IMG/VR virus record: IMGVR_UViG_3300042473_001758
Location: 1-32,891 of that record
Strand: one strand, 5' to 3'
Source: a virus
Length of the DNA: 32,891 nucleotides
In this document: positions 1 through 32,891 of the stretch, in pieces
Numbering within the stretch: the first letter of the stretch is position 1
How the letters are laid out: each line of letters begins with the position of its first letter
Program-made: the position numbers and the translations under genes
The notes under the pieces: model-generated
Seen by the model: the letters and a program-made list of their open reading frames with translations, nothing else
The model's database searches: none
What the model was told of the DNA's origin: nothing

Positions 1-699
1 AATTAGGTAATTTCTATCGTCAAGACTTGCTAGCAAGACATCTTCAAGCTTGCTTACGCGATCAATCAGACTGCTCCGTTTTGCATCCGCAATTGATGCG
101 CCTGTAGGCGCTGGAGAAGGCGGACTGCCGAAGAGCTCATTGCCAAATTCTTTTTCTAGCCACCTATTAATTCGGCGCGGTAGTGTCGGAGCACGACTTT
201 CTATGTAAACTCTCTTTAGCTGCTCTCGAAGTGAAGGATTAATGCCAACATTTGATGCCATCAACTCACACACGTGTGAGTAGATCAAAAATTTCCAAAG
301 CGTGATGTACTGATGAGGCCCGGCATAGCCGGTGTCCTTTAGTTCATATAATTCATTGAATGGAAAGTTTTTGAACGTTAATTTTACACTCAGTGCCTCA
401 GTGTTGCCTTCTCTGCATAAGTGCTCGGAGATTGCAGTTTTCCCGCAACCTTTTCGTCCAATGACAAAGCTTCGTTTTCCTTTTTCGATCTGACTGACCT
501 CATCGACATGGAAAAAGTATCGAGCGTTGTCTTCTAGCTTGGCTTCAAGTTTCCATTCTGCAATTTCGGAAAAAGTTTCTGGTAGATTTATGACGGAAGC
601 TGCGGATTCTCCGCTATCGTATGTATTATCAATAAAGCTCTCAAGCTCGTCTGTTTCAGATTTTTCTGAGATTTCTGTGGCGTTTTTTTGATTGTCCAT
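1..699 (-). CDS. P-loop ATPase, possibly Sll1717-like (3' end outside window)
   Basis: The first 233 codons of a gene that runs off the left edge without a stop. The ATG at 699 follows the stop of the upstream membrane-protein gene by one base, so the two are translationally coupled. Around residues 79-87 there is a clear Walker A loop, GRKGCGKT, preceded by a short beta-strand (SFVI), and about 20 residues further upstream the segment YFFHVDEV. This layout resembles the 'P-loop ATPase, Sll1717 family', whose members occur beside phage-defence genes; that assignment is from memory and moderate. No Walker B is visible in the part present. The gene is clearly more AT-rich than the adjoining phage genes, which suggests separate acquisition. 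Inferred role: NTP-dependent sensor or switch for the membrane partner. A KAP- or AAA-type ATPase is an alternative. Confidence 0.7.
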   Translation of the reverse strand, partial: MDNQKNATEISEKSETDELESFIDNTYDSGESAASVINLPETFSEIAEWKLEAKLEDNARYFFHVDEVSQIEKGKRSFVIGRKGCGKTAISEHLCREGNTEALSVKLTFKNFPFNELYELKDTGYAGPHQYITLWKFLIYSHVCELMASNVGINPSLREQLKRVYIESRAPTLPRRINRWLEKEFGNELFGSPPSPAPTGASIADAKRSSLIDRVSKLEDVLLASLDDRNYLI

Positions 700-700
700 A

Positions 701-1171
701 TCAAAGCGAGGAGATGTTAATTTCGTTGAGGGATGAAACGGCGATATCTCTTTTCGATCTTATGTCTTGGTACTTTGCCCAGAATTTTTTCGCGACCTCG
801 CTATTATCATTATCTACTTGGTGGGAGAGGCGCTCGAGTCTTTCAACTTCATTGTTGTAATAGGTTAAGAGCGCAGTATGCCGGAGGACTTCTGCCTGAG
901 CTGCGATGTGCTTTGCAGTCTCGTCCTCTTTACGCTCGAGCTTACGTAGCTGCGATGTTTGAAGACTTATACTTATAGCTAAGCCGGCTAGTGCAAGTCC
1001 TGAGAATAGCGTATTGAGTGCGCCAAAAGAATCCCCTATTACACCGCGATTTGTCCAGTTTGCTTTGGGGAAAAAATCTATCACCACATTGCTGCTGATA
1101 ATAAATGGATACATCGCCCATAGCGCGATAATGCCAACTAGAACTCCCAGATATAAAATGATTTTTTTCAC
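701..1171 (-). CDS. Small two-helix membrane protein, abortive-infection-like
   Basis: A 156-residue protein starting at GTG 1171, behind a good ribosome site (GAGGA three to four bases upstream); the ATG at 1173 is useless because it reads ATG TGA. Residues about 4-26 form one membrane helix. A second hydrophobic helix (about 50-70) follows the motif GDSFGALNTLFSGLA, and the rest is a charged helical tail likely to form a coiled coil. The motif Gx(F)GDxFGxxNxLFSGLAxxG is typical of proteins annotated as putative phage abortive infection (putAbiC-like). The family link is from memory. It is the first gene of an operon with the P-loop ATPase, at one-base spacing. Inferred role: membrane effector or sensor of a two-gene defence cassette carried next to phage gene D. 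Confidence 0.7.
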   Translation of the reverse strand: MKKIILYLGVLVGIIALWAMYPFIISSNVVIDFFPKANWTNRGVIGDSFGALNTLFSGLALAGLAISISLQTSQLRKLERKEDETAKHIAAQAEVLRHTALLTYYNNEVERLERLSHQVDNDNSEVAKKFWAKYQDIRSKRDIAVSSLNEINISSL

Positions 1172-1436
1172 ATTTCCTCACTTTTTAGTCTTGTAACATT
1201 AAGACATGGTCTTGTCTGGTTAGTATAGGCTGAATTTGATTAGGAGAAGCCATCTGGGTACAGGCGAGCGTAGCAGGTGTTGGTGCTGGGCCGTGGGCTG
1301 TTGCAGTGATCTGCAGAGGTCTGATGAGTCGCTGCTCGCTTAAGGTATCTAGATTCGTCCTGACAGCCTAACGGTTGGAGGTCAGTGTGGAATTGCGGAC
1401 AGGACACGGTCTATTCGCAATTGAGCGCCTGGCCGT
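1172..1436. other. Intergenic junction between accessory cassette and gpD
   Basis: About 265 bases with no supported gene. It holds the leader of the leftward membrane-protein operon, including its ribosome site just above 1171, and the 3' flank of gpD. In P2 the ogr activator gene and then the attachment site lie next to D on this side. I see no ogr-like zinc-finger ORF, no tRNA fragment and no convincing hairpin-plus-T terminator here. The base composition changes from AT-rich to GC-rich within this stretch, so it is probably the cassette boundary. Confidence 0.4.
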
Positions 1437-2516
1437 TTAACTGGCCCCCGCGTCACGATGTAGTTCCTCTGCGGTGCTCGCTAAACTTTCTGGCAATGCC
1501 CTTGTTTCTAGCTCCAGCAGTGTGGATAACCCCCCATCCCCCAGCTGGTGCGTAAGCCGCACTACCAGCCAGTCCGTCCCATCAATATCGCCCTTGAACC
1601 CCTTCACGGTGACAGGTGTCTGCGGCATTAACTCAGGCCGCCCCATAGCTAGGCTTAGCTCAAGTGTCGCGGCACCGCGCGCAATGCGGTTCATCTCGGC
1701 ACGCGCAGCGGCCAGGGCGTCGGCCTCGCTGCCGTAGGTGTCCTTCAGCCGTTTCTCATGGCCCTTTTTGCCGACCAGCACGCCGCGCCGGCGGGCTCGG
1801 CCAGCGTCGTGCCAGTAGGCCCGAACGCCGCTGTAGCTGTCACGATCGCTGATGTGGAAGCGGTGCTGGTCGCCATCCTCTCGGGTGATCGTGACCTTGG
1901 CCAGGGCCTGGCCTGAGCTGCTGCGCGTGCCGTTGATGGGCAAGAACACCAGGCGCTCTTTTTTCACGGTGGCCACGGCGTCGTGCTGGGTGGCCAGCCG
2001 GGTCAAGAAGTGCAGGTCGCTTTCGCCGGTCTGGTCTATGTGGTCCACCTTCACGCTGGCCAGGGCTTCGTCCACCCGGCCCTGCAGGTCGTGGCGCTTG
2101 GCGATGGCGCCCACGATGTCGCCCAGGGTGGTGCCGTGCCAGCTCTGGTCGCGGCGGATGCGCAGGCTCTTGCGCATGTCGGCGGCGCGGGCGCGGATGT
2201 GCACCTGATCGGGCGAGCCGCTGTGCTCCACCTCGTCCACGATGAACAGGCCTTTGTCGACCAGGGCCTGGCCCGCCCAGCCGATGCGCAGCGCGATTTC
2301 GGCGCCGCGCGGGGGCAGGCGCACGGCGCCGTCGCTGTCGTTCAGCACCAGGTCGAGCTGGTCGCTTTCATTGCCCCGGCATTCGCTCAGGGCCAGGCTG
2401 ATCAGCCGGGCGTCGATGGTGGGGGTGATGTCGCGCCCGTCAATCGTCAAGCTGAAATCCGGCGCGCGGTAGGGTGCCCGGTCTTTGTAGGGGTTGGTGT
2501 AGGGATTGGTGGCCAT
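1437..2516 (-). CDS. D: Phage late control D / baseplate hub protein (P2 gpD)
   Basis: About 359 residues. The chosen ATG at 2516 overlaps the stop of gpU as ATGA, the normal coupling in this operon; an in-frame ATG at 2540 would add eight residues. The protein matches the P2 gpD/phage late control family: an N-terminal beta-rich part with SLTIDGRDIT and LDLVLND, a middle segment HFLTRLATQHDAVATV, and a C-terminal part ending in a conserved leucine- and glutamate-rich strand. In P2, gpD is a tail protein of the gp27-like hub that joins the spike V to the tube and tape measure. It is the last gene of the FI-FII-E-T-U-D block, as in P2. Length is close to the P2 protein (about 387). Confidence 0.93.
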   Translation of the reverse strand: MATNPYTNPYKDRAPYRAPDFSLTIDGRDITPTIDARLISLALSECRGNESDQLDLVLNDSDGAVRLPPRGAEIALRIGWAGQALVDKGLFIVDEVEHSGSPDQVHIRARAADMRKSLRIRRDQSWHGTTLGDIVGAIAKRHDLQGRVDEALASVKVDHIDQTGESDLHFLTRLATQHDAVATVKKERLVFLPINGTRSSSGQALAKVTITREDGDQHRFHISDRDSYSGVRAYWHDAGRARRRGVLVGKKGHEKRLKDTYGSEADALAAARAEMNRIARGAATLELSLAMGRPELMPQTPVTVKGFKGDIDGTDWLVVRLTHQLGDGGLSTLLELETRALPESLASTAEELHRDAGAS

Positions 2517-2956
2517 CAGATCCACCAGTCCACCGGCCATGTCTCGTCGGGGTTCACGCCCCCGCTGGCGTCGGCCATCCAGTCGTCGACCCGGGCCAGG
2601 CTCAGGTCAAACGAAACGCGCCGGGGCACGCCCTGGGCCACAAACACCGAGCCGGTCTCGCTGATGCCCTCGATCACCCAGGCCCCGTAAACGCCGCCGG
2701 CGCCGTCCACCATGGCCCAGGCTCGGCCGCTGTCGGCCATGTCGCGCAGCTGGGGCAGCGACTGGCGCTTGCCCATGAACTCGGGCACCTGCACGCCGGT
2801 CAGGTTGATCAGGTCGTCGCCTGGCCCCACAAACTGCCGCGCCGGCCGTTGGCCCACGCGGGCATTGCTGGGGTGGCGCCAGGTGGTCTGGCGCTTCAGT
2901 TCTTCAAAGGCCAGGGTGCTCAGGCTGAACACGAACTGGCCGACGCTCATCATCAT
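2516..2956 (-). CDS. U: Phage tail protein gpU
   Basis: A 146-residue protein of the P2 gpU family, which is needed for tail assembly, probably at the head-proximal end or in joining tube and tape measure. It starts with three consecutive ATG codons (2956, 2953, 2950) after a GGAAAG ribosome site. Family signals are the opening VGQFVFSLST..FEELKR, a central PEFMGKRQSLPQLRDMA, and GVYGAWVIEGI near the middle. The stop overlaps the gpD start (ATGA), and tape-measure gene T lies 25 bases upstream. Length matches P2 gpU (159) well. Beyond virion assembly no separate activity is expected. Confidence 0.92.
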   Translation of the reverse strand: MMMSVGQFVFSLSTLAFEELKRQTTWRHPSNARVGQRPARQFVGPGDDLINLTGVQVPEFMGKRQSLPQLRDMADSGRAWAMVDGAGGVYGAWVIEGISETGSVFVAQGVPRRVSFDLSLARVDDWMADASGGVNPDETWPVDWWI

Positions 2957-2981
2957 GTTGGGCTTTCCTTTCAGCCGTTTT

Positions 2982-5555
2982 TCAGTCGATATCGCTCATG
3001 CTGGACAGCACCCGCGACCGGGCGGCCCGGTCGCGCCGGTCCAGTTCGGCCGACACGGCGCGGGCGATGGCCTGCGGGTCCATGCCCGGGGTGGCGTTGA
3101 TCGTGATCTGGTGGCTGCTGGCCGGCGCGGCTGCTGCAGGTGCGCCGGCGCCCGCCTGGCGGGCCGCCATCACGGGGCGCTGGGCCAGCACCAGGGGCTG
3201 GGCGTCAGTGCCCAGGCCATCGGCCGCCATAGCGGCGCCGGCAACGGCCGTGCCCGCCATGGCCAGCGCGGCGCGACGCACCAGGTCCTGGCGGCCAGTG
3301 ATGCCCAGGGCGGTGCCCTCGCTGATGAAGCCGCCGGCCTCCATGAACACTCGGCTGGGGCTCTTGATGCCCAGGCGATCACGGAACCACTGCGCCACCG
3401 AGTCGGCCACGCCGGCAATCGTGTCGCGCACGGCCGCCAGCCGGCTGGTGATGCCATCGGTGAGGCCCGCCATCAGGTCGGCGCCCGCCTGCAGGAAGCG
3501 GCCCTTCAGGTCCACCACGTACTGCCACGCGGCCTGGCCACCGGTGCTGATGCTGTTCCACCAGCCGCTCACGGCCCCCGACAGGGTCTCCCAGATCGCG
3601 ATCAGCCCGCCCTTGATGCCGTCCCAGTTGCGCCAGACCATGAAGGCGGCCACGGCGATCAGCGTGAGGGCAAGCCCGATGGGGTTGGCCAGCATCAGGG
3701 CGCCCAGGCGCACGATGGCCGAGCCGGCGGCGGTCAGGATGGGGCCAAGCACCGCAAAAGCCCGGCCAGCCATGAAGCCGACCTTGTACAGCAGGCCCAT
3801 GCCCGGTCCCAGGCCGAATAGCTTCACGCCCAGCGTCGTCACCAGGTAGCGCATCAGGATGAACTTGCCGGCCAGCAGGCCCAGGGGGATCAGCACCGCG
3901 CCCAGCACGGCCAGCAGGGCAGAGCCCGCCAGCACCACCTTGAGCACGCCCGATACGAGGGTGCGGTTTTCAGAAACCCAGGCCGAGGTGCGCTCCAGCA
4001 CGGGGTTGATGCCATCCATCAGCTCGATCAGCGCCGGCTTCAGTCCTTCGCCGATCTGCGCTTTCAGGTTGAACGCCCGGTTCTGGGCCATCTTCCACTG
4101 GGCCGACAGTGTGGCGTTGCGGGCTGCGGCCTCGCGCGCCATCGATCCCTTGCCGGCATTACCATTGGCCAGCTCACGTTGGCGGGTCAGCTCCTCGGGC
4201 TTGTCCACCAGCTTGGCCAGGGTGTCGCTGTGCTCCAGGCCCACCAGCTCGACCATCACGCCGATGCGCTTGTCCTGGGGCAAGGCTCGGATCGATTCCA
4301 TCACCTGGGTCAGCGTGCCCATGGCATCGGTGGCCATGCCCTTTTGGATGGCGGTGTCCTTCAGGCCGATCTCGGCCAGGGCCGCGTGGAACTTCTTGGT
4401 GCCCTTGGTGGCAGCGGCCAGCTTCTGCACGATGGCGTTGGTGGCCGTGCTGGCGGTCTCTTCGCGCTCGCCCAGGGTCAGCAGCGTGGAGCCCAGGGCG
4501 GCGGCATCCTTGGCCGACATGGCCACGGTGGACACCACGCCCGAGGTGCGATTCAAGAAGCCGATGATGTCGGCGCCCTTGCTGATGGCGTTGTCGTCCA
4601 GGTAGTTGATCGAATCGGCCAGGCCCCGGATCTCGGTGAGCGGGATCTTGAAGTTCTTCGCCACCTTGCCCATGGACTCGGTCACCTGGTCGGGCACCGC
4701 ATCGAACGCGGTGGCCATCTCGCTGGCCATGAGCGTGAATTCCTTGAGCTGGTCGGTGGGCACCTCCATGCGGGCCGCGGCCGTCATCATGGCCGCGATC
4801 TGGGTGGTGGCCAGGGGCACCTGGCCCGACAGCTCGCGCACCTGCTGCTCGGCTTTGCGGTACACCTCGGTGAGCCGGCCCATTTCATCGCGGGCGCCCG
4901 GCACCTGGCGCAAGATGCCCAGCATCGCGTCTTCATGGGTGGCAAAGTCTTTGACGGGCGCCATGCCCATATCCAGGCCCTTGCGGCCGGCGGCGTTCAT
5001 GGCCACGCCGGCGCCCACCACCAGGCCGGCCTTCATGCCTTGGCTGGCGGCGGTTTCGCGGATCTTGGCCAGGCGCGACAGCTGGGCCTGCTGGCGTTCC
5101 ACCGAGCGCGTGGTGGCGTCGATCTGGCCGCGCAGCCGGGCCTCGGCTTCGGTCACGTTACCGATGCCCATCTCTTTCATGGCCCGGCGCACGGCGATCA
5201 GGCGCTGGCGTTGGGTGTCGCTGGTGGCGTTCAGGCGCTGCAGCTCTTTCTCGGCAGTGGCGATCTGCTGGGCCAGCTTGCGCTGCTCGGCGGCCGTGGC
5301 CGGAGTTTCCTGGCGCAACTGGGCCAGCATTACGGTGGCCACCTTGGTCTGCTGGCCGGTGGCGGCGAGCTGCTGCTGCAGGCCGCGCATGCGGTCGATG
5401 GCACCTTGCTGGGCGTTCAGGTCGCGCAGTTCCTTGCGGGTGGCGCTCAGGGCTTGGGCCGTGGCCTTGCTGCCCTGGGTGATGCGTTTGAGGGGGGCCA
5501 GGGCGCGGTCAGCCAGGTCAAGCACCACGCGCAGGCGCAGCATGTCTGCAGCCAT
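2982..5555 (-). CDS. T: Tail tape measure protein gpT
   Basis: 857 residues, close to P2 gpT (815). The tape measure fixes tail length and is packed inside the tube. The N-terminal 180 residues are strongly helical and rich in Gln, Ala and Arg, which fits a coiled coil. Next comes a TP901-type core with segments such as ATHEDAMLGILRQV and the AAALGSTLLTLGE region. Several long hydrophobic stretches follow around residues 545-650 (LKVVLAGSALLAVLGAVLIPLGL and later), as expected for a tape measure that interacts with the membrane during DNA entry. The C-terminus contains the RLGIKSPSRVFMEAGGFISEG motif common to many tape measures. It starts 18 bases after the E' stop, with AGGA upstream. The + strand carries very long open frames opposite this gene; they are GC-rich shadows. 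Confidence 0.96.
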   Translation of the reverse strand: MAADMLRLRVVLDLADRALAPLKRITQGSKATAQALSATRKELRDLNAQQGAIDRMRGLQQQLAATGQQTKVATVMLAQLRQETPATAAEQRKLAQQIATAEKELQRLNATSDTQRQRLIAVRRAMKEMGIGNVTEAEARLRGQIDATTRSVERQQAQLSRLAKIRETAASQGMKAGLVVGAGVAMNAAGRKGLDMGMAPVKDFATHEDAMLGILRQVPGARDEMGRLTEVYRKAEQQVRELSGQVPLATTQIAAMMTAAARMEVPTDQLKEFTLMASEMATAFDAVPDQVTESMGKVAKNFKIPLTEIRGLADSINYLDDNAISKGADIIGFLNRTSGVVSTVAMSAKDAAALGSTLLTLGEREETASTATNAIVQKLAAATKGTKKFHAALAEIGLKDTAIQKGMATDAMGTLTQVMESIRALPQDKRIGVMVELVGLEHSDTLAKLVDKPEELTRQRELANGNAGKGSMAREAAARNATLSAQWKMAQNRAFNLKAQIGEGLKPALIELMDGINPVLERTSAWVSENRTLVSGVLKVVLAGSALLAVLGAVLIPLGLLAGKFILMRYLVTTLGVKLFGLGPGMGLLYKVGFMAGRAFAVLGPILTAAGSAIVRLGALMLANPIGLALTLIAVAAFMVWRNWDGIKGGLIAIWETLSGAVSGWWNSISTGGQAAWQYVVDLKGRFLQAGADLMAGLTDGITSRLAAVRDTIAGVADSVAQWFRDRLGIKSPSRVFMEAGGFISEGTALGITGRQDLVRRAALAMAGTAVAGAAMAADGLGTDAQPLVLAQRPVMAARQAGAGAPAAAAPASSHQITINATPGMDPQAIARAVSAELDRRDRAARSRVLSSMSDID

Positions 5556-5573
5556 GTTGTTCGTTCCTTGGGG

Positions 5574-5690
5574 TCAGTCTTCAGGATTCAGGCGCTCGAT
5601 GGCCAGCTCGCGCCAGGCCATCAGCTCGGCCACCGTCATCGGGGTCATCTCCGACAGCGGCCAGTGAAAGGCCACGGCCAAGTCGGCCAT
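5574..5690 (-). CDS. E': GpE-type tail protein, E' frame
   Basis: A 38-residue frame too short for routine calling. It reads MADLAVAFHWP, then SEMTPMTVAELMAWRELAIERL, which is the small 'GpE family' tail protein found after E in P2-like phages. It lies in the -1 frame relative to E and has its own possible ATG at 5690, but in P2 it is made mainly as the C-terminal extension of gpE through a programmed frameshift. The slippery heptamer for this is present (5738-5744). Translating through the shift gives an E-E' fusion of about 157 residues, against 142 in P2. Such paired products (short and extended) act as tape-measure chaperones in long-tailed phages. Confidence 0.88.
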   Translation of the reverse strand: MADLAVAFHWPLSEMTPMTVAELMAWRELAIERLNPED

Positions 5691-5698
5691 GGCGCTCT

Positions 5699-6046
5699 CT
5701 ACGCGTTCAGGAAGTCCTGCACCTGACCCTTCGGCAGCAAAAAAGCGAGCACCTCCCCGCCCAGGGCCACCAGGTCGACCGGGTCGAGGTTGCCCACGTC
5801 GAACTTGGTGAGGGTGGGCGAGCTGATGCGCGGCAGCAGCACCTGCAGCGAGTCGACGTCGACCCGCATCAGGGCCGACAGCGACAGGCCGCGCAACTCG
5901 CCGGCCTTGGGCTTGCGCAGGGTGACGGAGCTGATGGTCTGCTCGCCTCGCTGGATGGGGGTGTCCAGGGGCACCACGGCGGTGTCGATCTGGGCTGCAG
6001 GGATGGCGGAGGGGGTAGCGGCGGTGGTGGATTCAGGGGTGGTCAT
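5699..6046 (-). CDS. E: Tail assembly chaperone gpE
   Basis: A 115-residue protein of the P2 gpE family. The first 30 residues are a Thr/Ala/Pro-rich tail. The conserved core follows with ISSVTLRKPKAGELRGLSL and LPRISSPTL, ending in the helix around DPVDLVALGGEVLAFL. It is thought to act as a chaperone on the tape measure during tail assembly. About 4% of residues before the stop, the mRNA carries T TTT TTG in the zero frame, so a fraction of ribosomes should continue into E'. It lies between tube gene FII and T, the invariant P2 position. P2 gpE is 91 residues, and the extra length here is in the N-terminal tail. Confidence 0.92.
   Translation of the reverse strand: MTTPESTTAATPSAIPAAQIDTAVVPLDTPIQRGEQTISSVTLRKPKAGELRGLSLSALMRVDVDSLQVLLPRISSPTLTKFDVGNLDPVDLVALGGEVLAFLLPKGQVQDFLNA
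5738..5744 (-). promoter_or_regulatory. Programmed -1 frameshift site, T TTT TTG
   Basis: On the coding (minus) strand the bases read T TTT TTG, and the E reading frame divides them exactly as X XXY YYZ: GCT TTT TTG. This is the same heptamer reported for the P2 E/E' overlap. After a -1 slip the frame stays open through GCT GCC GAA to the ATG of E' and on to its stop at 5574. The E stop (TAG at 5701-5699) lies 36 bases downstream. The downstream RNA (GC-rich, CTGCCGAAGGGTCAGG) may help, but I did not establish a pseudoknot. Confidence 0.88.
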
Positions 6047-6110
6047 GGGAATTCAGGGGCAAAGGTGGAGGGGATGGCAGGCGGCCCGCCTGGGGCCGCC
6101 TGGGGCGGGC

Positions 6111-6162
6111 ATCAGATGCCCAGATCAGATGCCCAGATCAGATGCCAAGATCAGATGCCAAG
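6111..6162. repeat. Four tandem copies of a 13-base unit at the 3' end of FII
   Basis: Four head-to-tail units of 13 bases (ATCAGATGCCCAG twice, then ATCAGATGCCAAG twice). The unit at 6150-6162 holds the last codons and TGA of tube gene FII (coding strand CTTGGCATCTGAT), and the others repeat that stop region beyond the gene. This looks like a slippage expansion of the gene end. Each unit carries an in-frame-like CATCTGA, so the tube protein end is probably insensitive to copy number. Confidence 0.9.
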
Positions 6163-6660
6163 AGCGGCGCGCACCTGCTGCATGCGGTCCACGCCGTTGA
6201 CCAGCTCGATCATGTTCACCACGTCGATCTCGATCAGGGCGGTGCCGTTGACGGTGAGCTTGTAGTAGCTGATGGCTGACTTGATGGTCAGCTCGGTCTT
6301 GTCGCCGCCCTTGGCCTTGCCTGGGTCGAATTCCTTGTGGCGGCCGCGCACCACGATTTCCAGCGAGTCGACGGTCTCGGCGTCATCAGATTGCAGGGCG
6401 CCGGCAAAGCGCAGCAGCACGCCGTTGTGGGTGGTGGTGCCCCACTGCTTGAGGATGTCGGTGATCCAGCCGGCGGCCTTCCAGTCCATCTCCATGGCTT
6501 CCGAGCCGAGATCGAGCTCGATCTCGCCGGCCATGCCGCCCGAGCGGTATTTCTCCATCTTGCGGGTGAGCTTGGGCAGGGTGATTTCTTCGGTCTCGCC
6601 GACGTAGCTCACGCCATCGACGAACAGGGCAAAGTTCTTGAGTTTCTTGGGCAGTCCCAT
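6151..6660 (-). CDS. FII: Major tail tube protein gpFII
   Basis: 169 residues, P2 gpFII being 172. It forms the inner tube of the contractile tail. The start MGLPKKLKNFALFVDG and the following EITLPKLTRKMEKYRSGGM are the conserved N-terminus of the P2 tube family, and the later EIVVRGRHKEFDPGKAKGGDKTELT is the characteristic hairpin and loop. The ATG follows GGAG at six bases. It is cotranscribed with sheath FI (38 bases upstream) and with E downstream. The 3' end lies inside a 13-base tandem repeat. Confidence 0.96.
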   Translation of the reverse strand: MGLPKKLKNFALFVDGVSYVGETEEITLPKLTRKMEKYRSGGMAGEIELDLGSEAMEMDWKAAGWITDILKQWGTTTHNGVLLRFAGALQSDDAETVDSLEIVVRGRHKEFDPGKAKGGDKTELTIKSAISYYKLTVNGTALIEIDVVNMIELVNGVDRMQQVRAALGI

Positions 6661-6698
6661 GAGGTTCTCCAGTGATCAGGGGTTGAGGGGGGCGGCTT

Positions 6699-7892
6699 TT
6701 ACAAGCCGGTGCCGACGCGCACGGCGAAGTCGCTGAAATACGCATCGGTGATTCGCTGCTGAAACCCCAGGTCTTCGAGGGGCGGCACCGGGGTGTAGTC
6801 GTAGTCGATGCGCAGCTTGCCGACCTTCAAGGTGGCGGTGGTGTTGATGTCTTCGTCGTACCAGGCCTTGCCGTCGAGGATGTAGCCACCGCTCTTGAGC
6901 TCGCGGAACTTGGCGTTGATGCCCTCCAGGATGTCTTTCACCAGGCTCGGGTGCAGCGGCTTGTCCACCGCCCACATGTGGCCCTCGGCCATGGTGTCGG
7001 CCAGCACCTGGGCGGTGCGGGTGGCGCTCTCGAAAGCGAACAGTTCCTCGCTGCTGGTGGTGCGGCTGCCCCAGAAGCGGTAGCCGTTGGACTGGATCAG
7101 CGTGGTGACGCCGGCGGCATTGAGCAGGCCCGCGTCGGTGTCGGGGCTTTGCAGGTCCCAATGCACGTCGCGGCTGATGCCCTGCACCCCGTTGATCGCC
7201 ACGTTGGACAGGGTTTTGTGCCAGCCATATTCCTGGTCAATGCGCGCGCGCAGGCCCATGGCGTAGGCCACGGCCGGCGCCTCCACGATGCCGGCGGCGT
7301 TCACGTCAAACTTCTTCCAGTTGGGCCACAGCAGCATCAGCTCGCGGGCGCCGAACAGGTCGCGGTAGGCCGTGGCACCGCTCACGTCCTCGCCATGGGC
7401 CGCTGCGTAGCCAAAGCCGCGCAGCTTCTGAGCCACCGACACCAGGGCATCGGCCACGGGCTCGCTGTCCAGGCCTGGCGCGCCCAGGATGCGGGGTTTG
7501 ACACCGAGCTGGGCCTGGGCGGCCAGCAGCGCCTGCAGCCCGGTGTAGCGGCCGCCCACGGTGGTGCCGATCACCTTGGCGTCCTGGTCGGCCTGCTTGG
7601 CCTGGGGGTCAGCGCCCTGCCCTTCTGCCACGCGCACCACCACCAGGATGGGGCGGGTCTGCTCGCTGATGGCGGTGAGGGCTGGGGCCAGGGTCCCGTG
7701 CACGCCGGCCTTGTCGATGGCGGTGTTGATCTTGGTGACCAGCACCGGGGTGTTCAGGGGGAACACGGTGGCGTCGGCGTCGGGCGCGGTGGCCACCAGG
7801 CCGATGATGGCCGTCGAGATCATGGTGATGGCCTGCAGGCCGGCAGAGATTTCCGTGACGCGAACGCCGTGGTGGTAGTTGGCAGAAGACAT
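6699..7892 (-). CDS. FI: Contractile tail sheath protein gpFI
   Basis: 397 residues with the chosen ATG at 7892 ([15 protein letters not shown]), almost identical in length to P2 gpFI (396). This start has GGAG seven bases upstream; the upstream in-frame ATG at 7925 would add a poorly conserved tail. The protein is the sheath that contracts to drive the tube through the envelope. Family signals are the N-terminal GVRVTEI, the [24 protein letters not shown] segment, GAPGLDS, and the C-terminal GYRFWGSRT and [19 protein letters not shown]. It is the first gene of the FI-FII-E-T-U-D block. P2 has a late promoter above FI, but no copy of the palindromic site was seen here. Confidence 0.96.
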
Positions 7893-7949
7893 TGAAGGCT
7901 CCAGGTTGAGGAACAGAGAAAACAAGTGAAAAAGACAGAGAGCCGGCGA

Positions 7950-8192
7950 TCAGCCACGCAGCCCCGGGGGCTGCTGCAGGCGTCGCTGCTCGGACTCGAA
8001 GGCCTCCCGGCAGTGGTCGGCCTGCCAGAAGAACAAGGTGTTGATGGCGCGGGCTGTCCAGCCCCACACGGGCTGGCCCTTCTCGCGCATGCGGTGGGCG
8101 CGTGAGGACAAGGTCTCGTCGGGCTCGCCGGCCAGCACGGTGTTGGCGAGCTGGTCCAGGCCGATCAGGACGTTGAGGATCCAGGCACCCAT
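7950..8192 (-). CDS. Small conserved phage protein, unknown function
   Basis: An 80-residue protein beginning ILNVLIGLDQLANTVLAGEPDETLSSRA and ending with ADHCREAFESE..RRLQQPP. I recognise this as a small protein common in prophages of proteobacteria and often mislabelled (for example as pseudouridine synthase or helicase). No enzyme motif is visible. The N-terminus is moderately hydrophobic and the D-E-T-L-S-S-R-A-H-R stretch is its best conserved part. It is separated by one base from the upstream fibre-associated gene (TGA C ATG) and sits between the fibre block and the sheath. Function is unknown. Confidence 0.75.
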   Translation of the reverse strand: MGAWILNVLIGLDQLANTVLAGEPDETLSSRAHRMREKGQPVWGWTARAINTLFFWQADHCREAFESEQRRLQQPPGLRG

Positions 8193-8193
8193 G

Positions 8194-8775
8194 TCAGGCC
8201 TCCACCACGTAGAGGGTCAGACCGGCGAACGCCATGTGCTGCTCGGGCGGTAGGGCCTCGTTGATGGCCTCTTCGGTGACGCTCCAGACACCGGACTCGG
8301 GCAGCGTCACCCGGAACCGGATCTGCCCCTGGGCCATGGTGCCCAGCAGCACCCGCTCGCGGCCGTCGCGTGAGCGCAGAGGCATGCGGAAGGCGTCATC
8401 CAAGGGCAGCACAGCCCCCGCCAGTCGCAGCTCCGCCTCGGCCTGCAGCTCTGTTCCCACCAGGCAGGTGACCTCGCGCAGGCCCTTGAGCACCAGTTGC
8501 GCGGCATGGGCGGCGTCGGCCGTGAGGCTGGTCACCACGATGGTGGCGCGCTGGTCCTCGGGCGCCGCAGCCGGCGGTGGGGCGATGAACTCGCCTGCAG
8601 CCAGGTCGTATCCCCAGCCGATGCCCACCCCCAGGCCCTGCTCGTGCAGGGTATCCAGGGCCTCGATGTGGTCCCATTCGGGGGCGATGTGCTCGATGAA
8701 CTCGGCGTCGGCCACGATGACGTTGTGCACGCGGCCCTGGCCGGTGCTGTCAGATTTGATGAGTGCGTATTGCAT
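8194..8775 (-). CDS. Tail fibre accessory or assembly protein, putative
   Basis: 193 residues. The opening MQYALIKSDSTGQGRVHNVIVADAEFIEHIAPEWDHIEAL is typical of small proteins encoded next to tail fibres that describe the fibre tip or aid its assembly. After a Pro/Ala linker (about residues 66-75) there is a beta-rich C-terminal half with no recognised motif. It lies seven bases downstream of the fibre gene and one base before the next small gene, so it is part of the same unit. The position is that of P2 gpG (fibre chaperone), but sequence similarity to G is not evident, so the role comes mainly from context. Confidence 0.6.
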   Translation of the reverse strand: MQYALIKSDSTGQGRVHNVIVADAEFIEHIAPEWDHIEALDTLHEQGLGVGIGWGYDLAAGEFIAPPPAAAPEDQRATIVVTSLTADAAHAAQLVLKGLREVTCLVGTELQAEAELRLAGAVLPLDDAFRMPLRSRDGRERVLLGTMAQGQIRFRVTLPESGVWSVTEEAINEALPPEQHMAFAGLTLYVVEA

Positions 8776-8782
8776 GGTCTTG

Positions 8783-9793
8783 TTACTCCAGCCACCAGAT
8801 CAGGCAGTAGCCGGCCTGGCCGGCGAGGCCATCGGCCCATGGCGAATTGGCGTTGCCACCTTTGCCGCCCCAGCCGAGGTTGGGCTTGGTTGGGGTGCTC
8901 TCCCCTGCAAAAATGAGCGAACTTTGAATTTGAAAGGCAGGGCCGCCAGCGCCCCCACCCTGCGGGCCAGGGCCCTTCATGCTTCCGCCAAAGCCTTGCA
9001 GCGGCTGGCCTGGCATGCCCGAACCGGAGTAGGTCGAGGGACCGTTGCCATTGCCCGAGGTGCCATCCGCTCGCCCGCCCGCAGCGCTTAGCAAGGCCCC
9101 GAACGTGCTGGCACCCCCGTCCGTACCCCGATTGCCGGAGTAGGCCGTGATGCCGGTGCCACCCACGCCACCCGAGCCGATGGTGACGGTCACCGGTCCG
9201 GTCACCGTGACCAGTCGATCCAGCAGCACTTCTGCACCACCGCCGCTGCGGCCAGGGCTCGAATAGACGTTGCCGCCGGGGTCGGTGCCATACACACCGC
9301 TCGCACCTCCTGCACCGCCGCCGACGAGGGCCCGTACCCAGACTTGCCCCCCGTTGGCCAGCAGTGCGGCGCTGGGCGTGAACAGGGCCGAGCTGGTGAA
9401 TTCCTGATACCGGAGTGCCCCGCCATTGCGGGTCGGGATAGCGGCCACGCGCTGGGCCAAGGCATTGGTCCAGACCTCGGTGGACAGGGCCGTGGCGGCC
9501 GGTGCGCGGCTGCTGACGGTTGCATCGAGGCGATCGAGCAGCGCAGCGCGCGCGTTGGTCCATTGGGCGATGCTGAGCGCGGTGCCAGCCGGGGCCACGG
9601 TGTTCAGCAGGCTCTGCAGCTCGGCATGCAGGCTTGTCAGCACATCGCCCATGGCGTTGGTCAGCAAGGCCGGAATGGCCGCGTCCAGCGTCTGGATCAT
9701 GTTGCGCAGGCGCAGGATGTCCACATCGGCGTCGTTGGCCGGGTGAGGCAGTGCCAAGCCCAGGTTGGGCGTGATGTCGTTGATCGTGCTCAT
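8783..9793 (-). CDS. Tail fibre protein with glycine-rich tip domain
   Basis: 336 residues. Residues 1-110 are helical with short repeated elements (ALSIAQWTNARAALL, later ALSTEVWTNALAQRV), which fits a trimeric shaft or attachment part. From about residue 150 the protein becomes very glycine-rich (GGGAGGASG, GSGGVGGTG, GGGAGGP), the pattern of phage fibre tips built from polyglycine II helices. It ends in GYCLIWWLE. The gene is between the large DUF4815-type protein and the accessory gene, where P2 carries the H fibre and G chaperone. It probably sets host range by binding the cell surface. Confidence 0.75.
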   Translation of the reverse strand: MSTINDITPNLGLALPHPANDADVDILRLRNMIQTLDAAIPALLTNAMGDVLTSLHAELQSLLNTVAPAGTALSIAQWTNARAALLDRLDATVSSRAPAATALSTEVWTNALAQRVAAIPTRNGGALRYQEFTSSALFTPSAALLANGGQVWVRALVGGGAGGASGVYGTDPGGNVYSSPGRSGGGAEVLLDRLVTVTGPVTVTIGSGGVGGTGITAYSGNRGTDGGASTFGALLSAAGGRADGTSGNGNGPSTYSGSGMPGQPLQGFGGSMKGPGPQGGGAGGPAFQIQSSLIFAGESTPTKPNLGWGGKGGNANSPWADGLAGQAGYCLIWWLE

Positions 9794-9815
9794 TGGTGGA
9801 TCTCTCTTGCCTGTG

Positions 9816-12800
9816 TCACAGCACCACAGCGCGCAGGTTGGTGATGGCCGGGCGGGCCACGTGGGTGCCCGTCAGGCTCAGGCGCAGTCGGGCTTTCTCG
9901 GCGGCGTAGTTGTCGAGTTGGTAGACCAGCTCCATCACGCCGGCGGTCTGGGGGCTGCTGCTCACAAATGGCACGGGCATCCATGCGCCGGCGGCCTGGT
10001 TCTGGGCGTGCAGAGTGAGCGAGCTGCCGGCGGGCAGATCCGCCTCGAGCACCACACGCACGCTGACCTGGCCGCCCGCGTTGACCAGGGGGCTGATGTA
10101 GGTCCCGGCGGTCTGCAGCGAGCCCACCACCAACTGGATGCCGGGCTCCAGGATGGCGCCGAGCGATCCAGCGCCGCGCAGGCGGGCGGTGGCCAGGACG
10201 CGGCCGGTGTATCGGGCGGCCAGCGTCACGACCTGGCCAGGGGCGGCCTCGATCACGCTGCCGTTGTCCAGCGTGAGCTGGAACACGCAGCTTGAGGCGG
10301 CCGAGGGCTGGTGCGCATAGGCCTGCACCAGCAAGTCGGTGGCGTCCACCACGTCCACGGTGCCCAGGTCGATCAGGCGCTCGGTCTGGGTGTAATCGGC
10401 CGCCAGCAGCTCGAAGGCCATGTCGCGGTCCTGGTGGGCCGTCCAGGTGCTGGCATTGCTGCTGGAGAGCAGCACGCCCACCTGGTAGGGCTGGGCCGTG
10501 ACGATGCGGCCGTTGGTGGCATCCCACTTGCCCAGGTCGGCCACGGCCACGGCGGTGGTGGCGTCGTCGCACAGCAGCACCACGCAGTACTCCCGCCCGG
10601 CGTCGGCCAGCACGGGCGACCAGGTGACCTGGGTCTTGCCATCCAGCACGATGGCTGCGGGCTGCAGGCGGGCCTCGATCAGCACGCGGGCCGTGGGGTA
10701 GCCGTTCTCGGCCTCGCGCAACTGCACCAGCACATCGCTGGTTCCCTTGGCCGTGAACCACAGGTTGGCACCGGTCAGGTGCACGGTGGCCGAGGTGGTG
10801 AGGGTCTGGGCCAGCGGGTCGGTGCGCACGTACCAGTACTTCACGATCTGCTGCTGCTCGCGCTGCACCAGGGTGCCCTGGCCGGTGAACAGGGCGCTGG
10901 CATGGTTGCCGCCCGAGCCGGTGATGCTTACTTCCTTGGTGCCGGCGGGCACGTTGGACGGGATGGTGAACTTGCCCTGCAGCAGCCCTTGGGCATTGGC
11001 CGCCAGCGCGCCGCCGTTCAGGGCGGTGGGGTGCACGGTGATGCCGTCGAAGGTCATGGCGATCACGGTCTCGCCGGGCCCGAAGTGGCTCTCGAACTGC
11101 ACCTCGATCTGGCGAAGGGTCTCCAGCGCAGACGAGGACTCGGCCAGGATGTTGGACTCGGTGGTGACCGTGTTGCTGCCACTGCCGATGTAGAACACCT
11201 GCTCGATGGGTTTGGCCCATTGGGTCTGCACCTCGATCCAGCGGTCCACTGCTGGCTGCAGCACCAGGTCGGTGGGCAGCGGGTCGAAGGCGGCATAGGG
11301 GTTGACCAGCATCTGGCCGGTACGCATGGTCTGCGAGATCACAGCCTTGTGCCCGTGGGCCAGGGCCTGGCGCTCGGTGATGCCCAGGCCCAGCTGGTGC
11401 ACTGTGATGGCAATCGGCAGGCGCAGCGCACCGCCCGAGATGGCGGCGGTCTGGGCCACGCCCGCGTCGCGCATGCTGTCGTTCAGGAAGGGGTCGGCGA
11501 ACAAGCCCTTCTTGATGCCGCTGTTTCGGCCCGAGATGTCCAGGGACAGACGCAGCTCCGCCTGGTCTTCGTACACGCGGCGCAGCATGGCCTTCAGAGC
11601 GGCCTGCTCTTGCATGGGCACCATGTGCACCGCGTCCTGGTCGATGCGGCGGTTGCTGTCCCAGCTCTGGTACACGGTGGCCAGGCTCAGGCAGTTCTGC
11701 GGCACGGTGGGGGCCACCGGGCTCCATTCGGCCGGCACGCCACGAATCCAGGTGATGTTGCCGTCGCTGTCCATGCACAGGCGGTCGTAGCGGCGCAGGG
11801 CCTGTTGGTAGCTCACCAGGATCAGGGAGCCCTGCAGGGCCCCAGCCACATCAAAGCCCGTGCTGGTCAGGTTCTGTACCTGGGCCGTGATGATGTGCTG
11901 GTACGTGACCTGGTAGGTGCTGCCCGGGTTGGGTTCGGCCCCGGCCGGGCTCCAGTCGATCTGGCCTGCGGTCAGCTTCCAGCTCACGTCCTTGGCAAAT
12001 ACCGTCGCCCCCTGCTTGACCGATTCGACCAGCAGCACGCTGGTGTCGGGCAGCGGGTCGGCCGCGCCATTGAAACCCCCGTGAACGATGTCGTGGGTGC
12101 TGCGCACGGTGATCTTGACCGTCAGCGTGCCCACAGCCGGGGTGCGATCGAACGCGATGTGCTGTAGGCCTTCGGTGGTCGAGGCGTGGGGTTCGTCCTC
12201 GATCGCCAGCAGCTCGGGCGTGGCGTCGTACACCACGCGGCGCGAGGCGGGCAGCTCCAGGCCCCGGCCGCTGATGCGGGCGGCCCCTTCTGCCAGGGTG
12301 TAGACCTGCTGGCCGGTGGGCAGATCCGGGCCCGCCACCACCTCCAGCCCCCGCACCACGTAGGTGCCGCCGGTGCTGTCGCGGTCGTAGCGCGACAGGG
12401 CCTGGGTGATGGCGTCGAGGTTGGGGGGAGCTTCCCGGGCGCGCACCGAGCCATCCTCCACCGCCCAGATCGGGTAGAAGGTGCCGGCCTGGCCGTCGCC
12501 CTTGAAGCCCCAGACCAGATTGACCTGCTCGCGCCAGGCGCCTGGCTCCTGATAGCCGCGGGTGCCCACGGCAGGGTTCAGTAAGGTGGGGTCCTGCTCT
12601 TCGGTCACCACGGCCACCTGCAGGTACACGCCCACGTTGACGATGCCCACGGTGGCGATCTGCAGTTGACCGGCGGTCACCTGGCGCACCGTGCCGTCAA
12701 CGTAGACGCGGCCAGCCTCGCACAGCGTGGCGCCGGTGGCCGAGTTCACGACGATACCGGCACCATCCACGATGCCGCCATCCTTGAACAGCACATCGGA

Positions 12801-12929
12801 GACGGACTTCATCCGGTGAATCAGGGCGTCCTGGGCATCGTTGAGCTCGGCCGACTGCAGCACGCGCTCGGCATTGAACAGCACGCGGTTGTAGCGCTTG
12901 GCCGGGTCAAATCGGTTGTAAATGGTCAT
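9816..12929 (-). CDS. Large DUF4815-type tail or fibre protein
   Basis: 1037 residues. The N-terminus, FDPAKRYNRVLFNAERVLQSAELNDAQDALI, is the start of the DUF4815 family found in large baseplate or fibre proteins of myophages. It is followed by GGIVDGAGIVV and GRVYVDGTVR, typical of that domain. The remainder is beta-rich, with repeated Ig- or carbohydrate-binding-like stretches and no catalytic motif that I recognise. The ATG lies nine bases after AGGA. It replaces P2 gene H, which is shorter (about 670). Position after I and a small 160-residue gene suggests attachment to the baseplate rim. Long open frames on the other strand and in other frames are shadows. Confidence 0.8.
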   Translation of the reverse strand: MTIYNRFDPAKRYNRVLFNAERVLQSAELNDAQDALIHRMKSVSDVLFKDGGIVDGAGIVVNSATGATLCEAGRVYVDGTVRQVTAGQLQIATVGIVNVGVYLQVAVVTEEQDPTLLNPAVGTRGYQEPGAWREQVNLVWGFKGDGQAGTFYPIWAVEDGSVRAREAPPNLDAITQALSRYDRDSTGGTYVVRGLEVVAGPDLPTGQQVYTLAEGAARISGRGLELPASRRVVYDATPELLAIEDEPHASTTEGLQHIAFDRTPAVGTLTVKITVRSTHDIVHGGFNGAADPLPDTSVLLVESVKQGATVFAKDVSWKLTAGQIDWSPAGAEPNPGSTYQVTYQHIITAQVQNLTSTGFDVAGALQGSLILVSYQQALRRYDRLCMDSDGNITWIRGVPAEWSPVAPTVPQNCLSLATVYQSWDSNRRIDQDAVHMVPMQEQAALKAMLRRVYEDQAELRLSLDISGRNSGIKKGLFADPFLNDSMRDAGVAQTAAISGGALRLPIAITVHQLGLGITERQALAHGHKAVISQTMRTGQMLVNPYAAFDPLPTDLVLQPAVDRWIEVQTQWAKPIEQVFYIGSGSNTVTTESNILAESSSALETLRQIEVQFESHFGPGETVIAMTFDGITVHPTALNGGALAANAQGLLQGKFTIPSNVPAGTKEVSITGSGGNHASALFTGQGTLVQREQQQIVKYWYVRTDPLAQTLTTSATVHLTGANLWFTAKGTSDVLVQLREAENGYPTARVLIEARLQPAAIVLDGKTQVTWSPVLADAGREYCVVLLCDDATTAVAVADLGKWDATNGRIVTAQPYQVGVLLSSSNASTWTAHQDRDMAFELLAADYTQTERLIDLGTVDVVDATDLLVQAYAHQPSAASSCVFQLTLDNGSVIEAAPGQVVTLAARYTGRVLATARLRGAGSLGAILEPGIQLVVGSLQTAGTYISPLVNAGGQVSVRVVLEADLPAGSSLTLHAQNQAAGAWMPVPFVSSSPQTAGVMELVYQLDNYAAEKARLRLSLTGTHVARPAITNLRAVVL

Positions 12930-12943
12930 GGGTGGATTCCTGC

Positions 12944-13426
12944 TCAGAACGGCAGCACGTACTCGAACATCTGGCGGGTGGCGCCATTGCGGGGGAAGGC
13001 GGGCACGCGCTCCAGCGCGTACAGGCGCCCGGGGCTGGCGAGATCTGCGGGCAGGAAGTAGCGCTGCCCGGCGGGCAGCCCGGCCTTGACCTGGGTGCCC
13101 AGGAAGATCCCCTGTTCGCGGATGGTCTCGCCGGCGGCCTCGGCAAAGGCGAAGACGAACTTCACGTAGACCCAGGTGGTGGGCTCGGCCGACAGGGTGT
13201 AGCGGCCCGAGGCCAACTCGATCTCGCCGTTGACGTCGGGGCGGCAGTAGCCCACCTGGGTGGAGGCGCGCCGGCCGATCTCATCGACCAGGCCAGCGTT
13301 GGTGTTGCCCTCGGGCTGGGGCGCTGCATCCCAGGCGGGCGAGCCGTGGCCCCAGGCCAGGTGGATGGGCTGGCTGGCGACGGCGATGGCCAGGGCAATG
13401 CGGCCGGATTCTTGAAGGGTTGCCAT
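12944..13426 (-). CDS. Conserved tail/baseplate protein, unknown role
   Basis: 160 residues beginning MATLQESGRIALAIAVASQPIHLAWGHG. It contains EIGRRASTQVGYC..DVNGEIELASGRYTLS in the middle and ends RQMFEYVLPF. The middle part resembles a short beta-sandwich seen in small proteins encoded beside DUF4815-type fibres; I recognise the neighbourhood rather than a named family. It lies 14 bases upstream of the large fibre gene and eight bases downstream of gpI, so all are one transcription unit. It probably links the large protein to the baseplate. Confidence 0.65.
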   Translation of the reverse strand: MATLQESGRIALAIAVASQPIHLAWGHGSPAWDAAPQPEGNTNAGLVDEIGRRASTQVGYCRPDVNGEIELASGRYTLSAEPTTWVYVKFVFAFAEAAGETIREQGIFLGTQVKAGLPAGQRYFLPADLASPGRLYALERVPAFPRNGATRQMFEYVLPF

Positions 13427-13434
13427 GATGGTGG

Positions 13435-14376
13435 TCAGTCCTGTGTGTGCTTGGAATCAATGGAGGTACGCCAGGGCCTAGCGTCCCATGGGCCCACCCA
13501 GCGACGCGGGGCCGGCATGGGGCTCACGATCTCGATGGCGTGGGCGTCGGTGCGGTTGGCGAGTGGGTCAAGGGCAGGCCAAGCCACCGATTCGAGGTGC
13601 GCGGTGCCGGTGACCCCTTGTGGGACGCCTGGCACTGGAGCTGCGCAGGTGCCGGTGAACATGGCCCCGACCCCGCTGTAGGTGTCGACCACCACGTAGC
13701 TGTCCAGGCGCCAGGAGTCCAGCTCCACCCGGTCGCCGCGGGGCAGGGTCAGGGCGTGCACGGGCGTGGCCGTGGCCTCGATCGGCCCATGGGGCCAGGC
13801 AGTCACCCCCCGGGCCTGCAGGGTGGCAAAGCTGGCTTTAAGGTCCTGCCCGGTGTCGGTGCTGACCCAAACGCCCGAATCGTTGTCGAGCAGGCCCACG
13901 TCCATGGCTTGGCCACCGTCGAAGGTAATGGGACGCAGGTCGTAGCTGTGGAACACCCGGTAGAAGCGGATGTGGGCCGGGATGCTGGAGCGCACCACGC
14001 GGGCGATCTCGCTCAGCTCGGCAGAGCTGGCGGCCCGGCCCAGGTCGATGTGCAGGTAAGCGCCGTCCTCTTCGATCAGCACCTGGTCGAAGCCCAGCCA
14101 GCCCAGCACGCGGCGCACGGCGGCAGCGCTGCCGCGCTCCAGCAGCCAGGGCCGGCCGGCCTCCAGCAGGTCGGTCAGGCTGTCGAAGTACCTGGCGAAG
14201 TCGCCCAGGCCCCATTCGGCGGCCAGCCAGGGAAAGAAGGCCACCGGGTAGGCGTCGATCACGCGGGGGCCGGTGGGCGCCATGGCCTCGGCCAGGCCAT
14301 CCCAGGCCGGCATGCCCTGGTCGATGGCCCGCTCCAGAGCGGTGGAGGCTGGTGGCAAGACAGTGGAGGACACCAT
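13435..14376 (-). CDS. I: Baseplate/tail protein gpI with C-terminal extension
   Basis: 313 residues. The first 180 match the P2 gpI (Tail_P2_I) family: ALERAIDQGMPAW, then VIDAYPVAFFPWLAAEWGL, and FRVLGWLGF-like AVRRVLGWLGFDQVLIEEDG, ending with IPAHIRFYRVF. P2 gpI has about 176 residues, so about 130 extra residues follow here (Asp-rich, then beta-rich, from GGQAMDVGLL on), possibly a docking site for the non-P2 fibre proteins encoded downstream. Its start overlaps the gpJ stop (ATGA). Confidence 0.88.
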   Translation of the reverse strand: MVSSTVLPPASTALERAIDQGMPAWDGLAEAMAPTGPRVIDAYPVAFFPWLAAEWGLGDFARYFDSLTDLLEAGRPWLLERGSAAAVRRVLGWLGFDQVLIEEDGAYLHIDLGRAASSAELSEIARVVRSSIPAHIRFYRVFHSYDLRPITFDGGQAMDVGLLDNDSGVWVSTDTGQDLKASFATLQARGVTAWPHGPIEATATPVHALTLPRGDRVELDSWRLDSYVVVDTYSGVGAMFTGTCAAPVPGVPQGVTGTAHLESVAWPALDPLANRTDAHAIEIVSPMPAPRRWVGPWDARPWRTSIDSKHTQD

Positions 14377-15221
14377 CAGGACACCCCCTCGTCGGTGAGG
14401 TCGAGCACGCCCACCACCGGGTATTCATCGGCGGCCAGGGTGGTGGTTTCGGCGGGGCGCAGGTTGTCCACATAGCGCACGGCGGCCACGCCTGCGACGT
14501 GCAACTGGGTGGTGATCCAAGACCGGGGCACGGAGCGACCCAGGCGCGCATAGGTGGCCATGGCCAGCGACATGCTGGTGCGCAGCTGCGCCACCAGGTC
14601 GGCAGGGGCCGAGACCTCGCGCCAGATCCGGGCGCTGATGTTGACTGGGCGGGGCCGGGCCACCGCAACCGAGACAGGCACACCCAGCGGGCGTGCTGCT
14701 TCAGCGTTCTCGGCATTGAGCACGGCCAGCGCGGTGACGTCTGCTTGGCTGGCATCGTCGATCCACAACAGCACCTGCACCCGACCCGGCTGGGGCTGGG
14801 TGGCCAGGGCGTCGCGCACGTTGAGCGACGTGCTCAACGCGATCAGCTCGTAATGCTCGCGGGTGCCGTTGCCAGCCAGGGCTCGGATGCGCAGGCCGAT
14901 GCGCAGGCGAAGGCGTTCATCGGCCTCGCCGGCCAGGCGCTCCAGGCCATAGAAGGCGGCCTTGTGGTCCAGGTCGGCTTTAGTGGCAAAGGCCAGCAGG
15001 GCGGCCCGGGCCGCTTCGTTGACCCGCTGGCGGTACAGCAGCTCGCGGTAGGCGTGGGCCTGCAGCAGCTTCTGCAGGGGCTCGCTCTCCAGGTCGATCA
15101 CATCGGCCACGCCCGGGTAGCGCTGCAGCAGGTCGGCGCGCTCGGCCGCCAGGATGGCCTCGAAGGACAGTTCTTCGACCACATTGGGGGCCGGCAAGGT
15201 GGTGAGGTCCTGGGCGTTCAT
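14376..15221 (-). CDS. J: Baseplate wedge protein gpJ
   Basis: 281 residues, P2 gpJ being 302. It belongs to the baseplate J family, which forms the wedge around the spike hub. Visible signals are PNVVEELSFEAILAAERADLLQRYP at the N-terminus, YRELLYRQRVNEAARAALLAFA and LDHKAAFYGLERL in the first third, then RLRIGLRIRALAGNGTREHYELIALS, a well conserved segment. It overlaps W (ATGA at 15218-15221) and I (ATGA at 14376), so V-W-J-I are tightly coupled. Confidence 0.95.
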   Translation of the reverse strand: MNAQDLTTLPAPNVVEELSFEAILAAERADLLQRYPGVADVIDLESEPLQKLLQAHAYRELLYRQRVNEAARAALLAFATKADLDHKAAFYGLERLAGEADERLRLRIGLRIRALAGNGTREHYELIALSTSLNVRDALATQPQPGRVQVLLWIDDASQADVTALAVLNAENAEAARPLGVPVSVAVARPRPVNISARIWREVSAPADLVAQLRTSMSLAMATYARLGRSVPRSWITTQLHVAGVAAVRYVDNLRPAETTTLAADEYPVVGVLDLTDEGVS

Positions 15222-15577
15222 GCCGTGGCTCCTGAAACCAATGTGAGGGGCACGCTCAGGCTCAGTACCTGGGGCTGCTTGGTGCTGGCCACCAGGTACA
15301 GGCCGTCCAGCGTGATCACGGCCTTGCCGGGCTCTGTGCGCGTGTAGTGCAACTGGGTCAGGCGCAGGCGGGGCTCCCAGCGCATCAGGGCGCTGGCAAT
15401 GGCCGCGAAGAGGCGCACCTGGGTAGCAGGGTTGTCGGGGTGGTCCACCAGCTCGGGCACCAGCGAGCCGTATTCGCGGCGCATGACGCGGGTGCCGATG
15501 GCGGTGGTCAGGATGTCGGCCACGGACTGGCGCAGGTGATCAATGCCGCTGATGGCGGCGCCGGTGGTGCGGTTCAT
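15218..15577 (-). CDS. W: Baseplate protein gpW
   Basis: 119 residues, P2 gpW being 115. It is the gp25-like wedge component (GPW_gp25 family), with GIDHLRQSVADILTTAIGTRVMRREYGSLVPELVDHP as its signature and the EPRLRLTQLHY strand near the C-terminus. Proteins of this family connect the sheath and baseplate wedge in all contractile tails. The gene overlaps V upstream and J downstream by four bases each. Confidence 0.95.
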   Translation of the reverse strand: MNRTTGAAISGIDHLRQSVADILTTAIGTRVMRREYGSLVPELVDHPDNPATQVRLFAAIASALMRWEPRLRLTQLHYTRTEPGKAVITLDGLYLVASTKQPQVLSLSVPLTLVSGATA

Positions 15578-16116
15578 TGGGGCCCCCCAGTGACCTCGAA
15601 GCCAGACTTAACCCCGCCATGGGCGTGATGGCGCAGGCTGATGGTGTCGGCCAGGATGTCGGGCGTGGCCCGGATGGATTCGGGGGTGATGCGCAGTCGC
15701 TGGTCCCCCACCTGTAGGGTGATGGCGGTGGCGCATTGGATGAGCAGCTCACCGTCGAGCCAGCTCATGAAGTCGTCCCCGGACCATTCCTGCAGGAACT
15801 GGTTGGGGTCTTCGCTGCCCTGGGGGGCGTCATCGCTGAAAAGGCCGGCCAGGGCCACGCCCTGCAGCAGATCGCCACCGGGGCACAGCAGCACGCACTG
15901 CTCGCCGACTACCGGCGGCCACCAGGTGCGCCCGGCCTGGCCGCCCGCGCGCAGCGAGAAAAACGGCACCCAGTTGCTCAGCAGCCCGCCGGTGCGCACG
16001 CGGCAGCGCGCGGGCTTGCCCAGGCGCACCTGCTCGATGGAGCCCAGGCGCACGATGTTCTCAATCTTGCGATTGAGTTCGTAGGGAGATTCGGGTTGGG
16101 TGAGGGGTTTTTGCAC
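15574..16116 (-). CDS. V: Baseplate spike protein gpV
   Basis: About 180 residues from GTG 16116; the conserved core begins at NRKIENIVRLGSIEQV, so a slightly later start is possible and no strong ribosome site is visible. It is the membrane-piercing spike family (P2 gpV, Mu gp45), with an OB-fold first (LGKPARCRVRTGGLLSNWVPF and VGEQCVLLCPGG) and then a beta-helical tail. The C-terminus has HHAHGGV, with His164-x-His166, matching the HxH motif that binds a metal ion at the tip of related spikes. P2 gpV is longer (211). It is the first gene of the V-W-J-I unit, 45 bases downstream of the palindromic late-promoter site. Confidence 0.92.
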   Translation of the reverse strand: MQKPLTQPESPYELNRKIENIVRLGSIEQVRLGKPARCRVRTGGLLSNWVPFFSLRAGGQAGRTWWPPVVGEQCVLLCPGGDLLQGVALAGLFSDDAPQGSEDPNQFLQEWSGDDFMSWLDGELLIQCATAITLQVGDQRLRITPESIRATPDILADTISLRHHAHGGVKSGFEVTGGPQ

Positions 16117-16160
16117 CCGGTTGATGGTGCCGGGGCGGAGGGATTAATGCATCTGATTCT

Positions 16161-16185
16161 GGTTGTGTACGGGGCGTACACAACC
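16161..16185 (-). promoter_or_regulatory. Palindromic late-activator site upstream of V
   Basis: A perfect 10-base inverted repeat, GGTTGTGTAC, five-base spacer GGGGC, then GTACACAACC. It lies 45-69 bases above the GTG of V. P2-type late promoters carry a TTGT...ACAA dyad centred near -55, where the Ogr/Delta zinc-finger activators bind; here TTGT and ACAA are 13 bases apart. A nearly identical copy lies between O and P (23849-23873). Identification as the late operator follows from the position and the P2 model; the activator gene is not in the window. Confidence 0.8.
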
Positions 16186-16255
16186 AATTTTTCTGAGAAT
16201 TCGCACAATGCTAACCGACTCAGCTCTGCGAAGCAGAACTTAATAGCAGACAGTT

Positions 16256-17398
16256 CTATATCCTTGGTGGCGCAGCCTTCATTCCGAAAGCCTGATAGAG
16301 CACATCGCGTGTGTCTGAAAGAGCCTCATTAATATCGATTGTTCCTGATAAATCTTCGATGTAGATTTCTGGGAATACCATAAAATGCCTGTCCGATGCG
16401 TACCTGAACGATGAGCGGCCACCGTGTTCCAGCGGGATTCCATATACATGCATAAGCGCACACTGGATAAGTGCCGGGCCTGTGATGTCGTACTTCTTCG
16501 CTGCACTAATTGCTATTTCCAAGGAGTTTTCAAAGAATGAAAATGTATCCTCACCCCATATGCCCATAGCTCCATTCATTCCGATGCCTCCGGCAGCTTT
16601 TACAAACTCCATCGCTCCATTCCGAAACAATTGGCTGTAGGCGTAGACTTGATTTTCATCTCCAAGGTAGGCACCCAATCCATCAATGTTGACCTTTGGA
16701 TTTGCCCCTCCCCTCCAAGCTATGAAGTCAACAAATTCAATCTTCTTTATATCAATAGTTTTTCGTCGAGCTATACCTGACAATGAAACCAACTCAAATG
16801 CGGCGATCGGTACACTCCCCATCGGCATGTGCATTTTCCGTTCTCTTATTAAATTTAATCTGCCATTTATAAAATCACGAGCCTGTGCAGCAAGAGATGC
16901 GGATGCGGTAAAAGCTGAGCGCACTTGATCTAAGCTCATGTCAGAGGTCATCTTTCCATTGCGGATTACAAATCTACGATAGTTGCCTGCTGGATTTCTT
17001 ACCCAGTGTGGGCCATCGAACGACATCGGAACTCGTAGCACAATTCCGCAACCACCTTCAAGTGGGACCTGATGGAATTGAATTCCGTGAAACCTTGGCT
17101 CAATCCACGCGTCCAATATTTGAAGAATTCGTCGCTCTTCCTTATCAAAATTCTCTATGGTCAGCGGGACCACGGCCTTGGCCGTTCCGGTCGTTCTGTC
17201 CTCGCCAATGCCATATACGAGGTCACCGCCATCGGCATTCAGTAAAGCACTGACGTCCTTTGCCAGTTCTTCTTTATCTTTGTCCTCTTTCCCTGGAAGG
17301 GTTTGTTTGAAATCAAGAGTGCTCGACTCGCTTGTTCGCTGCTCGCAAATTTCTTGAAATACCGCTGCGTCAATTCTGCTCAGTGGATATGGAATCAT
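16256..17398 (-). CDS. AlbA_2 (Schlafen-type) domain accessory protein
   Basis: 380 residues. The N-terminal 160 residues are an AlbA_2 domain: E24 with LDFK at 28-31, then the conserved NADGGDLVYGIGED (about 54-67), RILQILDAWIEPRF, and the closing IVLRVPMSFDGPHWVRNPAGNYRRFVIRNG. The C-terminal 200 residues are helical and unassigned. AlbA_2 domains occur in Schlafen-like and putative transcription-regulator proteins; in bacteria some Schlafen relatives cleave RNA, but no nuclease motif was identified here. The ATG follows GGGAG. The gene is markedly AT-rich, lies between V and S where P2 carries orf30, and points the same way as the late genes with no visible terminator. Likely a cargo gene, possibly defensive. 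Confidence 0.82.
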   Translation of the reverse strand: MIPYPLSRIDAAVFQEICEQRTSESSTLDFKQTLPGKEDKDKEELAKDVSALLNADGGDLVYGIGEDRTTGTAKAVVPLTIENFDKEERRILQILDAWIEPRFHGIQFHQVPLEGGCGIVLRVPMSFDGPHWVRNPAGNYRRFVIRNGKMTSDMSLDQVRSAFTASASLAAQARDFINGRLNLIRERKMHMPMGSVPIAAFELVSLSGIARRKTIDIKKIEFVDFIAWRGGANPKVNIDGLGAYLGDENQVYAYSQLFRNGAMEFVKAAGGIGMNGAMGIWGEDTFSFFENSLEIAISAAKKYDITGPALIQCALMHVYGIPLEHGGRSSFRYASDRHFMVFPEIYIEDLSGTIDINEALSDTRDVLYQAFGMKAAPPRI

Positions 17399-17448
17399 TG
17401 CGCTCCCTGGTTACCTGTGATTCATATCTTAGCCAACTCGCTTTCCAC

Positions 17449-17922
17449 TCAAGTGCTCAGAAACCTTAAGATCATTTCCCGAACGCGCTCGACCCGGTCT
17501 GCTGTGATGCCGATCAGCTCTCGCGCTGGATAGCGATAAGTCGGACCACCAGGCGTCACTCGATCGCTCAACCCAAACTGATGCACCCGAGCGATCCGCT
17601 CAGCCCGCCCCACAAACCCAACCACTGCCTCCGAGGGTGCCGCCATCGCCTTGAGGTTCTTGGCCGCCCCCATCTTCAAAAACATCCGCATGCCCGCCTT
17701 GCCTGCCTGAGCCTTGCGGCGGATCTCCCCCCGCTTGTTCCTGGCGGGCTGCTTGCGGGCTAACCAGGCCTCTCCATCCGGGGTCTGCTGGGCCCGGATG
17801 CTGGCTGCATTGGCTGCGCGCAGATCTCGCGCCACAGCCATGGCCAGCTTGCGCCGCTCGCCATCGGAGAGCCGGTCGAGCAGCGGTGCGACCCAGTCCT
17901 CCAGAGCCTTCAGTTCGCTCAT
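17449..17922 (-). CDS. S: Tail completion protein gpS
   Basis: 157 residues, P2 gpS being 150. It is the phage virion morphogenesis family: LEDWVAPLLDRLSDGERRKLAMAVARDLRAANAASI at the N-terminus, then ARKQPARNKRGEIRRKAQAGKAGMRMF, and the conserved IARVHQFGLSDRVTPGG with YPARELIGIT near the end. In P2 it is required for completing tails before they join heads. It lies two bases downstream of gpR and 50 bases upstream of the inserted AlbA_2 gene; in the P2 order V would follow. Confidence 0.94.
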   Translation of the reverse strand: MSELKALEDWVAPLLDRLSDGERRKLAMAVARDLRAANAASIRAQQTPDGEAWLARKQPARNKRGEIRRKAQAGKAGMRMFLKMGAAKNLKAMAAPSEAVVGFVGRAERIARVHQFGLSDRVTPGGPTYRYPARELIGITADRVERVREMILRFLST

Positions 17923-17924
17923 GG

Positions 17925-18425
17925 TCAGATCACTGGCCGGGGGTCATGGGCCCATTGCGCCACCAGCTCGTCGCGCACGTACAGGCTCCATTCCTCGCGC
18001 TGCTGCGGCCAGGCGGGGTGAGCCGGCTCGCCCACGTGGCGGATGTCATAAGCCCCGGGCTGGCTGGCCCTGGGCTTGACCAACACGCGCTCGGTCAGGT
18101 CCAGCTCGATCGACAGATCCACCGTGCTGGCATTCAGGAACTCGACCTCGAACCGCACAGCCTTCTCGCGCAGATCCGGGTTGTCCAGCACCTCGGGCTG
18201 GTTCACGGCCAGCCAGGACAGGAGGGGGACCATGACCGCGTCGGCGTGGCCGGCGTAGTCCAGCACCACCAGTTGCAGGGTGTAGGCGTACTCAAACGAC
18301 AGCGAGCCGGTGCCGGTAGTGATCAGGCGGCCCGAGCGGACCATCACCGACAGCTTGTCGGGGTTGGTGCGCAGATCAGGCACGGCCGCCTCGATGTGGC
18401 CGCGCAGGCTACCGGGCTTGAGCAT
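17925..18425 (-). CDS. R: Tail completion protein gpR
   Basis: 166 residues, P2 gpR being 155. Family signals: MLKPGSLRGHIEAAVPDLRTNPDKLSVMVRSGRL and FEYAYTLQLVVLDYAGHADAVMVPLLSWLAVNQPE, with LNASTVDLSIELDLTERVLV near the C-terminus. It is needed for tail completion in P2, together with S. The start lies 17 bases inside the end of the Rz gene. Confidence 0.94.
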   Translation of the reverse strand: MLKPGSLRGHIEAAVPDLRTNPDKLSVMVRSGRLITTGTGSLSFEYAYTLQLVVLDYAGHADAVMVPLLSWLAVNQPEVLDNPDLREKAVRFEVEFLNASTVDLSIELDLTERVLVKPRASQPGAYDIRHVGEPAHPAWPQQREEWSLYVRDELVAQWAHDPRPVI

Positions 18426-18975
18426 GGGCCGCGCCTTCTGGCTTCGCGTTCAGGCGCACCTTCACGGCGTTGTAAGCGTCGATGCAGGCGTTGAGCTGCC
18501 GGATGCTGTCGTCCCCGGCGTCGGCGATGGCAGTAAGAGCAAGTCCATCTTCAGGCGCAAGTTGGGCACGCGCTTGGTGCCGATCTCCACCGGCAGATCC
18601 GGCACCTGTGCCCTGGTGGCCTCCACCATCCGCAGGGCAATTGGCGACGGGGATTGACAGGCGCACAGCGCCAGAGCGCACGGCAGCAGCAGAGCGATCA
18701 CTGATTTGTTTCGCATTTTGGGCATCCAGGTTGAGGCGGGTTTGCAGTTCGACCAGCTCGGTCCGAAGGTTTCGCTCGGTGGCCTGCTCGCGGGCGGTGG
18801 CGCGCAGCAGGGCCTCAGCATGGTCAGCGTTGATCTGAGCCTCACGGGCTTGCGCCTCGTTCTGAGCCCTTACCTCGCCGCGCTGAAACCCGAGCTGGTA
18901 GGTCAGCATGCTCAGGCCCACCACCAGCAGCGTGGACAGGCCCAAAGCCAGGGCGTTCTGTTTGAAGTCGTTCAT
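18409..18975 (-). CDS. Rz-like inner-membrane spanin (i-spanin)
   Basis: 188 residues. One N-terminal signal anchor (about residues 9-28, LALGLSTLLVVGLSMLTYQL) is followed by a long Ala/Glu/Gln-rich helix with strong coiled-coil character (about 32-100) and a C-terminal part with a cysteine near residue 160. This is the layout of Rz/LysB i-spanins, which join an outer-membrane lipoprotein partner to fuse the two membranes at lysis. The partner gene is embedded in another frame (18462-18716). The start overlaps the endolysin stop (ATGA). Confidence 0.86.
   Translation of the reverse strand: MNDFKQNALALGLSTLLVVGLSMLTYQLGFQRGEVRAQNEAQAREAQINADHAEALLRATAREQATERNLRTELVELQTRLNLDAQNAKQISDRSAAAVRSGAVRLSIPVANCPADGGGHQGTGAGSAGGDRHQARAQLAPEDGLALTAIADAGDDSIRQLNACIDAYNAVKVRLNAKPEGAAHAQAR
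18462..18716 (-). CDS. Rz1-like outer-membrane lipoprotein (o-spanin), embedded
   Basis: An 84-residue frame nested entirely inside the Rz gene, starting MRNKSVIALLLPCALALCACQSPSP. It has a short basic tip, a hydrophobic stretch and a lipobox ending at Cys18 or Cys20 (LCAC fits best), then a proline-rich periplasmic tail (LPVEIG, LPSPTPGTT). The nested lipoprotein is the classic Rz/Rz1 arrangement. An ATG nine bases upstream (18725) is an alternative start. The lipoprotein is expected to bind the C-terminus of Rz across the periplasm. Confidence 0.82.
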   Translation of the reverse strand: MRNKSVIALLLPCALALCACQSPSPIALRMVEATRAQVPDLPVEIGTKRVPNLRLKMDLLLLPSPTPGTTASGSSTPASTLTTP

Positions 18976-19592
18976 GTGGCGTCCATCAAGGGGGAGTACT
19001 TGGCCCGGCGCACCTGCATCACGTTGCGCACGTACTCGCGGTTGATCTCAAAAAAGCTCTTTCCGTAGCCGGCCACCGCCGTCTTGGCCTTGGTGCTGGT
19101 GTGCTCGATGTGGCCGAACCACTGGCGTGGGTCACAGCCCGAGGTGTTGCCGCACAGCCTCCGGTCCGCCAGAAAGCCCCCGGCGCCGCCGTTGTACTGG
19201 GCCGCGGTGCAGGCCAGCGCCGCCGGCGCGTCGGCCATCAAGGCTCTGCAGGCGCGGTAGTGGGCGCGGTCCTTGACCACCAGGGCGATCAACTGCCGGC
19301 GGCGGTCGAAGCGGTCCTCGAAGCGCCAGTCGGCCAGGTCGCGGTGCATGCGCTTGACCTCTTCGAACACGTTGAATCGCGGGGTGATCGTGAGCTGGCC
19401 CAGGCCAAAGCCGTATTCGCGTGCGGTGCGCAGCTCAGCGCGCTCGCTGAAGCACATCCGGTGCTGGGGGCTCGGGCAGGTCTCCTGCTCGATCTGGGCC
19501 GCCAGAAAGCTGGGAGCAGGCATGGCGGGCCAGTAGGCCGGGAGCAGGGCCTGCAGCAGCGCCAGGATGACCGGGGCCTGGGCCGGGATCAT
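18972..19592 (-). CDS. Endolysin, lytic transglycosylase type
   Basis: 206 residues from ATG 19592, whose ATGA overlaps the holin stop; the open frame extends further upstream only as a shadow of the holin. A hydrophobic N-terminus (about 5-30) may act as a membrane-targeting or signal-arrest segment. Then come AAQIEQETC, with Glu as probable catalytic acid, the motif EYGFGLGQLT (typical GLGQ of lytic transglycosylases) and AAQYNGGAGGF near the end. These are marks of GH23-like lytic transglycosylases, which cut peptidoglycan glycan strands. P2 uses an unrelated K lysozyme here. There are several cysteines (CPSPQHRMC and later RLCG..SGC), so disulfides are likely in the periplasm. Confidence 0.82.
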   Translation of the reverse strand: MIPAQAPVILALLQALLPAYWPAMPAPSFLAAQIEQETCPSPQHRMCFSERAELRTAREYGFGLGQLTITPRFNVFEEVKRMHRDLADWRFEDRFDRRRQLIALVVKDRAHYRACRALMADAPAALACTAAQYNGGAGGFLADRRLCGNTSGCDPRQWFGHIEHTSTKAKTAVAGYGKSFFEINREYVRNVMQVRRAKYSPLMDAT

Positions 19593-19984
19593 CCCGCGAC
19601 CCCCAGGCCCACAGCGCCGCCCATGCTGGCCCCCACCCACAGCACAAAGGCCAGCATGCACAGCCCGTTGTAAATAAATAGGCCCAGCAGGATCACGCCG
19701 GCCGCAAAGTCGCCTTGCTGCACCGCGTGCTGCAGCAGCTCGCTCACGCTGATCTGGGGCCAAACCAGCAGGCTCAGTAGCACCTGCAGGCCCGCCATGC
19801 AGAACATGAAGCCCGAGAGCTGCAGCACGGTGGCCAGCAGCGGCAGGTTGATGCCTGCGGCCGAAGCCTGCAGCGGGGTGCGGGCGCCGAACAGCACCAG
19901 GCCGATGACGATCAGCACCCAGGCGTCGAGGTTGAAGATGGCGCGCAGGCGCGGGTTGTGGTGAAGGTGGTTCGTGAGGTTCAC
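19589..19984 (-). CDS. Putative holin, multi-span membrane protein
   Basis: 131 residues with three clear hydrophobic segments (about 20-34, 46-75, 92-126; the longer ones may each hold two helices). The only hydrophilic parts are an N-terminal His/Arg/Asn-rich tip and a loop around residues 76-90 (SVSELLQHAVQQGD). It precedes the endolysin with an ATGA overlap and follows another small membrane protein, which makes it the leading holin candidate. No family name can be given from sequence alone. P2 uses holin Y, and no similarity is evident. Confidence 0.68.
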   Translation of the reverse strand: MNLTNHLHHNPRLRAIFNLDAWVLIVIGLVLFGARTPLQASAAGINLPLLATVLQLSGFMFCMAGLQVLLSLLVWPQISVSELLQHAVQQGDFAAGVILLGLFIYNGLCMLAFVLWVGASMGGAVGLGVAG

Positions 19985-20259
19985 GGGCGGCTCCGGGACA
20001 GGTTGCGGTTGACGTCGTCCACCGAGCGGCGGACGTCCTTCAGATCGGCCTTGATCTCGCGCAGCACCTCGGAATTGCGCTGGTCTTGCTCCGAGGCCTT
20101 TTGTTCGGCGATCAGGGCCTTCTGCTCTTGCATGGCCACCCGCTTGTCCAGCGTGCTGTAGGCGCCGAAGCCGGTGGCAATGAACCCGGCGAACGTGAGT
20201 ACGTGGCCGAGGTTGATGGTCGGGTCAAAGATGAGGCGCGGGGCCTTCGGATCGTTCAT
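19981..20259 (-). CDS. Small one-helix membrane protein, holin/antiholin candidate
   Basis: 92 residues from ATG 20259 (an ATG at 20274 in the same frame would overlap gpX). There is one membrane helix (about residues 18-38, NLGHVLTFAGFIATGFGAY), then a charged helix rich in Gln, Lys and Glu (VAMQEQKALIAEQKASEQ) and an LREIKADLKDVRRSVDDVNRNLSR tail that fits a coiled coil. The layout resembles small phage proteins annotated as putative holin or antiholin. The four-base overlap with the next gene and the position before the endolysin support a lysis role. Confidence 0.66.
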   Translation of the reverse strand: MNDPKAPRLIFDPTINLGHVLTFAGFIATGFGAYSTLDKRVAMQEQKALIAEQKASEQDQRNSEVLREIKADLKDVRRSVDDVNRNLSRSRP

Positions 20260-20264
20260 GGTGT

Positions 20265-20477
20265 TCAGTCCCAAAGGGAGACGGTCTCTTGGGTGGGGGT
20301 GGCCACGATGACCAGGTCGACCAGGGTGCCGGCGCTCAGGCGCGGCCCCAGCGCTGCCAGGCCCGGGTTGGCAGCCAGCGTGGCTTCGGTGACGCCCGCG
20401 GTGCGACCCAGGTGCCGCCAGCAGAGCTGGTCGACCGTGTCGCCGTCACGGGCCATGACTTGCAGCGTGTTGGTCAT
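20265..20477 (-). CDS. X: Tail protein gpX
   Basis: 70 residues, P2 gpX being 67. This is the phage tail protein X family, a LysM-like small fold: TVDQLCWRHLG and ATLAANPGLAALGPRLSAGTLVDL are its signatures. It is required for tail formation in P2. The ATG at 20477 is the start of the conserved region. It sits between L and the lysis genes as in P2. A short GC-rich host-type repeat lies just upstream (20490-20561). Confidence 0.93.
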   Translation of the reverse strand: MTNTLQVMARDGDTVDQLCWRHLGRTAGVTEATLAANPGLAALGPRLSAGTLVDLVIVATPTQETVSLWD

Positions 20478-20489
20478 ACAGCCGTAGCG

Positions 20490-20561
20490 CCGGGCCGCCC
20501 CAAGCAAGGCTGAGCCCCCTTGGGGGGCAGCGACCACACGAAGTGAGGGAGCGTGGGGGTC
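20490..20561. repeat. Short GC-rich hairpin repeat, Comamonadaceae-type
   Basis: A 72-base stretch with GCCGCCCCAAGCAAGG, then a strong hairpin core GAGCCCCCTTGGGGGGC, then CACGAAGTGAGGGAGCGTGGGGG. From memory this combination (C-run, G-run, then CGAAGTGAGG-like and GCGTGGGGG) is a common interspersed repeat between genes in Acidovorax, Comamonas and relatives. Here it lies between X and L, inside the phage late operon, so it either entered the phage from the host or acts as an attenuator. Confidence 0.55.
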
Positions 20562-20569
20562 GACATGTT

Positions 20570-21049
20570 CTAGATCAGTTCCACGGTTGTGCGCGGCTGG
20601 CCCAGCAGATCGCTCAGGGCCCAGCGCATGTTGCGTCGGTGCGTATCGGCACGGGGCTCCATGGCGTCGGCGTTCTTGTCGCCCTTGCCCGTGGTGTCCA
20701 TGTCGCGGTATTCCTCGACCAGCTCGGCCTGCACTGCGCTGTACACGGCGCGGCGGTAGTGCAGCACCAGCACGCTGGAGCGGCCAACCTGGTCTGCCGG
20801 GATGTCGGCCAGCGTGCCGTGACCGCAGGCGATGTGCCCCAGCTTGAACGCGGCCAGCTCTCGGTTGACGCTCAGCATGGCCGCTGTGGCGGCCTCCCGC
20901 AGCCGGGCCACGGTGACCGTGCCATCGAGCCGGCAGGCGGCGCGCAGGGCACCCAGGTCGATCTCGGGGAACCAAGGATCGTTCTCGATCGAGGGCTCAT
21001 TGGTGGGCGTGGGTGGGGATGTGGTGGCCAGAAAGCTCATGGTGGGCAT
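20570..21049 (-). CDS. L: Head completion protein gpL
   Basis: 159 residues (ATG 21049; ATG 21040 is nearly as good), P2 gpL being 169. Signatures are PWFPEIDLGALRAACRLDGTVTVARLREAATAAMLSVNREL, followed by LVLHYRRAVYSAVQAELVEEYRDMDTTGKGD and the ending HRRNMRWALSDLLGQPRTTVELI. In P2 gpL closes the filled head for tail joining. It follows M by about 100 bases and precedes X. The N-terminal 20 residues are Thr/Pro-rich and variable. Confidence 0.93.
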   Translation of the reverse strand: MPTMSFLATTSPPTPTNEPSIENDPWFPEIDLGALRAACRLDGTVTVARLREAATAAMLSVNRELAAFKLGHIACGHGTLADIPADQVGRSSVLVLHYRRAVYSAVQAELVEEYRDMDTTGKGDKNADAMEPRADTHRRNMRWALSDLLGQPRTTVELI

Positions 21050-21149
21050 TCAGAAATAGGTGGCGGTGGTCGGGGTGCGTCAGGGGCCGGCCAGGACGAG
21101 CCTGTGCCCTTTCCATCGGCACCCCGAGCCGCCAGGGTGCGGGGTACGC

Positions 21150-21851
21150 TCAGTCGGGGCCTGGGCCGGCTTTGAGCCGACGCTCCAGGCGCTCCATGTC
21201 TTTTTTGACGCCCACCTGGCCGAAAAGCTGGTGGGCGCGTTGCAGCTGGTCCATGGCGCGGCGCGCCAGGGCCGGGTCCAGCGTGGTGATGTCAGGCTCG
21301 GTGGTGGGCGTCTTGCCCATCAGGGCGTAGCCGATGGCCTTGTGCAGCTTGGCGCGGGCCTGGTCGGGGGCGTCGCGTTCGGCCGTCATCTGGTCGACCC
21401 GGGCCAGCACCACCAGCGCGTCGGGGCCGGTCAGAGACCCGGCCAGGGCCGCGGTGCTGGTCTCGTCGATCAGCAGCGTGGCCGTGTCGCGGTTGTACTG
21501 GTCGGGCAGGGCCAGGCCATGCTGCAGCACGTATTCCGCGATCTGAAGGCCGCGTGCCCAGTTGCCCACGTCCAGGTGCCAGACCATGACGCTGGTGAGC
21601 ACCAGGTCCTGGCCACCCTGGCCACCGGCCAGGGCGCCATCGATCCAGGCGTCAAAGTCGGCCAGCATGGTGCGCTTGGCCTCGATCTTGCGCTCCACCG
21701 ACTGGATGGCTTTGAGGGTGCGGCGGTGCTCGTAGAGCTGGGCCAGCATCAGCTCATAGGCTGAGCCTTCGACCTGGCCCCCGTTGGGGGTGGCCAGGGC
21801 GGCCTGCTCGGCGAGCACGCGCATCTGGTGGCGGCGGGCGGGCGTCGTCAT
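21150..21851 (-). CDS. M: Terminase small subunit (endonuclease) gpM
   Basis: 233 residues from ATG 21851, P2 gpM being 247. gpM is the small terminase subunit, which recognises and cuts cos with P. Signals: MTTPARRHQMRVLAEQAA, LMLAQLYEHRRTLKAIQSVERKIEAKRTMLADFDAWIDG, then DLVLTSVMVWHLDVGNWARGLQIAEYVLQHGLALPDQYNRDTATLLIDE. The last part is the most conserved. It lies 20 bases downstream of N. The last 30 residues are charged, as in the family. Confidence 0.93.
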   Translation of the reverse strand: MTTPARRHQMRVLAEQAALATPNGGQVEGSAYELMLAQLYEHRRTLKAIQSVERKIEAKRTMLADFDAWIDGALAGGQGGQDLVLTSVMVWHLDVGNWARGLQIAEYVLQHGLALPDQYNRDTATLLIDETSTAALAGSLTGPDALVVLARVDQMTAERDAPDQARAKLHKAIGYALMGKTPTTEPDITTLDPALARRAMDQLQRAHQLFGQVGVKKDMERLERRLKAGPGPD

Positions 21852-21871
21852 GGTGCGGTGCCTCCCCGGTC

Positions 21872-22882
21872 TCAGGCCACGAGCTGGATGTTTTCCACCA
21901 GCGCGGCCCGGCCGTTGTCCTCGACCACATAGGCGTCGTTCGACGACTCGTAGTTCTCGATGCGGTCGCGCTTCGGGTTTTCTTCCATGCGGCGACGGCG
22001 CGCGCCTTCCTGCCAATAGATCGACAGGTTGTCGTAGGTGGTGATCAGCATGGCGTGATCGGGGAAGTAAGGCACGGTGGCCGCCTGCAGGCCGCCCACG
22101 CGCTTCTGGCTGATCACGATGTCGGCCGCCAGGGTTTCGCTGGGCGCCTGGTTGACGTTGACCAGCGGGAAGTATTTGTCGGCCAACAGCGCGCGGCCCA
22201 TGATCACCACCAGGTCGGGGTCTTGCTGGTGCCACGGGTCCAGCAGGGTGACGGCATCGAACACGGCCGCGTCCAGGTTCCTGTAGTCGGAGCCCGCGCC
22301 GGCACCGATCTTGATAACGCCGTTGGTGGCACCGCTGCCCATCACATTGGCTGGGGCGTCTTCGCGCAGGTGCTGCAGCCAGCCCTTGTTCACGTCCTGC
22401 AGCAGCGGGTGGGCGGCCAGATCCGTGTCGGCGGCAATGCTCACGCCATGCCAGCCGATCAGCATGCGGTCCAGGGCCTGGCGGCGCACGATCAAGTCGC
22501 GCACCCGGGTTTGGAAGTCGGCGAACTTGGCCCACGCGTCCAGCTTGGCATAGGTGATGTGCGTGTCCGAGTTGGTCTTCACGCACTGGTAGCCGCGGCT
22601 GTCCAGCGTGGTGATGTCTCGGGTCTGGCGGTCCTTGGTGGTGGTGTCGGTGCGGCTGGCGGCCGGGCCGGACACACCCAGGCCCAGCTTGTCGCCCTGC
22701 ATCTCGGTGACGGGCGAGATGTTGATGCGGCTCAGGAAGTCCGAGGACTCCTGAATCTTGCTTTCCAGCTTTTGCTGGACGCTGGGGGAGACGGTGAATT
22801 GCTTGGTGGCATCTGCCACGGCGTTCAGGCGGCTGATCTGGCTCAGCAGTTCGGCATAGGCCTGGCGGGTTTCATTGCGCAT
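21872..22882 (-). CDS. N: Major capsid protein gpN
   Basis: 336 residues, P2 gpN being 357. HK97-fold capsid family of P2. Signals: MRNETRQAYAELLSQISRLNAV, then SVQQKLESKIQESSDFLSRINI, and the LDAWAKFADFQTRVRDLIVRRQALDRMLIGWHG region, with LLQDVNKGWLQHLREDAP and later KYFPLVNVNQAPSE. A GGAG site lies seven bases before the ATG. In P2 the first 31 residues are removed during maturation; a similar N-terminal region is present. It is encoded directly after scaffold O. Confidence 0.96.
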   Translation of the reverse strand: MRNETRQAYAELLSQISRLNAVADATKQFTVSPSVQQKLESKIQESSDFLSRINISPVTEMQGDKLGLGVSGPAASRTDTTTKDRQTRDITTLDSRGYQCVKTNSDTHITYAKLDAWAKFADFQTRVRDLIVRRQALDRMLIGWHGVSIAADTDLAAHPLLQDVNKGWLQHLREDAPANVMGSGATNGVIKIGAGAGSDYRNLDAAVFDAVTLLDPWHQQDPDLVVIMGRALLADKYFPLVNVNQAPSETLAADIVISQKRVGGLQAATVPYFPDHAMLITTYDNLSIYWQEGARRRRMEENPKRDRIENYESSNDAYVVEDNGRAALVENIQLVA

Positions 22883-22930
22883 GGAGGGGCTCCGGGTTGA
22901 ATGCGATTGCGGTGGAAAAACTGCGGCTGA

Positions 22931-23761
22931 TCAGCAGTCGGTCTGGATGCGGCCGCTGTTGCCGGTGGCCGGCGGGCGCTGGCTGTGCTGCAGTTCGGGC
23001 GTGGTGCCGAGCTTGGTCACCAGCTCGGTGTGCTGGCCCAGCAGGGTGGCGAAGGCCTTGGAGAGCTTGTCGTGGTCGGCCTGCAGGGTGGCGTGCTTCT
23101 CGGCCTGGTCGGCAAGCGCATCAGCGGCCTGGTCCAGGGCGCCGAGTACCTCGCTGAAGCGGGCTTCATCGGACTTGGACTTGCCGGCCAGCTTCTCGCG
23201 GAAGGAGGCCATGCCGGCCTTGAACTTGGCGGCCAGGCCTTCGTCTTCGGGCTTGTCCTCTTCGAACTCCAGCGTGACCTCGATGGCTTCGGAGAACAGG
23301 GCCTCGGCGTGGCTCTTGCGGCCGGCCAGGGGGCTGGCCTTCGGGTTCTGGGCCGCGAAGGCGAGGATGTCGGTGCCCAGGCTGGCCGGGCTGTCGGTGA
23401 CGGCCAGGCCCGTGAGGTAGGCCTCGCCGGTATCGGCGAATTTGGGGTTCACCTCGATGGAGGTGTAGATCTTCTGCTTGGCCTTGGTCATGGCCACCAG
23501 CTCGGGCAGGGGCTCGATCTGGGCGAACAGGGCCAGCTTACCGTCGTCAACCTCGCGCGCCTCGACGCTGATCACGTCGCCGTAAGCCTTGAACAGGCCG
23601 TCAGGCGCGATGCCGCGGTAGTGCTCCAGCCAGACGCGGGCGCCGTACTTCTTGGGGTCGAAGTTGGCCGCCATCTGCGTGATCCAGTCCTTCTGGATCA
23701 CGCGGCCGTCGGTGGTTGCGCCTTCAGTGGCGACTCGGAAAAGTTTGGATTTTTGGGCCAT
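22931..23761 (-). CDS. O: Capsid scaffolding protease gpO
   Basis: 276 residues from ATG 23761, P2 gpO being 284. The N-terminal part is a serine protease that cuts itself and the capsid precursor; the C-terminal part is a scaffold. By alignment from memory with P2 (Asp19, His48, Ser107), the triad here is Asp18, His47 (in WLEHYRG) and Ser101 (in YTSIEVN). The helical scaffold runs from about residue 150 to 265. It is the first gene leftward from the divergent late-promoter region, with N, M, L, X and the lysis genes following. Confidence 0.95.
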   Translation of the reverse strand: MAQKSKLFRVATEGATTDGRVIQKDWITQMAANFDPKKYGARVWLEHYRGIAPDGLFKAYGDVISVEAREVDDGKLALFAQIEPLPELVAMTKAKQKIYTSIEVNPKFADTGEAYLTGLAVTDSPASLGTDILAFAAQNPKASPLAGRKSHAEALFSEAIEVTLEFEEDKPEDEGLAAKFKAGMASFREKLAGKSKSDEARFSEVLGALDQAADALADQAEKHATLQADHDKLSKAFATLLGQHTELVTKLGTTPELQHSQRPPATGNSGRIQTDC

Positions 23762-23848
23762 GATGGCTGCTGCTCCAGAGTTGGTTGCAAGGTGTGTTTT
23801 GGGTAGCTGCCATGGTCGCGCCGCAGCGCTGGCCATTCAATGAATGGC

Positions 23849-23873
23849 GGTTGTGTACGGGGCGTACACACCT
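23849..23873. promoter_or_regulatory. Palindromic late-activator site between O and P
   Basis: The motif GGTTGTGTAC-GGGGC-GTACACACCT, identical to the V-upstream site for its first 22 bases and different only in the last positions. It sits in the divergent region between O (start 23761, left) and P (start 23918, right), where P2 has promoters in both directions. Its centre is 100 bases from the O start codon and 57 from the P start codon, so it could serve either or both directions. The ribosome site of P is weak, so its transcript may begin very close to the ATG. Confidence 0.78.
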
Positions 23874-23917
23874 GGAACCTGTCAACGAAACAGCGGGGCG
23901 CACCTAACCTCGACGGC

Positions 23918-25723
23918 ATGCCACAAGCCGTCATCGTTCCCAAGCCCATCGCCCCTTTCGCAGGTGAACAAAAGCCTGCCCAGGGCCTGGATGCGGACAA
24001 GCGCCGCAACGCCCGGCACCTGTACTGGCAGGGCTGGCGGATCTCGTCGATTGCCGAGTACCTGAACGAGCCGCGCAGCACGGTGCAGGGCTGGAAAGAT
24101 GCCGAGGAATGGGACAAGGCACAACCGGTGCAGCGCGTAGAGGCCGCACTGGAAACCCGGCTGGTGCAACTGGTCATGAAGGACACCAAGACCGGCGGCG
24201 ACTTCAAAGAGATCGACCTGCTGGGCCGCCAGATTGAGCGCCTGGCCCGGGTGCACAAGTACAGTGCGACCGGCAAAGAGGCCGACCTCAACCCCGCGAT
24301 CGAGCGGCGCAATGACCGCCCCAAGAAGAAGCCCGAGCGCAACCACTTCACCGAGGAGCAGCACGAGCAGCTGCTGGAGGCCTTCCAAGACTCGCTGTTC
24401 GACTACCAGAAGGTGTGGTTCCGCAACAGCGAGGCGCGCACGCGCTTCATCCTTAAAAGCCGGCAGATCGGGGCCACCTGGTACTTCGCCCGCGAGGCCC
24501 TGGCCGATGCGATCGCCACCGGGCGCAATCAGATCTTTCTGTCGGCCAGCAAGGCCCAGGCGCACATCTTCAAGCAGTACATCATCGCCTTCGCCAAGGA
24601 GGCCTGCGGCATCGAGCTGTCGGGCGACCCCATCGTGCTCAGCAATGGCGCCACGCTGTACTTTTTGGGCACGAACGCCCTCACGGCCCAGGGCTACCAC
24701 GGCAATTTCTATTTCGACGAGTGCTTCTGGACACGCAAGTTCGACGAACTCAACAAAGTGGCGTCGGGCATGGCCATGCACAAGCACTGGCGCAAGACCT
24801 ACTTCAGCACGCCCAGCAGCATCCAGCATGAGGCCTATGCGCTTTGGAGCGGGGCACGCTTCAACCGCAAGAAGGCCAAGGAAGACCGGATCAGCCTGGA
24901 CCTGAGCCACGACCGGCTGGCCGGGGGCTTCACGGGCGAGGACAAGATCTGGCGGCAGATTTGCACCATCGTCGACGCCATGCGCGGCGGCTGCAACCTG
25001 TTCGACATCGACGAGCTGCGGCTGGAGTACTCCACCGAGGAGTTCGAGAACCTGCTGATGTGCGGCTTCTTGGACGACAGCTTCAGCATGTTCCCCCTGG
25101 CCGATCTGCAGCGCTGCATGGTCGACAGTTGGGACGAGTGGGGCGACGTCAAACCCTTCAGCGTGCGCCCCTTTGGCTATCGGCCCGTGTGGGTGGGCTA
25201 CGACCCGGCGCTGTCGGGCGACTCCGCCGGCCTGGTGGTGCTGGCCCCGCCCAGCACGCCTGGGGGCAAGTTCCGGGTGCTGGAGCGGCACCAGTTCAAG
25301 GGCAACGACTTCGAGGCCCAGGCCGAGGTGATCCGCAAGATCACCCAGCGCTTCAACGTGGCTTTCATCGGCATGGACACCACTGGCATGGGCCAGGGCG
25401 TGTACCAGATCGTGCAGAAGTTCTTCCCGGCTGTGAAGGGCTACCAGTACAGCGTGGACGTCAAGTCGCGCCTGGTGCTGAAGGCGCAAAGCGTGATCCG
25501 CAAGGGCCGCCTCGAGTTCGACGCCGGGTTCACGGATCTGGCCCAGGCCTTCATGGCCATCAAACGGGTGATGACGGCCAGCGGCCGACAGGTCACCTAC
25601 GACGCGGGCCGCAATGAGGTCACCGGCCACGCCGACCTGGCCTGGGCTTGCATGCACGCCATGGACAACGAATCGCTGGACGGCGAGACCAGCTCCTCCC
25701 AATCGATCATGGAGATTTCTTGA
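23918..25723 (+). CDS. P: Terminase large subunit (ATPase) gpP
   Basis: 602 residues from ATG 23918, P2 gpP being 590; the open frame reaches 23840, but that stretch contains the late-promoter site. Layout: a helix-turn-helix DNA-binding part at about residues 30-65 (LYWQGWRISSIAEYL..STVQGWK), the packaging ATPase with Walker A variant S181-RQIGAT-187, Walker B FYFDE with Asp267 and Glu268, and a C-terminal RNase H-like nuclease beginning GYDPALSGDSAG with Asp429 as its first metal ligand. It pumps DNA into the prohead and cuts cos with M. The stop overlaps the Q start (TGATG). Confidence 0.97.
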   Translation: MPQAVIVPKPIAPFAGEQKPAQGLDADKRRNARHLYWQGWRISSIAEYLNEPRSTVQGWKDAEEWDKAQPVQRVEAALETRLVQLVMKDTKTGGDFKEIDLLGRQIERLARVHKYSATGKEADLNPAIERRNDRPKKKPERNHFTEEQHEQLLEAFQDSLFDYQKVWFRNSEARTRFILKSRQIGATWYFAREALADAIATGRNQIFLSASKAQAHIFKQYIIAFAKEACGIELSGDPIVLSNGATLYFLGTNALTAQGYHGNFYFDECFWTRKFDELNKVASGMAMHKHWRKTYFSTPSSIQHEAYALWSGARFNRKKAKEDRISLDLSHDRLAGGFTGEDKIWRQICTIVDAMRGGCNLFDIDELRLEYSTEEFENLLMCGFLDDSFSMFPLADLQRCMVDSWDEWGDVKPFSVRPFGYRPVWVGYDPALSGDSAGLVVLAPPSTPGGKFRVLERHQFKGNDFEAQAEVIRKITQRFNVAFIGMDTTGMGQGVYQIVQKFFPAVKGYQYSVDVKSRLVLKAQSVIRKGRLEFDAGFTDLAQAFMAIKRVMTASGRQVTYDAGRNEVTGHADLAWACMHAMDNESLDGETSSSQSIMEIS

Positions 25724-26781
25724 TGCAAGACGAGATACAGGCGACACAGGCCCAGGCATCGGCGCACCTCGCCGAAGCCGACCAGGCCAGGAAGATGGAG
25801 GCTTTCACCTTCGGCGACCCCACCCCGGTGATGGACCGGCGCGAGCTGCTCGACTACCTGGAGTGCTGGAGCAACGGCCGCTGGTACGAGCCACCCATGA
25901 GCTGGGCCGGGCTGGCCAAGTCGTTCAGGGCCAGCACCCACCACAGCAGCGCGATCTACTTCAAGCGCAACATCCTGGCCAAGACCTTCAAGCCGCACCG
26001 CCTGTTGAGCACCGAGGTGTTCAGCCGCTTTGCACTGGATTTTTTGGTGTTTGGCAATGGCTACCTGGAGCACCAGGTCAACCGGTTGGGGGGCTCCATG
26101 GGCCTGTCGCACGCGATGGCCAAGTACACCCGCCGCGGGGTGGACCTGCGGAAGTACTTCTTTGTGCGCAACGGCGCCGAGGAGCATGAATTCAACAGCG
26201 GCCGGGTGTTCCACCTGCAGGAGGCCGACATCGAGCAGGAGGTATACGGCCTGCCCGAGTACTTGAGCGCCCTACAGGCGGCCTGGCTCAATGAGTCGGC
26301 CACGCTGTTCCGCCGGCGCTACTTCAACAACGGCAGCCACGCGGGCTTCATCCTGTACATCAGCGATGCGGCCCAGAGCCAGGGCGACATTGACGGCATC
26401 CGCGAGGCGCTCAAGCAGAGCAAGGGCCCGGGCAACTTCCGCAACCTGTTTTTGTACAGCCCCAACGGCAAGAAAGACGGCATCCAGCTGATTCCCGTCT
26501 CGGAAGTCGCCGCCAAAGATGACTTCTTCAACATCAAAAACGTCAGCCGTGACGACGTGCTGGCTGCCCACCGAATCCCGCCCCAGCTGCTGGGCATCGT
26601 GCCAAGCAACACGGGCGGCTTTGGCGCCATCGTGCCTGCTGCCCAGGTGTTCGCCACCAACGAGATTGAGCCCCTGCAGGCCCGCTTCCTGGCCTTGAAC
26701 GACTGGCTGGGCGAGGAGGTGGTGCGGTTTGAGAAATACGAGGTGACGGTCAGCACGGCCGCGCCTGGTGGGGGAGGGTAG
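25723..26781 (+). CDS. Q: Portal protein gpQ
   Basis: 352 residues from ATG 25723, P2 gpQ being 344. It forms the portal vertex through which DNA enters the head and to which the tail joins. Signals: MEAFTFGDPTPVMDRRELLDYLECWSNG, then YEPPMSWAGLAKSFRASTHHSSAIYFKRN, LDFLVFGNGYLE, and the conserved C-terminal DDVLAAHRIPPQLLGIVPSNTGGFG. The four-base overlap with P gives translational coupling. The stop codon lies in the loop of a strong hairpin (26770-26790). Confidence 0.97.
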   Translation: MQDEIQATQAQASAHLAEADQARKMEAFTFGDPTPVMDRRELLDYLECWSNGRWYEPPMSWAGLAKSFRASTHHSSAIYFKRNILAKTFKPHRLLSTEVFSRFALDFLVFGNGYLEHQVNRLGGSMGLSHAMAKYTRRGVDLRKYFFVRNGAEEHEFNSGRVFHLQEADIEQEVYGLPEYLSALQAAWLNESATLFRRRYFNNGSHAGFILYISDAAQSQGDIDGIREALKQSKGPGNFRNLFLYSPNGKKDGIQLIPVSEVAAKDDFFNIKNVSRDDVLAAHRIPPQLLGIVPSNTGGFGAIVPAAQVFATNEIEPLQARFLALNDWLGEEVVRFEKYEVTVSTAAPGGGG

Positions 26782-26797
26782 ACCTCCCCCAAAAAAA
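26770..26797. other. GC-rich hairpin over the Q stop codon, followed by an A run
   Basis: Perfect eight-base arms (GGGGGAGG and CCTCCCCC) with a five-base loop containing the TAG of gpQ, then AAAAAAA. On the + strand the tract after the hairpin is A, not T, and on the minus strand the T run precedes the stem, so it is not a normal intrinsic terminator in either direction. It may protect the PQ mRNA end or separate it from com. Confidence 0.6.
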
Positions 26798-26884
26798 GAC
26801 GGGGCGAGTGCACCGGGTGCGTCAACACCCAGCACAAACCCCTCCGCCGTGGATGAGCACGGCATTGGCCAAACGACCCCGTCA

Positions 26885-26901
26885 CCTGTGCACAGGCGGG
26901 G
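26885..26901. other. Palindrome and possible cos-like motif between Q and com
   Basis: CCTGTGCACAGG is a perfect 12-base palindrome at 26885-26896; it overlaps AGGCGGGG (26894-26901), eight bases that also occur in the P2 cos cohesive end (GGCGAGGCGGGG...). In P2 cos lies just beyond Q, the same relative place. The match is short and could be chance; it might instead be a regulatory site for com, 22 bases downstream. Low confidence. Confidence 0.25.
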
Positions 26902-26922
26902 CGATCATATGGCGATGCCGAT

Positions 26923-27096
26923 ATGCAAGAAGTGAGATGTGGCCACTGCAGCAAGAAGCTGGCAGTGGCGGATTTTGTCCGACTGGACAAGTGCCCCCCC
27001 CGCTGTGGGGACTTCAATTCGTTGAGGGGCGAGAGCCTCACCCCAGACCTCCGGGGATGTGGCGCCTCCACATTCACCGCAGAGGGTCGCATGTGA
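26923..27096 (+). CDS. com: Com-like zinc-finger regulator, 3' end altered
   Basis: A 57-residue protein missed by length cut-offs. It begins MQEVRCGHCSKKLAVADFVRL and continues with FNSLRGESLTP, which is the Com family (first known from phage Mu, where Com binds mRNA to allow translation of the mom DNA-modification gene). In prophages of this group com stands directly before a DNA methyltransferase gene. Here the cysteines are C6, C9, C24 and C28: the second pair is CPPRC, one residue wider than the usual CPRC, within a run of eight C at 26994-27001. From about residue 41 the sequence departs from the family, matching the edge of an insertion. Zinc binding may be impaired. Confidence 0.75.
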   Translation: MQEVRCGHCSKKLAVADFVRLDKCPPRCGDFNSLRGESLTPDLRGCGASTFTAEGRM

Positions 27097-28102
27097 TGGT
27101 CGGGTGGTAGTGCCCCACGATGCACGACGGCTCCAGCGGCACCCGTATGCTGAAGCCTGAGCCACGCCACTTGTCAGGTGCGTAGGTGGGCCCATCCAGC
27201 AGTTCCTGGAAAATCGACTGGAGGGCGATCCCAGCGAACTCGGCGAGCGTGCCGGGATGAAGATGCTCGAGTGGAACATCGCACACAAAGAGTGTAGGGT
27301 CGTAGCGCTTCCTGAGGACGCGACGATAGTCCCGCGTACCTCCGAGATTGGCCGCCAGGGCAGTGAGGTACTCGCTGCCATAGAGCATGTAGTGGCCACA
27401 CATTTCAATCAGGAATCGCTCGTTGGCCTCGAAGTAAACGCGGCCCTCCCGCGTCGCCGGCCCGACGTTCTCCACGGCCCTCTTCAGGTTGACCTCCGAC
27501 AGCTCTGGGTACTCACCGCTCAGAAATAGCTTGCGCGCCTGGTCGTGGAACTCTTCAATCACCAGCGGGCGAAGGCCTTGCGCATAGAACGAGTCGAGCG
27601 AGGGCGCCGATGTCCCGTGACAGGCGCGAATCGCACGGTATCGGTCCAGCAGCCGTTCTGCCAGTTCATTTTTCGAATCGACATGAATGCCGCGGACTCT
27701 CAGCACGAGGTCGTCCAGCCAGCTCAGGTCGTCGGAGACCAGATATTCGGGCGGGCTACTACGAAACGCCTTCTTAACGTCCGCCCCAATGAAATCAGAC
27801 ATCAAACGCCAGATTTCAGTGTGCCAAGTGGCATGGCGGTTCAAATCCCAGACATGCTTGGGTGCCGGTGGCCGCTCGCCCCCATCGGCGCTGAGCACAC
27901 GGCGAGATACACCCATCGTTTTGGGAAGGCGTGCCGCAGCAGAAGCAGCATTCCAGTCGCGAAAGCCCATTTCCCGGGCGGCGGCCTCCAATGCGCCCCC
28001 CCTATCAAGCACCTGCCCTCCCAGAGAGTGCTGAGACTGCAGTTCTCCAGCTCGCGCCTTCAGAGCGCGCAGCAATTCATAATCTTGAACTTGGTTATCC
28101 AT
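27074..28102 (-). CDS. Glyoxalase-related N-terminal domain protein, unknown function
   Basis: 342 residues from ATG 28102 (GGGA six bases upstream); an ATG at 28129 would add nine residues. The first 60 residues (LLRALKARAGELQSQ, then GALEAAAREMGFRDWNAASA) match the short 'glyoxalase-related' helical domain, usually seen as SHSQALELVAHQxGFRDWN, at the start of many plasmid and mobile-element proteins. The remaining 280 residues are helical and charged, with no motif I recognise (HEIWRLMSDFIG, LVIEEFHDQARKLFLSGEYPEL, RFLIEMCGHYMLYGSEYLTALAANL). The gene runs against com and the methylase remnant, and its 3' end overlaps the com end by 23 bases. It appears to be cargo inserted into the com-methylase unit. 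Function unknown; a defence or regulatory role is only a guess. Confidence 0.75.
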   Translation of the reverse strand: MDNQVQDYELLRALKARAGELQSQHSLGGQVLDRGGALEAAAREMGFRDWNAASAAARLPKTMGVSRRVLSADGGERPPAPKHVWDLNRHATWHTEIWRLMSDFIGADVKKAFRSSPPEYLVSDDLSWLDDLVLRVRGIHVDSKNELAERLLDRYRAIRACHGTSAPSLDSFYAQGLRPLVIEEFHDQARKLFLSGEYPELSEVNLKRAVENVGPATREGRVYFEANERFLIEMCGHYMLYGSEYLTALAANLGGTRDYRRVLRKRYDPTLFVCDVPLEHLHPGTLAEFAGIALQSIFQELLDGPTYAPDKWRGSGFSIRVPLEPSCIVGHYHPTITCDPLR

Positions 28103-28294
28103 GGTTTTCCCATAAACGGTGCGCTTCAAAGACGTGGTTCGCGTTACGCCGGCACCGAAGTGGAACCAGTGGACAGAAAGACACTTAGGACAGATTCACC
28201 ATACCCGTAGTGGGTGCGAACGGCAGGGCTGCCACCCCGTGCGAGCCATTATAGGAAAGCACAGGTTCCTACGCTAGGCGTGGACTCCTGTTAG

Positions 28295-28633
28295 GACCTC
28301 GGCTTGAGACGAGAAGTGCCCACCTGGGCCTCCCAAGGCCCGCTGCCCATCGCAGAGCACGGCGGCCCCTGGCCCGGCTTGGTGCGCGAACGGGTGGATC
28401 ACCGCAAGAAGCTGCACCTCACAGGCAAGCCGGTGGAGCTGATGGTCCAGCTGGTGCATGCGGTGGCACCCGGCGGGGTGATCCTGGATCCGTTCATGGG
28501 TTCCGCATCCACGGGTGTGGCCGCGCTGCAGGCTGGCCACCGATTCATCGACGTGGAGCAGGATGGGCACTACTTTGACGTGGCAGTGGCCAGGCTGGAG
28601 GCGATCTGCGAAGCCGGCCAGGCCACGGCATAG
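28295..28633 (+). pseudogene. DNA methyltransferase, C-terminal remnant
   Basis: The frame is open from a stop at 28292 to the TAG at 28631-28633. From about HGGPWPGLVRERV on it is the C-terminal third of a phage N4/N6 DNA methyltransferase: HRKKLHLTGKPVELM, then the S-adenosylmethionine-binding motif DPFMGSASTG and GHRFIDVEQDGHYFDVAVARL. In this class the catalytic DPPY motif lies N-terminal to the part present, and it is missing. There is no good start (a TTG at 28304 at most). The missing 5' part should follow com; the reverse-strand gene at 27074-28102 lies in its place. It is therefore a pseudogene, unless the remnant is translated for another purpose. Confidence 0.85.
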
Positions 28634-28660
28634 ATCCAGCCAGCCAGCTCCAAAACAGCT

Positions 28661-28684
28661 AGGCCCCCATGCGGGGCCTTTTTC
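28661..28684 (+). terminator. Intrinsic terminator after the methylase remnant
   Basis: AGGCCCC, loop CATGC, GGGGCCT followed by a T run: seven-base perfect arms and a U tract on the + strand, 28 bases after the remnant's stop. It would end rightward transcription from P-Q-com-methylase and isolates the next gene. Confidence 0.85.
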
Positions 28685-28685
28685 A

Positions 28686-29195
28686 CGCCTAAAGCAGCCG
28701 CAGAGCCTCGGTGTGCTGCAGGATTGGTAGGCCTTCGCCAGAGCCTCTATGGCCCGGCCAGGCCTGCCGCCGGGGCAGCCTGCCGGCACCCGCTGCCAGC
28801 CCATGCGCATCCGACCCCGAAGCCCTGGCGCGCCGTCGAGACCCCGCCGCGCCCTCGGTCTAAATGGACCTCTTTTGACGGCTCTGGCGACCCTGGGTGG
28901 CGCGAGGCCTGGTGCGGCCTCGCAGACTATTTCCAGGGCCACACCGACGACGGGATTTGCCGGAATTTTCCCTTTGTGCGGTCGAGCAATATCAACCGAA
29001 GGTAGGGTAGCGTCGCCTGTTTATGGGTGCCTGCCAGCTGTTGGACGAGCGTGGGTACCTTGCCATACGGCAAATTGTGGGCGGAGACCCCCGCGGAGCG
29101 CGTGGCTGGCACAGCTGGAAGTGTCCGAAACCTCGCGTGGTCTGCATCCGCCAAACAGTATGATTTCAGGCAAAACTATTCGGGGGGATTTGGTC
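28686..29195. other. Gene-poor stretch before the large NTPase gene
   Basis: About 510 bases with no gene I can support; short open frames on both strands lack ribosome sites and recognisable products. It holds a small inverted repeat TTGCC-ATAC-GGCAA (29060-29073), a possible -10 box TATGAT (29158-29163) without a good -35, and the G-rich ribosome site (GGGGGGA) of the next gene. The boundary between phage late genes and the right-hand cargo or early region must lie here. No tRNA or clear att repeat was seen. Confidence 0.5.
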
Positions 29196-32100
29196 ATGGC
29201 TCAGCCCAACGCGTGCTTGGTGGCACTTGCCACTGCCTGGGGGCCGCGATACGGCGGCATCAACGCGTTTAATGTCGAATGGGTGAGGTCGCTCGGCATC
29301 GCCGCCCGCCGCGACTACCAGTTAATTTGCGTGGTTCTTCAGGCCGACGCCGCCGATCACGAGGACGCGAGACGTCACCACGTCAGACTGGTGTCATTGG
29401 GCCATCTTACATCCGACCTGCCCGTCAATCAGGCTGGTCCCGTGCTGGCGGCGGTGCGCTCCGCATCTAGTGTCGAGCTGGACTCCTGCGCTGTGTTTTG
29501 GCTCGGGCACGACGACAAGACCGGCGGGTTGGCCCTGGCGCTGCGCCAGGCGCTACCCGGCAGCTGTGCCGTGCTAGTCAATCACATGGCCTTCCGCGCC
29601 TACCAGGACGTGAAGAAGGACGGTGCCGGCGCGGCAAGCAAGCAACAAGCGCAGCGAGATCTGTTTGAACAGGCCGACCTGTGCTTTGCCGTTGGCCCCA
29701 TGTTGAGAGATCACCTGTGTGACATGCTGCCAGCGGCCAAACGCTCGTCTGTCACGATGCTGGTGCCGGGCCTGGCCGAGCCGGACCCGCGGCAGGTGTT
29801 CCTCAGCGATCAAGCGCCGTTCAACTTCATCGCCTTCCTTGGCGGACGACTTGGAAGCGATGACGAGCGAATCAAGCAGGCCCTGCTGGGCGTGCGCGGC
29901 TTCGGTCGGGCCGTGTGCCAATGTCAGTCGAAGGCAAATGCCCGCCATGCGCTGAGCCGTTCACCCATCCTGCGCATGCGAGGTGTGCCGAGCGAGCAGC
30001 GTGTCCGGGTTGTGAGCGAGGCGGAGGCCGAAGCCGGCGCCATGGTTGAGTGTGACGTGAAACCTTACACTGAAGACCGCCAGCAGTACTTCAGGGATCT
30101 GGCCAGCAGCAGCGTGGTGTTGATGCCGTCGTGGCACGAAGGCTTCGGGCTAGTTGCATGGGAAGCCATCGCCTGTCAGGTGCCTGTGGTTATCGGCCAG
30201 CAGTCGGGCGTCTACCGGCTGCTGGATGAGCATTGGCAGGGGGCCGGCCTTGGCCGCAGTGTTCGACCGGTGTGGGTGAAAGGCCGCCGCAGCCAAGAGG
30301 GCGAAGCTCCCCACACCGACGACGACGTCGCCGAGGTGGCCCAGGCCTTGATCGATCTGGGCGATCACATGGCCAACGCCAAGGCCGATGCCGTCCTGCT
30401 TGCCCAACGCTTGCTTCGCAGCCACACCTGGAAGGACTGCGCTGAAACCACTCTGCTAGCGCTCGAACGCCATCTGGGCGTGCGACTGCGGCAGTCTCTG
30501 CCCGAGCAGAGCGCGCCGTTGAGTGGCACTGCACAGCAAGCCGCGGGCTTGCACCCGCAGCCAACCAAGCCACCTATAAGTGTAGGCGGCGGGACCCCAG
30601 GGGATACCGGTGTCCCCGAGTTCCTTCAACCGCCCAAGCCTCAGGCAGCGGCACATGCAAGACAGCTTGGCCCGGCGGCCCTGTTGGCGGCACAAGACCA
30701 AGTGGTGCGGTTTCACCCTGTACGCAATGCTTTTGTCGACGGCCTTTTGACCGCGGTGACTGCGCAGGGCCTGCCGCGCCTGACCACGCAGGTCATTCAT
30801 GGCCCGGGAGGCGCGGGCAAAACCCGCAGCGCGCTCGAACTGCTGCAGCGCGCAGAGCTGCGCGGTTGGTCCGGCTTGTGGTTGTCTGCCAATTTGCCCA
30901 CCGATGCTCTGGGTGCCTGGAAAGAGCTGCTGCTCGGCCATCCGCGTCCACTGCTGCTGGTAGTGGACTACGCCGAAGGCCGGCAGCCTGAGCTGCTGCG
31001 ATGGCTGCGAACGGCGCTCGACGATGCATTGAAGCGGATGGATGGCCTGCGCGTGCACCTGCTGTGCCTGTCGCGCGGCACCGATTGGTGGGATCAGCTG
31101 TCGCTACAGCCGGAGTGCGATACTGAACTGGCCGCGCTGCTGGCACCCGGACCTGCCCACCTCGGCCTGATCGCTGTGCCCGACTGGCCCGATGCGCCGG
31201 CAGATCGTGCCCAGGCGTTCGATGCCGCCTTATCCGACTACGCCGCCGCGCTCGGCGAGACCGAGCCCATCTATCCTTGGCGGCCCGACTTGGGCTCGAC
31301 CGACTATGCTCACCCGTTGTATCTGCATTTGGCTGCGCTTGCCGCGCTCGCCGGAGAACGGCCGGGCCATGGCCATGCTTTGCGCGCCGCCCTGCTGCGC
31401 CGAGAATGGCGGCACTGGCAGCGCAATGCCCCAGCCGCGCTTGCTGGCGTTGAGTCTTGGGAAGACTGGGCTGATGCCTTGGCTTTGCTGGCGTTTTCGC
31501 ATGGGCTGGAAGTGGCTGAACTTGGTGCTGCGCTGGGGCACTTGGCATTTGCCCAACCTAGCGAATGGGCGAACGCACTGGCGCGCATTTACCCAAGCCA
31601 GGGCGGCAGCGTCGCCCCCCTCACGCCCGACCTGCTGGCCGAACACCTGCTTGTCGAACGCCTGAGGGCCAATCGCGCCCACGATTGGGTAAAACTGGTC
31701 CTTGAACATGGCGATGCGAGACGCACTCGTGCGATGGCGGTGCTGGCTCGCCTGTGGCCCCGTGCGTGGCCTGCGGCGCTGGATTCGGCACCAACAGACC
31801 AGGGCGCGCAGTGCTTGGTGCATGCGCTCGCCAATCTCTGGCCTGTTCACGGCGATCAGCTAGTCGCCGCAGTACACCAGCACGGCATGGCTCTGCGCAC
31901 CCCGGTGACAGCTGCGTGGGAGGCGCTGCATCCGCTGGTGAAGCGGGAAATTGGTCCCAGTCTCCGCCTGCCCCTCCATTCGACGCCGCTTTTGCAGCTG
32001 ACGGTCGACATTCGGCGCAGCACCGTGGATGCCGCCGCCGATCAGGCCAGTCGTGCAGGCGCGCTCGGCAATCTGGCCATTGCGCTCTCGCACCTTGGCG

Positions 32101-32891
32101 ACGCCGATTCGCGGGCCGAGGCGCTGAAATGCATGCGCGAGGTGGTGGATACCTACCGCATGCTCGCGCATGGCCAGCCCGCAGCTTACCTGGCCGCCTT
32201 GGCTCGATCGCTCAACAATCTGGCCATTCATCTGTCCGATCAGGGCGGCGCCGATTCGCTGGTTGAGGCGCTGCAATGCGCGCGCGAGGCGGTGGAGACC
32301 TTCCGCCTGCTCGCGCAGTCCCAGCCCATGGCTTACATGCCCGATCTGGCCAATTCGCTTAACAACCTGGGCATCCGTCTGTCCGAGCAGGGCGATTCCG
32401 ATTCGCTGGTCGAGGCGCTGCAATGCACGCGCGAGGCGGTGGAGACCTTCCGCCTGCTCACGCGGGCGCAGCCCGCGGCTTACCAGGCTGACCTGGCTGG
32501 GTCACTCACCAATCTGGCCCTTCGTTTGTCCGAGCAGGGCGATGCCGACTCGTGGGCCGAGGCGCTGCAATGCGCACGCGAGGCGGTGGATATCTACCGC
32601 CTACTCGCGCAGGCCCAGCCCGCGGCTTACCTGCCCGACCTGGCTAAGTCGCTCAACAACCTGGCCATCACGCTCTCGTACCTTGACGACGCCGATTCGC
32701 GGGCCGAGGCGCTGCAATGTATGCGTAAGGCGGTGGAGACCTACCGCCTGCTCGCGCAGGCCCAGCCCGCGGCTTACCTGGCCGACCTGGCTGGGTCGCT
32801 CAACAATCTGGCTGTTCGTCTGTCAGAGCAGGGCGATGCGGATTTGTGGGCCGAGGCTCTGCAATGCGTGCGCGAGGCGGTGGAGACCCGC
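29196..32891 (+). CDS. GT4-type glycosyltransferase / STAND-like NTPase / TPR fusion (3' end outside window)
   Basis: 1232 codons without a stop, still open at the window end. ATG 29196 has GGGGGGA about eight bases upstream. Residues 1-420 form a GT-B (GT4-like) glycosyltransferase: the N-terminal glycine motif WGPRYGGINAFN (15-26) and the retaining-enzyme EX7E pair, Glu315 and Glu323, in SWHEGFGLVAWEAI. A Pro/Gly-rich linker (about 450-500) leads to a P-loop NTPase: Walker A GPGGAGKT (536-543), Walker B LLLVVDYAE with Asp591, and SRGTDWW (626-632), a pattern seen in STAND ATPases. A helical region with LTPDLLAEHLL follows. From residue 955 come at least five full TPR-like repeats of 49 residues and part of a sixth. 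Inferred role: ligand sensing by the repeats, NTP-driven switching, and sugar transfer by the N-terminal domain. I recall broadly similar GT domains joined to NTPase/TPR proteins in actinobacteria, but cannot check this. No integrase or replication gene lies between it and Q. Confidence 0.85.
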   Translation, partial: MAQPNACLVALATAWGPRYGGINAFNVEWVRSLGIAARRDYQLICVVLQADAADHEDARRHHVRLVSLGHLTSDLPVNQAGPVLAAVRSASSVELDSCAVFWLGHDDKTGGLALALRQALPGSCAVLVNHMAFRAYQDVKKDGAGAASKQQAQRDLFEQADLCFAVGPMLRDHLCDMLPAAKRSSVTMLVPGLAEPDPRQVFLSDQAPFNFIAFLGGRLGSDDERIKQALLGVRGFGRAVCQCQSKANARHALSRSPILRMRGVPSEQRVRVVSEAEAEAGAMVECDVKPYTEDRQQYFRDLASSSVVLMPSWHEGFGLVAWEAIACQVPVVIGQQSGVYRLLDEHWQGAGLGRSVRPVWVKGRRSQEGEAPHTDDDVAEVAQALIDLGDHMANAKADAVLLAQRLLRSHTWKDCAETTLLALERHLGVRLRQSLPEQSAPLSGTAQQAAGLHPQPTKPPISVGGGTPGDTGVPEFLQPPKPQAAAHARQLGPAALLAAQDQVVRFHPVRNAFVDGLLTAVTAQGLPRLTTQVIHGPGGAGKTRSALELLQRAELRGWSGLWLSANLPTDALGAWKELLLGHPRPLLLVVDYAEGRQPELLRWLRTALDDALKRMDGLRVHLLCLSRGTDWWDQLSLQPECDTELAALLAPGPAHLGLIAVPDWPDAPADRAQAFDAALSDYAAALGETEPIYPWRPDLGSTDYAHPLYLHLAALAALAGERPGHGHALRAALLRREWRHWQRNAPAALAGVESWEDWADALALLAFSHGLEVAELGAALGHLAFAQPSEWANALARIYPSQGGSVAPLTPDLLAEHLLVERLRANRAHDWVKLVLEHGDARRTRAMAVLARLWPRAWPAALDSAPTDQGAQCLVHALANLWPVHGDQLVAAVHQHGMALRTPVTAAWEALHPLVKREIGPSLRLPLHSTPLLQLTVDIRRSTVDAAADQASRAGALGNLAIALSHLGDADSRAEALKCMREVVDTYRMLAHGQPAAYLAALARSLNNLAIHLSDQGGADSLVEALQCAREAVETFRLLAQSQPMAYMPDLANSLNNLGIRLSEQGDSDSLVEALQCTREAVETFRLLTRAQPAAYQADLAGSLTNLALRLSEQGDADSWAEALQCAREAVDIYRLLAQAQPAAYLPDLAKSLNNLAITLSYLDDADSRAEALQCMRKAVETYRLLAQAQPAAYLADLAGSLNNLAVRLSEQGDADLWAEALQCVREAVETR
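32058..32891 (+). repeat. 147-base coding repeats (49-residue TPR-like units)
   Basis: Units start at about 32058, 32205, 32352, 32499, 32646 and 32793, the last cut by the window edge. Each codes for xSLNNLAxxLSxxGDADSxxEALQ, then CxREAVETYRLLAQAQPAAYLxDLA. The core GAGGCGCTGCAATG and GGCGGTGGAGAC recurs almost unchanged at the DNA level. The exact 49-codon period and close DNA identity point to recent duplication or gene conversion, unlike the more divergent 34-residue TPR arrays of ordinary scaffold proteins. This is coding repeat, not a CRISPR array. Confidence 0.92.

Follow-up and report, generated by a model that had tools for sequence, protein, structure and literature searches.

A Schlafen-type AlbA_2 protein, probably a defence effector, encoded in a recurrent cargo slot of P2-like phages

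Background

What does an AT-rich gene do when it lies between the tail completion gene S and the baseplate spike gene V of a P2-like phage, and why is it found there? The question is raised by a virus record in IMG/VR, 32,891 bases in length (referred to here as the window). Because it is a virus record of this kind and length, the window is possibly incomplete. Its phage is P2-like and comes from a Curvibacter-related bacterium.

The same S-V place is occupied in phage P2 by the orf30 locus, which the available part of a 2010 study counts among three loci of P2 where acquired genes are common, and predicts to hold genes that were acquired horizontally (PMC3091744). In Burkholderia phages KS5 and KL3, according to the same part of that study, an Old-like gene or a DNA methylase gene takes the number between those of V and S (PMC3091744). 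The cargo of the window differs from that of the P2 locus in that it encodes an AlbA_2 protein composed of two modules. Defence hotspots of P2 have been described at A-Q and fun (Z) as small, high-turnover and defence-rich loci between conserved genes (PMC9122126, PMC9519451). The S-V interval is likewise a small locus of high turnover, but a different one, and it is not named as a defence hotspot in the available portions of these two accounts. Thus, orf30 cargo and the A-Q and fun hotspots are known already, whereas the survey of S-V slots and their defence content presented in this report appears, as far as we are aware, to be new.

Schlafen proteins connect human and bacterial antiviral immunity. 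In this report, we arrive at a probability of about two in three that the gene belongs to the accessory cargo of a recurrently used defence slot and acts, most likely, as a single-protein abortive-infection defence that combines a Schlafen RNase effector with a C-terminal sensor or switch.

Results and discussion

Position of the gene within the late operon

The list of open reading frames (ORFs) of the 32,891-nt window contains an intact gene of 380 codons with an ATG start between S and V (Table 1). The gene starts 50 bp after S and is oriented with the late genes. Downstream, W is the next gene after V on the same strand according to Pfam; upstream on this strand, PHROGs matches reveal an Rz-like spanin and an endolysin in addition to R and S. 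The preliminary description of this DNA had placed an AlbA_2-type cargo gene at the orf30 position, and the Pfam assignments of S upstream and V downstream agree with this, as does the variability of the slot in relatives. It had also described the gene as AT-rich and as pointing with the late genes. Indeed, the G+C content is 46.5% for the gene versus 67.2% for the phage backbone, and the gene is on the minus strand, like S, R and V.

When both strands of positions 15900 to 18100 were subjected to a simple scan, neither showed a sigma-70-like promoter, and the strand of the cargo gene showed no terminator. Given that no terminator was detected on this strand, transcription of the gene by read-through from the lysis/R/S transcript is possible.

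Table 1. Coordinates of features discussed in the text (positions in the window)
Feature	Position	Strand	Evidence or remark
Gene V (baseplate spike), bounding the slot downstream	15574..16116	-	PF04717 1.5e-13 and Apex motif
Perfect 25-bp palindrome with the sequence GGTTGTGTACGCCCCGTACACAACC, probably the late-promoter operator of V	16161..16185	-	Retained in L002, L003 and L091
Cargo insert, segment without homology to near relatives	16188..17469	.	Flank alignments to L003 and L002
SLFN_AlbA_2 cargo gene	16256..17398	-	ORF; PF04326 1.5e-13; full-length relatives
C-terminal module, aa 172-380 (~210 residues)	16256..16885	-	No Pfam match; also fused to TIR and Mrr-type domains
N-terminal Schlafen-type nuclease domain (predicted), aa 1-165	16904..17398	-	Pfam aa 24-154; model residues 1-142
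Glu66 codon, probable equivalent of SLFN13 D248	17201..17203	-	Mapping read from alignment
Asp29 codon, equivalent of SLFN13 E210	17312..17314	-	All rows have Asp or Glu
Glu24 codon, equivalent of SLFN13 E205	17327..17329	-	Identical in all rows of both family alignments
Gene S (tail completion), bounding the slot upstream	17449..17922	-	PF05069 3.8e-30
Gene R, tail terminator	17925..18425	-	PF06891 7.5e-47
Second copy of the palindrome, 2 mismatches, at divergent O/P genes	23849..23873	-	O = PF05929, P = terminase

Near relatives and the empty site

Nearest relatives of the phage were gathered by similarity of S from viral contigs and genomes. The closest is a Curvibacter gracilis prophage (loci L003, L083 and L091), whose S and V proteins are 88% and 91% identical to those of the window. 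Its S-V gap measures merely 82 to 88 bp, and so the slot is empty, with the palindrome intact. In locus L002 (S 88% and V 94% identical), the slot holds a different, unrelated ORF of 302 aa, and in L004 (S 66% and V 77% identical), it holds two other ORFs. The preliminary description had proposed to compare the S-V interval across related prophages, and regarded a constant gene as evidence against its reading; the gene is not constant, as the slot is empty in the closest relative and occupied by an unrelated gene in the next.

Flank alignments locate the borders of the insert. Towards V, the sequence is homologous to L002 and L003 from position 16187, two bases before the palindrome, and the cargo therefore stops just short of the V promoter region, which stays intact. 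Towards S, homology to L003 reaches as far as about position 17470, inside the last ~7 codons of S. These final codons (17449-17470) are unlike those of the relatives, which suggests that inserted sequence took the place of the original end of S.

A palindrome at the predicted V promoter

The palindrome sits between the cargo gene and V, with the cargo gene 5' of it. Just two copies are present in the window, the other being at the divergent O and P genes, and none is expected by chance; a search of the window found no copy near F. P2 late promoters are located at P, O, V and F and exhibit the pattern TGT-N12-ACA in the available part of the source (PMC3931495), as compared with a half-site spacing of TGT-N13-ACA in the window palindrome. 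The presence of the palindrome at V and at O/P, and the retention of the V-side copy in near relatives, favour the earlier proposal of a V promoter site after the cargo gene, with a function deduced from this distribution. The palindrome presumably binds the late activator of the phage, although it may alternatively be the operator of a repressor. On the plus strand, positions 16160-16196 have a terminator-like shape, in which the palindrome is followed by a run of T residues. This run is probably incidental, because it is not kept in L003.

A survey of S-V slots

We examined the slot in 122 loci. S and V could both be placed in 111 of these (11 were dropped), and the collapse of 37 near-duplicate loci at 90% identity left 74 distinct slots. 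The S-V interval is at least 250 bp in 40 of the 74, with 34 slots being short and 40 having at least 491 bp. In the same loci, the R-S and V-W gaps stay below 250 bp throughout (0 of 71 and 0 of 72, respectively, reach this length). Two long slots, those of L106 and L111, were judged to be tail-gene slots and not cargo; without both, 38 of 72 slots exceed 250 bp. This judgement involves a phage minor-tail Pfam match among the cargo matches, which we assigned to the 979-aa ORF of L111, and L106 was included because two small ORFs are common to both loci. The L106 and L111 slots thus probably hold tail genes.

The G+C content of the cargo is below that of the flank in 40 of 40 slots, by a median of 17 points. 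Pfam was used to scan 55 proteins, namely 54 cargo proteins (at least one per cluster) and the protein of the window. Domains among the scanned cargo include methylases, AAA ATPases, toxin-antitoxin YefM/YoeB, Mrr, HNH and a cyclase, and PADLOC matches for slot cargo include a Pycsar cyclase (2.8e-130), PycTM, PD-T7-4 (4.7e-81), a Thoeris ThsB TIR protein (4.1e-40) and candidate families, where these pooled Pfam and PADLOC tallies are not tied to individual cargo proteins. When nine other cargo proteins were scanned singly, three had a PADLOC match at 1e-5 and six had none. The S-V slot is therefore a recurrent and variable slot for cargo and defence genes in P2-like phages. With the strict controls provided by the neighbouring gaps, it represents a compact place in which to search P2-like phages of hosts other than Escherichia coli for more defence genes.

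The direction of the cargo bears on a different explanation of the window gene, namely that it is a phage fitness factor expressed late, which is made during the phage's own lytic cycle and cuts host RNA or counters host defences, instead of defending the lysogen. Its late-gene strand, its start so close after S and the lack of a detected terminator between the two genes would fit such a role. However, cargo in the other slots is often reversed (among the 40 slots, every ORF follows the late-gene direction in 19, every ORF opposes it in 11 and the directions are mixed in 10), and relatives of the gene are found on plasmids and chromosomes, where they belong to no late operon. We consequently consider a late fitness factor unlikely.

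The N-terminal AlbA_2 domain

Pfam recognizes one domain in the protein, SLFN_AlbA_2 (PF04326), at residues 24-154 (E value of 1.5e-13; 51.7 bits, as compared with a cut-off of 25.3). In a predicted model with a mean pLDDT of 86.5, residues 1-142 match Schlafen nuclease lobes over about 120 to 130 residues. The Z scores are 11.5 for SLFN14 and SLFN5, 11.1 for the tRNase domain of SAMD9 and 10.8 for SLFN13, and unrelated rows reach at most 7.7. The best match of the family profile in the PDB is CbCash (9ylu; E value of 2.2e-10); this match covers the AlbA_2 domain only, as the alignment ends with that domain, at profile position 157.

In the available text on SLFN13, the active site consists of E205, E210 and D248, and mutation of any of these diminished cleavage activity (PMC5862951). 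Equivalent residues in the window protein (Table 1) were mapped with an inferred offset for the numbering of the SLFN13 chain. The third position is Asp or Glu in 10 of 10 rows of alignment A3 and in 10 of 12 rows of alignment A2; the other two A2 rows have Ala at this position, with Glu beside it. The N-terminal domain, as modelled, thus has a Schlafen fold with a conserved acidic triad, and we infer that it is an RNase, which would probably cut tRNA or another structured RNA.

The AlbA_2 fold and the acidic catalytic positions are common to this protein, to Schlafens SLFN11, SLFN13 and SLFN14, and to the tRNase domain of SAMD9. Unlike these proteins, the window protein has one recognized AlbA_2 lobe together with an unrelated C-terminal module, and its RNase activity is predicted here. 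Bacterial Schlafen-type proteins have been reported to function in anti-phage defence by tRNA cleavage (bioRxiv 10.1101/2025.07.24.666596, as cited in the available part of PMC12839542).

A second Schlafen lobe was considered for the C-terminal module and rejected, since hhalign detected no profile similarity of the C-terminal to the N-terminal module that would point to a duplication (probability of 0.6%) and the fusions to TIR and Mrr domains described below also speak against it.

Annotations of this family could suggest that the protein is a nucleic-acid-binding regulator or another type of moron, and not an RNase effector: plasmid relatives are annotated just as "ATP-binding protein", and PHROGs assigns a weak helicase label to the window protein. 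Such a role is rather improbable, given that the acidic triad is conserved, that the best fold matches are Schlafen nuclease lobes and the SAMD9 tRNase domain, and that TIR and Mrr-type heads occur on this C-terminal module in other proteins.

A C-terminal module shared with other effectors

No Pfam family matches residues 172-380 at E values up to 1. The module's own predicted model (pLDDT of 84.7) has no clear fold match. An AdoMet decarboxylase fold (best Z score of 6.7) and a TATA-binding protein fold (Foldseek E value of 0.008 at best) were rejected as being in the range of common arrangements, and neither a CARF nor a SAVED domain was among the matches listed in the fold search.

When plasmids were searched with a relative of the window protein, the C-terminal part of a TIR protein from a Planococcus lenghuensis plasmid was matched. 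A plasmid search with the C-terminal part alone retrieved a Haloterrigena "restriction endonuclease", and further searches led to more haloarchaeal proteins. We then built an HMM of 22 AlbA_2-linked C-termini, in which the window sequence is present twice and from which the TIR and haloarchaeal proteins were left out. This HMM matches the Planococcus TIR protein (8.9e-45), a Haloplanus AlbA_2 protein (9.6e-30) and ten haloarchaeal Mrr-type candidates (5.9e-21 to 1.0e-11), and none of 240 shuffled copies matched it at E values up to 10. The TIR head was identified separately by Pfam (TIR_2, 2.3e-32). In the ten Mrr-type candidates, the Pfam match to Mrr_cat is above the cut-off in five, below it in four and absent in one. 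These haloarchaeal fusions reside on plasmids.

As judged from sequence matches, therefore, one C-terminal module occurs under Schlafen, TIR and Mrr-type heads, in what amounts to an effector swap. The module was found in 7 of 398 Pseudomonadota genomes drawn (six AlbA_2-headed, one truncated). Viral contigs yielded no relative with a TIR head, nor did phage records yield a match to the C-terminal part of the Planococcus TIR protein. A plasmid of the haloarchaeon Haloplanus rubicundus carries an AlbA_2-headed form (L191:3001-4209), so this form exists in both bacteria and archaea.

We found no description of the shared module in the open-licence literature that we searched. It is an evenly balanced question whether the module is an unnamed sensor or switch of prokaryotic immunity, common to bacteria and archaea, that is mounted on at least three unrelated effectors to yield defence proteins encoded by one gene, and whose RNase version is carried by P2-like phages in a third hotspot, S-V, besides A-Q and fun. 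The head is taken to be the effector and the tail the sensor, by analogy with other systems in which one recognition domain is combined with various effectors; as the C-terminal fold has no clear match, the term "sensor" reflects solely the effector swap. A module common to Schlafen, TIR and Mrr-type heads offers a route to what such proteins sense, and one trigger could be read out by three different weapons.

TIR and Mrr heads are known partners of Argonaute proteins. With its similar choice of effectors, the C-terminal module might be APAZ-like and the protein part of a short-Argonaute system whose Argonaute is encoded elsewhere; Mrr and Schlafen links to Argonaute are mentioned in the available part of one source (PMC10573157). 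This explanation is highly improbable: no Argonaute gene adjoins the gene in the window, where S and V are its neighbours, and none is annotated in the plasmid stretches read. The PDB matches listed, whether by sequence or by fold, include no chain from an Argonaute system, and no APAZ fold is among the fold and sequence matches listed for the module, although such a relation may escape these searches.

Relatives and their gene neighbourhoods

A single-protein search for close relatives yielded none in viral contigs and none in 50,697 phage records. A profile search of viral contigs identified 12 loci, not all of full length, among which L163 and L164 look like near duplicates. Full-length relatives are about 380 to 400 aa in length and 20% to 44% identical, and are found in Paraburkholderia and other plasmids, genomes and viral loci. 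They are rare, with 8 in 1167 genome draws, which overlap. Integrases adjoin or lie near several plasmid copies.

Some relatives neighbour genes that resemble defence components: PDC-S06 proteins (L172, L158), a PDC-S62 protein (L150), an AriA/GajA-like ATPase (L160), a SIR2 gene (L181) and a KwaB-like gene (L186). Others (L157, L159, L161) are among ordinary chromosomal genes. In three viral contigs, a TIR-domain gene, the AlbA_2 relative and a gene for a type I restriction R subunit (HsdR) follow one another in this order, as determined by scanning in L167 (7532-12299) and by translation in L169 and L170. A separate TIR protein thus adjoins the AlbA_2 relative in these contigs; in Planococcus, TIR is fused to the C-terminal module. 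In L168 (7160-9167), the relative is preceded at a distance of ~80 bp by an AT-rich gene of 251 aa, which matches nothing in Pfam or PADLOC and is possibly its partner. In L171 (723-1889), the relative is an AT-rich insert (49% G+C) beside an opposite-strand DUF6441 gene of 68% G+C. Taking DUF6441 as phage-type, this copy is probably the cargo of another kind of phage.

Proposed function

PADLOC-DB 2.0.0 has no family that matches the window protein at E values up to 1. We propose that its N-terminal AlbA_2 domain would be an effector RNase, the target of which is probably tRNA or another structured RNA, and that the C-terminal module would be a common sensor or switch that keeps the effector inactive as long as no competing phage or mobile element is encountered. 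Elsewhere, in different hosts, this module would drive a TIR effector, which probably degrades NAD, or a DNA-cutting effector of the Mrr type. Most likely, the module would sense a phage product directly, because the neighbourhoods that we read contain no conserved partner gene. Once activated, the RNase would stop translation and growth before the competing phage matures. We infer the sensing role of the module and its trigger, as well as expression of the gene in the lysogen and its protective effect against phages. Since the gene is inside the late operon, it is perhaps also expressed late in the phage's own cycle, in which case the phage's own products must not trigger it.

A prophage location and an RNase-type domain would also be expected of an addiction toxin that stabilizes the prophage and whose antitoxin was not recognized. 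We regard this explanation as quite improbable, because, overlapping ORFs aside, no other ORF of at least 60 aa lies wholly between S and V on the cargo strand, and the relatives lack a shared small neighbour.

Other possible cargo in the window

By eye, a Com-like zinc-finger ORF (~26924, plus strand) and the C-terminal part of a DNA methylase (~28310-28633, plus strand) are visible in the window. In this region (26924-28633), the two are separated by a minus-strand ORF of 351 aa (27074-28129) that matches Glyoxalase_8 (1.4e-8). This ORF has the appearance of a second cargo insert, and may have split a com/methylase pair. Positions 1-1200, beyond gene D, are AT-rich (44% G+C) and include an ORF (701-1171) with a sub-cutoff match only, as well as a minus-strand P-loop motif, GRKGCGKT, at about 420-450; this region is possibly a further site of cargo.
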